DNA of 53,082 nucleotides from the NCBI GenBank assembly GCA_012735505.1, contig JAAYHE010000004.1, positions 1 through 53,082 on the forward strand, read 5' to 3'. Both the position numbers and the translations under genes were made by a program. This document shows, piece by piece, positions 1 through 53,082 of this stretch (within the stretch, counting starts at the first letter, position 1; every line of letters begins with the position of its first letter). Source of the DNA: Bacillota bacterium. GTDB lineage: Bacteria; Bacillota; UBA994; UBA5500. Below the pieces are notes generated by a model. It was not told the DNA's origin, made no database searches, and saw only the letters and a program-made list of their open reading frames with translations.

Positions 1-1013
1 ACCATATTGCCAATGCGTCGTGTTTGCCAACCGTAGGTTTCTGCCCAATCGGGGCGCTTACGTCCTAAGCTGCGGCCGATGAGCGAGGTGGCTGCCATAC
101 CGAAGCCCATGCCCGGAGTGAAAGAAAGACCAACGATATTCATGCCAATCTGGTGAGCAGCATAAACCATAGTGCCTAAGCCGGAAACTACGCGCGTGAA
201 GGTGACCATACCGAAACGCATGATCAACTGTTCTAGCATGGCCGGTGCACCCACTCTGGCGACGCGAACAATCAGATCGGGGCGAGGTGTAAACTTTTCT
301 TTCCAGGAAACTCTTAATACCGATTTGCCACTGGAAACAGCATATAACGCTAAGATCATGCCTACCACGCGGCTGATGGTTGTTGCTAGGGCTGCTCCGA
401 AAACTTCCCAGCGGGGAAAACCGAAGTAACCATTAATTAACAAGAAGTTTCCCACAACGTTAATTACGTTAGCGATAATGTTATACTTCATCGGCGTGCG
501 GGTGTCGCCGGCTCCCCGCAGGACGGCGGTAATCGACATGCCGATAGTTTGTGGGACAAAACCGAGGGCAATTACCCGTATATAAGTGATAGCATAGCCG
601 ATCGAGTCCTCTTTGGCCCCCATAAAGAGTACTAATGGCTCAGCAAAAGTATGGAGTACTATAGTTGCTATTACGCCTAGAAGGCCGATAATGATCAGCG
701 ATTGCCGAGCGGCCGTATTGGCTTCCTCTTGGTCGCCGGCACCGATGAACCGTGCCACTACAGCCGTAGTGCCTACGTTGAGGGCCATGAAGGCTGCCAT
801 GGCCAAAAAGATAGGTTGGTTAGTTAAGCCGATAGCTGCAATCGCGGCTGGGCCAACTCCTCCGACCATCATCATGTCGACCATGTTAAATAACTGGATT
901 AATAGCTGTTCCACAACAGCTGGCCAGGCCAAATGGAGGACATCTTTGCGCGCTTCTTCTATAGTTAATTCTTGCCGGTGTTCTAGACCCACAGCTTGCT
1001 GTGACGTAGCCAT
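1..1013 (-). CDS. MATE family efflux transporter (partial, 3' end off window)
   Basis: A multidrug/toxic-compound antiporter of the MATE type, predicted to sit in the cytoplasmic membrane and export small organic compounds using an ion gradient. The reverse strand reads open from an ATG at 1013 to the window edge (337 codons, no stop), so the C-terminal part is missing. The translation has repeated hydrophobic segments and family hallmarks: an early WPAVVEQLL segment, a MVDMMMVG segment typical of MATE TM1, and the conserved VLRGAGDTRTPM loop around residue 165. The start is set by a GGGGAG ribosome binding site a few bases upstream. It is transcribed divergently from deoD. The substrate cannot be told from sequence. 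Confidence 0.9.
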   Translation of the reverse strand, partial: MATSQQAVGLEHRQELTIEEARKDVLHLAWPAVVEQLLIQLFNMVDMMMVGGVGPAAIAAIGLTNQPIFLAMAAFMALNVGTTAVVARFIGAGDQEEANTAARQSLIIIGLLGVIATIVLHTFAEPLVLFMGAKEDSIGYAITYIRVIALGFVPQTIGMSITAVLRGAGDTRTPMKYNIIANVINVVGNFLLINGYFGFPRWEVFGAALATTISRVVGMILALYAVSSGKSVLRVSWKEKFTPRPDLIVRVARVGAPAMLEQLIMRFGMVTFTRVVSGLGTMVYAAHQIGMNIVGLSFTPGMGFGMAATSLIGRSLGRKRPDWAETYGWQTRRIGNM

Positions 1014-1149
1014 TAAACCAACTCCCCAATCTTTCGTTAAACCAATCTTTTTATATGCGTTAAATATAGCATCTAGTAGATGCAACGTCAAATCAGCAAA
1101 TTTCGCCTTGTAGCTCATTTATGGTCGCCCATCTAATTTTAGCTTAAAT

Positions 1150-1178
1150 TTGTTTACGCAGAAGTAGCCCTTTATAAT
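1150..1178 (+). promoter_or_regulatory. Probable sigma-A promoter of deoD
   Basis: TTGTTT at 1150-1155, a 17-base spacer, and a perfect TATAAT at 1173-1178, about 35 bases before the deoD ATG. The -35 is weak (3 of 6), so this rests mainly on the -10 and the spacing. Confidence 0.55.
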
Positions 1179-1212
1179 TAAGGTAAATAAGGTAACTGAG
1201 GAGAGTGACCAA

Positions 1213-1917
1213 ATGATACCAACACCACATCTAAGTGCAGAAAAAGGACTTATTGCTGAAACAGTGCTGATGCCCGGCGACCCCTTGCGGGCCAAGTTCA
1301 TTGCTCTAAAATTCTTAGAAAATCCTATCCAGTTTAATGCTGTGCGCAACATGCTGGGTTATACTGGAACCTATAACGGCAAAAGGGTTTCGGTGATGGG
1401 ATCGGGTATGGGGATGCCATCGATGGGCATCTACTCCTACGAACTAATTCATTTTTATGGGGTGAAAAACTTAATTCGGGTTGGCTCTTGCGGTGCCTAC
1501 CAGCCTGATCTCAACCTGCGTGACATTGTTATAGCTATGTCGGCCTCGACCGACTCCAATTATGCTAGCCAATATGGTTTGCCAGGGACCTATGCGCCTA
1601 CAGCATCCTGGTCCCTCTTACAAAAGGCTGTCGCTGTCGCCGAGGCCAAGGGTTACCCGGTGCGAGTAGGCAACGTTCTTTCTTCGGACGTCTTTTATGA
1701 TGCTGACCCGGAGACTTGGAAACGCTGGGCAAAAATGGGTGTGCTCGCAGTTGAAATGGAAGCCGCTGCCCTCTATATGAATGCTGCTTATGCGGGCGTT
1801 AACGCTCTGACTATTTTAACCGTTTCCGACTCCTTGGTTACTAAGGAGGCCTTGCCGGCGGCAGAACGAGAAAAGACTTTTACCCAGATGGTGGAGATTG
1901 CTTTGGCCCTCGCCTAG
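1213..1917 (+). CDS. deoD: DeoD-type purine nucleoside phosphorylase
   Basis: Cleaves purine (deoxy)ribonucleosides with phosphate to free base and (deoxy)ribose-1-phosphate in cytoplasmic purine salvage. The 234-residue length is normal for the hexameric bacterial DeoD family. Visible hallmarks are the N-terminal TPH, the phosphate-binding MPGDPLRAK segment near residues 20-28, a glycine-rich GSGMGMPS segment near 62-69, RVGSCGA near 86-92, and the substrate-binding VEMEAAALY segment near 175. The ATG follows a GAGGAGAG ribosome binding site. It is a monocistronic gene with its own promoter and terminator. Confidence 0.96.
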   Translation: MIPTPHLSAEKGLIAETVLMPGDPLRAKFIALKFLENPIQFNAVRNMLGYTGTYNGKRVSVMGSGMGMPSMGIYSYELIHFYGVKNLIRVGSCGAYQPDLNLRDIVIAMSASTDSNYASQYGLPGTYAPTASWSLLQKAVAVAEAKGYPVRVGNVLSSDVFYDADPETWKRWAKMGVLAVEMEAAALYMNAAYAGVNALTILTVSDSLVTKEALPAAEREKTFTQMVEIALALA

Positions 1918-1930
1918 TGCTGTGCAAGAA

Positions 1931-1965
1931 AAAAGGTGTCGCGACCTGATTGCGCGACACCTTTT
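1931..1965. terminator. Bidirectional rho-independent terminator between deoD and pepF
   Basis: A 13-bp perfect stem (1931-1943 with 1953-1965) around a 9-base loop. There is an A-run on the left and a T-run on the right, so it can end transcription from both converging genes; the minus-strand T-run is longer. Confidence 0.9.
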
Positions 1966-2021
1966 GCATTATCAGCAGACAAGGAGTCAAGCAACTGAGC
2001 AGGCTACTTGTTTTTGTTTGG

Positions 2022-3809
2022 TTAGAAGCTGCGGATTACTTCATCCACTAGCGAACCGACATAAGCAACTGCTTCGCGGATAGGTTCTTTCTTGGTCATG
2101 TCGACACCAGCCATTTGCGCTAGCTCGAGCGGAGATTTGGTGCCGCCAGCCTTGAGAACATTAATCCAGCGCTCAGCTGCAGGGGCCCCTTCTTCCCGAA
2201 TAGCTTTAGCTACCGCGGTACCGATGGTTAGGCCGGCAGAGTAACTGTAGGGGTAGAGGCCGCGATAATAGTGAGCTTGCCGCATCCATACGAAGCGAGC
2301 GCCGTCATCGATTTCCAGAATGTCGCCCCAGAAATCGGCTAGAATCTCACCTTGTACCTGGTTGAGTACGGCCGCCGTAATCGGCTGTCCTTTTTCGGCC
2401 AAAGCATAAGTACGGCGTTGTAACTCGCCCTCGATCAGGTGGCGGATGAAATTGTGATGATAGGTGCGGAGCAGCTGCATGATCAACCAGCGTCGGGTAC
2501 GGGTGTCGGTACTTTGCGACAGTATGTAATCGCCCACGAGGATTTCATTAGTGGTTGAAGGCGCTTCTATGAAGAACATGGTCGGACGCGTATTAAAGGG
2601 ATGCTGGTAGCGTTGCGCCAGAACACCTTGTCCGGCATGGCCGAGTTCGTGTGCCAGGGTAAGGGCATTGCGCATGCTGTTGCTCCAGGTCATGCAGATA
2701 TAGGGGTGCACTCCTTGGATGGAGCTGCAGAAAGCGCCGGTTCTTTTGCCAATATTGTCGGCGCGGTCTATCCACCTATTGTTTAGCGCCTCCTCCATAA
2801 TGGTAGTATACTCGGGCCCTAGCACCGATAGACCGTTGAGAATGAGTTCCTTTGCTTCTTCGAAAGTAGTGGTAGGGTTGAATTCTGGATCTAATGGTGC
2901 CTCTAAGTCGCAATAGAGCACTTTGTCTAGCCCTAGCACTTCTTTGCGCAATTCGGTATAGCGCCGCATGTGGGGAGCCAATTCGGTCAGAATTACGTCA
3001 TGGAGGTTGTTATAGATATCGATGGTGACTTCTTGCCGATCGAGGAGCATATGAATGGCTGACTCATAGCCCCGCAGTTGCGCCATGACAACGTTCTTCT
3101 TGACTTCAGTACCCCAGGCGGTACCCCAGGTGTTTTGGTATCTTCTTAGCACGTTAGTGAATTCAAAATATGCGTTACGACGCAGGACAATGTCGGGTGA
3201 AGTCTCATAACGTCCGAACGACATGGGCATTTGCCTGCCTTGACTATCTAAGACCGGCTCATAGGTCAAGTCTGCTGTGCGAGAGCGATTATAGATAGCA
3301 GCAGGTGCCCCCAACACTTCCCCCAGTGCAGCTAAAACCTTTTCGGTTTCCGGGCTCAGGAGGTGCGGCTTGCGTTTGATCCAGTTGCGGATGGTGATTT
3401 CATAGGGCTCTAACCCTTGTTCTTCTTCTAAGTAGCGCTCTAGGGTACCCTCGGGCAAACTCAGGGCCTCGGACTGGACGAACGAGATTTCAGCTTGCAT
3501 TTGTGCGCCCATTGCACTAGCCCTGCCAGCCATAGCTTGTATAGCAGGGTTAGTGCCCTCAACCGAGTTGTTAAGCGAGGCATAGGCGAATACTTTTCTC
3601 GACCTAAGTTGTAGGGTTTCAAGAGCCTTTAGGCATCCTAGTAGCACGCTGGCTCCTTCGCCCAATCTGCCTTTGTATTGGGTTACATTGTTGATCAGTT
3701 CAGGTAAAGCAGCAAATTCTTCCTCCCAAGCCTCTACGCTAGGGAAGATATCGTCTAGGTTCCAAGTTTGTTCCACTGGAACTTCCGCTCGTGTAAGGCG
3801 TCTTGCCAT
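2022..3809 (-). CDS. pepF: Oligoendopeptidase F (M3B metallopeptidase)
   Basis: Cytoplasmic zinc metallopeptidase that cleaves short oligopeptides. The 595-residue protein has the zinc-binding HELGH at residues 387-391 with a third ligand, Glu415, in the following IEAPSTTNE segment, as expected for M3 enzymes. The N-terminal half is the helical PepF domain, and the C-terminal YPYSYSAG segment near residue 525 matches the substrate-binding Tyr/His region of the family. The ATG follows AAGGAGGGG at good distance. No signal peptide is seen. It is convergent with deoD, which shares the terminator. Confidence 0.95.
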   Translation of the reverse strand: MARRLTRAEVPVEQTWNLDDIFPSVEAWEEEFAALPELINNVTQYKGRLGEGASVLLGCLKALETLQLRSRKVFAYASLNNSVEGTNPAIQAMAGRASAMGAQMQAEISFVQSEALSLPEGTLERYLEEEQGLEPYEITIRNWIKRKPHLLSPETEKVLAALGEVLGAPAAIYNRSRTADLTYEPVLDSQGRQMPMSFGRYETSPDIVLRRNAYFEFTNVLRRYQNTWGTAWGTEVKKNVVMAQLRGYESAIHMLLDRQEVTIDIYNNLHDVILTELAPHMRRYTELRKEVLGLDKVLYCDLEAPLDPEFNPTTTFEEAKELILNGLSVLGPEYTTIMEEALNNRWIDRADNIGKRTGAFCSSIQGVHPYICMTWSNSMRNALTLAHELGHAGQGVLAQRYQHPFNTRPTMFFIEAPSTTNEILVGDYILSQSTDTRTRRWLIMQLLRTYHHNFIRHLIEGELQRRTYALAEKGQPITAAVLNQVQGEILADFWGDILEIDDGARFVWMRQAHYYRGLYPYSYSAGLTIGTAVAKAIREEGAPAAERWINVLKAGGTKSPLELAQMAGVDMTKKEPIREAVAYVGSLVDEVIRSF

Positions 3810-4366
3810 AAAATCCCCTCCTTACTAAGTAGCCAATGGGCAGCAACTATTACCATTTAATAATTCGTGAGTCTAATAAGTTTTCCTGCTAATTTTTTTA
3901 TAAATAGTGTTGTCTAAGGTGAAGTATTTTGATACAATTTGGCCTAATTACTCCCCTTGAATAAATATGATTTCTTGTGCATATTGCCCAGCACAGGCGG
4001 TGCCCAATATGCTCCTAGCTTGAGAGAAGCTTTATTTCCTGGTCTATGAGAGGACCATATTCAGGGGGGATTTTCTAGCCTCGATCTTCATATAGTTAGT
4101 AACAGACAAGTTGCTTTTCTCGGCATGGTTCTCACTTAAAGTCACAGTAGCGAGGTGGTGGGTTGGGAGTAGTGTCTCTTTGTTCTGACTTATTTATAAC
4201 TTTAAAAGAAAAGCCCTTTTGTGTTATGTAAAACTGTTTAAAAAAAACTTTATTTTAGGCAGGAATTCTGTCTGTGACAATGAATATCCTGATATAGCAG
4301 CATTATTAGGTGCTTGGCCGTCAAAAGGGTCATTTGCTAGGCCGAAAATATACAAGGAGGAAAAGT
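3810..4366. other. AT-rich intergenic region and long leader before the peptide ABC operon
   Basis: Divergent region of about 560 bases with no credible gene. Two candidate promoters read toward the ABC operon: TTGTCT (3910) - 17 bases - TACAAT (3933-3938), and TTGTTC (4180) - 17 bases - TAAAAG (4203-4208). Between them lies an inverted repeat, GCATATTG (3979-3986) with CAATATGC (4005-4012), which has an inner GCAC/GTGC pairing. If the upstream promoter is used, the leader would be over 400 bases. No known riboswitch motif was recognised. Confidence 0.5.
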
Positions 4367-6172
4367 ATGAGGAAAAAACTGCTGTTGCTGTTGTTGTCTC
4401 TTGCCCTAGCAGCTGGGTCACTCGTCGGGTGTGGGCCAAAGGTAGACACGACCACCTTGATCGTGGGGAGTCCCGAGTTATCAGGTAACTTCATTCCTGG
4501 TTTCGGCAATAACGCCTACGATGTTTGGGTACGCAATCTCATCCTAGGCTACTCCACCTATGTCACAACTCCAGCTGGCGAAATTGTTCTTGATGATACT
4601 ACTGTCGTCAAGGAGCTAGTTACCGAAGTCGATGATAAGGGTAACAAGATCTATCAGTTCACCTTGTATGACGATCTGAAATGGAACGATGGTTCGCCGA
4701 TTACCGCCGCAGACTATGTTTTCTACATTCTGTGGTATGCATCACCCCAGTGGAAAAACGCAGGTGCCTCCAGCACTGTCGGCGAAGGTTTGGTCGGGTA
4801 TTCGGCCTATTACAATGGCGAAACCGATCGTTTCAAAGGTGTCAATCTGATTGACGACTACACTTTCTCGGTCACGATTGATGCAAAAGAGCTTCCTTAC
4901 TTCTTTGAGATTACTTATGCGAGCTTCATGCCCTTGCCGATGGCAGTTTGGGCACCTGGTGCCACCATTGATATCAACGAGGATGGTGCCAAGATTGAAG
5001 GCGTCAACCTAGAAGAGGCTACGCAAGAAATTGCTACCGGCGAGCGTTTCAAGCCTACCGTCACCTGCGGGCCATACAAATTTGTCAGCTATGAGAACAA
5101 TGCGGCTACCATGCAGAAAAACGAACACTATAAAGGCAACTACGAAGGCAAAAAGCCCCAGTTAGAAACGGTGATCGTGCGTGCCATCAACCAAGCAACC
5201 GACGTTGACCAAGTCATCAACGGCGAAGTTGATATGGTAACTGGGGTTATCGAGGGCGCCAAGATTGAAAAGGCTAAGGCCGATAAGAACACCGTAGCCC
5301 ACTACTATAGCCGTAACGGTTATGGTGGCTTCTTCATCCACTGCGACTTTGGTCCGACGGCAGTTAAAGAAGTACGCCATGCCTTGGCTTATCTCATGGA
5401 CCGCGACGAAATTATCAAGAACGTGTTAGGCGGTTACGGCTCGGTTGTTAACGCCGAATATGGCTTAGCCCAGTGGATGTATGAAGATAATAAGGATGCC
5501 ATCGATGCATTGCCACACTTCACCCGCGATATTGCTAAAGCTAACGAACTCCTCGATCAAACCGAGTGGAGGTTCGAGGCCGACGGCGTTACTCCGTTTG
5601 ACCCAGAAAAGGCTGACGCAGAAGGCACCTATATCCGTCATAATGCTGCCGGTGAAAAGCTGGTCATTAACCACTTCGGTACCGAAGACAACGACGTTAC
5701 CGACAACGTTGAACTCCAGCTCAGGGCTAACTGTCCGCTGGCCGGTATCGAATTCACTTTGACCCGTGGTGACTTCGACGCTTTGTTGAATTATTACTAC
5801 TTCAGTTTCGAACTAGATCCAAGCGAGCGACAGTACCATACTTTTAACCTAGCATCCAACTTCTCTGTCGCCTACGATCCATATTATAGCTATCACTCTG
5901 ATTGGCTCGGCACTTGGATGAACTCCAACCAGGTCAACGATCCTGAAGTTGATAGAATTACCGAAGCTATGCGGAAGTTAGAACCAGAGCAGAGGGAAGA
6001 ATATTCCAAGTTGTGGCTCGAATGGCAGCAGTTGTTTGCCGACATTCTCCCGGTTATTCCGCTCTACTCTAACCAGTATTACGATATCCACAGCAAGTTT
6101 GTCCATGGTGTAAACACTACCCCGTTAGCCGATTGGTCAGACATCATCTGCGACATCTACAAGGCGAAATAA
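4367..6172 (+). CDS. Peptide/nickel-type ABC transporter substrate-binding lipoprotein (SBP family 5)
   Basis: Extracellular solute receptor of a Dpp/Opp-type importer, anchored as a lipoprotein. The start chosen is the ATG after a strong AAGGAGG site; an in-frame upstream ATG 19 codons earlier lacks one. The N-terminus is MRKK followed by a leucine-rich core and lipobox L-V-G-C with Cys22. The body has the family-5 signature region LKWNDGSPITAADYVF near residues 105-120. At 601 residues it is slightly long for the family. It is the first gene of the operon 4367-11896. The ligand is probably an oligopeptide, but related proteins bind nickel chelates or other compounds. Confidence 0.92.
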   Translation: MRKKLLLLLLSLALAAGSLVGCGPKVDTTTLIVGSPELSGNFIPGFGNNAYDVWVRNLILGYSTYVTTPAGEIVLDDTTVVKELVTEVDDKGNKIYQFTLYDDLKWNDGSPITAADYVFYILWYASPQWKNAGASSTVGEGLVGYSAYYNGETDRFKGVNLIDDYTFSVTIDAKELPYFFEITYASFMPLPMAVWAPGATIDINEDGAKIEGVNLEEATQEIATGERFKPTVTCGPYKFVSYENNAATMQKNEHYKGNYEGKKPQLETVIVRAINQATDVDQVINGEVDMVTGVIEGAKIEKAKADKNTVAHYYSRNGYGGFFIHCDFGPTAVKEVRHALAYLMDRDEIIKNVLGGYGSVVNAEYGLAQWMYEDNKDAIDALPHFTRDIAKANELLDQTEWRFEADGVTPFDPEKADAEGTYIRHNAAGEKLVINHFGTEDNDVTDNVELQLRANCPLAGIEFTLTRGDFDALLNYYYFSFELDPSERQYHTFNLASNFSVAYDPYYSYHSDWLGTWMNSNQVNDPEVDRITEAMRKLEPEQREEYSKLWLEWQQLFADILPVIPLYSNQYYDIHSKFVHGVNTTPLADWSDIICDIYKAK

Positions 6173-6220
6173 GGATAGGGTAACTGAAAGTCCTCCGGTA
6201 GAGCATTTAGGCAAGAGGAT

Positions 6221-6250
6221 AGGGGATGGCCTTGTGCTATCCCCTTTTAC
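6221..6250 (+). terminator. Intercistronic hairpin/attenuator after the binding-protein gene
   Basis: AGGGGAT (6221-6227) pairs with ATCCCCT (6239-6245), followed by TTTT. It lies in the 141-base gap between the binding-protein gene and the first permease gene. Such partial terminators commonly keep the binding protein in excess over membrane components. Confidence 0.5.
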
Positions 6251-6313
6251 CTCTAACTTTTTGTTTATTACGTTAGAAAACTAGCGCGAGGAATAGCAAA
6301 GGAGGCTCCTGTC

Positions 6314-7285
6314 TTGCTAAGATACATCGTGCGCCGGATTATCTCTCTAATTCCTGTCGTTTTGTTGGTAACAGTAATGCTCTTCGCCTTGTTCAAGGTT
6401 ATGCCAGGGGATCCTGTCAGGATGATGCTCAACCCGGGCTTGAAGGCAGAACATTATCAAGCTGCCTATGAAGCTATGAGGCTTAAGTTGGGGTTAGACA
6501 AGTCTTATCCTGAGCAGTATGTCCGGTGGATTACCAACACCTTGCAGGGTGAATTAGGTTGGTCAACGTTAGAGAATAGGCCAGTAAAGGATGCCATTAA
6601 AGAACCGCTCAAAAACACTGTCATCCTTAATATTTTTGTTATTGTCTTGGAACTGGCTATCGCTTTACCGGTAGGCATTAAATGTGCAGTAAAGCGTGGT
6701 AAGCTTTATGACAATTTTTGGCAAGTGTTTTCCATGTTCACATATGCCATGCCGTCTTTTTTTGTGGCGTTAACCTTAATCTATACCATATCTATAAAGC
6801 TAAAACTGCTGCCGCCAGGCGGAATGCCTCTCACCATACACGGTAAAGGGTTCAGCTACTACCTATCCTGGTTGAGATATATGGCTCTACCAGTGATCAC
6901 TTTGACTATTATCAGCTTAGCGGGGACCATCCGTTATGTGCGCAACGCTATGATCGATGCCCTTAGCCAAGACTACATCCGTACGGCCCGCTCTAAGGGC
7001 TTGGCCGAAAAGGTCGTTATTTATTCCCATGCCTTCCGCAATGCGCTAATCCCAGTCTCTACGATCGTTATCGGCGCCATCTTTTCACTGTTCGCTGGCT
7101 CACCGATTACCGAGACTGCTTTTGCTTGGCGGGGTATTGGGCACGTCTTAGTTAAGGCTTTAAACAACCGGGATTTTATGCTGGCTATTTTCATGAACTT
7201 GTTCTTGTCTATGCTTAGCATTACGGCTAATTTTGTAGCCGATATTACTTACGCGCTCGTTGATCCTCGTATTAAACTAGAATAA
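6314..7285 (+). CDS. DppB/OppB-type ABC transporter permease
   Basis: First integral membrane subunit of the importer. It has 323 residues, normal for DppB, with MLRYIVRRIISLIPVVLLV as TM1, the KVMPGDP segment near residue 30 typical of OppB/DppB, and a C-terminal permease core carrying the EAA-loop-like DYIRTARSKGL near residues 220-230 that contacts the ATPases. It starts with TTG after AAAGGAGG. The next permease gene begins 13 bases after the stop. Confidence 0.93.
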   Translation: MLRYIVRRIISLIPVVLLVTVMLFALFKVMPGDPVRMMLNPGLKAEHYQAAYEAMRLKLGLDKSYPEQYVRWITNTLQGELGWSTLENRPVKDAIKEPLKNTVILNIFVIVLELAIALPVGIKCAVKRGKLYDNFWQVFSMFTYAMPSFFVALTLIYTISIKLKLLPPGGMPLTIHGKGFSYYLSWLRYMALPVITLTIISLAGTIRYVRNAMIDALSQDYIRTARSKGLAEKVVIYSHAFRNALIPVSTIVIGAIFSLFAGSPITETAFAWRGIGHVLVKALNNRDFMLAIFMNLFLSMLSITANFVADITYALVDPRIKLE

Positions 7286-7298
7286 AGGAGGCGAAAGT

Positions 7299-9185
7299 AT
7301 GGACAATAGAAGACAGCGCGACCCAGTTTTGCAGGAAAAAAGAGGCGTGCTTCAGTCCTTCTTCGCCTTTATCAAGCGGCTCTTTGTCAAAGAAGACAAG
7401 AAGCTTTCGGTGCTAGAGGAAGAAGCTCTACAGACACCTGCTAAAACTGTGATTAAGAACTTTTTCCGCCACAAGTTAGGGATTTTGGGGTTGCTAGGTT
7501 TTATTGCCATCCTTACCTTCTCTTTCTTAGGCTCTAAATTGGTCCCGATCAACTTATCCTTGCAAGAGACTACCTTGCGCAACATACGTCCGGGCTATAA
7601 TTATCTCAAGTATCCTACCCAGTTAGTTCAAGAAGGGGTTAAGGAAATTTCTTCGGGCGCTTCTTTTTCTGTTGGCCTTTCTCAGGCGGGTAACGTCTAT
7701 GTATGGGGAACCGTGCCGACTTATCTGTTAGAGGGCTTTGCCACTTCAGTACTGCAAGTGCCAGAGGAAGTACAAAAAGCTAATATTGTAAAGGTCTCTG
7801 CTGGCGACCGTCACATTTTAGCCTTGGATGACCGTAATCAGCTCTATTGTTGGGGGCTAAATAACTTTGAGCAAGCCACGCTACCCAGTAAGTTGCAGTC
7901 AAAACTGGCTAGCACCCCTGTTGCCCAGATAGTCGGGGGAGAGCTTTATTCGGCTGTGCTTTTTGCCGATGGCGAGCTATTTGTCTGGGGAGGCACTATG
8001 GGTAACCGGCTGGATATAGTCCCCCTTCATTGCCAAGGGCGTATTACAAAAATAGCTGCTAGCTCTAATAATATGGCGCTCCTCTTAGACGATGGTACCG
8101 TTGAGGTTACTGGTATTCAAACTGTTGTCAAACAGGTGCCCGAGCAGTTGCAAGATGGTAGCGTTAAGGTTGTAGACATTGTTGCTTCTTACCGTAATGC
8201 CATGGCTCTGGATGAGCAGGGGCAACTCTATGTTTGGGGTGATCCCGAGCACGGCATGTTGCGTATTCCCGCATATCAGGGTCAGATCAAGGCCTTGGCG
8301 GCGGGCAAGAGCAATCTAGCTGTCTTGCTAGACAATGGGCAAGTAGTCATTTGGGGAGATAATCACTATAAACAGCTAGAACTTCCCGAAAAAGTGCAAA
8401 GCCAGCCAGTTACCCAGCTTTATTGCACCATGTTTCAAAATTATGCTGTGCACCAAGACGGCTCTCTTAGTGCTTGGGGTAATAAAGGGTTTATTTTTGG
8501 CACCGACGAACAAGGGAGGGATTTGCTTACTCGTGTTATCCATGGTGGGCGTATCTCGTTAACGGTTGGCGCAATTGCAGTTGTCATCTCGGTTGTCATC
8601 GCTCTTTTCTTTGGTATGACCGCGGGTTTCTTTGGTGGTATGACCGATAATATATTGATGCGTTTTACGGATTTTGTCATGTCTATTCCCTTTTTGCCTA
8701 TGGCAATCACACTTTCGGCCGTCGTTAGGGGCAAGGTATCCGAGATGAACCGCATTTATATGATGATGGTAATTATGGGTTTCTTGATGTGGCCGGGCTT
8801 AGCCCGTTTGGTACGCGCCCAGATCTTGCTCGAAAGGGAGAAGGATTTTGTTTTGGCTGCTCGAGCACTAGGTGTGCGCTACCATAACATAATTGTCCGG
8901 CACATTCTACCCAACATCTTTAACTTGGTTTTGGTCAACATTACGCTAGCTTACGCTGGGTCACTCCTCACCGAGGCGGGCTTATCCTATCTCGGCTTTG
9001 GGGTGGCACCACCAACACCGTCTTGGGGTAACATCCTGCAAAATGCTCAAAGCCTAGCTGTTATCGAATATTATTGGTGGCGATGGTTGATCCCAGGTAC
9101 ATTTGTGGTTCTCGCTGCTCTCTGCATTAACTTAGTAGGCGACGCATTGCGCGAGGCTATGGATCCCCGCGCCAGCGAGAAATAG
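7299..9185 (+). CDS. DppC/OppC-type ABC permease with an inserted seven-repeat RCC1-like beta-propeller
   Basis: Second permease subunit, 628 residues, about twice the usual ~300. Residues 1-60 are cytoplasmic and residues 60-80 form TM1. Residues ~113-396 are seven RCC1/BLIP-II-like repeats (YVWG, YCWG, FVWG, YVWG, VIWG, SAWG strand ends, with the fourth degenerate). The normal DppC sequence then resumes at FGTDEQGRDLLTRVI (residues 400-414), followed by the transmembrane core and an EAA-like loop, ARALGVRYHNIIV, near 520. The insertion sits in the TM1-TM2 loop, which faces outside in this family, so the propeller should lie on the outer face next to the binding lipoprotein. The frame is continuous and the ATG follows AAAGGAGG. 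Binding or docking is inference. Confidence 0.93.
   Translation: MDNRRQRDPVLQEKRGVLQSFFAFIKRLFVKEDKKLSVLEEEALQTPAKTVIKNFFRHKLGILGLLGFIAILTFSFLGSKLVPINLSLQETTLRNIRPGYNYLKYPTQLVQEGVKEISSGASFSVGLSQAGNVYVWGTVPTYLLEGFATSVLQVPEEVQKANIVKVSAGDRHILALDDRNQLYCWGLNNFEQATLPSKLQSKLASTPVAQIVGGELYSAVLFADGELFVWGGTMGNRLDIVPLHCQGRITKIAASSNNMALLLDDGTVEVTGIQTVVKQVPEQLQDGSVKVVDIVASYRNAMALDEQGQLYVWGDPEHGMLRIPAYQGQIKALAAGKSNLAVLLDNGQVVIWGDNHYKQLELPEKVQSQPVTQLYCTMFQNYAVHQDGSLSAWGNKGFIFGTDEQGRDLLTRVIHGGRISLTVGAIAVVISVVIALFFGMTAGFFGGMTDNILMRFTDFVMSIPFLPMAITLSAVVRGKVSEMNRIYMMMVIMGFLMWPGLARLVRAQILLEREKDFVLAARALGVRYHNIIVRHILPNIFNLVLVNITLAYAGSLLTEAGLSYLGFGVAPPTPSWGNILQNAQSLAVIEYYWWRWLIPGTFVVLAALCINLVGDALREAMDPRASEK
7635..8489 (+). 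repeat. Seven tandem RCC1-like blade repeats within the permease gene
   Basis: Protein-level repeats of 38-50 residues beginning near residues 114, 163, 208, 248, 290, 329 and 371. Each runs roughly I/V-x-x-I-x-A/G-G-x-x-x-x-x-A-L-x-x-x-G-x-L-Y-V-W-G. Seven units suffice for one closed propeller. The repeats are diverged in DNA, so they are not a recent nucleotide duplication. Confidence 0.88.
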
Positions 9186-9197
9186 GGGGGTAAGAAA

Positions 9198-10193
9198 ATG
9201 AGCTTACTAGAGATTAGAGACTTACACACCTATTTTGAAACCCGGCGCGGCCTCATTAAAGCTGTAAATGGAGTTTCTTTGCAGATAGAAGAAGGCCAGA
9301 CATTAGGCATAGTAGGTGAATCGGGCAGTGGCAAAAGCCAAACGGCTTTGAGTATCTTGCAGTTGTTTGAAGAGAACCAGCGAATTTACTCCGGCCAGAT
9401 CATCTTCCAAGGTAGAGATATTACCCACCTAAAGCGAGAGGAACTCTATGAAATTCGCGGCAACTCTATTTCCATGATTTTTCAGGAGCCGATGACTTCG
9501 TTAAATCCGGTCTTTACAGTGAGTCGGCAAATTAGCGAGCCGCTAATATTACATCAAGGACTCGGCAAGAAGGAAGCACACCAGCGTGCCATCGAGATGC
9601 TGGCAGCGGTTAAGATTCCCAACCCGGAAGAAATTGTCTTGCAATATCCGCACCAACTCTCTGGCGGCATGCGGCAACGGGTGATGATTGCTATCGCTTT
9701 GGCTTGTCGCCCGAAATTGTTGATTGCGGACGAGCCCACAACTGCCTTGGATGTAACTATTCAAGCGCAGATTTTACGCTTGATGAATGAACTCAAAGAA
9801 GAGTTTAATACGGCTATCATGTTTATTACCCACGACCTTGGGGTTATTAACCAGATGGCCGACGATGTAGCTGTGATGTACTGTGGGCAAGTGGTAGAAA
9901 TGGCACCGGTAGAGTTAATTTTTAAACCGATAAGCGATTTCTCCCATCCGTATACGGAAGCGCTTCTACTTTCCATTCCCCTGCTAAAGAGCCAACAAGG
10001 TTCGCGTTTGGAGGCTATTCCGGGCGCCGTGCCACATCCTCTAGACTTACCTAAGGGCTGTAAGTTTGCTCCGCGCTGCAAATACGCCACTGACAAATGC
10101 AGGGAAGAGGAGCCAGATCTGTTCCAAGTTGGCCCTAAACAATCGGTCAGATGCTTCTATCCGCGGAAGGGAGTGAGAAGTAGTGGAGAATAA
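9198..10193 (+). CDS. DppD/OppD-type ABC transporter ATPase
   Basis: First ATPase subunit of the importer, 331 residues as is usual. It has Walker A GESGSGKS near residues 35-42, the Q-loop segment FQEPMTSLNP, signature LSGGMRQR, Walker B LLIADEPTTALD, and the C-terminal oligopeptide-transporter domain with the Cys-containing CKFAPRCKYATDKC segment. The ATG follows a GGGGGGT site 12 bases after the permease stop. Its 3' end overlaps the next gene by 11 bases, which suggests translational coupling. Confidence 0.95.
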   Translation: MSLLEIRDLHTYFETRRGLIKAVNGVSLQIEEGQTLGIVGESGSGKSQTALSILQLFEENQRIYSGQIIFQGRDITHLKREELYEIRGNSISMIFQEPMTSLNPVFTVSRQISEPLILHQGLGKKEAHQRAIEMLAAVKIPNPEEIVLQYPHQLSGGMRQRVMIAIALACRPKLLIADEPTTALDVTIQAQILRLMNELKEEFNTAIMFITHDLGVINQMADDVAVMYCGQVVEMAPVELIFKPISDFSHPYTEALLLSIPLLKSQQGSRLEAIPGAVPHPLDLPKGCKFAPRCKYATDKCREEEPDLFQVGPKQSVRCFYPRKGVRSSGE

Positions 10194-11724
10194 GAAGGTT
10201 CTCATCCGCATTCAGAATCTGACGAAACATTTTCCGATCAAGAAAAAATCCATTTTCCAGCGCGAGCAACTGTTTGTGCAAGCCAATGATAATATCACCT
10301 TGGATATTTATGAGGGCGAAACCTTTGGCTTGGTAGGTGAGAGTGGTTGTGGTAAATCTACTTTAGGCCGGGTGATTCTGCAGCTTTATCCGCCGACTAG
10401 TGGCACTACCCTCTACTACGGGAGAACCTTAGAGGATTTTAAGCCTAGATATGTGAGAAGAACCATTGTGCGGCTGCCCCAGATTGTAGCCGATTACAAG
10501 CGGGTATGCAGGGAGTTGCAAATAGATTTGTTGGCCGCCAACGAGTTGGAGTTAAATCGGCGCCTGCGCCGGGTGCGCTCTCGTTACCAGGATGCAGTGC
10601 GAATTGCGGGTGGCTTGGTAATTGCGGATGACTTGCAGCTGGTCTCGCGGGTACTGCTGGAAGAATATGAAGCTAGCGGGGTGCAGTTCCCCTTGGCTAA
10701 AGAACTGGAAGACCTGGCTTTACAGCGAGACACACTGCTGGCACTTCCCGATAAGGGCGAGGAAGAAAACAAGCTGTTGGCCGAGTGCGAGAAAAGGATA
10801 GCGGAAATAACACCCAAGTTGGCTACAGCAAACTCGGTTCTCGAGGAGAAACGCGCTGCCCTGCAAGAGCTGCGCCAGCGCTATGCTGATAGACCGGGTT
10901 TCGCAGAGGTCGACGAGCTACGAGATAACGGAATTGACCTCACCCAATTAACAGCGGGGGAAATGAGGGTATTGCGCCGGGAGCTACAAGTTATTTTCCA
11001 GGACCCTTACTCCTCCTTAAACCCGCGGCTGACGGTGGGGCAAATTATTAGCGAGGCCTTAACGGCCCATAAGATCTTCAAGAGTGGTAGCCGGGCCTTA
11101 GAGCAATTCGTGCTCGATATCATGGACAAATGTGGGCTACAGCACTATATGTTGCACCGCTATCCGCATCAGTTTTCGGGGGGGCAGCGGCAACGCATCG
11201 GTATAGCTCGGGCTTTAGCGGTGCAGCCCAAGTTTGTGGTATGCGACGAACCTGTCAGTGCCCTCGACGTGTCTATCCAGTCGCAAATCATTAACCTGCT
11301 GCTAGATCTAAAGGAGCAAAACGACTTAACCTATTTGTTTATTTCCCACGATCTTAGTGTGGTAAAGTTCATCAGCGATCGCATAGGAGTCATGTATTTA
11401 GGCACGCTGGTGGAACTGACGCGTTCAGATGAAATATTCGAGAGGCCTTTACATCCTTATACTAAGGCCTTGTTGGAAGCCATCCCTACCACCGAAGACG
11501 AACCCAAGAAAGAACTGGCGGTAATCCAGGGTGATATTCCTAGCCCGATTAATCCTCCTAGCGGGTGTAGGTTCCATACTCGCTGCAAGTATGCGACCGA
11601 AAAGTGCCAGGAAGTGGAGCCCGAGTGGCGGGAGCTTTATCCGGGGCACTTTGTCGCTTGCCATTATCCGCTGGTAAATAGGGGTGAAGAAGTTGTTCAA
11701 GAGACTAAAGGAGCGTCTGCCTAA
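10183..11724 (+). CDS. DppF/OppF-type ABC ATPase with a large coiled-coil insertion
   Basis: Second ATPase subunit. Walker A GESGCGKST is at residues 52-60, Q-loop FQDPYSSLNP at 272-281, signature FSGGQRQR at 331-338, Walker B FVVCDEP at 351-357, and the C-terminal Cys-containing GCRFHTRCKYATEKC at 461-475. The distance from Walker A to Q-loop is ~210 residues instead of ~40. Residues ~82-255 are an insertion rich in Glu, Arg, Leu and Lys with heptad-like stretches, predicted to be helical coiled coil. The total of 513 residues compares with the usual ~320. It starts with GTG after GGAAGGGAG. All nucleotide-binding motifs are intact, so it should be active. Confidence 0.93.
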   Translation: MENKKVLIRIQNLTKHFPIKKKSIFQREQLFVQANDNITLDIYEGETFGLVGESGCGKSTLGRVILQLYPPTSGTTLYYGRTLEDFKPRYVRRTIVRLPQIVADYKRVCRELQIDLLAANELELNRRLRRVRSRYQDAVRIAGGLVIADDLQLVSRVLLEEYEASGVQFPLAKELEDLALQRDTLLALPDKGEEENKLLAECEKRIAEITPKLATANSVLEEKRAALQELRQRYADRPGFAEVDELRDNGIDLTQLTAGEMRVLRRELQVIFQDPYSSLNPRLTVGQIISEALTAHKIFKSGSRALEQFVLDIMDKCGLQHYMLHRYPHQFSGGQRQRIGIARALAVQPKFVVCDEPVSALDVSIQSQIINLLLDLKEQNDLTYLFISHDLSVVKFISDRIGVMYLGTLVELTRSDEIFERPLHPYTKALLEAIPTTEDEPKKELAVIQGDIPSPINPPSGCRFHTRCKYATEKCQEVEPEWRELYPGHFVACHYPLVNRGEEVVQETKGASA

Positions 11725-11896
11725 GAAAAAAACCCAAGCAGAGTTAGACGAGCACTATCGGAAAATGGAGGAAATCCAGCTCGAGCCCGGCGATTTGCCA
11801 GCTATGATTATTGCTGCTTTTCTCACCTTGGGCATACCGCTACTTCTTATTGCTGGACTCATTTACGGAGCTATCTACCTGCTCTTTCTGCGCTAA
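11693..11896 (+). CDS. Small single-pass membrane protein at the end of the ABC operon
   Basis: About 67 residues: a basic N-terminus (FKRLKERLPKKK), a short acidic stretch, and one hydrophobic segment (roughly AMIIAAFLTLGIPLLLIAGLIY) near the C-terminus. It is not recognised as a known family. The TTG at 11693 has an AGGGGTG site at good distance. An in-frame GTG at 11684 would add three residues but has no ribosome binding site. It overlaps the 3' end of the ATPase gene and is followed directly by the operon terminator, which supports it being a real last cistron. Confidence 0.6.
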   Translation: MFKRLKERLPKKKTQAELDEHYRKMEEIQLEPGDLPAMIIAAFLTLGIPLLLIAGLIYGAIYLLFLR

Positions 11897-11905
11897 GACA
11901 GCACA

Positions 11906-11935
11906 ATACCCAGCCATTGTGGCTGGGTATTTTTG
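11906..11935 (+). terminator. Terminator of the peptide ABC operon
   Basis: Perfect 10-bp stem (11906-11915 with 11921-11930), 5-base loop, then a T-run. Confidence 0.92.
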
Positions 11936-11998
11936 TATTATGCCTTGACATGTGGTGTTCCTGCCAGTGTTGCGGCGATATCTTAGGTACATTTTGAA

Positions 11999-14200
11999 TC
12001 ACGACCGTTGGAGGGCATCGACAATGCCCATCTCTAGACTCAGTTCCCAGTGGAGTTTAAAGCCAGTACGCGCAGGAAAATCGATGGTGAGAACGTGAAA
12101 ATCTTTCCCACCTGCCTGCTGGCGGGTGCAGCTAACGATGGTGCCGAGACCTAAGTGGTAATGACGTACCGATTGTCCTGCTTGCGGCGGCGGCTGGGTA
12201 TTGGCTGAGTGAGCAGCTTGCTCGGCTGTGGCGTACCTACCACCAGCCACAGCTGCAGCTGATTGGGCTCGTTGAGGTGCGGGGGCCGCTTGTCCCGAGC
12301 TGGATGGTCCTAGCTGAGAGGCAAATTGTGCCCCGAATGCTTCGGCTAGAAAAGGAGATTCTTCGGCTTCCTCCCCGCGATAAGAGCGGGGAGCGAGCAA
12401 ATGCAAATAGTCTTTGGCGCGGGTACATCCTACGTAGAGGAGACGGCGTTCTTCTTCTATTTCGTCGGCAGTCTGACTGAGGCTGTGGGGTAATAGCCCC
12501 TTGACAATACCAATGATCCAGACCGCTTCAAACTCCAGCCCTTTAGCCCTGTGTAGCGTCATGAGATTGACTCCGCCGCCTGCTGTCTCTTGTTGCAGCG
12601 CTTGTAGCATCCTATCGATATGGTTCAGATAGGCACGGACGCTGGTGAAACGGCGCAAGTCGGGTAGGAGATCGTCGCAAAGGTTGCAGTAATGGTCTAC
12701 CGGGTAACCGTGATGGGTGGCAGCCCACTCCAAATAGGAGCCAAAACCCATGTTTTCTAGGTAATACTTTAGGGCTGAGCTAGGCAGCAAGGTGCGAGCT
12801 GTGGCCAAATGGCGCTGCAATTGCTTGAGTCTACTAATATCGGCATACTCACGGGGTAGTTGTTGATAGGCGTCCCAGGGTGTTATTTGTCCTCCACTCC
12901 GTCTGATAAGGCGATAGAGGTAGTCGCTGGCTTCTTCCTGCAAGCGTAGCTGGCGTCGGCCTACCTGCAAGAATGAAGTTGTGTCGGTAGGGTCGACCAG
13001 CAGGCGTAAAAAGGCGTGGACTTCTCTAATTACCCAATGATCTAAGTCTAATAGTCCCTTTTCTCGTAAGCTGAAGGGTATATTTGCCTCCATTAACAGG
13101 CTGACCAGAGGGCGGGCTTGACTGTTGACGCGATAAAGTATAGCCATTTCTTCTAAAGGAATTTTGTTTGTCTGGCACTGTTTGAGCATGCTTAGCACGG
13201 CCTTGGCTTCTGCCCATTCATCGGAGGGTCGAAAGAGGCGGGGCGCTATATTCCCTTGACGCACAGCTTGCATAGCTGTCGGATGGCGCAACTTGTTATG
13301 AACTATTAGTCGTTTAGCCAGTTCGATGATCGGAGGAGTCGAACGATAATTGCTTGTTAGCTGCACTTGGGGGCTGTCGGGAAAATCTCGTTGAAACTGC
13401 AAGAGCAAGCGGGGCTCGGCAGCGCGCCAGGCATAGATGGCTTGGTCGATGTCGCCAACTACACAGAGGTTGTTGGCAGGCGCTGCCAGGAGCTTTAATA
13501 ATTCATATTGCACCAGATTGGTATCTTGAAATTCATCTACCATGATATATTGCCAGCGGCGGCGTAAAGAACGAAGTAGCTGGGGCTTCTCTCGCAAGAG
13601 GCGGTAGGTGTCGAGCAAGAGGTCGTCATAGTCTAGCATGCGGGCAGCTTCCTTAGCGGCTTCATAATCCCCCCAGACGCGCGCGAGCAAAGTTCTCTGG
13701 TGGCGCACGGCAGAGAAATCTATATTATGGTTCTTATTGTAACTAATAGTATGTAGTAGTTCTTCTACCTGATCAGGATGGGCATCTTCTTGTTGCCGGC
13801 GCAACGATTCTTGGATCCAGCGGCGTTGCTGGCCTTGACTGACTACGGCAGGAGATCGCCCCTGGTAGGCTTCGAGCAGTTTGTAACAGAGGGAATGGAA
13901 GGTGCACATGGTGACTGCCCGCGCTTGCCTGCCGATGATAGCTAGGTTGGGCAAGCGTTCCTTCATCTCATTCGCCGCGGCTCGCGTAAAAGTGAGAACC
14001 AAAATTGCGTGCGGATTAACGCCGGCAGCTATAAGGGCAGCTGTGCGGGCAGTAATCACCCTAGTTTTACCACTCCCAGGGCCAGCAATCACTTGTAGCG
14101 GCCCGCGAAGGTGTTGCACTGCCTGTTGCTGCTCTTGATCTAGGCTAAGGCCAGCTTGCTCCAGGCTATAAAAAAAACGACTAGAAACCAGCGGAACCAT
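11999..14200 (-). CDS. UvrD/PcrA/Rep-type superfamily 1 DNA helicase
   Basis: ATP-dependent 3'-5' DNA helicase for repair or replication-fork processing. Seen: a Q-motif-like LDQEQQQAV, Walker A AGPGSGKT at residues 39-46, motif Ia LTFTRAAANEM, Walker B VDEFQDTN, motif III VGDIDQAIYAWR, motif V MTLHRAKGLEFEAVW, and motif VI EERRLLYVGCTRAK. At 733 residues it matches PcrA/UvrD length. A C-terminal low-complexity Ala/Gln stretch precedes a last domain resembling the PcrA Tudor-like tail. The ATG at 14200 directly abuts AAGGAG (zero spacing), so initiation a few codons downstream at a non-canonical codon is possible. Which paralog (PcrA or a UvrD-like one) is not resolved. Confidence 0.93.
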   Translation of the reverse strand: MVPLVSSRFFYSLEQAGLSLDQEQQQAVQHLRGPLQVIAGPGSGKTRVITARTAALIAAGVNPHAILVLTFTRAAANEMKERLPNLAIIGRQARAVTMCTFHSLCYKLLEAYQGRSPAVVSQGQQRRWIQESLRRQQEDAHPDQVEELLHTISYNKNHNIDFSAVRHQRTLLARVWGDYEAAKEAARMLDYDDLLLDTYRLLREKPQLLRSLRRRWQYIMVDEFQDTNLVQYELLKLLAAPANNLCVVGDIDQAIYAWRAAEPRLLLQFQRDFPDSPQVQLTSNYRSTPPIIELAKRLIVHNKLRHPTAMQAVRQGNIAPRLFRPSDEWAEAKAVLSMLKQCQTNKIPLEEMAILYRVNSQARPLVSLLMEANIPFSLREKGLLDLDHWVIREVHAFLRLLVDPTDTTSFLQVGRRQLRLQEEASDYLYRLIRRSGGQITPWDAYQQLPREYADISRLKQLQRHLATARTLLPSSALKYYLENMGFGSYLEWAATHHGYPVDHYCNLCDDLLPDLRRFTSVRAYLNHIDRMLQALQQETAGGGVNLMTLHRAKGLEFEAVWIIGIVKGLLPHSLSQTADEIEEERRLLYVGCTRAKDYLHLLAPRSYRGEEAEESPFLAEAFGAQFASQLGPSSSGQAAPAPQRAQSAAAVAGGRYATAEQAAHSANTQPPPQAGQSVRHYHLGLGTIVSCTRQQAGGKDFHVLTIDFPARTGFKLHWELSLEMGIVDALQRS

Positions 14201-14227
14201 CTCCTTAATTAATCATCCTCGATAAGA

Positions 14228-14259
14228 GTATATAGTTCTAAAAGGGTATATAGTTCTAA
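14228..14259. repeat. Short direct repeat GTATATAGTTCTAA
   Basis: Two identical 14-base copies at 14228-14241 and 14246-14259 (18-base period), between the divergent helicase start and the T-box leader. They could be paired regulator sites or a slippage duplication. Confidence 0.5.
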
Positions 14260-14400
14260 CCAAGCTCTTAACATTGTGGTTGATTTCTTCTTTTGTATTA
14301 TGACATAGGTGCTGGATTTCGTCATGTTACCGGCGGGTCTCTAGCTTGAATCCGGCAGACGCGCATGGTAATCTAATAATAAATCAACAATATTTATACG

Positions 14401-14627
14401 CTGTGAAGAAAGCTAGTAGCCACTGCATTATGCTGGCAGAGAGTCGGTGGGTGGGTGCAAACCGATACTGGTGCAGATGTGCGAATTACCTTTCGGAGCC
14501 AAGGTGGTGAACTGACAGTAGCTGCCTTCGGTGCCCACCGTTATAGGGTTAGAGTGAGCAGCTTTAGCTGCTAATCAGGGTGGTACCGCGAGCAAAACTC
14601 GTCCCTACAGGGGGACGAGTTTTTTGT
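14401..14627 (+). promoter_or_regulatory. T-box leader (tyrosyl) controlling tyrS
   Basis: tRNA-sensing attenuator. The canonical T-box AGGGTGGTACCGCG is at 14577-14590. It is followed by a terminator with stem AAAACTCGTCCC (14594-14605) / GGGACGAGTTTT (14612-14623) and a T-run. Upstream is a Stem I region with AGAGAG and GGGTGGGTGCAAACC apical elements. A Tyr codon UAC lies at 14487-14489 in a GAATTACC context before CGGAGC, the expected specifier position; a second TAC occurs at 14466-14468. By family knowledge, uncharged tRNA-Tyr favours the antiterminator. A weak candidate promoter is TTGAAT (14346) - 17 bases - TAATCT. Confidence 0.95.
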
Positions 14628-14689
14628 ACACAATACGATAGTAGTCGAGCTATTTGGGGACATCTTATCTAGGAAGAGGTGGAAAATAA

Positions 14690-15928
14690 ATGCCAGAACA
14701 TTTATCGCCAGCGGAACGTGCCGAATGGGAACGACAATTAGCTATTTTGCGCCACGGTACTGTAGCCATTACGCCAGAGGAAGAGTTTAAAGAGAAGCTA
14801 GCCAATTCCATTCGGAAGCAGAAACCCCTCAAGGTGAAGTTGGGCTTAGACCCAACAGCACCGGACATTCATCTGGGGCATACGGTCGTCATCCGCAAAC
14901 TAAAGCAGTTTCAAGATTTGGGGCATCAGGTGCAGTTGGTGATCGGAGACTTTACTGGGCGTATCGGTGACCCCAGCGGTCGCTCGGAAATGCGCCCTGC
15001 CCTGACCGAAGAACAGGTACAGGCTAATGCTCGTACATATGTGGAGCAGTATGGAAAAATCCTGGATATGGAGCGCACCGAACTCCACTTTAACAGCGAG
15101 TGGTTAGCACCCCTTACCTTTGAAGACATTATTCGGCTCGCCAGTACCATGACCCTGGCGCGTATGTTAGAGCGCGATGACTTCCAGAAACGCTTCAACG
15201 AAAACACACCTATCAGTTTACACGAATTCTTTTACCCCCTGATGCAGGGCTATGATTCGGTGGCGCTGGAGACAGATGTGGAGCTGGGGGGTACCGATCA
15301 AACTTTTAACCTGCTCGTAGGCAGGCATCTGCAGAAAGAGCGTGGCCTACCCCAGCAAGTGGCCATGACCATGCCATTGCTCGAAGGTTTAGACGGCGTG
15401 CAAAAAATGAGCAAGAGTCTAGGCAACTACATCGGTATCAATGATGAGCCGGCAGATATGTATGGTAAGACCATGTCGGTGCCCGACGAGCTGATGCTCA
15501 GATATTACGAGTTGACTACCGATATTGGTCCGTCTAAGCTAGCAGAACTAGCAGCAGGGCTGGCCAATGGCAGTGTGCACCCGCGGGATGCCAAGATGCG
15601 GTTAGCTCATACCTTGGTGAGCATGTACCATGGGAAGGCTGCAGCAGATGCGGCTGAGCAGCACTTCCGCACCGTTTTCCAGAAAGGGGCCTTACCAGAA
15701 GATATGCCCGAACATGTTTGGACAGGCCCTGCCAGTGCTAGCATAATCGATCTTGTCCACGGTACTGGGCTCGTTTCCACCCGCAGCGAGGCTCGCCGTA
15801 TGGTAGAACAGGGGGCCGTACGGGTTAACGAAGACAGGGTAACTGACACCCAGCAGGTCTTTGCGGTAACCGATGGCCTAGTTGTCCAGGTCGGTAAACG
15901 CCGTTTTGTGCGCATAATGTTGCCCTAG
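14690..15928 (+). CDS. tyrS: Tyrosyl-tRNA synthetase
   Basis: Charges tRNA-Tyr. This class I synthetase of 412 residues has the HIGH-type motif HLGH at 61-64 and KMSKS at 239-243, a Rossmann core including [13 protein letters not shown] near 198-209, and a C-terminal S4 RNA-binding domain ([17 protein letters not shown]). The [13 protein letters not shown] segment places it in the TyrZ-like bacterial subgroup. A GAGGTGG site precedes the ATG. Expression is controlled by the T-box leader just upstream. Its last 51 bases overlap the 3' end of the convergent DinG-type helicase gene. Confidence 0.97.
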
Positions 15929-17896
15929 CAAGTCCTGTATATCATCATAAACCTTGACCCCTTCGGGCAGGGCATTGATCACCAATTGGCGATCGCGGCC
16001 GCCTGGGCCTAAGTCGAGCACCACCAAGATTCCGCGGTCGGTGGCTAGGCGAATCAGGCGGCCGTAGCCTTGCCGCAATTTGATCACCATGGCGGGCACA
16101 TCGACTGTCAGGTAGGGATCGAGCCCCCTCTGCTCGGCTGTGCGCCGTTTGGCGTGAAATAGGGGGTCGTCCCAAGGATAGGGCAAGCTAAATACGACCA
16201 CTAGCGATAGGGCTTCCCCGGGAACGTCTACCCCTTCCCAAAATTCAGTGCCGATCAGCACCGATGTAGCATCTTGTTTGAACTGCTCTAGCAGCCATGA
16301 CTTGTTTTGCTCTCCTTCCCATAGGATACGGTAGGGGAAGGGGGAAGGGCGCGCGTTTATATAGGCTTGCCATTGTTTTAGCTCGGCCTGTGCCCGCAAG
16401 AGTACTAGGGCTTTGCCTGCGTTCGCCTCAATAAGCTTTAAACAATGCTCGACCTTGCGAGTGAACTGGGCTTTTGGGTCGTCGTCGGTGTCTAGGAGCG
16501 GTGGCAAATAGGCTTTAATCTGATTGGCCAAATCGAAAGAAGTGCCAACGCAGGCCTGCTTAGCTTCCGGCAATCCCAGCATGTTTTTGAGGCCGGCAAA
16601 CGAACCGTCGGCCTGAAGGGTAGCCGAGGTAAAGATGAGGGGGATGCGTTTACTGGTCAGCTCTTGGCCTAATAGGTTGCTAAATCTGCGGGGTAAAATC
16701 CAGAAGGTGGCTGTATTTGGCTCCCACCAAACGACTGGATCTTGGGTGGTATCAGTTAGGAGCTGTAAGCCTTCTAGTAGAACATCCAAACGCCTGATAT
16801 AAGCGTTGAGATCGAACTCTAAGACAGTTTCTCTATGTAGTTGGGTTTCAATAGCGATATGATCGTTAGCCTGCTCCAGCCAGTTGGCGAGCGAGCGGGC
16901 TCGATCCAATATTTCTTCATTCAGATCAACGGCCCATTTAGTTGCTTCGGCGTGGGGAATAGCATAGGCTTCTATAGCTGCAAAGAACTGCCTGGCTGCC
17001 GTCTCGCAGGCTTCTAAACAGAGTAGCAAGACGGTACGGTAGTGATTGCGGTAAATTGAAATATCTTGCAGCACATCATCTATAGTTTGTTGTCGCAGAG
17101 GATGACCCAAGTGTTGCAGGGCTGGCTGTTCTACTAGATGCCCTTCGTCAAAGACAACGGCGGCGAAATCGGGTAATATGGGTAACTGTCTCTCTGCCAA
17201 GCGAGCTCGGCGGCTCCAGAGGTGAGCAAAAAATACATCATGACTACACACTATGAAATCCTGGGCCTTAGTATAATGCTGGCGGGCGTTAGCAACCTGG
17301 CAGTAGCCGCGCCGCCGGCAGAGATCGCAGTAGAGGGTGTCGTCCCAAGCGACCTGCTGCCAGAGTTCGTCGCTAATATCAGGAATTTCGCTGCGATCGC
17401 CCAGTTTGGTTTGCTCAGCCCAAGCAGCTAAACGCCGCTTAGCTAACGACCTGGGTAGGCTATAGGACAAGCGTTCTGCTTTTAACTGGCAGAGATGGTT
17501 GCTGGGATCTTTAGCTAAGCGCGCATCGATATTTAGGTCGAGCAAGCGTGATAGGGTAGCTATATCTCCTTGGGGCCCGATCAGTTGCTCTTGCAGAGCG
17601 GCATTGGCGCTAGAGATAATTACTGCTTTTCCTACCATCCGGGCATAGCAAAGGGAGCTCAGCAAATAGGCGAAAGTTTTGCCTGTGCCTGAGCCTGCCT
17701 CGGCAAAAAGTGTTTGACGTTGGCAGAGGGCTTGAGCAATGCGGTATGCCGTGTAGATTTGTTCTTCGCGTACCTCAAAACCGGCTGCCGGGAGTCGTTC
17801 ATAGAATACCTCGCCTAGCCAGTTATTCAGTTTACGCTCAAAATCGGTGGTCGTAGTATAGCGGAAAGGCAGTTCTAGCCAGCGCAGCATGCTCAC
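15878..17896 (-). CDS. DinG/XPD-type superfamily 2 DNA helicase
   Basis: ATP-dependent 5'-3' helicase, likely in DNA repair. It has Walker [10 protein letters not shown] at residues 66-74, a Cys cluster [11 protein letters not shown] plus an earlier Cys matching the XPD/DinG Fe-S domain, Walker B VVFDEGH, and C-terminal motifs [15 protein letters not shown] and a QGYGRLIR arginine-finger motif. It lacks the N-terminal exonuclease domain found in many Firmicute DinG proteins. The start is GTG at 17896 with GGAGGTG seven bases upstream; the longer reading from 18025 would begin inside the promoter. Length 672 residues. Confidence 0.92.
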
Positions 17897-17996
17897 TGAT
17901 CGACACCTCCATGTTGACATGGGCTCTTGACTTTGATATAATCTATGATACAAGGGGTAGTGTGTGCATTTGTGTGTAATAATATTGCTACCCTTC

Positions 17997-18025
17997 ATCA
18001 TACGGTTTCTTTTTGCCCTTGTCAA
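17997..18025 (-). promoter_or_regulatory. Strong sigma-A promoter of the DinG-type helicase gene
   Basis: Minus strand TTGACA (18025-18020, perfect), 17-base spacer, TATGAT (18002-17997, 5 of 6). It lies about 100 bases upstream of the chosen GTG and rules out the longer open frame as the natural protein. Confidence 0.85.
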
Positions 18026-18160
18026 TAGCAGGGCAGAGCTAGACTGTTGCAGACGCAGCAGTCATTTTTGTTAGTCAGGACTAATTTGCCTATGGTGCAA
18101 GGATTAGGAACGATATTTGTAGAACCTTAAGGTAGGTATGGTTAGGAAGGAGGAGATTCG

Positions 18161-19303
18161 ATGCTCTACAGGAAGTTTGGGAAGTATGATTTTGAGGTTT
18201 CAGCGTTGGGGTTTGGTTGCATGCGGTTGCCAGTAATAGATGGTGTTTCGTCTAACATCGACGAAGAAGAAGCTACCCGCATGGTGCGCCACGCCATCGA
18301 CCAAGGGGTTAACTATATTGACACTGCCTATAACTATCATGGTGGCCAGAGCGAGGTTTTTGTGGGGAAAGTTCTGCAAGATGGCTACCGGGAAAAGGTT
18401 AAGTTAGCCACAAAATGCCCGGTATGGCTGGCCGAAACCCACGAGGACTTCGACAAGTTGCTTAACGAGCAGCTAGAAAAACTACAGGTAGAATATGTGG
18501 ATATGTATCTCTTGCATGCCCTCAACAAACAGCGCTGGGAGACGGCACGAGAGCTAGGGGTGTTAGACTTCTTGGAGCGTGCTTTAGCCGACGGTCGCAT
18601 TAAACATGCTGGTTTTTCGTTCCACGACGAGTTGCCGGTATTTAAGGAAATTGTTGACGGCTACGATTGGGATTTTTGCCAAATCCAGCTCAACTATATG
18701 GACGAAGAATACCAGGCAGGTATGGAAGGTTTGCGCTATGCAGCCGATAAGGGATTAGCTGTGGTTATCATGGAGCCTTTGCGCGGGGGGCGCCTCACCA
18801 ATAATGTGCCTCCGGAAGTTCAGGCCATTTGGGATCAGGCTCCCGTTAAACGTAGCCCGGCCGAATGGGCCTTGCGCTGGGTACTCAACCACCCAGAGGT
18901 GACGGTCGTACTGAGTGGTATGAGCATCATGGACCACGTGGTAGAAAACTTGCGAGTAGCTGGCGACGCCAAGCCTAATTCCTTATCTGAGGAAGAGTTG
19001 GGCATCATTGAAGAAGCAAAGGAATTCTATTTGAAGCGCACTAAAGTTCCATGCACTGGTTGTGACTATTGCATGCCCTGCCCAGCTGGGGTGGAAATTC
19101 CTCGGTTGTTCACCATGTTTAACGAGGCATCGATTTATAACCTTAACCCGGCCAATGTTGCACGCAATTACGGCCGCATGGTAGAGGATAAAAAAGGCGC
19201 CGATCAGTGTGTAGAGTGCGCCCAATGTGAAGATGCTTGCCCACAGAACCTACCTATCCGGCAGCACTTGCAGGAGTTGCACGGCGCTTTGCAGCAAAAG
19301 TAA
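18161..19303 (+). CDS. Aldo/keto reductase with C-terminal 4Fe-4S domain
   Basis: Predicted oxidoreductase of 380 residues. The N-terminal ~290 residues form an AKR TIM barrel: GFGCMRLP, the catalytic-region [12 protein letters not shown] with Asp and Tyr of the tetrad, a KLATKCP lysine, and a LLHAL histidine segment. The C-terminal ~90 residues carry two Cys clusters, [11 protein letters not shown] and [12 protein letters not shown], typical of ferredoxin-like 4Fe-4S binding. This combined architecture is common in anaerobes, and the substrate is unknown. The ATG follows AAGGAGGAG. Confidence 0.94.
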
Positions 19304-19323
19304 CGGGTTGACACCATATGTGC

Positions 19324-19347
19324 TTGGGCGCTCTCACGAGCGCCCAA
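19324..19347 (+). terminator. Hairpin after the aldo/keto reductase gene
   Basis: Perfect 10-bp stem TTGGGCGCTC / GAGCGCCCAA with a 4-base loop, but no clear T-run follows. It may be a weak terminator or an mRNA 3' stabiliser. Confidence 0.5.
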
Positions 19348-19495
19348 ACTTATAATGCGCAGGTTGCAGTCATGCTCGCGCGCATGTGTTCCTATTTTCG
19401 AACGCCGCTTCGGTAAGCTACTCTACACAGCCCGGATTTTCCTCATGTCTCTGGCGCATCCTATTAGCAGTAGGCGTCGTGTAGGAGGGAGTATA

Positions 19496-19756
19496 GTGGT
19501 CGACTACATGAATGAGGAACAATACCGTAAAGCTTTGCGCTACCGGATGCAAGAGACGATTGAAAATCTAGCCGTCCTCTGGCATGTACCAGATGAACAA
19601 GTTGATAGCGAACTGATTAACACGAGCTGTGATTGGTTGGAGCGCATGTTGGGCGAACTCCATTATTTTAACAAGAAGATCGTCCACGCCAGCGAGGGTC
19701 CACCCGAACCAGGCTTCGTTCCAGAGCAAGCTGGGAAAGGCGCCGATTTAAGGTAG
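19496..19756 (+). CDS. Hypothetical protein, small, soluble
   Basis: An 86-residue protein of unrecognised family: charged, predicted helical, with Trp residues in AVLWHV and CDWLERML and an acidic/Pro-rich tail. The GTG at 19496 is preceded by AGGAGGGA at ideal spacing. Upstream in-frame codons back to 19355 have arginine-rich non-typical composition and are probably not translated. It stands alone between the aldo/keto reductase and nfo. Confidence 0.7.
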   Translation: MVDYMNEEQYRKALRYRMQETIENLAVLWHVPDEQVDSELINTSCDWLERMLGELHYFNKKIVHASEGPPEPGFVPEQAGKGADLR

Positions 19757-19892
19757 CCTTTCTCTTAATTTTATCGGGGTGATATAATAAGCCGACTGTC
19801 TATTTAAGCGAGGTGTGGTCATTGATATGCATTGCTCCGCTTGGGTTTAGTTGCTTGGCAGGCGGTATCAAGATGGCAGGGTTAGTGACGCC

Positions 19893-20738
19893 ATGATTAG
19901 ACTCGGTGCTTTTCTGTCTATAGCTAAGGGAATCGATAAGGTTGTGCCGCAAGCACAAGAAATCGGGGCCAACACCTTTCAGTTTTTTACTCGCAACCCC
20001 CGCGGCGGTGCGGCTCGCACTATTGGGGAAAAGGAAATTGCGCGCTGGCTCAGGCTGCGTCAGGAAGCGGATATGGCCGAGGTTTGTGGGCATCTGCCCT
20101 ATACAGTAAATATGGCCAGCGACAAGCCTCGGTTACAGGAATTTGCTAGCATGGTAATTGTCGATGATTTGAGGCGAATGGCAGCCCTAGGTGTAGAATA
20201 CTTAGTAGTGCATCCCGGTAGCTCGCGGGAAGAACGGCTGGTAGCCCTCGAGCGCATTGTTCGCTTGTTGGATCAGGCTTTAGCTAGTGTCGAGTCCTCC
20301 AGCTTGCTATTATTGGAAACGATGGCTATGCAGGGGAATGAAATCGGTAGTATAGAAGAAATAGCTGCTATTTGGCATGCACTAGGGCGCCCTGCCCAGG
20401 TAGGCGTATGTCTAGATTCTTGCCATCTTTTCGCTGCCGGCTATGACTTCAGGCAGTATGCAGAGGTCGAGCGCTTGGTGGCAGATTTGGATCAATATAT
20501 CGGGCTCGAACAGGTGAAGGTTTTGCATCTAAACGACAGCAAGATGCCCAGCGGTAGTAGGCGGGATCGCCACGCCAACATCGGTGAAGGAGAGATCGGT
20601 GAGCTGGGTTTTGCCAACCTGCTGAGCCATCCCTTCATTCAACAACTGGCTTGGCAGCTGGAAACTCCGATTGATACCTATCGCGACTATGCGAAAGATA
20701 TAGCCCGTGTACGTCAAATAATTGGTGCCGAGAAGTAG
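19893..20738 (+). CDS. nfo: Endonuclease IV (AP endonuclease, Nfo)
   Basis: Zinc-dependent AP endonuclease of base-excision repair, cutting 5' to abasic sites. The start MIRLGAFLSIAKG matches the family N-terminus, so the 14 upstream in-frame codons are discarded. At 281 residues it is close to E. coli Nfo. Zinc-ligand segments are visible: VVHPGSS, LETMAMQGNE, GVCLDSCHLFAAGYD, VLHLNDSKMPSGSRRDRH, and an ETP segment near the C-terminus. The ribosome binding site is weak. The end of the gene forms the left arm of a hairpin. Confidence 0.94.
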   Translation: MIRLGAFLSIAKGIDKVVPQAQEIGANTFQFFTRNPRGGAARTIGEKEIARWLRLRQEADMAEVCGHLPYTVNMASDKPRLQEFASMVIVDDLRRMAALGVEYLVVHPGSSREERLVALERIVRLLDQALASVESSSLLLLETMAMQGNEIGSIEEIAAIWHALGRPAQVGVCLDSCHLFAAGYDFRQYAEVERLVADLDQYIGLEQVKVLHLNDSKMPSGSRRDRHANIGEGEIGELGFANLLSHPFIQQLAWQLETPIDTYRDYAKDIARVRQIIGAEK

Positions 20739-20766
20739 CCAGGTGGCTGCTCTCGGCACCAAAGTT
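20724..20766. terminator. Terminator-like hairpin between nfo and the convergent peroxiredoxin gene
   Basis: GGTGCCGAGA (20724-20733) pairs with TCTCGGCACC (20751-20760), with an inner GTAGCC/GGCTGC extension. The T-run is short (AAAGTTTTG). It overlaps the last nfo codons and probably serves both strands. Confidence 0.6.
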
Positions 20767-20769
20767 TTG

Positions 20770-21240
20770 TTAGCTTCGCTCCTGTAGGGCTTTGGCAATG
20801 CGCAGGAGTTCTTGTTCGTCACGCCTAATATCCATGTCGTTGATCAGCTGGTAGCGGATTATGCCCTGCTTATCAATAATAAAGGTGGCTCGGGCGGCGA
20901 CACCTTGGTCAGGAATTAATACTTGGTAGAGAGAGCTGACCTGGCGATGAATATCGCTGAGCAGCGGGAAAGAAATGCCTAGCTTCTCCCCAAAGGCTTT
21001 ATGCGAAGGACTGCTATCTACACTTATACCCAGCACCTGGGTGTCCAGCTCGGCGAACTTAGGACCAAGTTCTTGGCAAGCTGGAAGCTCTGATGATCAA
21101 ACAGGTGTCCAGTCGAGGGGGTAGAAAAGCAGCACAACATTTTTCTTGCCCCGATAATCGCTGAGTGTTACATCTTTACCGTTTTGATCTGGTAGCGTAA
21201 AATCGGGGGCGGGCTTACCGACAAAAATTTCTTGCGACAT
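20770..21240 (-). CDS. Selenocysteine-containing thioredoxin-type peroxiredoxin (in-frame UGA at the peroxidatic position)
   Basis: Predicted AhpC/TSA/BCP-like thiol peroxidase that reduces peroxides. Read from ATG 21240 (site GGGTGG) through an in-frame TGA at 21097-21099, the product is 156 residues. The TGA is codon 48 in the context [14 protein letters not shown], exactly where peroxiredoxins have the peroxidatic Cys (family form T-P-V/G-C). The sequence on both sides is in the same frame and typical of the family ([11 protein letters not shown] before; [13 protein letters not shown] and [13 protein letters not shown] after). Cys55 could resolve. A SECIS-like hairpin follows the UGA. The alternative is a pseudogene or sequencing error at one base; the exact coincidence with the catalytic residue argues for selenocysteine. 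Confidence 0.88.
21056..21082 (-). promoter_or_regulatory. SECIS-like hairpin downstream of the UGA codon
   Basis: On the minus strand AGCTT-GCCAA-(GAAC)-TTGGT-CCT-AAGTT forms two stacked 5-bp helices, with one G-U pair each and a 3-base bulge. The 4-base loop starts with G. The hairpin begins 14 bases after the UGA and its loop lies about 24 bases after it, within the range seen for bacterial SECIS elements. Confidence 0.55.
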
Positions 21241-21307
21241 TGATTCCACCCTTTCTGATTTTGCTATTCATAGTATGTCCTTGTTTGTAGCTGAGGGAGT
21301 GGTGTTT

Positions 21308-22417
21308 TTGGATACCCTTATTTTTTCTGCATCGGTAGGAGCTGGCCATGATCAGGCTGCACGGGCTTTGCGTGAAGAAATTTTGCGGCGTTATCCAGCA
21401 GCCCGAGTGGCCGTTGTAGATACCATTAGTTATATTAGCCCTATGCTTAATAAGTTAGTACTGGAAGGTTATCTAGGTTTGCTAAAGCTTTCACCCCGGG
21501 TCTACGGTAAGCTTTATGAAAAGACCGAAGGAGGCGATAATGGAGCCGATCTTGCCCACTGGCCTTATCGTTTGTTGTCTGGTGCTTTAACGAAGGTTAT
21601 CCGTTCCTATGCGCCGGATGCAATTATCTGTACCCACGCCTTTGCCACCGGCCTTCTGGGTACCCTCAAGACGCGGCAGCGCATCCGTCAGTATTTAACC
21701 ACAGTGGTCACCGATTTTACTGTACATTCCTACTGGGTGCATGCAGGCAACGATCTCTACTGTATCGCCCACGATGAACTTTCCGGTTTAATGGACGACC
21801 TAGGCGTGCCTAGGTCGCAAGTTGTGGCTACAGGTATACCTATTTTAAGTAAATTTGAAAAAAAACTAGATAAGAAAGCGATGCGCGAACGGCATGGTTT
21901 GGCAGATTTGCCGACCATTTTAGTCATGGGGGGGTCACTCGGCTTAGGTAAAATCAAGACCATTGTAGAGAGCTTGGATGCGCAAGCGGGCTCCTGGCAG
22001 ATATTGGTGGTAACGGGCAGAAACGAAAAGCTCCATGATGAACTAAAGCACCGCCACTGGAGCAATCGGGTCCATGTTTATGGTTTTATCAATTTTGTGC
22101 ATGAGCTAATGGCAGCGGCTGACATTGTGCTCACCAAGCCGGGAGGCATAACTGCGGCCGAGGCCTTAAGCCAGGGTAAACCGATTGTTATTATGTCACC
22201 TATTCCAGGGCAGGAAGACCGAAATAGTCGTTTCCTAACTGAACAAGGATGTGCTATTAGACTTAGGGCCGATACACAAGTGGGCCAGAAGGTGGCTCAG
22301 CTGTTGGCTGATGAAGAAGGCTTAGCGGCTCTCGGGCAACGGGCTGCCCAATTAGCTCGCCCTTTTGCAGCTGCCGCCATCGTCGATCAGGTTGAAGCTC
22401 GTGTTCGCAACTATTGA
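21308..22417 (+). CDS. MGDG-synthase-like family 28 glycosyltransferase
   Basis: Predicted membrane-associated glycosyltransferase of the MGDG synthase/diacylglycerol glucosyltransferase type. It has the N-terminal family motif IFSASVGAGHDQAARAL, a middle THAFATGLLGTL segment, and a C-terminal GT-B nucleotide-sugar domain with VMGGSLGLGK, VYGFINFVHELMAAADIVLTKPGGITAAEAL and GQEDRN. The start is uncertain. TTG at 21308 gives MDTLIFSAS after a GAGGGAG site and matches the family N-terminus; the ATG at 21275 lacks a good site. Likely product: glycolipid for the envelope or a lipoteichoic acid anchor. Confidence 0.88.
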   Translation: MDTLIFSASVGAGHDQAARALREEILRRYPAARVAVVDTISYISPMLNKLVLEGYLGLLKLSPRVYGKLYEKTEGGDNGADLAHWPYRLLSGALTKVIRSYAPDAIICTHAFATGLLGTLKTRQRIRQYLTTVVTDFTVHSYWVHAGNDLYCIAHDELSGLMDDLGVPRSQVVATGIPILSKFEKKLDKKAMRERHGLADLPTILVMGGSLGLGKIKTIVESLDAQAGSWQILVVTGRNEKLHDELKHRHWSNRVHVYGFINFVHELMAAADIVLTKPGGITAAEALSQGKPIVIMSPIPGQEDRNSRFLTEQGCAIRLRADTQVGQKVAQLLADEEGLAALGQRAAQLARPFAAAAIVDQVEARVRNY

Positions 22418-22523
22418 GCCGGCACGACCCGATCTGTAGCCTCAGTCTGGCTCCAAGCCTGATCGGTATATCTCCATCTCCTGCAGATGATACTAGATGT
22501 TGGGAAATAAGGGAGGTGGGCAG

Positions 22524-23486
22524 ATGGTAATTGATCTGCAATTAGTATACGGCCAGGCGCAGCGAGAATTGGCAGCAGTAGACGAGAAGATGCGGCAAGC
22601 GGTTAATACTTTGTCGCCTACATTGAGGGAAGCTGCCGAGTATGCCCTCGCCGGAGGCGGCAAACGGCTACGCCCGCTAATGACTATCTTGACGGCCAAG
22701 TTGGGCGAAGCGGCGGTCGAGCGAGTGGTGCCGGCAGCTGCAGCTTTAGAATTGGTGCATTTGGGCTCGCTAGTGCACGATGATATCGTTGATGAGTCGG
22801 CATGGCGTCGCAGCCAGCCTTCGGTAAACGCGAAGTATGGTAACAAAGTGGCCGTTCTGTTAGGCGACTTTTTCTTCGCACGCGCTCTAGACTTAGCTCG
22901 CCAGGTAGGGCTCGATGCTGTCCAGTCTATTTCCCGGGTAATCAGCAATTTGGTCGAGGGCGAACTAGAACAGTTGCGACGCAGTTATGATACGACAATC
23001 ACGGAAGAAGAATATTGGGAGCGGATTCAGCGTAAGACGGCTTCCTTTATCGCGGAATGTTGTCGCTTAGGTGCTATTTATAGTCAAGATAATCCTCTGG
23101 CACCCGAAACATTGCATGCTTATGGGCTGAATTTGGGGTTAGCTTATCAGGTAAAAGACGATCTCTTAGATTTCACTGGTAAAATTGATACGGTCGGTAA
23201 ACCCACCCAGCGCGACTTAACTGCCGGCGTGCTGACGCTACCTGTTATTCATACTTTGCAGCATCATCCGCGGCGCCAGGAGATAGCCCAATGGATAGCT
23301 GGAAAAGATTATGACTGGACGTTGGTGATAAATTGCATGCAGGAAGTCGGCTCTTTTGAATTTGCCCAAACGCGGGCTGAGGAGCTGATTGCAACAGCCA
23401 AGAACACCCTGGCTGCAGCACCTGAGCGTGAGGCTAAAACGGCTTTGCTTTCTTTAGCCGATTACGTGCTGACGCGGGTGTCGTAG
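22524..23486 (+). CDS. trans-Polyprenyl diphosphate synthase (long-chain, HepT/IspB-like)
   Basis: Condenses isopentenyl diphosphate units into a long polyprenyl diphosphate, usually the menaquinone side chain. The 320-residue protein has the first aspartate-rich motif DDIVD in VHLGSLVHDDIVDE, the GGKRLRP substrate-binding segment, and the second aspartate-rich motif in YQVKDDLLDF. The residue pattern before the first motif is of the long-chain type. The ATG at 22524 follows GGGAGGTGG; an upstream ATG nine codons earlier is not preceded by a site. The UbiA-type gene starts 7 bases downstream, so the two likely act together. Confidence 0.93.
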   Translation: MVIDLQLVYGQAQRELAAVDEKMRQAVNTLSPTLREAAEYALAGGGKRLRPLMTILTAKLGEAAVERVVPAAAALELVHLGSLVHDDIVDESAWRRSQPSVNAKYGNKVAVLLGDFFFARALDLARQVGLDAVQSISRVISNLVEGELEQLRRSYDTTITEEEYWERIQRKTASFIAECCRLGAIYSQDNPLAPETLHAYGLNLGLAYQVKDDLLDFTGKIDTVGKPTQRDLTAGVLTLPVIHTLQHHPRRQEIAQWIAGKDYDWTLVINCMQEVGSFEFAQTRAEELIATAKNTLAAAPEREAKTALLSLADYVLTRVS

Positions 23487-23493
23487 AGAACCC

Positions 23494-24405
23494 ATGCAGA
23501 TGGTTAAGTGGCGATCCTATTTGCACGGGTTATGGTTATTATTGCGTTTGACCCCTGTGTTAGCCTGGAGCGGCGGTGCCTTCTTGCTGGCTGCCGGCTT
23601 AGCGTATCGGGGCTGTGCCGATATAACTTGGGGAAGTGCCTTACGCTTATTACTAGTAGCAGTGATTATACAAGGGTGGCTAGCCCATAGCTTAAATGAC
23701 CGCACCGATTGGCTGAGCGGCACCGACCAGGGGGAAGCCAGAATTCTCTCTGGCGGTAGTGGTGCCGTGTGGTGGGGCTATCTGCCTTTACCACACCTTT
23801 ATCCTATAGCTGCCTGCAGTTTTGGCCTCGTTTTATTACTCACCTATCGGCAGACCCAGCAGCTCAGTATGTATCTCTATTTGTTGATAGGCCTTTGGGG
23901 CGCTATTGCTTATAGCCATGCACCCTGGTGCTTAGCTTATGTGCCTTTAGTGGGTGAATGGGGAGCTGCTTTCCCAGCCATAGTAGCCTGCGGCTTAGCT
24001 ACCTACCAAGGCTTACGCCAGCGCCTTGATTTCTTACCTGTAGCTGGTGCTATCCTCCACGGACTATTCGCGGTCGCATGGCTCATGCAGCATCACTTGC
24101 CCGATTGGCAAAATGATCTGCAAGCAAAGCCGCCCAAGCGAACTACGGTAGCTTGTGTAGCTGCGCAATATGGTCTGCAAACGGCTCGCCTCGTTGTTGT
24201 TGCCTATTTTCTCCTCACCGCCTTTATGGCAGCTATTCTTAGTTTTTTTAGCTCTCGTTTTGTCTGGACAGTGAGCTTAGCTCTTGGCTGTGCCTTATTG
24301 GCTTATTATCAAGATACGGGCAATACGAAACAAATGGCGTGGCGCGAGTTACAGATGGTAGGGATTATTTTGTTCCATGCTTGTCTATTAGGCTGGCTGC
24401 TGTAG
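23494..24405 (+). CDS. UbiA-family membrane prenyltransferase
   Basis: Integral membrane prenyltransferase of 303 residues with about eight hydrophobic segments. The two Mg-binding motifs of UbiA enzymes are visible: NDRTDWLSGTD at residues 68-78 and DWQNDLQAKPPKRT at 204-217, the latter followed by a helix as in MenA/UbiA. The neighbouring polyprenyl synthase suggests transfer of its product to an aromatic acceptor, as in menaquinone synthesis (MenA step). However, the sequence is divergent from typical MenA and no other men gene is in view, so the acceptor is unproven. Confidence 0.82.
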   Translation: MQMVKWRSYLHGLWLLLRLTPVLAWSGGAFLLAAGLAYRGCADITWGSALRLLLVAVIIQGWLAHSLNDRTDWLSGTDQGEARILSGGSGAVWWGYLPLPHLYPIAACSFGLVLLLTYRQTQQLSMYLYLLIGLWGAIAYSHAPWCLAYVPLVGEWGAAFPAIVACGLATYQGLRQRLDFLPVAGAILHGLFAVAWLMQHHLPDWQNDLQAKPPKRTTVACVAAQYGLQTARLVVVAYFLLTAFMAAILSFFSSRFVWTVSLALGCALLAYYQDTGNTKQMAWRELQMVGIILFHACLLGWLL

Positions 24406-24481
24406 ATCCGCTGGCAACCTTTGCTATCACTTGAGCTGGCTGCAAGAGGGAGTTATACTGAAGTATATTGGAGGGATATAT

Positions 24482-25285
24482 ATGCAGCCAGTGTTGCCAA
24501 AACGGATTAGCCGCATAATTTGGCGGGCCATTATGGAGTTTTCAATGTTATCCCCGGGAGACCGCTGTCTTGTCGGTTTGTCTGGCGGTAAAGATAGTGC
24601 ATTCTTGCTTTACGCTTTAGCAGCATTACAACGAAAAGCTCCCTTCCGGTTTGACTTGGCCGCTGCTACCATAGATCCCATGTTTGACCCAGATTTTCCC
24701 GCCGAACGGTTGCAGGCGCTGTGCGAGCAGCTGGGGGTACCATTTTTCTTAGAGCAGAGCAATCTGGCAGAGCTTGCTTTTGCTTCTAGCAGGCAGAATC
24801 CTTGTTCCCGTTGCGCCTATTTTCGCCGCGGGGCTCTAAACCGGATCGCTACGCGCGAAGGATATAGCCGCCTGGCTTTGGCTCATCACCATGATGATGC
24901 GGTAGAGACTTTTCTCATGGGGATTTTTTATAATGGCCAACTCCAGACTTTCACGCCAGTTACTAAACAAGATAATACTGGCTTATTAGTAATTAGGCCC
25001 CTAATTTATCTGCGCGAATCGCAGATCAGGGCTACACGGCGATTTTTCGATTGGGAGCCTATTCCGAGTTGCTGCCCTATAGATGGGAAAACATCGCGGT
25101 CAGCAGTAAAAGGGTTGTTAAAGACTTTGGAGAAGGAAAACCCCGCCGTTTTTGGCAATGTGAGCGCTGCTATGCGTTTGCCTCTGGAGAAGATAAAGCT
25201 TTGGCCGCCTCAGCTATCGCGGGAAGCCATGCAAGAGAAGTACCGAGCTGTAGTGGACGCACAGGAAAAGTCCTTTGAAACCTAA
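24482..25285 (+). CDS. TtcA-like PP-loop ATPase (tRNA 2-thiocytidine biosynthesis type)
   Basis: Member of the ATP-pyrophosphatase family that thiolates tRNA cytidine, or a close paralog. It has the PP-loop SGGKDS at residues 34-39, Cys108/Cys111 in NPCSRC, a LALAHHHDDAVETFLM segment, and Cys197-Cys198 in PIPSCCP, consistent with Fe-S coordination by three cysteines as in TtcA. Length is 267 residues. The ATG at 24482 has a GGAGGG site; the longer upstream frame does not. It is probably an individual gene after the UbiA-type gene. Confidence 0.85.
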   Translation: MQPVLPKRISRIIWRAIMEFSMLSPGDRCLVGLSGGKDSAFLLYALAALQRKAPFRFDLAAATIDPMFDPDFPAERLQALCEQLGVPFFLEQSNLAELAFASSRQNPCSRCAYFRRGALNRIATREGYSRLALAHHHDDAVETFLMGIFYNGQLQTFTPVTKQDNTGLLVIRPLIYLRESQIRATRRFFDWEPIPSCCPIDGKTSRSAVKGLLKTLEKENPAVFGNVSAAMRLPLEKIKLWPPQLSREAMQEKYRAVVDAQEKSFET

Positions 25286-25509
25286 AGTTGCCTAGCAGCG
25301 CAAGTATTTAAGGCAACAAGACCAGCGGTGGGAGTAGCCGCTGGCTACCGGCGCGCGAGGATGACGCCAGGCCTGCAACGAACAATTTGCCTAATTTTGC
25401 CGACCCTAGTTGGCGGTTAAGACCTAAAGGAGATAGGGAGCAGGCGTCGAATAGTAAGAGAAGTAGAGAAATAGATTTTTTGCTAGATTTAAGGGGAGCG
25501 GGATAAACC
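25286..25509. other. Intergenic region with two adjacent hairpins
   Basis: No gene is seen. GTTGCCT (about 25287) pairs with AGGCAAC (about 25310). It is followed at once by ACCAGCGG / CCGCTGG(C/T) (about 25320-25345). Neither is followed by a T-run. The remainder is GA-rich sequence up to the GTG start of the next gene. Confidence 0.45.
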
Positions 25510-26469
25510 GTGTTACGCTATATTACTATATCTATACTGTCTGCACTTTTAGTTTGGGTTTTCACGCCTTTAGCCGAACGTCTTTCTTACCGGCTAGGCC
25601 TAGTAGACATCCCTAGTCGGCGCAAACCACATGCTAAGCCAACCCCTTTGATGGGCGGTTGGGCGATGCTGATCAGTTTTGTAATTTCGGCTTTGGTAGC
25701 TGTGCCCGCTCACAGCAGCCGCACCGGTATTTTACTTGGTTCGCTTATCGCCTTCGCTATCGGCCTAGCCGATGATTATACCAAGTCGCGGGGCAAAGAA
25801 TTAGGAGCCTTGCCCAAATTCTTAGGGCAAGTTTTGGCGGCACTAGTGCTGGCTAGCTATGGCGTGCGTATCTACCATATAACTAACCCCTTTTCATCGA
25901 CAAAAGGCTTGATTTTCTTCCCGCCCTGGTTTTCGTACCTAACAACCGTAATTTGGGTGGTTGGGGTTATGAATTTGATCAACTTCATGGATGGCCTCGA
26001 CGGCCTAGCAGCAGGCATCACTTGTATAGCTGCGAGTACCTTGGCTCTAGTGGCTTGGCAAATGAATCAATCGGCTTCTGCTATTTCGGCAGTGATCGTT
26101 ATTGGCATTACCCTTGGATTCTTGCGTTTTAACAGATATCCTGCGTCTATTTTTATGGGCGATATGGGGGCCAATTTTCTAGGCTTCTTACTGGGAGCTA
26201 TTTCCGTAAGCGGTTCTTTTAAGAGTGCTACTTTGGTCGGTATGGTGGTACCAATCTTAGCTCTGGGGCTACCTATCGCCGATACAGCCATGAATGTAGT
26301 GCGGCGTACCTTAAATGGTCAACCTTTCTACGAAGCTGATTTAGGGCATGCGCATCATCGCTTGCAGCGCTGGGGCCTGACTCAGGTACAAACCGTCTTA
26401 TTTATGTATCTAATCAGCATTTGCTTTTCGCTCACTGCCCTAGTCTTCTTGTTTGCCAGCCGCCGCTAA
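25510..26469 (+). CDS. UDP-GlcNAc:undecaprenyl-phosphate GlcNAc-1-phosphate transferase (TagO/WecA type)
   Basis: Polytopic membrane enzyme of 319 residues that starts wall teichoic acid or other cell-wall glycopolymer synthesis by loading a sugar-phosphate on undecaprenyl phosphate. It has RRKPHAKPTPLMGG near residue 38, the Asp pair in GLADDYTKSRGK, the NLINFMDGLDGLAAG catalytic segment, the GDMGANFLGF segment, and HAHHRLQRWG near the C-terminus, which separates WecA/TagO from MraY. It starts with GTG after AAGGGGAGCGGG. A good terminator follows. Confidence 0.92.
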   Translation: MLRYITISILSALLVWVFTPLAERLSYRLGLVDIPSRRKPHAKPTPLMGGWAMLISFVISALVAVPAHSSRTGILLGSLIAFAIGLADDYTKSRGKELGALPKFLGQVLAALVLASYGVRIYHITNPFSSTKGLIFFPPWFSYLTTVIWVVGVMNLINFMDGLDGLAAGITCIAASTLALVAWQMNQSASAISAVIVIGITLGFLRFNRYPASIFMGDMGANFLGFLLGAISVSGSFKSATLVGMVVPILALGLPIADTAMNVVRRTLNGQPFYEADLGHAHHRLQRWGLTQVQTVLFMYLISICFSLTALVFLFASRR

Positions 26470-26518
26470 GCCACAAATCAAAAGGTCTTGCCTTTCTTCT
26501 CAACCAGGAGTGTCGGTT

Positions 26519-26546
26519 GCTGCCGATTTATCGGCAGCTTTTCTTC
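26519..26546 (+). terminator. Terminator after the TagO/WecA-type gene
   Basis: Perfect 8-bp stem GCTGCCGA / TCGGCAGC with loop TTTA, followed by TTTTCTTC. Confidence 0.88.
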
Positions 26547-26627
26547 TGTAGGCGGTATACTTGCTTGTCTGGCTAAAATAGGGCAACATAATATATGGGA
26601 CATTACCCTAGGATGGGGGCTATATTT

Positions 26628-27080
26628 ATGGAGGGTATAAAACAGTTAATTAACGCCGGTAGTAACATAGTGCAAAGTGCCCAGCTCTATTTGAATCAGG
26701 CTTTTAAAGAAAAGCAGTTGAGCAGTGCAGAAACTAATGTATTGATGTTTTTATACACCAACGGCGACAAAGTGATTCAAGATGAAATCGTTTCGGGTGT
26801 TGACGTTAGCAAACCTGCCATTTCGCGCACTATTAATTCCTTGGAGAGAAAAGGGTATATAGTGCGTAAACCCAGCCCCACCGACAAGCGCGCCAAACTA
26901 ATCTGCCTCACGGATAAAGCCTGGCAGGAAGAAGAGTTTATCCAGAGTGTTTATGCCGATTTCCTAAAGATTGCGGCCACCGGATTACCTGTTGATAAAG
27001 TGAAAGAATTTGCAGAGCTTTTGCAGCGTGTTTCTGATAACATCGATTCCTATCGCCGATCTGAGAAGAAACGACTTTGA
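26628..27080 (+). CDS. MarR-family transcriptional regulator
   Basis: Winged-helix DNA-binding protein of 150 residues. The core shows the MarR pattern: SAETNVLMFLYTNGD, VSKPAISRTINSLERKGYIVRKPSPTDKRAKLICLT with the wing Asp-Lys-Arg, and helical dimerisation ends. The ATG at 26628 follows GGATGGGGG; in-frame ATGs at 26595 and 26613 are less well placed. It stands alone between terminators, so its targets and ligand are unknown. Confidence 0.92.
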   Translation: MEGIKQLINAGSNIVQSAQLYLNQAFKEKQLSSAETNVLMFLYTNGDKVIQDEIVSGVDVSKPAISRTINSLERKGYIVRKPSPTDKRAKLICLTDKAWQEEEFIQSVYADFLKIAATGLPVDKVKEFAELLQRVSDNIDSYRRSEKKRL

Positions 27081-27091
27081 CTAATGACACT

Positions 27092-27127
27092 AAGACCTCA
27101 GGCAGGCCTTGCACTGAGGTCTTTTTG
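27092..27127 (+). terminator. Terminator after the MarR gene
   Basis: AAGACCTCAG (27092-27101) pairs with CTGAGGTCTT (27114-27123), followed by T5. Confidence 0.92.
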
Positions 27128-27131
27128 TCAG

Positions 27132-27710
27132 CTAGTGGCGGGGGGAGCGCGAAACGAATTTGTTGCCGACCACATAGAATCGCAGAGGCAAATCTCGGCC
27201 GACGCTTATTCCGATGCGGCCGCTACAGCCTATTTGGGCCGGGGGTGGCCCATCTAGCAAGTATAGGGGGGAGAAGGCTAGATCATGGCCGTTGAGGGCA
27301 AGATCAATGCCCATAGCTTGGCATAGCTTTCCGGGGCCGTTGGTTAGCTCTTTCTCGGGTCTGTGGCCCCTTCGGCTCCGCATAAGCTCTATTCCTTCCA
27401 CAGGCTCTAAGGCCCGGATCAGAACTGCTTCACCTATACCTGCAGGCTGGCAAACTACATTCATGCAATAGTGCACCCCATAACTGATGTAGATATAGCT
27501 AGTGCCGGGAGGCCCAAACATACAAGCATTGCGCTTTGTCTTGCCTCGCGCAGAATGGCTAGCCGGGTCGCCCGAGCTAAGATAAGCTTCGGTTTCTACA
27601 ATAATACCGCTGGTAATACCAGCATCCGTTTCGCAGACCAGTATTTTGCCCAATAGACGACGAGCTATGGTAGGAGTATCGCAATCTAGATAAAAGCTGG
27701 TCGGCAGCAA
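27132..27710 (-). CDS. DNA-3-methyladenine glycosylase (Mpg/AAG type)
   Basis: Removes alkylated purines in base-excision repair. The 192-residue protein matches the AAG family: ARRLLGKILV, the VETEAYL catalytic-Glu segment, the SHSARGKTKRNACMFGPPG DNA-intercalating region, a YGVHYCMNVV segment, and LTNGPGKLCQAMGID. It starts at TTG 27710 with AGGAGGG eight bases upstream. It is divergent from nth, another base-excision gene. Confidence 0.94.
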   Translation of the reverse strand: MLPTSFYLDCDTPTIARRLLGKILVCETDAGITSGIIVETEAYLSSGDPASHSARGKTKRNACMFGPPGTSYIYISYGVHYCMNVVCQPAGIGEAVLIRALEPVEGIELMRSRRGHRPEKELTNGPGKLCQAMGIDLALNGHDLAFSPLYLLDGPPPAQIGCSGRIGISVGRDLPLRFYVVGNKFVSRSPRH

Positions 27711-27782
27711 CAGTTAAGCCCTCCTATTAGCGTATGATTTATCCAAACCAACCGCATATTACCGGATGAGGAGAAAATAACC

Positions 27783-28433
27783 ATGAGTTTAAGCCAACAT
27801 GCACAGCAAATATGCGATATCTTAGCTACATTATACCCTCAGGCCCACTGCGAACTCGAATTTAGTACGCCTTTTCAGTTGCTGATAGCTACTATCTTAT
27901 CGGCCCAGTCGACCGATGCGCAAGTTAATAAGCTAACTAGGAGACTGTTTGCCAAATATCCTACAGTTGAGGCCATGGCTGAGCTTTCGGTAGAAGAATT
28001 AGAGGAGCAGATCAAGGGAGTTGGGCTATTTCGTAATAAGGCTAAACATATTGCCGCTACCTGCCAGTTATTATTGAGCGAATATGGCGGTGAAGTGCCG
28101 AAGACCCGGGAAGAGCTGATGCAGCTGCCTGGTGTGGGTCGCAAGACGGCTAACGTTGTGTTGGCCAATGCCTTTGGCATCCCTGCTTTTGCTGTAGATA
28201 CCCATGTGCTGCGGGTCAGTAAACGACTGGGTCTAGCTCAAGGCTCTACACCCGATCAAGTAGAAGCTGAAATTACGGCTTTGTTGCCGGCTGGGCAGTG
28301 GATAGATGCCCATCATCGCCTTATCTGGCACGGCCGCCGCATCTGCCATGCGCGCAATCCTCGTTGTGGCGAGTGTCCTCTAGCACCCCATTGCCCTAGT
28401 GCCAAAACAGAAGGAGAGGAACACGATGAGTAA
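27783..28433 (+). CDS. nth: Endonuclease III
   Basis: Bifunctional DNA glycosylase/AP lyase for oxidised pyrimidines. The 216-residue protein has the helix-hairpin-helix LPGVGRKTANVV with catalytic Lys121, catalytic Asp139 in VDTHVLR, and a complete C-x6-C-x2-C-x5-C 4Fe-4S cluster at Cys188, 195, 198 and 204. The stop overlaps the start of the RNase HI fusion gene by 8 bases, so the two are probably translationally coupled. Confidence 0.96.
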   Translation: MSLSQHAQQICDILATLYPQAHCELEFSTPFQLLIATILSAQSTDAQVNKLTRRLFAKYPTVEAMAELSVEELEEQIKGVGLFRNKAKHIAATCQLLLSEYGGEVPKTREELMQLPGVGRKTANVVLANAFGIPAFAVDTHVLRVSKRLGLAQGSTPDQVEAEITALLPAGQWIDAHHRLIWHGRRICHARNPRCGECPLAPHCPSAKTEGEEHDE

Positions 28434-29784
28434 ACAAAAAATTATTGCTTATACCGACGGTGCTTGTTCTGGCAATCCGGGGCCCGGGGGTTACGGCGTC
28501 GTTTTAGAGATCGATGGCACAATAACGGAGTTCGCCGGCCGGGAGGAACAGACAACTAACCAGCGTATGGAACTCATGGCGGCTATCGTGGCCCTAGAAA
28601 ATACGCCGAGCGGCAGCCAGGTGGTCTTGCATAGCGATAGTGCTTATCTGATACGCGCCTGGCGCGAAGGTTGGCTGAAAAACTGGCAGCGTAACGGCTG
28701 GCGCAACTCCAAAGGAGCACCTGTGGCCAATCAAGATTTGTGGCAAAAATTGCTGGAGTTGGAGGCAAGACGCAGTGTGCAGTGGGAAAAGGTCGCCGGC
28801 CATGCGGGCGATCCGCGTAACGAGCGTTGTGATCTTTTGGCCAGGATGGCCATTCGCGGCCAGCTGCCAGACGTTAAGACTGAGCCGCAGGCACAAGGGC
28901 ATTTGTTGGTGCTGAATAAAGATGAAGACACTGTTATGTATGTTGATATCGAACGGCATCGGGTAACCAAAACTATATCAGTGGCCAAGAATCCACATGA
29001 AGTAGTTGTCAGTCCCGACGGCAAGTGGGCTTATGTTACCTGCTCGGGCGACGACCTGGTATTGGCCATCGATAACGACACAAGGGAGATTAGCAAACGC
29101 TTTAGCCATCCCGAGCTGCACTTCCCCCACGGCCTGGCTATTACTTATGACGGTCAGCGCCTGTTGCTGGCTTCTACTTACTCTAACAAGTTTTTCATTT
29201 TCTGTGTTCCGTCTCTAGAAATAAAGCACATATTCACTTCCGGTCAGGAATTAGTACATATGGTTGCCTTGGCCTCCGACGAGCGGTACGCTTATATCGC
29301 CAATATTAAATCTAATACTTTGACTCATTTTGATCTGGAGAAGGAGGAAATAATCTCTCATATTCCCGTCGGCCGCGGACCCGAGGGGGTAGCTGTGCAC
29401 CCCGATGGCTCTGTTTATGTAGCTAACCAAGATGACAACGATCTGTATGTGCTTGCGGCTGCTGACCAGCGGCTGGTGCAGACTCTTAAACTAGGCAATC
29501 GGCCTATCCGGGTAGCTATCAGTCCCGACGGGCGCTATGCATTTGTATCTAACCGGGAATCGGGCGATTTGTCTATTATAGATTGTAGCCGCCAGCGGGA
29601 GATCAAGCGCATTCGTGTTGGTGTTTGGCCCGGGGGCATAGCGTTCACCCATAGCGGCGACTTTGCTTATGTAGCCAATAATAAGACTAACGACATTTCG
29701 GTAATCGATGTGGCTACTCTCAAAGAAGTTGATCGAATCGACGTCGGTATTCACCCAGACGGTATTGCATTTTTTCAGCGTTAG
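28426..29784 (+). CDS. Ribonuclease HI fused to a seven-bladed YVTN-type beta-propeller
   Basis: Residues 1-147 are a complete RNase HI that should cleave RNA in RNA-DNA hybrids: YTDGACSGNPGPGG with Asp11, Glu49, Asp71, His126 and Asp136 all present. Residues ~157-452 form seven repeats of the YVTN/Lvivd propeller type, with blades such as VVVSPDGKWAYVT, VAISPDGRYAFVSN and IAFTHSGDFAYVANN. The join at residues 148-157 is in one continuous frame without stop or obvious frameshift. The ATG at 28426 follows AAGGAGAGG. No signal peptide is seen, so both halves should be cytoplasmic; YVTN propellers are often extracellular, which makes this pairing odd. Confidence 0.93.
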   Translation: MSKQKIIAYTDGACSGNPGPGGYGVVLEIDGTITEFAGREEQTTNQRMELMAAIVALENTPSGSQVVLHSDSAYLIRAWREGWLKNWQRNGWRNSKGAPVANQDLWQKLLELEARRSVQWEKVAGHAGDPRNERCDLLARMAIRGQLPDVKTEPQAQGHLLVLNKDEDTVMYVDIERHRVTKTISVAKNPHEVVVSPDGKWAYVTCSGDDLVLAIDNDTREISKRFSHPELHFPHGLAITYDGQRLLLASTYSNKFFIFCVPSLEIKHIFTSGQELVHMVALASDERYAYIANIKSNTLTHFDLEKEEIISHIPVGRGPEGVAVHPDGSVYVANQDDNDLYVLAAADQRLVQTLKLGNRPIRVAISPDGRYAFVSNRESGDLSIIDCSRQREIKRIRVGVWPGGIAFTHSGDFAYVANNKTNDISVIDVATLKEVDRIDVGIHPDGIAFFQR

Positions 29785-29861
29785 GCTAAAATGCAAGCGG
29801 AAGGTTCTAACTAGAAGATTTAATTTAAATAAGGCAATGGACTCGAAGCGCCTGTTCACAT

Positions 29862-29905
29862 AGGCGACCCCGCCGCAGATATTCCACGACGGAGTCGCCT
29901 TTTTG
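29862..29905 (+). terminator. Terminator before rtcB
   Basis: AGGCGAC (29862-29868) pairs with GTCGCCT (29894-29900), with further inner CCG/CGG pairing, followed by T5. Confidence 0.8.
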
Positions 29906-29939
29906 TCTCTAAAATAAGTATACGGGAAGGGGATGTGTA

Positions 29940-31376
29940 ATGAGTTTGCTTATGCAGTTGCAACCGGCAGGAAAGAATCGCTATCTCTTGCCCAAGACGG
30001 GGCAGATGCAGACCGAGGCAATGATTTATCTCGATGAAGTGCTATTTGAGGAATCATTAGACGAGGATTCTGTGAAACAACTGCGCGATGCGGCTTCTTT
30101 GCCCGGGCTGCACGGTCGTGTGCTAGGGATGCCTGACATTCATAGTGGTTATGGTTTGCCCATCGGCGGCGTTATGGCGGCCGACGCTGAACACGGTTTA
30201 GTTTCGGCTGGAGCTGTGGGTATGGATATCAACTGTGGCGTACGTCTCCTGAGAACCAATATAGAGGCCAAATCGATGAACCGCTCGCGGCTGGAGCAAT
30301 TGGTGGCTGCAATTACAAAGCGCATCCCTACTGGCATCGGTACTGCCACTCCTGACCGCAGGTGGCGCGGCCAAATCTTAGAAAAAATCTTTACCCACGG
30401 TAGCCAGGCAGTAGTGGAGGAAGGTTGGGGCCGGCTGCGAGATGTCGAACACACCGAAGAAAATGGACGCTTAGCTTTTGCTAACCCGGATGCTCTAGGG
30501 AAAACTATGCGCCGACGCTCTGGTCAGCTAGGCACTTTAGGCGGCGGCAACCATTTTCTCGAGCTGCAAGAGGTAGTAGAGATCTTCTCGCCCGAGCTGG
30601 CTAAGATCTTAGGTCTAGAGCTGGGTAGCATTGCTTTCATGATTCATACGGGCAGCCGTGGCTTTGGGCATCAGATTTGTACCGAATACAGTAATCGCAT
30701 GGCTAAGGAAGCGCCCCAGCATGGTATCCGCTTGCCTAACAAGGGTCTGGCCGCCCTGCCGATAGATAGCCAAGGCGGGCAAGCCTACCTGGGAGCTATG
30801 GCCTGTGCCGTCAACTATGCTTTTGCCAACAGACAAATCATTACCCACTTGGTGCGTGAAGCCTTTACCGAGGTGTTTGGCCAAAAAGATACCGACCTAG
30901 GGTTAGATGTTGTTTACGATGTGGCACACAATATAGCTAAGTTTGAGGAGCATGATGGCAAAAAACTTTTGGTGCATCGTAAGGGTGCGACACGGGCTTT
31001 ACCACCGGGTCATCCGCAAAATCCATCTGTGTATAAGTCCACGGGACACCCGGCTTTATTGCCAGGTAGCATGGGTACGTCCTCTTATGTTGTTGTCGGG
31101 CTGCCACCAGTAGTAGAAACCTTCTGCTCGGTAAATCATGGGGCAGGTCGGGTTATGTCCCGCGGAGCAGCCCGCCGCAACATTACCGAACAAGAGTTTA
31201 AAGCCAGCATGGGCGATATCGTCACTAACGCCGAAAATTATCGTCAGGTGATCGATGAAGCTCCTTTGGCTTATAAAGATATCGATCGGGTTGTCAACGT
31301 CTTGGCTGATATCGGGATGGTGGCCAAAGTCGCTCGGGTCGTGCCCTTGGCTGTTGTTAAGGGTAGCGGTGAATAA
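29940..31376 (+). CDS. rtcB: RtcB RNA-splicing ligase
   Basis: GTP- and Mn-dependent ligase joining 2',3'-cyclic phosphate and 5'-OH RNA ends. The 478-residue length and motifs match the family: GMPDIHSGYGLPIGGV, metal-binding DINCGVR (Asp96, Cys99), GTLGGGNHFLE, HTGSRGFGHQ, AHNIAKFEEH, HRKGATRA, and the guanylylated His400 in NHGAGRVMSR. The ATG follows GAAGGGGATG. No archease or RtcA gene is adjacent. Its role may be repair of cleaved RNA. Confidence 0.95.
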   Translation: MSLLMQLQPAGKNRYLLPKTGQMQTEAMIYLDEVLFEESLDEDSVKQLRDAASLPGLHGRVLGMPDIHSGYGLPIGGVMAADAEHGLVSAGAVGMDINCGVRLLRTNIEAKSMNRSRLEQLVAAITKRIPTGIGTATPDRRWRGQILEKIFTHGSQAVVEEGWGRLRDVEHTEENGRLAFANPDALGKTMRRRSGQLGTLGGGNHFLELQEVVEIFSPELAKILGLELGSIAFMIHTGSRGFGHQICTEYSNRMAKEAPQHGIRLPNKGLAALPIDSQGGQAYLGAMACAVNYAFANRQIITHLVREAFTEVFGQKDTDLGLDVVYDVAHNIAKFEEHDGKKLLVHRKGATRALPPGHPQNPSVYKSTGHPALLPGSMGTSSYVVVGLPPVVETFCSVNHGAGRVMSRGAARRNITEQEFKASMGDIVTNAENYRQVIDEAPLAYKDIDRVVNVLADIGMVAKVARVVPLAVVKGSGE

Positions 31377-31432
31377 GGCGGGCTCAAAAACCCCAAGCTA
31401 TAGGATAGTGATTGGTGATAGGAGGTGAGTTC

Positions 31433-31756
31433 TTGAAAAAGTGGTTGGCCTCAGCACTTCTTGTAGGCATTGCCTTAGCATGGCTGTTGCCAGTCAGCTG
31501 GGCGCTAGCAGCGCCTGTTGGGGGGCAGGTCGAACAAGAAGTGTTAGAAATTCGACGTCAGATTCATGATTTGCGGAAGCAAATCATCGACAAGTATGAA
31601 GCAGCTGGCAAGGTAACCACTGAAGAAGCAGAGAAAATTAAGCAAAAACTAGACGAGCGCTTTGAATGGCACGTCAAGCATGGGTTTGAGAAGAAGTTCA
31701 AAGAAAAGAAGCATAAGATGAAGCAGAAACCTCAATTAGACGGAGCTGTTCGTTAA
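31433..31756 (+). CDS. Secreted DUF2680-like small protein
   Basis: A 107-residue protein with an N-terminal signal peptide (MKKW, hydrophobic core, likely cleavage after SWALA). The mature part is charged and helical, with a VLEIRRQIHDLRKQIIDKYEAAGKVT segment resembling the DUF2680 family of Firmicutes, then a Lys-rich tail. The TTG at 31433 follows GGAGGTG; the earlier GTG would place extra residues before the signal sequence. Function is unknown. Confidence 0.75.
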   Translation: MKKWLASALLVGIALAWLLPVSWALAAPVGGQVEQEVLEIRRQIHDLRKQIIDKYEAAGKVTTEEAEKIKQKLDERFEWHVKHGFEKKFKEKKHKMKQKPQLDGAVR

Positions 31757-31771
31757 CACCTGGTTCTGATT

Positions 31772-31821
31772 ATACTCGGGTTACATAGTAATTAACTATG
31801 TGGCCCGAGTATTAAGTTTTT
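31772..31821 (+). terminator. Terminator after the DUF2680-like gene
   Basis: Long stem: ATACTCGGG and ACATAGT on the left (31772-31789) pair with ACTATGT and CCCGAGTAT on the right (31795-31812), followed by TTAAGTTTTT. Confidence 0.88.
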
Positions 31822-31835
31822 AGATGAAGAGACTG

Positions 31836-31931
31836 ATGACAATGAGATGGGCAATGTGTATAATATAGTTGAAACTGAGAATCGGTATCATTCCGATCTT
31901 TTTAAAGCCGTTTTAGTGAGAATGAATATCA
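31836..31931 (+). promoter_or_regulatory. feo promoter with two Fur-box-like sites
   Basis: ATGACA (31836-31841), 17-base spacer, perfect TATAAT (31859-31864). Just downstream are two 7-1-7 sites close to the Fur consensus: TGAGAATCGGTATCA (31876-31890; 11 of 14) and TGAGAATGAATATCA (31917-31931; 12 of 14). Both would overlap the start of the transcript, consistent with iron-dependent repression of feoAB. Confidence 0.7.
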
Positions 31932-31983
31932 TCATCATGAGAGTATTCGCTCGTGAATGCTTGTGTTGAAGGGGGAGAGAAAT

Positions 31984-32235
31984 GTGAGGAAAAACCGCAA
32001 TCGTAGTGCTCATGCGCCTGCGAGAGATCTTTATAGAGCTGACGAGGGTAAACAGTACGCTATAAAACAAGTTCCACCAGCAGCTCTACTTTCTTGCCTG
32101 GGTATCTGCCCTGATAGCATCGTACAGAAAAAATATCGGTATAGATTTGGGGGGCCTGTGTTGCTCCAGGTGGGTAGCCGAGAGGTAGCGGTTGGTAAGG
32201 ATATTGCTAGCCACATCCTAGTCGAGGAGGTTTGA
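31984..32235 (+). CDS. feoA: FeoA-like protein
   Basis: Small SH3-like cytoplasmic partner of FeoB, 83 residues. The pattern YAIKQVPPAALLSCLGICPDS followed by RFGGPVLLQVGSREVAVGKDIASHILV matches the FeoA fold (LxxLGixpG, GxPvxvxvgxxxvaLgxxxAxxIxV). It starts with GTG after GGGGGAGAG. The stop lies just before the feoB start, and the feoB ribosome binding site is inside the feoA end. Confidence 0.85.
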   Translation: MRKNRNRSAHAPARDLYRADEGKQYAIKQVPPAALLSCLGICPDSIVQKKYRYRFGGPVLLQVGSREVAVGKDIASHILVEEV

Positions 32236-32237
32236 GC

Positions 32238-34070
32238 ATGAGTAGCCACTGCGCTGTCGTAGAAGATCCGTCTGTATTGGAACGAGAAAACAAAATCTTG
32301 TTGATGGGCTGCCCTAATGTCGGTAAAAGCGTATTTTTCTCGGAGCTAACAGGTGTATATGTGGTGAGCTCCAATTATACCGGTACTACCGTCTCTTTTA
32401 TGGAAGGCAAAATGCAGCTCGGAGACAAAAGCTATCATCTGATCGACTTACCAGGCACCTATACTATGAACGCTAGCTCGGAGGCAGAGGCTGTAGCAGT
32501 TAGGTTTATGGAAAGCGGTCCTAAGGCCGTACTGTTTGTCTTAGATGCAACCAACCTAGAGGGTGGCTTACGTCTGGCGCTGGAACTCAAGCGTTATAAT
32601 GTTCCAATCGTCTATGCGCTCAACATGATAGATGTTGCCCAAAGAAAAGGCTTGGATATTGACGTTTCTCTCCTGGCTCAGAAGTTAGGGGGTCAGGTCA
32701 TCCCCACAGTTGCAGTAAAACGGGAGGGGTTTGATGCGATAAGGGCCGCCCTCCAGCGGGTAGCAGAAGCTCCCCTCGCTGCTACAGGAGAGGCGGCGAC
32801 AGCACTCGCGTGTAGTGTCTGTAGGGCCGGCTGTTCTTTCTGTCCGCAGGCCGGGGCAATTTCTTGTCAAGCTAATGAGCTCTACTGGCAGCAAGCCAGA
32901 CAAATAGCCCAAGAAGTAGTTAAAAGCACCAGCTCTACGCCGAGTCGGCTCGATCGCTTAGGCGATGTCATGATGCGGCCGTGGCCAGGAATTCCGATAG
33001 CGCTAGTAGTGGTCTTGGCCTCATTGGGAGTTGTGGTGGGGGCGGGCAAGGCGCTGCGTGCCGTTCTGTTGCTGCCATTGGTTAATAATGTGATTGTGCC
33101 CTTCGTGAGAGGGCTTTTTACCAAGTTCATCCCGCCTGGTATCTTGCTCAATATTCTGGTAGGGGAATATGGCTTTTTTGTTATTAGTTTCGAGTGGATA
33201 TTGGCCTTGATCATGCCTTATGTGCTGATCTTCTATGTTGTCTTTACTTTCCTAGAAGACACAGGCTATATGCCGCGGTTAGCAGTCTTGTTTGATAACG
33301 TGGTGAGAAAAGTAGGCGTGCAAGGAGGCAGCCTGATCAATATCATGTTGGCTTTCGGCTGTGCCGTGCCGGCGATAATTGGCACCCGGGCTGCTACTAC
33401 CAGAAAAGAGCGCCTGATGGTGACAACCATGATTTGCTTTGCCGTGCCGTGTATTTCTCAAACTGGGGCTTTGTTGTCACTCACTGGCAGTTACTCTGTC
33501 TGGATGATGTTAGGAACCATGGGTGTCGCCCTAGTAGTTTTCGTCTTGGTTGGCATGATCACTAGTAGATTGTACAAGGGAACGATCGACCCCCTTATTA
33601 TCGAGGTCCCTAATTTACTCGCCCCCGATCGGCAAGCCTACTGGGTGAAGCTCAAGGTGCGAGTAAAAGATTTCTTGCTGGAAGCAGAAGGCCCTATGCT
33701 GCTAGCGGTAGCTATAGCCGCCATATTTAAGGAATCGGGAATGCTAGATGCTGTCGCGTCTTTCCTTGAGCCTGTAATGGTCGGTTGGTTAGGGTTGCCG
33801 CGAGAAGCCGTCATGGGTTTGGTGCTTGGCATAGTGCGGCGCGAGATGGCTGTAGCACCCTTATTGGCCTTAAACCTCACTCCTTTTCAGATGTTTACAG
33901 GGGCTGTAGTTGCCCTCTTGTATTTGCCTTGCCTATCTGTATTTGGCATTTTGGCTAAGGAATTCGATACACGGGTAGCCCTCGGGATAACGGCTGCCAC
34001 CACTCTCACTAGTCTGCTTGTCGGTGGACTGATCCACAAAATTGGGACCCTGCTTCTGGGGGTGGTCTAG
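32238..34070 (+). CDS. feoB: FeoB ferrous iron transporter
   Basis: Fe(II) uptake protein with a cytoplasmic G domain and a membrane channel domain; 610 residues, in the range of short Firmicute FeoB. G1 GCPNVGKS is at residues 24-31, G3 DLPG at 70-73, G4 NMID at 129-132. Two Gate-like transmembrane modules follow, with the conserved ETGYMPR-like EDTGYMPRLA and GCAVPAIIGTRA. Residues 192-210 carry five cysteines (C-x2-C-x3-C-x2-C-x7-C) between the G domain and the first TM. ATG at 32238 is preferred over TTG at 32232 by distance to GAGGAGG. The stop overlaps the next start (TAGTG). Confidence 0.94.
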   Translation: MSSHCAVVEDPSVLERENKILLMGCPNVGKSVFFSELTGVYVVSSNYTGTTVSFMEGKMQLGDKSYHLIDLPGTYTMNASSEAEAVAVRFMESGPKAVLFVLDATNLEGGLRLALELKRYNVPIVYALNMIDVAQRKGLDIDVSLLAQKLGGQVIPTVAVKREGFDAIRAALQRVAEAPLAATGEAATALACSVCRAGCSFCPQAGAISCQANELYWQQARQIAQEVVKSTSSTPSRLDRLGDVMMRPWPGIPIALVVVLASLGVVVGAGKALRAVLLLPLVNNVIVPFVRGLFTKFIPPGILLNILVGEYGFFVISFEWILALIMPYVLIFYVVFTFLEDTGYMPRLAVLFDNVVRKVGVQGGSLINIMLAFGCAVPAIIGTRAATTRKERLMVTTMICFAVPCISQTGALLSLTGSYSVWMMLGTMGVALVVFVLVGMITSRLYKGTIDPLIIEVPNLLAPDRQAYWVKLKVRVKDFLLEAEGPMLLAVAIAAIFKESGMLDAVASFLEPVMVGWLGLPREAVMGLVLGIVRREMAVAPLLALNLTPFQMFTGAVVALLYLPCLSVFGILAKEFDTRVALGITAATTLTSLLVGGLIHKIGTLLLGVV

Positions 34071-34705
34071 TGGCTATTACTAGCCTCACGCAGCTAATCG
34101 AATACTGGGCTTGCAGGTCTTGCTTGTTTTACTACCTATCATGGCTGTATTACAGAGGCATGGTACGGCGCGAGGTTGAGCTAGCTAAGATTACAAGAGC
34201 AGATCATGTGTTAGTGGTTGGGGGCGGTCCGTGCCCCCATACTGCTATTCAGATTCATCGGTTGACCGGAGCTAGGGTGACGGTAGTAGATAACGATTTT
34301 CTGTGTGTTAGATCGGCAATTCGTCTGCTAGAAAGACTCGGCATCGCCGACATGGTGCAGGTTCTGCATCGGCATGGCCAAAATCTGAAAACAGATCAAT
34401 ACACGGTGGTTGTGCTCGCCTTACAGTTGACCCCGAAACTGGAGATCATTCGGGTCATGGAGCGGCAGGCAAAACAGGGGGATCGGATCCTAATTCGCTT
34501 AGCCAAGGATTCTCTAGCTGACTGGTATAGCCCCCTTGATCAAGTACAGTTTGTTAATCTGCCGGCGGTTACTCACAATCAGTTTAGCAATGTAAAACAG
34601 ACCGTCTTATACCAGGTGAAAGAAGTAGAAAGCAATGAAAGCACACAAGATAAAGATTCTGTTAGCAGTAATCGTCTGTACCCTGCTCACGCGTTTGCTG
34701 GCTAA
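34070..34705 (+). CDS. Nicotianamine-synthase-like Rossmann-fold enzyme coupled to feoB
   Basis: A 211-residue protein of uncertain function. Residues 44-75 form a Rossmann nucleotide-binding start, VLVVGGGPCPHTAI (GGGPCPHT at 51-58) followed by VTVVDND, as in SAM-binding enzymes. The GxGPxPxT form, rather than GxGxG, resembles nicotianamine synthase and related aminobutanoyl transferases. A C-terminal segment NLPAVTHNQFSNVKQTVLYQV fits the last strands of that fold. It starts with GTG overlapping the feoB stop, after GGGGGTGG. The context suggests an iron-related role. The last ~25 residues overlap the next gene and are charged and unstructured. Confidence 0.65.
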   Translation: MAITSLTQLIEYWACRSCLFYYLSWLYYRGMVRREVELAKITRADHVLVVGGGPCPHTAIQIHRLTGARVTVVDNDFLCVRSAIRLLERLGIADMVQVLHRHGQNLKTDQYTVVVLALQLTPKLEIIRVMERQAKQGDRILIRLAKDSLADWYSPLDQVQFVNLPAVTHNQFSNVKQTVLYQVKEVESNESTQDKDSVSSNRLYPAHAFAG

Positions 34706-35642
34706 GGCCAATTTCGCGCAGCTAATCGCCAGCCTTAAACAGGTAAAGCTGTCGCTGCTAGCCTTGCTGTTGGCCTTACAAGTGTTGACAGAGCTATTGC
34801 TCGTGTGGCAGTGGTGCCGGTTGGCCAGACTAATGGGCTTGCCAGCTCCTTTCCACCAGATGTTGTTTATCAATGCCCAAGGAACTGTGATGGAGTCGAT
34901 AACGCCCGGCGCCAAGGTGGGGGGCGAAGTTGTGCGGGCCCTGCTGATGAAAGAGCGCTTAGGGTATACCACGAACCAATCTACCGCCCTGATTGCCATG
35001 CAAAAGGTTATCAGCGTAGGGGCCCTGGTAGTTATTAATCTGCTAGTGCTGTTAGTTTTTTCTTCCCAAAGTCCGATTCTGGCCAATCATGCGACTCGCC
35101 TTGGCTTGTTAGTGACTATGGCCTTGTTGCTTGGCCTATTCTGGCTCTTGTTATTGCGTACCGACTGGCTGGTAGCCAGGCTGGGGAAAAGCAGAAACAC
35201 GGCTAAGTGGTTTGCTGGTTTGAAAAAATGGGTTGCCGATTTTGCCGACTATACACGTTTGCTGCGGGGGCAACACCAGAAACTACTATCCCAGTTTTTA
35301 TTAGCGCTCGTCATCTGGGGTGTGTTTCCTGCCAAATTAGTACTATTGGTCAGGCCTTTCGGTGTTCGTGGGGCATTTTTGATGCTAGTTGCTACAACCC
35401 TAGTGTCGTATTTTGTTGCCATGATACCTATTTCCCCAGGCGGTTTAGGCAGTTTTGAAGTTACCATGACTAGCATGTTGGTGGGCTTGGGGTTGACAGC
35501 AGAGCAAAGCTTGTCTGCTTCCCTTACCTTTCGGTTTATCACATTTTGGTTTGTAGTTGCTGTTAGCTTAGGCTTGTCAATTCTAGATAATGTAAGGCTC
35601 TACTCGACGACGGTGGCTCGAACCCCGGGCAGCCACCGCTGA
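34635..35642 (+). CDS. Flippase-like membrane protein (lysylphosphatidylglycerol synthase TM / UPF0104 family)
   Basis: Polytopic membrane protein of 335 residues with about eight hydrophobic segments. Family hallmarks are SITPGAKVGGEVVRALLM near residue 95 and MIPISPGGLGSFEVTMTSML near residue 262, typical of the transmembrane flippase-like domain of MprF and AglD relatives; the cytoplasmic aminoacyl-transferase domain of MprF is absent. It starts 71 bases inside the previous gene. With pssA downstream, a role in envelope lipid handling is plausible, but the lipid is unknown. Confidence 0.82.
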   Translation: MKAHKIKILLAVIVCTLLTRLLAKANFAQLIASLKQVKLSLLALLLALQVLTELLLVWQWCRLARLMGLPAPFHQMLFINAQGTVMESITPGAKVGGEVVRALLMKERLGYTTNQSTALIAMQKVISVGALVVINLLVLLVFSSQSPILANHATRLGLLVTMALLLGLFWLLLLRTDWLVARLGKSRNTAKWFAGLKKWVADFADYTRLLRGQHQKLLSQFLLALVIWGVFPAKLVLLVRPFGVRGAFLMLVATTLVSYFVAMIPISPGGLGSFEVTMTSMLVGLGLTAEQSLSASLTFRFITFWFVVAVSLGLSILDNVRLYSTTVARTPGSHR

Positions 35643-35679
35643 GATTAATGGCTGGCAACTACTAGATGGGAGAAAAACC

Positions 35680-36288
35680 ATGAGAAATAAAACAAGCATC
35701 CCTAAATGGGGTCATCATCTGCCGAATTTGTTAACCATGATCAATGCGGTCATGGGCATACTGGCTATTTTCCTGCTCGTAGGTGGAGTAGCGCCGGTCA
35801 GAACGGCATGTGCCCTCGTTTTTGTCGGGGCGCTGGCAGATGCCTTGGACGGAAAGATTGCGCGCTTTTGGAATGTAGAATCCGCTCTGGGTAAACAGCT
35901 AGATTCTTTTGCTGATAGCATTACTTTCGGGCTGGTGCCAGCGGCCATTCTTTATGCCTTCCCGCCACTGCGCCAGCATCAACTCTTGCTGCCACTGTTG
36001 ATTTCCTATGCTACTGCCGGCTTCTTTCGCCTGGCTCGCTTCAATCTGGGAGATTTCTCAGACTACTTTTTAGGATTACCCATTACTGCGGCGGGCTGTA
36101 TCGTCTCTCTGTATGCGATCATAATCGATGCCTACGCCCCAATAGCTAGTTCAAGCCATCTGCTGGCAACGACTGCTATTCTGTTGGCTGTGCTCTCGGG
36201 CTTAATGGTAAGTAGAATCAAAATTAAGCGGCCCCAGATCGTTAGACAGGGGCTACGCCCCAAGACTAGTGGCGTACGTCATCCGTAG
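35680..36288 (+). CDS. pssA: CDP-diacylglycerol--serine O-phosphatidyltransferase
   Basis: Membrane enzyme making phosphatidylserine, the precursor of phosphatidylethanolamine. The 202-residue protein has the CDP-alcohol phosphotransferase motif DALDGKIAR ... GKQLDSFADS (D-x2-D-G-x2-A-R-x8-G-x3-D-x3-D), and about six TM segments. NLLTMINAVMGILAI at the N-terminus is typical of PssA. The ATG follows GATGGGAGA, 37 bases after the flippase-like gene. No psd gene follows in this window. Confidence 0.9.
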   Translation: MRNKTSIPKWGHHLPNLLTMINAVMGILAIFLLVGGVAPVRTACALVFVGALADALDGKIARFWNVESALGKQLDSFADSITFGLVPAAILYAFPPLRQHQLLLPLLISYATAGFFRLARFNLGDFSDYFLGLPITAAGCIVSLYAIIIDAYAPIASSSHLLATTAILLAVLSGLMVSRIKIKRPQIVRQGLRPKTSGVRHP

Positions 36289-36421
36289 GGCGAGACTTGC
36301 AGGAGCCACGAAAAATGCCTCCTAGGGGCGTTGCTGACGAGGCATGGTCATGACAGTGCGGTTTTTGCCATGTGTAGCCGACCTGGGATCACTGTTGTCG
36401 GCTTGTGTTTGCAATATCTGT

Positions 36422-36476
36422 AGGGGCGCCCCGCGGAGGAAATTGTCATGGGGCAATTTCCTCCAAGGTGCGCCCG
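36422..36476. repeat. Large imperfect palindrome (REP/MITE-like)
   Basis: GGGCGC and GGAGGAAATTG (36424-36445) face CAATTTCCTCC and GCGCCC (36454-36475) around an 8-base loop. The 11-bp inner stem is perfect and the outer 6-bp stem is separated by short unpaired runs. TGTAGGGGCGC at the left edge resembles ends of dispersed palindromic units in other bacteria. No coding frame is associated. Confidence 0.6.
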
Positions 36477-36575
36477 CAATGGAACGCCTAGGGCTCCACG
36501 ACCGCCTTAACGTACGCGTCGCTGCGGTCATCCTCGCGCGCTGGTAGCCAACGACTGTAGGTAAGAGCTCCGTCG

Positions 36576-36638
36576 CCAAGGGGAGCGGCCAGAAGTCTAG
36601 GAAGGCCAAACATACTGCTGGCCGCTCCTTTTCCTTGG
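36576..36638. repeat. Large hairpin with 11-bp perfect stem
   Basis: GGAGCGGCCAG (36582-36592) pairs perfectly with CTGGCCGCTCC (36618-36628). An outer CCAAGG (36576-36581) pairs with CCTTGG (36633-36638) across a TTTT bulge. The loop is 25 bases. It could terminate plus-strand transcription from pssA (T4 after the stem) or be a palindromic repeat. Confidence 0.55.
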
Positions 36639-36913
36639 CTCCTTCGCTCTTTTGATTTATGGCTCCCATGCGCTTTACGGATGACGCGCAACGCCGCTAC
36701 TGCCGGACGGCGGGCAATCATGCAGACCTGGGGTTACTGCGCAGGCCCGTCGGAGCCTGCTTCAGAGCCCATGCAGTTGCCCTAGGCCGGTGCTACGAGT
36801 CCAAGGCAGGGCGGCCTAACAGATATTGCACCATGTTGGTGAGATGTGTGGGGAGGGACGATGCCCGGAGAACTATCAGTTTGCATCTTATTTTTGTGTG
36901 CATAAAGAGGAAA

Positions 36914-36965
36914 AGGCGCTTCGAGACACGAACTATATAATGTGTCTCCTAGCGCCGTTTTTGTG
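36914..36965 (+). terminator. Terminator or attenuator upstream of the amidohydrolase gene
   Basis: GGCGCT and GAGACAC on the left pair with GTGTCTC and AGCGCC on the right (two-base internal loops), followed by TTTTTG. It lies only ~55 bases before the amidohydrolase ATG and is followed by a second hairpin, GCTTAGC/GCTAAGC, so attenuation of that gene is possible. Confidence 0.7.
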
Positions 36966-37018
36966 CTTAGCGCTAGCGCAGGCTAAGCTGAAATCCACAA
37001 AAAAGGAGGAATCTGTCC

Positions 37019-38227
37019 ATGATCGCAATTAAGGGTGGAAAAATTATCACCATCACCCAAGGCGTCATCGAAGACGGCGTCATCTTAGTTGAAGATGGCA
37101 AGATCAAGGCCATCGGCAAGGATGTTGCTATTCCGGAAGGCGCGAAAGTTATCGACGCAACCGGTAAGACCGTCATGCCTGGCCTAATTGACGCCCACAG
37201 TCATATTTCCTTATTTGGCGAGCCGTCGGTGCCTGCTACTAGAGACGGCAACGAGACGACTAGCCCCAACACTGCCCAAGTACGCGGTTTGGATGCACTC
37301 AACCCGCATGATCCGGCTATTCCGATCGTGCGCAATGCTGGTTTCACCACTTTGTATACCGGCCCTGGTTCTGCAAACATAATTGGCGGTACAGGTATGG
37401 CCATTAAGCTGCGCGGCCGCACCGCTGAAGAAATGATGATTCCTGGCACCGAAGCTATGAAGATGGCTTTAGGTGAGAACCCTAAGCGGGTATATGGTCA
37501 GGGGCAGCGACGCGCTCCGGCTACTCGTATGGCGAACGCCTCGGTTTTGCGTGAGGCGCTAATCGAAGCTCAAAACTACCTGAACAAGATCGAGCGGGCA
37601 GAGGCTGAAGCAACTGACGATAAACCGGCTAAACTCCCAGATCGTAACCTCAAGCTGGAAGCCCTGGGCAAGGTACTGCGCCGCGAAATGAAGGCCCGTA
37701 TCCACGCTCACCGTGCCGATGATATTATGACGGCAATCCGCATCGCTGAAGAATTTAACCTCGATTACAGCATCGAGCATTGCACCGAGGGTTATAAGAT
37801 TGCTGATATCTTAGCCGAAAAAGGCGTTACCGCCGTTGTAGGGCCATTGCTCATGGGCCCAAGCAAGCACGAGCTGTGGGAAGTAAAGCTGGAAACGCCT
37901 GGCATCCTGGCTAAAGCTGGCGTGCGTGTCTGCCTCCAGGCCGATACTTCTTCGGCTACTCGCTGGCTGCCAATTCATGTAGGACTGGCAATTAAGCATG
38001 GCATGCCCGAGGAAGAAGCCTTTAAGGCAGTCACCATCTACCCAGCCGAATTAATCGGGGTTGCAGATAAAGTCGGTAGCCTAGAGGTTGGTAAAGATGC
38101 CGACATCGCCATCTTTGATGGTCATCCCTTCTGCAACTTCACCAAGTGTGAACTGACCATGATCGACGGCAGGATCTGGCACTGCACCCTAGCTGATCCT
38201 GATTGCGGTTGCGATTGCCACAAGTAA
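37019..38227 (+). CDS. Amidohydrolase (imidazolonepropionase-like, subtype with HxH, H, H, D)
   Basis: Predicted cytoplasmic metal-dependent hydrolase of a cyclic amide or similar bond; the exact substrate is unknown. The 402-residue protein has HSH at 60-62 after GLIDA, His229 in IHAHR, His254 in SIEHC, and Asp309 in QADTSS, matching a one-metal amidohydrolase site. The C-terminal strands KVGSLEVGKDADIAIFDG are typical of the superfamily, and the end is Cys-rich (DCGCDCHK). Strong AAAAAAGGAGGA site. No histidine-degradation genes are adjacent, so hutI is not assigned. Confidence 0.88.
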   Translation: MIAIKGGKIITITQGVIEDGVILVEDGKIKAIGKDVAIPEGAKVIDATGKTVMPGLIDAHSHISLFGEPSVPATRDGNETTSPNTAQVRGLDALNPHDPAIPIVRNAGFTTLYTGPGSANIIGGTGMAIKLRGRTAEEMMIPGTEAMKMALGENPKRVYGQGQRRAPATRMANASVLREALIEAQNYLNKIERAEAEATDDKPAKLPDRNLKLEALGKVLRREMKARIHAHRADDIMTAIRIAEEFNLDYSIEHCTEGYKIADILAEKGVTAVVGPLLMGPSKHELWEVKLETPGILAKAGVRVCLQADTSSATRWLPIHVGLAIKHGMPEEEAFKAVTIYPAELIGVADKVGSLEVGKDADIAIFDGHPFCNFTKCELTMIDGRIWHCTLADPDCGCDCHK

Positions 38228-38239
38228 TTTAGCACTAAA

Positions 38240-38282
38240 CAAGCCGTCTAAGAGCTGTGTCTCTTAGGCGGCTTGCTTTTTC
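38240..38282 (+). terminator. Terminator after the amidohydrolase gene
   Basis: CAAGCCGTCTAAGAG (38240-38254) pairs with CTCTTAGGCGGCTTG (38261-38275) with one G-U pair, 6-base loop, then CTTTTT. Confidence 0.94.
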
Positions 38283-38285
38283 GCC

Positions 38286-38314
38286 TTGCGTTGACTGCTG
38301 CTGTATTCTATCAT
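38286..38314 (+). promoter_or_regulatory. Candidate promoter of the larA-like gene
   Basis: TTGCGT (38286-38291), 17-base spacer, TATCAT (38309-38314; 5 of 6), 38 bases before the ATG and just after the preceding terminator. Confidence 0.45.
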
Positions 38315-38352
38315 CGGATTAGACAACTAGAGAAGTGACAGGAGGTAAACAA

Positions 38353-39579
38353 ATGCGATTAGCTTTCGGGCACGAGTTCGTAGATTTTGAGCCGCCGGCT
38401 CATTTTCTCACTGTGGAAGGGAAGGGCTTAGCTCCACTAGCCCAAGCAGAGCAGGCAGTACGGCAAGCCTTACGCAGGCCGATTGCCAGCCAGCCGCTGG
38501 CGCAGCTGGTTAATAGCGATAGTAAAATAGTCATCCTCGTCAGTGATTCTACACGCCCTACCGGGGCGGATGTTTTTTTGCCTGTCTTATTAGAAGAATT
38601 GGCGGCGGCGGGGGTGCCCGATTCGAACATATCTTTTCTAGTGGCAACTGGTGCGCACGGAGTTTTATCCGAGGCAGAGTTGTCCCAATTATTGCCTAAA
38701 GAACTGCAACATCGCTATGCAGTCGCTTCCCACGACTGCTTTGATCGCTCCCAGTTGGTGCACGTGGGCACAACCAGCCGAGGTAACGAGGTTTTGTTTA
38801 ATAAACTAGCAGTAGAGGCAGACTTGCGGATTTTGACAGGAGCTATTTCGGTTCATCCCTTTGCTGGCTTTGGCGGGGGCCGTAAGGCGCTGTTTCCAGG
38901 TGTGGCAGGTTATGAAACTATCTGTTTTAATCACTCCTTATTACTAGACCCTAATGCTGCTCCCAGCGTTTTACAGGGGAATCCGGTACATGAAGATTTT
39001 ATGGAAGGAATAGCACTCGTAGGCCCTAAATTCTTGCTCAACAGTGTCGTCGACGAGAACGGCGCCTTAGCTGCTATCTATGCCGGCGATGTCGAGCAGG
39101 CTCACGTAACAGGTACGCGTTTAGTTCTGGATAGTGCTGTGGCTGTGGTACCAGAGGCGGCTGACACCGTGGTGGCTAGCGCCGGCGGTTTCCCCTACGA
39201 TGTCAACCTCTACCAAGCTGTTAAAGCTCTGCAAAATGCCGCCCGCATTGTGAATCCGGGAGGCAATATTGTGCTCGTCGCCGCCTGTTCCCAAGGAGTC
39301 GGGTCCAGCCAATTCAGCGAGTGGGCTCCGCGACGGCTGTCTGCGCGTGAGCTGGCCGAGCAGTTGAGCCGGCAATTTGTGCTCGGTAAGCATAAGTGTT
39401 TCTTTGTTTCCGAGATACTGGAAAGATGCCATGTTTACCTCTACTCTCAGCTCGACGCTGATTTAGTGGCTAGTTTTGGTTTTAAGCCCTTATCTGACTT
39501 AGCAGCAGCACCTTTATCAGGGCGAGTTGTCATTTTGCCGCGGGCAACTGCTACCCTGCCTCAAATAGCCCCTAAATAA
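38353..39579 (+). CDS. LarA-family nickel-pincer protein (lactate racemase-like)
   Basis: Member of the LarA family, which racemises or epimerises 2-hydroxyacids with a covalently bound nickel-pincer nucleotide. The 408-residue protein has SDSTRPTG near residue 65, His102 in ATGAHG, His168 in SVHPFAGFGGGRK, the cofactor-binding Lys178, and His194 in CFNH. These correspond, at a constant offset of six, to L. plantarum LarA His108, His174, Lys184 and His200. The ATG follows ACAGGAGGT. The substrate may be lactate or another hydroxyacid, since the family is diverse. larB, larC and larE are not in the window. Confidence 0.88.
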   Translation: MRLAFGHEFVDFEPPAHFLTVEGKGLAPLAQAEQAVRQALRRPIASQPLAQLVNSDSKIVILVSDSTRPTGADVFLPVLLEELAAAGVPDSNISFLVATGAHGVLSEAELSQLLPKELQHRYAVASHDCFDRSQLVHVGTTSRGNEVLFNKLAVEADLRILTGAISVHPFAGFGGGRKALFPGVAGYETICFNHSLLLDPNAAPSVLQGNPVHEDFMEGIALVGPKFLLNSVVDENGALAAIYAGDVEQAHVTGTRLVLDSAVAVVPEAADTVVASAGGFPYDVNLYQAVKALQNAARIVNPGGNIVLVAACSQGVGSSQFSEWAPRRLSARELAEQLSRQFVLGKHKCFFVSEILERCHVYLYSQLDADLVASFGFKPLSDLAAAPLSGRVVILPRATATLPQIAPK

Positions 39580-39670
39580 GGAAGACTACTTAGGGGGGAA
39601 GTGGCGCCCTTTTACGGCAAAGAAGCTTGCAGATTCTACTGTTTGATCAATAGGTAGGGAGGCCCTAAGG

Positions 39671-40132
39671 ATGCATATCGTCTTAGTTGAACCAGAAATT
39701 CCCCAAAACACCGGTAATATAGCCCGCACTTGTGCTGCTACTGGCGCTAGTTTGCATTTGGTCGGTCCACTGGGTTTTTCGATAGCTGATAAATGGGTTA
39801 AGCGGGCGGGTCTTGACTATTGGCACCTGGTAAGTATCTATCAACATGACAGCCTAGAGGAGCTATGGGCAGCGTATCCGGAAAGCACTTTCTGGTACTT
39901 GTCTACTAAAGGGAAGCGCCGCTATAGCGACGTTACTTATGGCCCCAACGACTTTCTGGTTTTTGGCAAAGAGACACGCGGTTTACCCGAGTCGTTGCTC
40001 GCTCGGCAGCAGGAACAGGTGGTCCGCGTTCCTATGCGTGACGAAGCGCGCTCCCTTAATCTGGCTAATACTGTCGCCCTCGTCCTCTACGAGGCACTCC
40101 GCCAACAGGGCTTCCCAGGCTTGTATCCTTAG
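39671..40132 (+). CDS. trmL: tRNA (cytidine(34)-2'-O)-methyltransferase TrmL-type
   Basis: SPOUT-class SAM-dependent methyltransferase for the wobble position of tRNA-Leu. The 153-residue protein is the minimal TrmL size, with VEPEIPQNTGNIARTC at the N-terminus, the FGKETRGLPESLL motif near residue 98, and the C-terminal knot sequence VRVPMRDEARSLNLANTVALVLYEA. A GGGAGG site lies upstream. Confidence 0.93.
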   Translation: MHIVLVEPEIPQNTGNIARTCAATGASLHLVGPLGFSIADKWVKRAGLDYWHLVSIYQHDSLEELWAAYPESTFWYLSTKGKRRYSDVTYGPNDFLVFGKETRGLPESLLARQQEQVVRVPMRDEARSLNLANTVALVLYEALRQQGFPGLYP

Positions 40133-40248
40133 TATAAAGCCCTTTCCTAGCAGCTCCCACCCAATATTTAGGTCTATATCTGGCCCCAGATGGCAATATT
40201 CATAAGTAGTAGGGCTGGTAAGCCCAAATACATTGCCTGGAGGGTCCC

Positions 40249-41025
40249 ATGAGCCATATACATCTGCCTGACGGAGTGTTGCCGGCCAACTTGTGGCTGT
40301 TGTCGTATCTTGCTGCTTGGCTTTGGCTACGCTCGGCTTTGCGTCAATCGGAAAAGGAAGCTGTACAACGAAAACTTCCTTTTGTAGCTGCTATGAGTGC
40401 TTTAATGTTGCTGACCATGTCTATCCCTTTGGGCCCTTTGCCCTTTCATCTTAACCTCACGGTCTTAACTGGCATTGTTGTCGGTCCCTGGCTTGGCTTT
40501 GTGGCTGTAGTCATTGTTAATATTATATTGAGTTTGTTGGGGCATGGTGGGCTGACGACTATCGGTATCAACTCTTTGATTGCAGGTTTAGAAGTTGTCG
40601 TGGGCTGGTGGTTATATCATCGTCTATTGCACAGCTGGCGCCGCAGCTGGCGAACCCTGCTAGCAACCGGCTTGGCACTTCTCTTATCCATCAGCCTCAG
40701 CCTTGGCATCGTGGGATCTAGCACTGGCATGCTGGACCTGGCAGGACATGAGCTGCACCTCGGGCAAGACCCAATAGCGGAAGAACAGCCGGCAGCGACG
40801 CTGAATGTGTCCACTACTGCAGACATGGGGGGGGAGCAGGGAGTAATAGCTGTTAAAGCCGAACTGCTAGGCCTGACTGGCATCGGAGCCTTGGCAGGGA
40901 TTCTACTTGCCGGGCTAGGCCTGGAATCACTTGCTACCCTAGGCATTATTAGCTATTTGCAGAAGGTAAATCCTGACCTGTTGCAGGATGAAGGGCCTGA
41001 CATAGAGTCTGGGGGCCAACGATGA
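40249..41025 (+). CDS. CbiM/NikM-type ECF transporter substrate-binding membrane subunit (Ni/Co)
   Basis: Substrate-specificity component of an energy-coupling-factor importer for nickel or cobalt. It starts with MSHIHLPDGVLP, the N-terminal His-containing metal-site sequence of CbiM/NikM, and has several TM segments with GPLPFHLNLTVLTGIVVGPWLGF and GINSLIAGLE. The 258 residues include a hydrophilic outer loop with HELHLG before the last helix; no separate CbiN is present. The ATG follows GGAGGG. The gene overlaps cbiQ by 4 bases. A nickel preference is inferred from the nearby larA-like gene. Confidence 0.88.
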   Translation: MSHIHLPDGVLPANLWLLSYLAAWLWLRSALRQSEKEAVQRKLPFVAAMSALMLLTMSIPLGPLPFHLNLTVLTGIVVGPWLGFVAVVIVNIILSLLGHGGLTTIGINSLIAGLEVVVGWWLYHRLLHSWRRSWRTLLATGLALLLSISLSLGIVGSSTGMLDLAGHELHLGQDPIAEEQPAATLNVSTTADMGGEQGVIAVKAELLGLTGIGALAGILLAGLGLESLATLGIISYLQKVNPDLLQDEGPDIESGGQR

Positions 41026-41732
41026 GCTTTAAGTTGGCAGGAATAGATCAATTGGCAACAAGTCACCCAAGCTTCTTACAGAAATGGTCTAGCAGGGGCA
41101 AAGTTGTAGGTACAGCTGTCTTGCTCCTGGGTATAGTGGCTGCTACTAACTGGCGGCAGATCGTTGTTTTTCTTAATCTATTGGTCGCCATAGTGTTAAC
41201 TGCCAAGTTGCCAGTGTGGCTGTTTAGTTTAGCCCTTTATCCGGCTATCTTCAGTCTGCCTTTTGCCTTGAGTAAACTGTCAGTCTCCGTGGCCGAGGCA
41301 GCTACAGTTGTCGGCAAGGCTACGACGGCGGCGCTCTTGCTAGCATTACTTGTAGCTAGTACGCCCTACCCGCAAATATTTGGCGCCTTATCACGGGTGC
41401 TACCACCGGTCTTAACGGACGCCCTCTTTTTGGCGTACCGTTTATTTTTCCTAGTAGTAGGATCGTTAGAACGCTTATTGCTCTCCCTGCGGCAGCGAGG
41501 TGCCTTTGGAAAGGGCAATTTTTGCTGGAGTTTTCGGGTCACTTTGCACGCCATAGGCTATCTAATTGCCAATACTTTGAGGCTTAGCCAGCGCTTGGAG
41601 CAGAACTATCGCCTGCGCGGTTATGGTGTCCGCATATATTGGGGGGCTGAACCATATGTTTGGCGCATGCTTGATTTGGCTATGCTTTTGGTGTTGATTT
41701 GCTTGGTGGGAGGGGTGTTGTGCTTTGCCTGA
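41022..41732 (+). CDS. CbiQ-type ECF transporter transmembrane (T) component
   Basis: Membrane coupling subunit of the Ni/Co importer, 236 residues with about five hydrophobic segments. The RLEQNYRLRGYG sequence near residues 190-205 is the conserved ATPase-coupling helix region of EcfT/CbiQ. The start ATGA overlaps the cbiM stop, and the stop overlaps the cbiO start, so the three genes form a tightly coupled unit. Confidence 0.88.
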   Translation: MSFKLAGIDQLATSHPSFLQKWSSRGKVVGTAVLLLGIVAATNWRQIVVFLNLLVAIVLTAKLPVWLFSLALYPAIFSLPFALSKLSVSVAEAATVVGKATTAALLLALLVASTPYPQIFGALSRVLPPVLTDALFLAYRLFFLVVGSLERLLLSLRQRGAFGKGNFCWSFRVTLHAIGYLIANTLRLSQRLEQNYRLRGYGVRIYWGAEPYVWRMLDLAMLLVLICLVGGVLCFA

Positions 41733-42561
41733 GCCGCTCGTTGACATTAGAGGGTTAAGCCATATTTACCAAGATCGCACTGAAGTTCGGGTAGAGGGGT
41801 TGCCCTTTGTGGTAATGCCGGGCCAGAAAGTCGCCCTGGTTGGTGCTACGGGTACCGGGAAGACGACTTTGCTACAGCATATTATGGGATTGTTGCGCCC
41901 TACGCGAGGGCAAGTACGTGTCTGCGGCAGTGATCCCGCCCGCTCTTTTGCCCAGATTCGCTGGCAGATAGGGGCAGTGATGCAAAACCCCGATGAACAG
42001 ATTATTGGACCCACAGTGTTTGACGATATTGCTTTCTCGCTACGGGCGCGCAGTTTGCCGGCAGCAGAAGTAAATGCTCGGGTGCAGGCGGTAGCTGCTG
42101 ATTTGGGCATTGCCGACTTGTTAAACAAGGTGCCCCACCACCTCAGCGGTGGGCAAAAACAAAAAGTAGTCTTGGCGGGTGCGGTAGTCGGTCGCCCGCG
42201 GTTGTTGGTTCTAGATGAGCCCTTTAGCGGTCTCGATACCCGCTCCAAGCAAGAGATGATACGCCTTATTTGTCGTTTGAATGGAGAATTAGATTTGGCT
42301 GTGATCCTTTCCACACATGACTTGGAACTAGTGCCAGACATAGCTGATTGGGTGTATGTCTTACAGCAGGGGCAACTAGTATTGGCAGGCCCCCCCGCGA
42401 CGGTCTTGACACAGACTACTGAATTGCGTGCAGCCGGCTTGGAACCGCCTGCCCTTGTACAGCTGGGGCAGGAGTTGGTGCGCTTGGGGATCATCCCCGA
42501 AGTGCCTCTCAATCTGTCCATGGGTAAGCGACTGCTGGCGGCTGCAGAAACTGCACGCTAA
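41725..42561 (+). CDS. CbiO-type ECF transporter ATPase
   Basis: ATPase powering the Ni/Co importer, 278 residues. It has Walker A GATGTGKTT near residue 38, the ECF-type Q-loop VMQNPDEQIIGPTVFDDIAF, signature LSGGQKQK, Walker B LLVLDEPFSGLD, and the His switch STHD. It starts with TTG overlapping the cbiQ stop, preceded by AGGGGTG. Only one ATPase is present, so a homodimer is expected. Confidence 0.93.
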   Translation: MPEPLVDIRGLSHIYQDRTEVRVEGLPFVVMPGQKVALVGATGTGKTTLLQHIMGLLRPTRGQVRVCGSDPARSFAQIRWQIGAVMQNPDEQIIGPTVFDDIAFSLRARSLPAAEVNARVQAVAADLGIADLLNKVPHHLSGGQKQKVVLAGAVVGRPRLLVLDEPFSGLDTRSKQEMIRLICRLNGELDLAVILSTHDLELVPDIADWVYVLQQGQLVLAGPPATVLTQTTELRAAGLEPPALVQLGQELVRLGIIPEVPLNLSMGKRLLAAAETAR

Positions 42562-42622
42562 GATCTGCATTACATATATACATAAAAGGGCCAAAGCAGC
42601 CCGAGATTTGACGGAGGGTTAT

Positions 42623-43918
42623 ATGACATTAATTTATGTGATTTTGGTGGCTGCTATTCTATTGTTGGCTTGGAGAATTAATCACCCGGGAGACCTGCGC
42701 CTTAACCGTAGATACTTAGGTCGCTATCTGAAAGATGCTCATGGGCAAGGTCCTGTCCGCCTACATACGAGTAAGCTAGCGGTCGATAGACCAGCAGGAA
42801 CTCCCGAGGAAAAAGTGTTTTATAATATCGAAGCCGAGTTTGCCGATAGCAGTCGGCGCTCCGTTATGGTGCGTATTTTTTACCCGCTGGAACAACTCCA
42901 CCAGGAGAAAGAAAAGAGCAAACTCCCAGGCGGTAGTGGCTCCAACTTGCTGCAAGAGTCGATGGAGATGCAAAACACCGACTTGATCCCTAGTTTAACG
43001 GCAGATCCTTACCAAGGCTTGGCCAAAGAAGAACGCGTTACAGCTGAAAAGCAGGCCTTGGTTGAGGCAGAGATAGCCATCTTACGCCTGCTGAGTGCAA
43101 ACGACGTCCTTTTCCCGCGTTTGATTGCCCATGATGAGCAACGGCTGATTACGATTACAGAACCCATCGGCACGGTGCGCCTCGATCATGCTTGGCAGGA
43201 GCTGCAGCCGGAGGCTAAACAGGGGGTGCTCGAACAGCTGTTGGCAGATCTGGCCTCCTTTCACTCCTGTACCGAGCAGCTGGCTGAGCATTTGCCAAAA
43301 GTGGCAGCCCATACTTCGCGTAATGTGCGGGAAGCCTTGGCTACTGCCTTGGAAACAGGCCTAAATATGAAGCCGGAACAGGCGCAGGCGGCAATAGCAG
43401 CTGCCGATGCCCTGGTCGCCACGTCGCAGTTGGAGTCGGGCCCCCGCTTGGTCGATTGTTCGCCGCGAAGCTTCTTCCTGCAAGGGACAGAATCGCGGCG
43501 ATATGATTGGGCAGGATTGCTTTGGGATGTGTCGGCCTTGGATGTGGTTGAGCTGGTTTGCGACCCTGCCCTGCAACTTACTGCCGCCGAAGAAGTGCAG
43601 GCGTTTACGGTCTACTTGACAGAATTGCAGAAGGTAAGCACTAGCGATGCAGACTTGCCCACGCTAATAGACTTGCGACGTTTAGCTCTCTATTATCATC
43701 TAGTATTGTTGGGGCACTTGCTGGCCTTTGGCCAGGCCACCCCTCCAGGGCGCCTCCAGAATCCGCTGGGAATCAAGCATTGGCCAGCAGATAGCGCGGC
43801 CCAAGTAGCAACTAAGATTTTGACGCATTTAGCAGAAGACAGCGAGCTTAGCCGTTTAAATGAATTACTAATGCCAAGATTACGCAGGATTTGCTCCGGT
43901 GAGGCGTCGAATATATAA
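42623..43918 (+). CDS. Membrane-anchored protein with APH/kinase-like domain
   Basis: A 431-residue protein of uncertain function. The N-terminal hydrophobic segment (TLIYVILVAAILLLAW) is a likely membrane anchor. Residues ~120-400 resemble the aminoglycoside-phosphotransferase/choline-kinase fold: an ITEPIGTVRLDHAW linker, LLADLASFHSCTEQ, then LVDCSPRSFFLQG and YDWAGLLWDVSALDVVEL in the positions of the catalytic and metal-binding loops. The usual HGDxxxxN is replaced by DCSPRSFF, so catalysis is doubtful. The ATG follows GACGGAGGG, 61 bases after cbiO. Confidence 0.65.
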   Translation: MTLIYVILVAAILLLAWRINHPGDLRLNRRYLGRYLKDAHGQGPVRLHTSKLAVDRPAGTPEEKVFYNIEAEFADSSRRSVMVRIFYPLEQLHQEKEKSKLPGGSGSNLLQESMEMQNTDLIPSLTADPYQGLAKEERVTAEKQALVEAEIAILRLLSANDVLFPRLIAHDEQRLITITEPIGTVRLDHAWQELQPEAKQGVLEQLLADLASFHSCTEQLAEHLPKVAAHTSRNVREALATALETGLNMKPEQAQAAIAAADALVATSQLESGPRLVDCSPRSFFLQGTESRRYDWAGLLWDVSALDVVELVCDPALQLTAAEEVQAFTVYLTELQKVSTSDADLPTLIDLRRLALYYHLVLLGHLLAFGQATPPGRLQNPLGIKHWPADSAAQVATKILTHLAEDSELSRLNELLMPRLRRICSGEASNI

Positions 43919-43960
43919 ACTAGGGATAATTACCGAAACTTACCGGGGGAGGCGAACGAA

Positions 43961-44290
43961 TTGGGTACCAATAAGAACGTAAATTTGATTGCTATCGGCT
44001 CGCTGATCATCGGCAACAACCTGCCGATTGCCGACAATGGCCAGAAGAAGGTCAAGGAAAAGGAAGTACTGGAGGCCGCTGCGGCAGAGGAGCAGGCAGT
44101 TAATGCAGTCGCAGAAGGGGTGGAGGAAACTGAACCTGCAGCCGAGCAGGCGGAGGCGGTGGAACAGAAACCATGCCAGGTTAAGAAAATCTTGCGCCGA
44201 GTGCTCGGTGTCATCGTCTTGGTTCTAGTTATCCGCCTGTTATGCAGATGTAAGGGGAAAGAGGAGGAAGAAGAACTAGAAGAAGTATAA
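43961..44290 (+). CDS. Hypothetical acidic protein with one C-terminal membrane segment
   Basis: A 109-residue protein. It has an N-terminal hydrophobic stretch (VNLIAIGSLIIG), a Glu/Ala-rich middle, then a TM segment VLGVIVLVLVIRLL and a Cys-Lys/Glu-rich tail (CRCKGKEEEEELEEV). It is not a recognised family. The TTG at 43961 has GGGGGAGG at good distance. It lies 42 bases after the kinase-like gene and just before a terminator, so the two are probably co-transcribed. Confidence 0.65.
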   Translation: MGTNKNVNLIAIGSLIIGNNLPIADNGQKKVKEKEVLEAAAAEEQAVNAVAEGVEETEPAAEQAEAVEQKPCQVKKILRRVLGVIVLVLVIRLLCRCKGKEEEEELEEV

Positions 44291-44313
44291 GCAGGCATGA
44301 ACAAGAGAAAGCA

Positions 44314-44357
44314 AGGCGTTCTAGAACCCGTTGCTGGGTTGCTAGAACGCCTTTTTC
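44314..44357 (+). terminator. Terminator after the acidic membrane protein gene
   Basis: AGGCGTTCTAG (44314-44324) pairs with CTAGAACGCCT (44342-44352), with an inner AACCC/GGGTT, followed by T5. Confidence 0.93.
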
Positions 44358-44359
44358 AT

Positions 44360-45100
44360 TTAGAGCAGAGCGTGAATTTCTTGTCGTAGCTCGATAAAGC
44401 GAGGCAGGGCCATGGTTGCTGGCGTACGGGGCCGGTTAAAGGGTATGGTTACTTCCTTGATAATTCGAGCCGGCCGCTGCGACAAGACGTAAATCCGATC
44501 GGCCAAGAATAAAGCTTCTTCGATACTATGAGTTACTAGCATTACGGTGCGCCGATGCTGTTCCCAGACATCTAACAGCCAGCGTTGCATTTCTAGCCTA
44601 GTTAAAGCGTCTAAAGCGCCGAAAGGCTCGTCTAAGCACATCAACTCTTGCGGACTGAGGAGAGCACGCAAGAAAGACACCCGCTGCTGCATGCCGCCCG
44701 ATAGGGTTTGGGGATATGCTTTTTCGTAGCCGGCAAGCCCCATGCGGGGTAGCCATTCGCGGGCTATTTGTAGCGCCTGCTGCCGTGGCATGCCGCTCAC
44801 CTCGAGCGCCAAGGCCGCATTGCCTTCGACGGTGCGCCAAGGGAACAGGGAGTTATGCTGGGGCACATAACTAATATGGCCGGTATGCCCATTGATTTTC
44901 TGCCCCTCCAGCCAGATTGTCCCAGAGGTGGGGGTCAGTAGGCCGCCAATGAGCTTAAAGAGGGTACTCTTGCCACAGCCGGAAGGCCCGATCAAGGCTA
45001 CAAACTCGCCTTTTTCTACCTGTAACGAGATGTCTTCCAATACTGGTAGGATATCGCGACCCCTTTGATAATGCATAGCTACATGCTCTAGGACTAACAT
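44360..45100 (-). CDS. Thiamine-precursor ABC transporter ATPase (ThiZ-like)
   Basis: ATPase of a NitT/TauT-type importer, 246 residues. It has Walker A GPSGCGKST near residues 39-47, signature TLSGGMQQRV, Walker B LMCLDEPFGALD and the switch VTHS. It starts at ATG 45100 with AAGGAGGGGG upstream, overlapping the permease stop by one base (TAATG). A longer in-frame reading to 45280 would run through the permease gene and is rejected. Its role is inferred from the TPP riboswitch heading the operon. Confidence 0.92.
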   Translation of the reverse strand: MLVLEHVAMHYQRGRDILPVLEDISLQVEKGEFVALIGPSGCGKSTLFKLIGGLLTPTSGTIWLEGQKINGHTGHISYVPQHNSLFPWRTVEGNAALALEVSGMPRQQALQIAREWLPRMGLAGYEKAYPQTLSGGMQQRVSFLRALLSPQELMCLDEPFGALDALTRLEMQRWLLDVWEQHRRTVMLVTHSIEEALFLADRIYVLSQRPARIIKEVTIPFNRPRTPATMALPRFIELRQEIHALL

Positions 45101-45867
45101 TAGGCCCCCTCCTTGCGAGGATTCCAGTGAATAAGCTTTCTTTCTAGGAAGGCGATACAGCCGAAGAATAGCAGGCTCAGGGCGACGATCAAGACGATAC
45201 ACACAAAAATGCGGTCGGTGCGGAAGGAAGCAGCTGATAGTCGCATATAGATACCGAGTCCTTGTTGGGCACCCAGCCATTCGGAAATGACTGCACCCAT
45301 CATGCTATATGTGGCAGAAACCTTGAGGCCGGAAAAAAGGTGCGGCAAAGAGTTGGGCAGCTCTAACATAAAGAAAATTTGTGAACGACTAGCGCCGATT
45401 ACGCGTAGATAATCTAGCATAGCTGGATCAGGGTAGTCTAGGCCTTGCAAGGCTGCAACCAATATCGGAAAAAAGCACATCAAGGCTATGACTAACACTT
45501 TCGGCAACATACCAAAGCCAAACCAAACCACCAAGAGGGGGGCCAAGGCAATGATAGGTATGTTCTGCGAGAGGATTATCAAGGGATAAAGGGCTTGGCG
45601 TAAGGGCGGAAAAACTGCGTGTAGCAGAACAGACAGGGCTCCACCCACAACAGCTCCTAAAAGAAAACCAAAAATAGCGATCTCTAAAGTGGCACGTGTA
45701 TGCACCCACAGGCGAGAATGGCTTTGAATGGCTTCTCGCAAGATAGCGGTGGGGGCTGGTAGGAGCCAAGGTTCAATTTGGTAGATGGTCACAGCTATTT
45801 CCCAGACAACAAGCAGAACCAAGATTGCCGCTAGCGGCGGTCCCGCGCGCTCGATAAATTTACGCAT
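45100..45867 (-). CDS. Thiamine-precursor ABC transporter permease (ThiX-like)
   Basis: Permease of the NitT/TauT class, 255 residues with six predicted TM segments and the EAA-like loop DYLRVIGASRSQIFFMLELP near residues 150-170. It begins at ATG 45867, two bases after the stop of the thiamine-binding protein gene, and overlaps the ATPase start. With the NMT1-like binding protein upstream it likely imports a pyrimidine precursor of thiamine. Confidence 0.92.
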   Translation of the reverse strand: MRKFIERAGPPLAAILVLLVVWEIAVTIYQIEPWLLPAPTAILREAIQSHSRLWVHTRATLEIAIFGFLLGAVVGGALSVLLHAVFPPLRQALYPLIILSQNIPIIALAPLLVVWFGFGMLPKVLVIALMCFFPILVAALQGLDYPDPAMLDYLRVIGASRSQIFFMLELPNSLPHLFSGLKVSATYSMMGAVISEWLGAQQGLGIYMRLSAASFRTDRIFVCIVLIVALSLLFFGCIAFLERKLIHWNPRKEGA

Positions 45868-45868
45868 T

Positions 45869-46159
45869 TTAGTTGTACTTCTCGGTCAGTTGATAGAGAG
45901 AACCAACAGGTGCCGGACAATAAGTCTTGATCTGCGCGATGACCGACGGGCAACCTAAGCGGACAAGTTCGGCATGAACATTTTGCAGGAGGTCTAAACA
46001 CTGACCTAGGTCACCTTCAAGCGTAGTCTCCATAGGACCCACGCGATAGGGTAGCCCCGAGACTCTGATTAGCTCGATGGCCCGGTCTACCCAAGGGATG
46101 ATGTTGGAACCGCTTTCTGCCTGAGGAATAACTTGTATACTGACCAAGGCGTTTAACAT
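45869..46159 (-). CDS. Thiamine-binding protein of the YkoF/MTH1187 type
   Basis: Small cytoplasmic protein of 96 residues. ALVSIQVIPQAESG at the N-terminus, VSGLPYRVGPMETTLEGD in the middle and VIAQIKTY at the end match the ferredoxin-like MTH1187/YkoF family, whose YkoF members bind thiamine or its pyrimidine. Its position between the binding protein and permease genes of a TPP-controlled operon fits a pathway role. The site is AGGAGTGG. Confidence 0.85.
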   Translation of the reverse strand: MLNALVSIQVIPQAESGSNIIPWVDRAIELIRVSGLPYRVGPMETTLEGDLGQCLDLLQNVHAELVRLGCPSVIAQIKTYCPAPVGSLYQLTEKYN

Positions 46160-46211
46160 GATACCACTCCTTATTTTACGAACGATTGCCCCAGTTGCGG
46201 GCAGTTCTAGT

Positions 46212-46248
46212 AGAGGCCGTGCCTGAGGTAGCTAAGAGCACGGCCTCT
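46212..46248 (-). terminator. Intercistronic 11-bp hairpin in the thiamine transporter operon
   Basis: AGAGGCCGTGC (46212-46222) pairs perfectly with GCACGGCCTCT (46238-46248), 15-base loop, no T-run on the minus strand. It probably protects the upstream binding-protein mRNA or reduces downstream expression. Confidence 0.5.
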
Positions 46249-46264
46249 ATTCGTTGTTTCTCAG

Positions 46265-47251
46265 CTACTTGTCAGGCAAGAAATCGTTAGTAAAGGCCTG
46301 TGTGATATCGATTTCTTTTTCTAACAGTCCCTTGCTTAACATCCATTCAGTATAGCCTTCCCATACTTCCAACTTCTGTTCTCCCCAGCGGGGAGCATCG
46401 TCCTGATACTTATCGGCTAGCCAGACCTGACTGGCACGCACGAGTTCGGGATCTAGGTCGGGTACGGCAGTGAGAAGAATTTGAGCAGCCTCCTCGGGCT
46501 CGGCAATGGCGAATTCATAGCCTTTTGTCACGGCTGCCATGAAGGCTTTGACTAGTTCTGGCTTTTCGGCCGCCAAAGCCTCACTGGTCACCAGAATGGG
46601 GGTGTAATAGTCCAGCTGGGGAGATAAATCCCGCACGTAAATCATGTTGAGGGGAAAATTTCGCAATTCAGCTTCGATGCCAGTCCAGGCATAAAAGGCC
46701 CAGGCGAAGTCGATGTCGCGCTGAACGGCAGTGAAAAAATCTACATCCCCGATGTTGATGAACCTAACCTTGTTAACGTCAGCACCTTCAATTTCCATGA
46801 CCGATTGAATAACAGCCGCTTCGACAGGAGATCCCCAACCGCCGTAAGCTTTGCCTTCGAAATCTTTCGGGCTTTTAATATTTTTCTCAGCCGGCGAGGC
46901 GAAGCCAGAAGTGTTGTGCTGAATGATGGCGGCAACAGAAATAACCGGGATGTCCTGCACCCGCGCCTGCGTCAATTCTTCCTGGTAGCTGACACCGAAG
47001 GCAGCATTGCCGCTAGCTACCGTAGACAAAACGCCGGCATCTCCAGGAAGGATGATTTCTACATTTAACCCTTGTTCCTGAAAGTAACCTTTGGCCTGAG
47101 CCACATAGAGGCCTGTGTGGTTAGTGTTAGGGGTCCAGTCGAGCACTACTGTTACTTTTTCATCGGCTGGCTGCCTCTTATTTTGGCAAGCGGCTGTTAA
47201 GGTCATCACTAGGACGAGCAGCATGGCTATCACAAAGCGACGCCTAGACAT
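46265..47251 (-). CDS. Thiamine-precursor ABC transporter binding lipoprotein (NMT1/ThiY-like)
   Basis: Extracellular binding protein of 328 residues. The signal peptide ends in the lipobox L-T-A-A-C. The mature part begins with VTVVLDWTPNTNHTGLYVAQAKGYF, the signature of the NMT1/THI5-like family that binds formyl-aminopyrimidine or hydroxymethylpyrimidine, and has the family GGWGSPVEAAVIQS segment. The ATG at 47251 follows AAGGAGGT; the longer reading to 47323 enters the riboswitch terminator. First gene of the operon 47251-44360. Confidence 0.93.
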   Translation of the reverse strand: MSRRRFVIAMLLVLVMTLTAACQNKRQPADEKVTVVLDWTPNTNHTGLYVAQAKGYFQEQGLNVEIILPGDAGVLSTVASGNAAFGVSYQEELTQARVQDIPVISVAAIIQHNTSGFASPAEKNIKSPKDFEGKAYGGWGSPVEAAVIQSVMEIEGADVNKVRFINIGDVDFFTAVQRDIDFAWAFYAWTGIEAELRNFPLNMIYVRDLSPQLDYYTPILVTSEALAAEKPELVKAFMAAVTKGYEFAIAEPEEAAQILLTAVPDLDPELVRASQVWLADKYQDDAPRWGEQKLEVWEGYTEWMLSKGLLEKEIDITQAFTNDFLPDK

Positions 47252-47283
47252 GGTGTTATTACCTCCTTGTTGCATATTCGAGA

Positions 47284-47312
47284 CAAAAACGCCTCCCGAA
47301 GCTGGGAGGCGC
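47284..47312 (-). terminator. Terminator of the TPP riboswitch
   Basis: On the minus strand CGCCTCCC - AGCTTC - GGGAGGCG, 8-bp stem, followed by T5, directly after the aptamer and before the ThiY-like gene. Confidence 0.93.
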
Positions 47313-47339
47313 CCGTAGGCCAAGATGGCTGGTTTCAGT

Positions 47340-47433
<94 letters not shown>

Positions 47434-47460
47434 GGTAATTCCGTTGTCTCGTGCTACATC

Positions 47461-47469
47461 ATTATATCA
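47461..47469 (-). promoter_or_regulatory. Extended -10 promoter for the TPP-controlled operon
   Basis: Minus strand TG-A-TATAAT (47469-47461), a perfect extended -10, about 28 bases before the aptamer. A TTGATA lies further upstream (47492-47487) but 20 bases away, so recognition probably relies on the extended -10. Confidence 0.65.
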
Positions 47470-47488
47470 AATGGGGGTGAAAAATCTA

Positions 47489-48502
47489 TCAATAGCTGTT
47501 AAACATGCGTTGAATTTCTTGGGGGTTGTTGGTTTTCGTTAAGGCCAGCATCAAGAGGATGCGCGCCTTTTGTGGGATGAGGTTGTCTGCCGTGATAGCA
47601 GCTCCCCGCTCTATCCACTCGGGTCTTGGCGGCAAAATGCGGCCTGTGCCGGTGCGGCTAGCCCGCACGACAAACACGCCTTGCTGGCCGGCGCGAGCTA
47701 AGGCTTCGCCCTGCGAGCGGGTGGTGCCCCCTTGTCCCATACCTGCCAGTACGATGCCGCGAGCGCCGGCGGCTACAGCTGCGTCAACCAAAGCGCCATC
47801 GGCTCCTAAATAGCTGTAAACAATGTCTACGCGCGGTAAAGTGGGCAGCCCTTCTACCGAGAACTCGGTAGAGGCAGTGTGACAGCGTAGCGGTTGCCGA
47901 TAGAAAGAAACGACGCCGTTGGAAATGTTGCCAAGGGCTCCGAGGTCGTACGAACGGAATGTATGCAGCTGGCTGACGTGGGTCTTGCTCACGTCGCGCG
48001 CTGCGAATATTTCATCATTCATCACTACCAGCACCCCTTTGCCGCGCGCTTCAGGTGCCGCAGCTACATGGATGGCATTGACCAAGTTCATAGGCCCGTC
48101 AGGGCTGATGGAAGTAGCGGGGCGCATCGACCCGACGACCACTACAGGTTTATTGCTCTTGACCACTAGGTTAAGGAAGTAAGCTGTCTCCTCTAAGGAG
48201 TCGGTGCCGTGGGTGATGACCACCCCAGCCACCTCGGGTTGCCTGTGCAGGATTTCGTTAATTCTGCGGGCCAACTGGAGCCAAATATCTATGGTGATAG
48301 CAGGACTGGCTACATTGCAAATCTGCTCGCTTCTAATTTGGGCTATCTGATTTAGACCCGGTATAGCAGCCGTCAGGTCTTCAACACCAAGTTCACCAGC
48401 TCGGTAGCCCCCGGTTTGCACGGGCGATGCTGCTCGCCCGGCGATGGTTCCACCTGTAGCTAGAATATAGACTACAGGCAGATTGCTAATTTCGTGTTTC
48501 AT
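47489..48502 (-). CDS. L-asparaginase (type I/II family)
   Basis: Hydrolyses L-asparagine to aspartate and ammonia. The 337-residue protein has the first active-site motif LATGGTIAG with Thr19 and the second, ITHGTDSLEETAYFL, with Thr100 and Asp101. PVVVVGSMRP and DGPMNLVNA are also typical. No signal peptide is visible, so it may be cytoplasmic, although the motifs resemble AnsB-type enzymes. The site AGAGGCG precedes the ATG. Confidence 0.93.
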   Translation of the reverse strand: MKHEISNLPVVYILATGGTIAGRAASPVQTGGYRAGELGVEDLTAAIPGLNQIAQIRSEQICNVASPAITIDIWLQLARRINEILHRQPEVAGVVITHGTDSLEETAYFLNLVVKSNKPVVVVGSMRPATSISPDGPMNLVNAIHVAAAPEARGKGVLVVMNDEIFAARDVSKTHVSQLHTFRSYDLGALGNISNGVVSFYRQPLRCHTASTEFSVEGLPTLPRVDIVYSYLGADGALVDAAVAAGARGIVLAGMGQGGTTRSQGEALARAGQQGVFVVRASRTGTGRILPPRPEWIERGAAITADNLIPQKARILLMLALTKTNNPQEIQRMFNSY

Positions 48503-48540
48503 ATTAGCGCCTCTTTGCTTGCTAAAGTTGACTTAATGTC

Positions 48541-48549
48541 AGTATAGCA
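48541..48549 (-). promoter_or_regulatory. Extended -10 promoter of the asparaginase gene
   Basis: Minus strand TG-C-TATACT (48549-48541); the -10 matches 5 of 6. It is about 40 bases before the ATG. No convincing -35 is seen. Confidence 0.5.
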
Positions 48550-48616
48550 TAATTCTTCCTGCAAGAAGAAACTAACGTGAGCTTACGCGGGCATGGAAAA
48601 GCAAGCTTGCTAATTT

Positions 48617-50248
48617 CTAGTCGGCCGGTTCTTGATTTTTGCCGATACCAACCAGAGCCTGGGCAATGTTATTAGCATGATCAGCGATGCGCTCCAGATT
48701 AGAAATGAGATCTAGGTAAACGATCCCCGAGGCTGGGAAACAAATGCCAGCGTTTAAGCGTTTGATGTGTTGTCGACGTAGACTTTTTTCTAATAGATCT
48801 ATGTTGCTTTCGTCTAGTATGATGCGTTCAGCTGCTAACCGATCGCCTGAGGTGAGGATTTCGACGGAGCGTTCTACTAGACTGCTCACTTGCTTGCTCA
48901 TATCAGCCAATTCTTGCTCCGCCTCGGCCGATAGAGGTAGGCGGTGGGACACTTTATAGCTAGCTAGATCGGCTACATTTTGAGCATGGTCCCCGATGCG
49001 TTCTAGGTCATTGCTGACATGTAATAGGGCGTTAAGGCGCTCCGATTGCTCCGAGCTGAGGGAAGCTTGCGACAGTTGCACCAGATAATCGACAATATCG
49101 CGTTCTAGCTGGTCAATAACATCTTCTATTTGGGCAATATCGCTGAGCTTGCTGTCATCATTGTTTCTAAAGGCCTGCAAAGCATCGTTTAACATGCTGG
49201 TAGTCAAATTGCCCATGCGGACGAGTTCCTTGGTTGCTTGTCCTAAAGCAACTGAAGGTGTGTTCAATAGATTCTTGTCTAAGTATAAAGCCCTCAGTTG
49301 TTCAGTCGTATCTTCACCGGGGAGTAGGCGTTGCACCAAGCGTGCCAGAGCAGAAATAAAGGGCAAGAACAAAAGGGCGTTGATAACGTTAAACATGATG
49401 TGGGCGTTAGCAACTTGCCTGGCTACATCTGGGTGGGTAAGTGCGGCCAAAGCCACAAAGGGTCTGAAGGCGATAACAAAAATAACGACGCCAATTACTT
49501 TGAATATCAAATGGGAGACAGCTGCCCGTTTGGCCGTTAGTTTCATGGGGATAGAGGCCAAGAGAGCTGTCACTATGGTACCGATATTGGCGCCCAGGAC
49601 TAGAGAGAAAGCCGATTGTAGGTCTAGCAGACCTTGTGCCGCTAAGGTAACGATAAGACCGGTAGTGGCGCTGCTGCTTTGCATTATAGCAGTGAAAATT
49701 GCTCCTGCTAGCACGCCGAGCACGGGGTATTTACAGAAGTTAAGCATCATGCTTCTAAAGAAGACGCTGTGTTGCAAGGGCTTCATGGCATCCCCCATTA
49801 CCGTTAGCCCCAAGAATAGTAGGCCGAAACCTAAAATGGCTTGCCCTATGAAACGAGTAGATTTCTTCTTGCCTATAATTGTTAGGAGAAAACCAAGCCC
49901 GATGGCTGGTAGAGCCAGGTCTGATAGCCGCAAGGAAACTATGAAAGCGGTAACTGTAGTGCCGACGGCGGCTCCTAGAAGAACCGAGATGGCTTGCTCT
50001 AAACTCATCAAACCTGCGTTGACAAAACCAACCACCATGACGCTGGTGGCGCTGCTGCTTTGGATGAGCATGGTTACTATCGCACCCACTAGCATTCCGA
50101 TCAGTGGGGTGCGTGTGAGTGCTTCAAGGAGTTTGCGCAGACGATCTCCCGCTGTTTTTTGCAAACCGTCGGCCATTAGTTGCATGCCGTAGAGAAATAA
50201 TCCTAATCCGCCAACCAAGCCACAAGTCATCGCCAAGCCGTTAGGCAC
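48617..50248 (-). CDS. Na/Pi cotransporter family protein with C-terminal PhoU-like domain
   Basis: Membrane phosphate transporter of the NptA/YjbB type, 543 residues. The N-terminal part has two inverted Na/Pi repeats, each with the QSSSAT motif (MLIQSSSATSVM and IMQSSSATTGL). The last ~200 residues are a helical PhoU-like domain with HVSNDLERIGDHAQNVADLA and LISNLERIADHANNIAQA metal-binding motifs. The start is GTG at 50248 with GGAGGTG; the frame open to 50302 would overlap the promoter. Direction of transport (import or export) is not evident. Confidence 0.92.
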   Translation of the reverse strand: MPNGLAMTCGLVGGLGLFLYGMQLMADGLQKTAGDRLRKLLEALTRTPLIGMLVGAIVTMLIQSSSATSVMVVGFVNAGLMSLEQAISVLLGAAVGTTVTAFIVSLRLSDLALPAIGLGFLLTIIGKKKSTRFIGQAILGFGLLFLGLTVMGDAMKPLQHSVFFRSMMLNFCKYPVLGVLAGAIFTAIMQSSSATTGLIVTLAAQGLLDLQSAFSLVLGANIGTIVTALLASIPMKLTAKRAAVSHLIFKVIGVVIFVIAFRPFVALAALTHPDVARQVANAHIMFNVINALLFLPFISALARLVQRLLPGEDTTEQLRALYLDKNLLNTPSVALGQATKELVRMGNLTTSMLNDALQAFRNNDDSKLSDIAQIEDVIDQLERDIVDYLVQLSQASLSSEQSERLNALLHVSNDLERIGDHAQNVADLASYKVSHRLPLSAEAEQELADMSKQVSSLVERSVEILTSGDRLAAERIILDESNIDLLEKSLRRQHIKRLNAGICFPASGIVYLDLISNLERIADHANNIAQALVGIGKNQEPAD

Positions 50249-50273
50249 GGTGTAGCACCTCCGTCGGGGTTCG

Positions 50274-50355
50274 AATATAGCTTCTAAGTCAATAACTATC
50301 AACTACATATAATTGTAACTAAGCTTGTGTTAAGATACATTAAGATCATGTTAAG
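50274..50355 (-). promoter_or_regulatory. Promoter with PHO-box-like direct repeats upstream of the Na/Pi cotransporter gene
   Basis: Minus strand TTGATA (50302-50297; 5 of 6), 17-base spacer, TATATT (50279-50274; 5 of 6). Just upstream are four direct repeats on the minus strand: CTTAACA (50355-50349), CTTAATG (50344-50338), CTTAACA (50334-50328) and CTTAGTT (50323-50317), at 10-11 base period. TTAACA with 11-base period is the Gram-positive PhoP box. Phosphate control is inferred. Confidence 0.65.
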
Positions 50356-50374
50356 GTGTAGGGAGGGGAGCGTC

Positions 50375-51046
50375 ATGCTGCGGTTTATGGGGCAGGTTGT
50401 GTTCTCCATAGGGCTGTTGCTACTAGCGCTACTAGTGGCGGTGCAATGGGTTGCTTACGATGCAAACTTTATCACGCGCGAACTGGTGAAGTTAGGCACT
50501 GGCCAACGGCTAGGGCTGAGCCTAGAGGAAATAGCCAAGTATAGTGCGCATACAAGCCGCTATTTGCGCGGCTTGGAATCGGATCCTAATGTGAAACTGA
50601 AATTAGCCGGTGGTGAACGCTGGTTTTTGAATGAAAGAGAAGTACTACACATGCAGGATGTGCAAGGTCTCTTTTTCTTGGCTAAGCGTGTTGCCAGCTT
50701 GCTGTTAATAGTGCTAGCTATAGTAGCCATTTTCTACTACCGTGCAGATAAGTTAGAGCATTTTTATGGGCAGCTGCTAACTGGTGCGATCGGCGCTTTG
50801 CTGCTCGGACTGCTTTTGGCCTTTACCATCAGCCGAGATTTCAACCAGTCGTTTACCCTCTTCCATCACCTGAGCTTTGATAATGACCTTTGGTTGTTGG
50901 ATCCTGCCACTGATTTATTGATCCGCCTCCTGCCTGAGGTTTTCTTTGCTAATGCTGCGCTGCAAATAGGATTGCGCGGTGCGGGGCTCTGCCTGACACT
51001 GGCAGCCAGTTCTTATTTCTTGAAAAGCAAGCGGGTAGGGTTTTAG
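50375..51046 (+). CDS. DUF1461 (TIGR01906-like) integral membrane protein
   Basis: A 223-residue membrane protein with an N-terminal TM segment, an outer segment containing HTSRYLRGLESD and WFLNEREVLHMQDV, then three further TM segments and a FTLFHHLSFDNDLWLLDPATDLLIRLLPEVFF segment that is characteristic of the TIGR01906 family of Firmicutes. Function is unknown. The ATG at 50375 follows GGGAGGGG; the longer frame from 50327 begins inside the PHO-like repeats. It is divergent from the Na/Pi cotransporter gene. Confidence 0.85.
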   Translation: MLRFMGQVVFSIGLLLLALLVAVQWVAYDANFITRELVKLGTGQRLGLSLEEIAKYSAHTSRYLRGLESDPNVKLKLAGGERWFLNEREVLHMQDVQGLFFLAKRVASLLLIVLAIVAIFYYRADKLEHFYGQLLTGAIGALLLGLLLAFTISRDFNQSFTLFHHLSFDNDLWLLDPATDLLIRLLPEVFFANAALQIGLRGAGLCLTLAASSYFLKSKRVGF

Positions 51047-51057
51047 GCTGTTGATTG

Positions 51058-51108
51058 TTGACAACAACTGTTGTATAGGCTAAAATCTTTAATAGTAACA
51101 GTTATTAA
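51058..51108 (+). promoter_or_regulatory. Promoter and palindromic operators of the PerR-like gene
   Basis: TTGACA (51058-51063, perfect), 17-base spacer, TAAAAT (51081-51086; 5 of 6). The -35 lies within a perfect palindrome TTGTTG-A-CAACAA, directly followed by ACAAC-T-GTTGT in the spacer. Downstream, TTAATA (51089-51094) and TATTAA (51103-51108) form another inverted repeat around the transcript start. These are candidate autoregulatory sites. Confidence 0.7.
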
Positions 51109-51125
51109 TTAGGGGGTATATTTTA

Positions 51126-51653
51126 GTGAGCGGTTTTCAAAGGATGACAGAGCAACGCCGCTTGATTCTAGAGGCCTTACGTAGTACAACCTGCCACCCG
51201 ACAGCCGACTGGATTTATGAGAGGGTGCGCGAAAAACTACCGCACATAAGTTTAGGTACTATTTACCGTAATTTGCGTACCTTGGTGCAAATGGGTGAAA
51301 TAATGCAACTGGATTACGGTAGTGGACAAGATCGCTTCGACGGGAACCCAGAGCCCCATTATCATTTCCGTTGCTGTCAGTGTGGTGCTGTGAGCGACGT
51401 AGAGATCCCTTACGCTCATGAGTTTGATGTGAAAGCAGCTCCTCACTGTTCAGGCACTATCACTGGCCATCGTCTAGAGTTTGTCGGCGAATGCAACCAG
51501 TGTAAGACTAACCGGCAGGAAGAAGCGGAGGTGAATGAGATGGCATTGTTCAAATGCACCAACTGTGGGCATGAAAGAGAGGCACGTTGCAAGCCGCGCA
51601 AGTGCCCCGAGTGCCAGAGCCAAAACAGCTATGAGAAAGTAGAGCAGAAGTAA
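51126..51653 (+). CDS. Fur/PerR-family regulator fused to a rubredoxin-like (RCKP-type) domain
   Basis: Metal-dependent transcription repressor of 175 residues. The winged helix is visible in TEQRRLILEALRS and SLGTIYRNLRTLVQMGEI. The sensor part has HYHFRCCQCG with His78/His80 and structural zinc pairs Cys83/Cys86 and Cys123/Cys126. The PerR-like layout (NPEPHYHF, FDGN) suggests peroxide sensing. Residues ~140-175 are an extra iron- or zinc-binding ribbon, FKCTNCGHEREARCKPRKCPECQ (Cys144/147/160/163). It starts with GTG after a GGGGG site. The appended redox-type domain is unusual for PerR. Confidence 0.9.
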   Translation: MSGFQRMTEQRRLILEALRSTTCHPTADWIYERVREKLPHISLGTIYRNLRTLVQMGEIMQLDYGSGQDRFDGNPEPHYHFRCCQCGAVSDVEIPYAHEFDVKAAPHCSGTITGHRLEFVGECNQCKTNRQEEAEVNEMALFKCTNCGHEREARCKPRKCPECQSQNSYEKVEQK

Positions 51654-51660
51654 ATAAAGG

Positions 51661-51703
51661 TACACCTCTTATTGCCATACTAGGGCGTAGGAGGTGTATT
51701 TTT
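51661..51703 (+). terminator. Terminator hairpin of the PerR-like gene overlapping the spore-protein ribosome binding site
   Basis: TACACCTC (51661-51668) pairs with GAGGTGTA (51691-51698), followed by T5. The right arm contains the GGAGGTG ribosome binding site of the next gene, and the loop contains CATACTA (51676-51682), which fits a sigma-G type -10. Confidence 0.75.
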
Positions 51704-51704
51704 G

Positions 51705-51914
51705 ATGTCTAAAAGCTCTAAAAAGGCTAAACCGCCTAGCGCTCGTGACCTCATGAAGATGGAAATTGCAGCCGAGTTGGGTTTGGCAGAAAAGGTAAAA
51801 GAATTAGGATGGGCTGGGCTATCAGCACAAGAAGCGGGTATTATTGGCGGGAAAATGTCCCAGCGTTTGCGTCAACAGGGCCGAGCCAATAGCAACACAA
51901 GAAAGCAGGGGTAG
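51705..51914 (+). CDS. Small acid-soluble spore protein, alpha/beta type
   Basis: A 69-residue DNA-binding spore protein that would coat and protect forespore DNA. The core LMKMEIAAELGL ... GWAGLSAQEAGIIGGKMSQRL matches the alpha/beta SASP pattern (E-I-A-x-E-L/F-G, T/S-A-x-E-x-G-x-x-G-G-x-x-x-R-L), including the germination-protease site region. The ATG at 51705 is eight bases from GGAGGTG; an adjacent TTG at 51702 is possible. It is the best evidence in the window that the organism forms endospores. Confidence 0.92.
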   Translation: MSKSSKKAKPPSARDLMKMEIAAELGLAEKVKELGWAGLSAQEAGIIGGKMSQRLRQQGRANSNTRKQG

Positions 51915-51941
51915 CTCTAGTGGGCTAGCCCCTGCTTTCTT
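51899..51941. terminator. Bidirectional terminator shared by the SASP and DmpA-type genes
   Basis: AAGAAAGCAGGGG (51899-51911) pairs perfectly with CCCCTGCTTTCTT (51929-51941), with inner TAGC/GCTA. It overlaps the last codons of both converging genes. Confidence 0.8.
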
Positions 51942-53011
51942 AGTGTCTGGTATAAACGGTCTAGAGGAATCGCATAAACTACATGCCCGTCCCGCCCGCA
52001 CATGTCGGTAGCTTGCATCAGCGAGTTAATGATAGCCTCTTCTGTTGCCTCAATCGTAGCTTCAAAGAGCGGGTCCAGATATTGATCTCTGAGTAGATGT
52101 AATTCTACCGTGAGGCTATTGCTACACCTGGGGGTGATTACGCCTGTAGAAAAGGCCAGGCAAAACTCGCCACTGACGTGGCTAGCATAGCCTCCTGCCC
52201 GGGCAATACCTAAAGCTGCCCGCTTAGCCAGCCGCCGCAACTGCAAGCTCATGAGAGGTGCATCTGTTGCTATGATAACAACGATGGATCCGTCGGGGTG
52301 GGGATCGGGCATGAGATCAGTGATGCTTAGACCGACAGGGCAGCCGGCGATCGATAAGCATCGCCTGGGGCCAAAGTTGGCCATGACTAATACCCCTACA
52401 GTATATCCTCCCTTGTGCCGGGGTAAGACGCGGGAAGCCGTGCCAATGCCAGACTTGAAATCAAACGAAATCATGCCTGTGCCGCCGCCGACACTCCCCT
52501 CGGCAACAGGACCACTGCTAGCATTCTCGAGTGCAAGAAACACGTGCTTAGCTGTTACATGCCGGCCCTGAATATCATTTAGATGGCTATCGTCGCACTC
52601 GGCGACAATCGGAATGATAGGATCGCTACTGACGCCTGCTTCCGGGTAAAACTTCAACAAGTAGTCGAGAACCGCGTCGTGTACTTGTCCAACACTAAGA
52701 GTGTTAGTCAATAAGATGGGTGTTTCAATCACACCCCATTCCTCGGCTTGTAAGAGACCACTCACTTCACCGGCGCCATTAAGAGTAAAGGCACCGGCGG
52801 CTACGCGGTGGTGAAAAAGATCTTCCGAATGAGGAAAAATTGCGGTTACCCCGGTGCGTACCGGGCCCCGGCCGGGGACGAGCTTGCCTTCACCTTGAAT
52901 GATAGTAGTGTGACCTACCTTAACCCCCTTGACATCGGTAATGGCATTATATCTACCAGTAGGATAGTGGCCAATCTTTACTCCCCAATCTCTGATGCGC
53001 GGTCGCGCCAA
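51917..53011 (-). CDS. P1 family (S58, DmpA-like) aminopeptidase
   Basis: N-terminal-nucleophile hydrolase related to L-aminopeptidase/D-esterase DmpA. The 364-residue protein has an N-terminal NAITDVKGVKVGHTT segment, GSVGGGTGMISFDFKSGIG in the middle, and IIATDAPLMSLQLRRLAKRAALGIARAGG, where the Ser of MS is the likely autocatalytic nucleophile (the precursor would be cleaved just before it). It starts at TTG 53011 with AGGGGGGAG six bases upstream. The cytoplasmic substrate is unknown; small peptides or D-amino-acid esters/amides are typical. The 71 bases after the start to the window edge hold only its upstream region. Confidence 0.92.
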   Translation of the reverse strand: MARPRIRDWGVKIGHYPTGRYNAITDVKGVKVGHTTIIQGEGKLVPGRGPVRTGVTAIFPHSEDLFHHRVAAGAFTLNGAGEVSGLLQAEEWGVIETPILLTNTLSVGQVHDAVLDYLLKFYPEAGVSSDPIIPIVAECDDSHLNDIQGRHVTAKHVFLALENASSGPVAEGSVGGGTGMISFDFKSGIGTASRVLPRHKGGYTVGVLVMANFGPRRCLSIAGCPVGLSITDLMPDPHPDGSIVVIIATDAPLMSLQLRRLAKRAALGIARAGGYASHVSGEFCLAFSTGVITPRCSNSLTVELHLLRDQYLDPLFEATIEATEEAIINSLMQATDMCGRDGHVVYAIPLDRLYQTLRKQGLAH

Positions 53012-53082
53012 TGTAGTCTCCCCCCTTCTACCTCCCTAGAGTGCTCAATATTGGTCAGCTCTATGACACGAAAAGAAGGGGG

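Follow-up and report, generated by a model that had tools for sequence, protein, structure and literature searches.

Few bacterial transporters are as common as the peptide importers of the Opp/Dpp type, whose known design leaves extracellular recognition to a separate lipoprotein. Published structures of DppABCDF from E. coli show the SBP as a cap over DppB and DppC, a scoop formed by the TM1-TM2 region of DppB that contacts the SBP cleft, and a pairing of DppC with DppF (PMC12136057). The importer described here resembles E. coli OppBCDF and DppABCDF (8z21, 8z1v-8z1z; PMC12136057) in its five-subunit plan, in a homologous OppC transmembrane domain (TMD) and in OppD and OppF subunits with a C-terminal Cys-rich oligo_HPY region, and OppC-OppF pairing is expected. 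The E. coli proteins differ in that DppC and OppC are 300-302 residues long with a short TM1-TM2 region, DppF and OppF are 333-334 residues long without a helical insert, and the deposited complexes are without a small subunit. Opp4/App importers provide the best NCBIfam models for both permeases (NF045476 Opp4C for OppC and NF045472 Opp4B for OppB), although the scores lie below the cut-offs (300.7 against 350 and 286 against 450, respectively), and the match of the 278-position Opp4C model to the fusion OppC spans the TMD only. The domain inserted in OppC resembles BLIP-II (3qi0, 3qhy, 1jtd), a seven-bladed propeller of the RCC1 type, with 29% identity over 246 columns, but BLIP-II is a free secreted inhibitor whereas the OppC propeller sits between a pair of TM helices in an importer. 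The likeness to BLIP-II is one of fold only, and inhibition of beta-lactamases by the OppC propeller is not implied. UVR8, RPGR, HERC2 and RCC1 share the seven-bladed RCC1 fold, but these proteins are eukaryotic and soluble, have longer blades (360-400 aa) and serve different functions. No literature joining an RCC1 domain and an ABC transporter permease was found among open-licence papers.

The DNA analysed, here called the window, is a stretch of 53,082 nucleotides from a Bacillota bacterium (assembly GCA_012735505.1, contig JAAYHE010000004.1). The importer encoded there belongs to the Opp/Dpp peptide ABC importers, with Opp4/App as its nearest group, and its OppC carries a propeller in the first extracellular loop. 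The features of the operon and its surroundings are as follows.

2022-3809, minus strand: oligoendopeptidase F (M3), divergent from the operon (Peptidase_M3, E 1.5e-43)
4310-6172, plus strand: family-5 peptide-binding lipoprotein, OppA-like (SBP_bac_5, E 1e-44)
6314-7285, plus strand: OppB permease (BPD_transp_1, E 1e-34; best NCBIfam match Opp4B)
7299-9185, plus strand: OppC permease of 628 aa that includes an RCC1-type propeller (ATG start, no internal stops)
7473-7541, plus strand: TM1 of OppC, residues 59-81 (AlphaFold2 helix; OppC_N match)
7617-8492, plus strand: seven-bladed propeller of OppC, residues 107-398 (AlphaFold2, Foldseek)
8433-8444, plus strand: blade-7 signature F379-Q380-N381-Y382 (Q380 invariant, 35/35)
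8496-9182, plus strand: canonical OppC TMD from FGTDEQGRD, residues 400-628 (Opp4C match, Foldseek)
9198-10193, plus strand: OppD ATPase, 331 aa (Pfam, NCBIfam)
10183-11724, plus strand: OppF ATPase with helical insert, 513 aa (NCBIfam OppF/DppF, Foldseek)
10447-10926, plus strand: OppF insert, residues ~89-248 (AlphaFold2 pLDDT about 85-97)
11684-11896, plus strand: small protein with one TM helix, 70 aa, unannotated (GTG start; 41-nt overlap with the 3' end of oppF)
11905-11931, plus strand: intrinsic terminator directly 3' of the small gene (12-bp stem and T-run; z = -3.9)

The five genes that define an Opp/Dpp system are present, namely a family-5 SBP, two BPD_transp_1 permeases and two ATPases with oligo_HPY. 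They form a tight operon in the window, and the order SBP-oppB-oppC-oppD-oppF is kept in all complete fusion loci. The terminator-like site at 11905-11931 is the strongest of the region. An Rfam search of the operon returned no elements; elsewhere in the window, a T-box leader (14394-14609) precedes a tyrosyl-tRNA synthetase-like gene (14690-15928), and a TPP riboswitch (47328-47441, minus strand) lies upstream of a minus-strand gene (46265-47323). The mature SBP probably starts at an LVGC lipobox, and its best PDB match is the peptide-binding OppA 9p48. M3 oligoendopeptidase F-type genes flank the operon in the window and at loci L062 and L077, where they were confirmed with Pfam, and at L049, where the assignment is by similarity. 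Relatives of the L077 gene adjoin L067, L075 and L076, of which that at L075 failed Pfam. Because of the likeness of the SBP to 9p48 and the M3 peptidase neighbours, uptake of oligopeptides for intracellular cleavage is the likely role of the importer.

Pfam matches divide the 628-residue OppC into a permease and an inserted domain. OppC_N covers residues 46-91 (22 bits, slightly below the cut-off of 23.9) and BPD_transp_1 covers residues 436-625 (E 3e-29). Between them, RCC1_2 matches in six stretches (E 7e-40, 134 bits against a cut-off of 22), RCC1 matches with E 8e-8 (33 bits against 21.7), and the RCC1-like domain WD40_RLD (PF25390) reaches 140.2 bits, below its curated cut-off of 150. 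The Opp4C match covers residues 394-624. Four more OppC-like proteins are encoded in this genome; they have frames of 272-295 aa and no insert, and they align only at residues ~394-626. An AlphaFold2 model built with 35 relatives (mean pLDDT 84, pTM 0.77) contains seven groups of three strands within residues 114-394, mostly at pLDDT > 90, with blades at 114-137, 163-187, 208-231, 249-272, 291-314, 330-353 and 371-394. This propeller is flanked by the TM1 helix (59-81) and by OppC helices from residue 409, and the loop that holds it is ~318 residues long. Blade 4 is without a WG ending, which is probably why Pfam finds six repeats and not seven. In a Foldseek search of the PDB, the best match for the propeller was BLIP-II (3qi0_C, with E 6e-20 and a target-length TM-score of 0.77), followed by UVR8, RPGR and HERC2. 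The superposition on BLIP-II at TMt 0.77-0.82 is in keeping with a ring that would close between blades 1 and 7. The remainder of OppC matched E. coli DppC/OppC and M. tuberculosis OppC (8z1w_B, 8z21_B, 8j5q_C), with a TMt of 0.70 to 8z1w_B and 0.72 to 8z21_B. A profile search of PDB sequences agrees with Foldseek and aligns the OppC TMD to 8z21_B at E 4e-70.

An earlier note on this DNA had described seven RCC1 repeats after TM1 with the FGTDxxGRD region continuing in frame. That description holds, and the predicted seven three-strand groups speak against the possibility it had raised that the domain is not a propeller; its estimate of ~285 residues becomes ~292 (107-398). Its label "DppC-type" is right as to an OppC/DppC-type permease, while the closest NCBIfam model is Opp4C instead of DppC, below cut-off. 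Its placement of the propeller outside the cell, beside the docked binding lipoprotein, is supported by homology to OppC topology, in which TM1, after a basic N-terminus, would run from inside to outside. Its further proposal, of a propeller that binds peptide, cell wall or another protein and makes the permease a receptor, is more conjectural.

The attachment of the propeller is nearly constant in length. From the WG of blade 7 to the Gly of GTD there are 6 residues in 35/35 fusions, and from TM1 to blade 1 there are 31-32 residues in 34/35, the 35th being cut by a contig end. With linkers so constant on both sides, the propeller probably keeps a fixed pose. Since strands alternate within a blade, the chain exits blade 7 where the strand1-strand2 loops lie, only six residues away from the membrane-proximal segment, and the face formed by these loops should, on topological grounds, point to the membrane side. 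On it lies the only invariant motif that is clearly specific to the family, the [FY]Q[NS]Y sequence in blade 7, whose Q is present in 35/35 fusions as against 0/39 repeats of other RCC1 proteins. The position of the motif on the membrane-side face favours a contact within the complex, without proving it. On this face the sector of blades 6-7-1-2 is the most conserved; for the whole strand1-strand2 face against the opposite face, the difference in conservation (0.58 vs 0.50) is not significant (sign-flip p = 0.125).

The reading preferred here, held tentatively at a probability of about 0.42, is that the propeller serves outside the cell as a rigid module on which the peptide-binding lipoprotein docks. 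The propeller would sit fixed on the outer face of the transporter, at the site where a DppA-type lipoprotein docks, and would occupy the OppC half, pseudo-symmetric to the SBP-contacting scoop of OppB. There it may engage the peptide-loaded lipoprotein, and perhaps OppB as well, and so hold or orient the SBP for transfer, while the OppF insert, on the same OppC-OppF half, and the small protein may stabilise or regulate the complex. In favour of this reading, the SBP, OppB, the propeller, the TMD and OppD have evolutionary distances that correlate with one another at 0.84-0.97. A mirror-tree test for the SBP as partner of the propeller gave no special SBP signal. The best residual partner by partial distance correlation with the propeller is OppB (0.33), as against 0.11 for the SBP, and this preference for OppB over SBP weakens the docking model.

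Propellers of the RCC1/BLIP-II type often bind proteins outside their own complex, which makes an external partner possible for OppC as well. The propeller might then be a receptor itself that captures peptides, wall fragments or an extracellular protein from the surroundings and either passes them on or senses them, much as BLIP-II, the nearest solved fold, binds beta-lactamases. Its mean distance (1.22) exceeds that of the TMD (0.60), as might be expected of a surface for variable ligands. Against such a role, the length of the attachment is constant, the strongest family-specific invariants lie near the membrane attachment and not on the distal face, and every complete locus already has a dedicated peptide-binding lipoprotein. 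We consider a receptor role unlikely, if deserving of some weight.

OppC is not the only enlarged subunit. OppF of the fusion operons has about 470-560 residues, compared with ~330 in ordinary OppF, and alignment to solved OppF-type ATPases places an insert of ~150 aa behind the strand that follows Walker A and ahead of the pre-Q-loop segment. In the window, the best NCBIfam OppF/DppF matches are split in two stretches, Foldseek matches 8z21_D, and AlphaFold2 predicts long helices in the insert at residues 98-112, 126-147, 151-186 and 193-234. By homology to the Dpp pairing, the insert would be on the inner side of the OppC-OppF half. A search of 398 genomes found it in 13, of which 12 are fusion genomes and one (G193) holds a deletion remnant, so that within this set the insert occurs only with the propeller-bearing importer or its remnant. 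In G351, the one fusion genome without an insert match, the contig breaks off near the fusion gene. In the G193 remnant (L169, contig C42, around 5218-7756), oppD and oppF with the insert are kept, and the SBP, oppB, oppC and small genes are gone; it lies between TDH/KBL genes and a BMP-type lipoprotein, like L051 and L052.

The small gene after oppF is short and would be overlooked under ordinary gene-length limits. A homologue with one TM helix and 56-132 residues lies 3' of oppF in 28/29 operons, and pN is three to seven times below pS, which indicates that the gene encodes a real protein. Searches of Pfam and NCBIfam gave no match. A profile of the small protein matched 27/398 genomes, 12 of them with the fusion. 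Outside the fusions, in 11 of the 14 regions examined the match follows an ordinary oppF (L196, L198, L204, L206, L207) or comes directly after a family-5 SBP gene (L195, L199, L200, L201, L203, L205); in L197 an additional gene separates it from oppF, and in L194 and L202 there is no such neighbour. Since some of these matches outside the fusions are weak, with E values reaching 0.001, the limits of the family are provisional. The family thus occurs at the end of Opp operons or after SBP genes in several Bacillota families.

Neither of these two additions was mentioned in the earlier note, and together they show that the whole transporter, and not OppC alone, is specialised. In its strongest form, this would make the importer a distinct and anciently fixed class with three coordinated additions, namely the propeller as a second, permease-borne receptor, a cytoplasmic helical arm on OppF and a one-TM subunit drawn from an unnamed Bacillota family of proteins that serve family-5 SBP importers, a proposal that we regard as doubtful though worth keeping in mind. 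Propeller, OppF insert and small protein might also form a regulatory axis, through which a signal from outside alters ATPase activity or localisation of the complex. Both inserts are on the OppC-OppF half, on opposite sides of the membrane (pairing from PMC12136057), and they co-occur in 12 of the 13 genomes, the 13th being the remnant that is also without the small gene. However, the residual evolutionary correlation between the propeller and the OppF insert is nil (-0.01), and relatives of the small protein beside ordinary Opp systems show that it is not propeller-specific. A regulatory axis is accordingly judged quite unlikely.

The fusion is found well beyond the window. A collection of 84,980 genomes was scanned with two short patterns, which miss many relatives, and 34 fusion loci (L047-L080) were obtained, all in Bacillota MAGs and with identity down to 28%; the scan also returned eight loci of unrelated RCC1 proteins. 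No cultured host of the fusion was seen in this two-pattern scan, which misses many relatives. The earlier note had expected the architecture to be uncommon and, if genuine, to recur in many genomes, and both expectations are borne out by these loci and by its occurrence in 13 of 398 genomes drawn evenly across the phylum. In a second draw of 397 genomes, fusions scored at least 855 bits and other OppC proteins at most 313 bits among the matches listed. Full-length OppC relatives are present in G001-G004 and G023 at 59-75% identity and across other genomes at 28-75%, which argues against both chance and a mis-assembled join. An apparent 628-aa OppC of G022 (L031) was rejected as a fusion, since the OppC itself has 322 aa and the additional length is a frame read through upstream of it. 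No locus examined has propeller and OppC as two separate genes, the split arrangement that the earlier note had named as evidence against a genuine fusion. Plasmid-borne spread was considered and rejected, since no plasmid record covers at least 80% of the fusion; among the matches listed, plasmids match the TMD region only.

In a maximum-likelihood tree of 84 OppC TMDs, 38 fusions form one clade with support of 100/98. Its sister group has an enlarged loop, with 138-172 residues before the TMD and no propeller. The fusion has a single origin and has been retained across diverse Bacillota, inherited along with the remaining operon. Other OppC proteins have acquired different domains: those of L122, L123 and L143 carry an unrelated domain of ~200 aa in the first outer loop, and that of L041 carries a separate unrelated insertion of ~200 aa at the same position. 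They resemble the fusion OppC in the site of the extra domain and differ in lying on separate branches of the tree, so loop 1 of OppC has acquired domains more than once. The inserts of L041, L122 and L123, the three that were scanned, had no Pfam match. Such insertions indicate a site that tolerates bulk, as would suit a propeller that takes no part in transport and acts as a passive spacer or as an anchor to, say, the S-layer or cell wall. The invariants of blade 7 and the constant linkers, kept over 28-75% identity, suggest more than a spacer, and we regard this explanation as improbable. An assembly artefact or one-off gene fusion, which the fragmentation of the source genome (87 contigs) might have suggested, has a negligible probability and is ruled out by the 34 loci, the 13 of 398 genomes and the single clade of 38 fusion permeases from different assemblies.

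Overall, the propeller-bearing importer is an old and conserved redesign of a common nutrient importer. It is a known importer type with new additions, namely a propeller in the permease, a helical arm on OppF and a small membrane protein, to which functions are assigned putatively. Through large sequence divergence the propeller has been retained, and with it the matching ATPase addition and the tiny membrane protein. The small protein, a candidate subunit for which Pfam and NCBIfam have no model, also lies beside ordinary Opp operons. If the reading given here is true, a permease-borne propeller with ATPase and small-protein additions would imply that docking or sensing is, in some importers, the task of a module of the importer itself.
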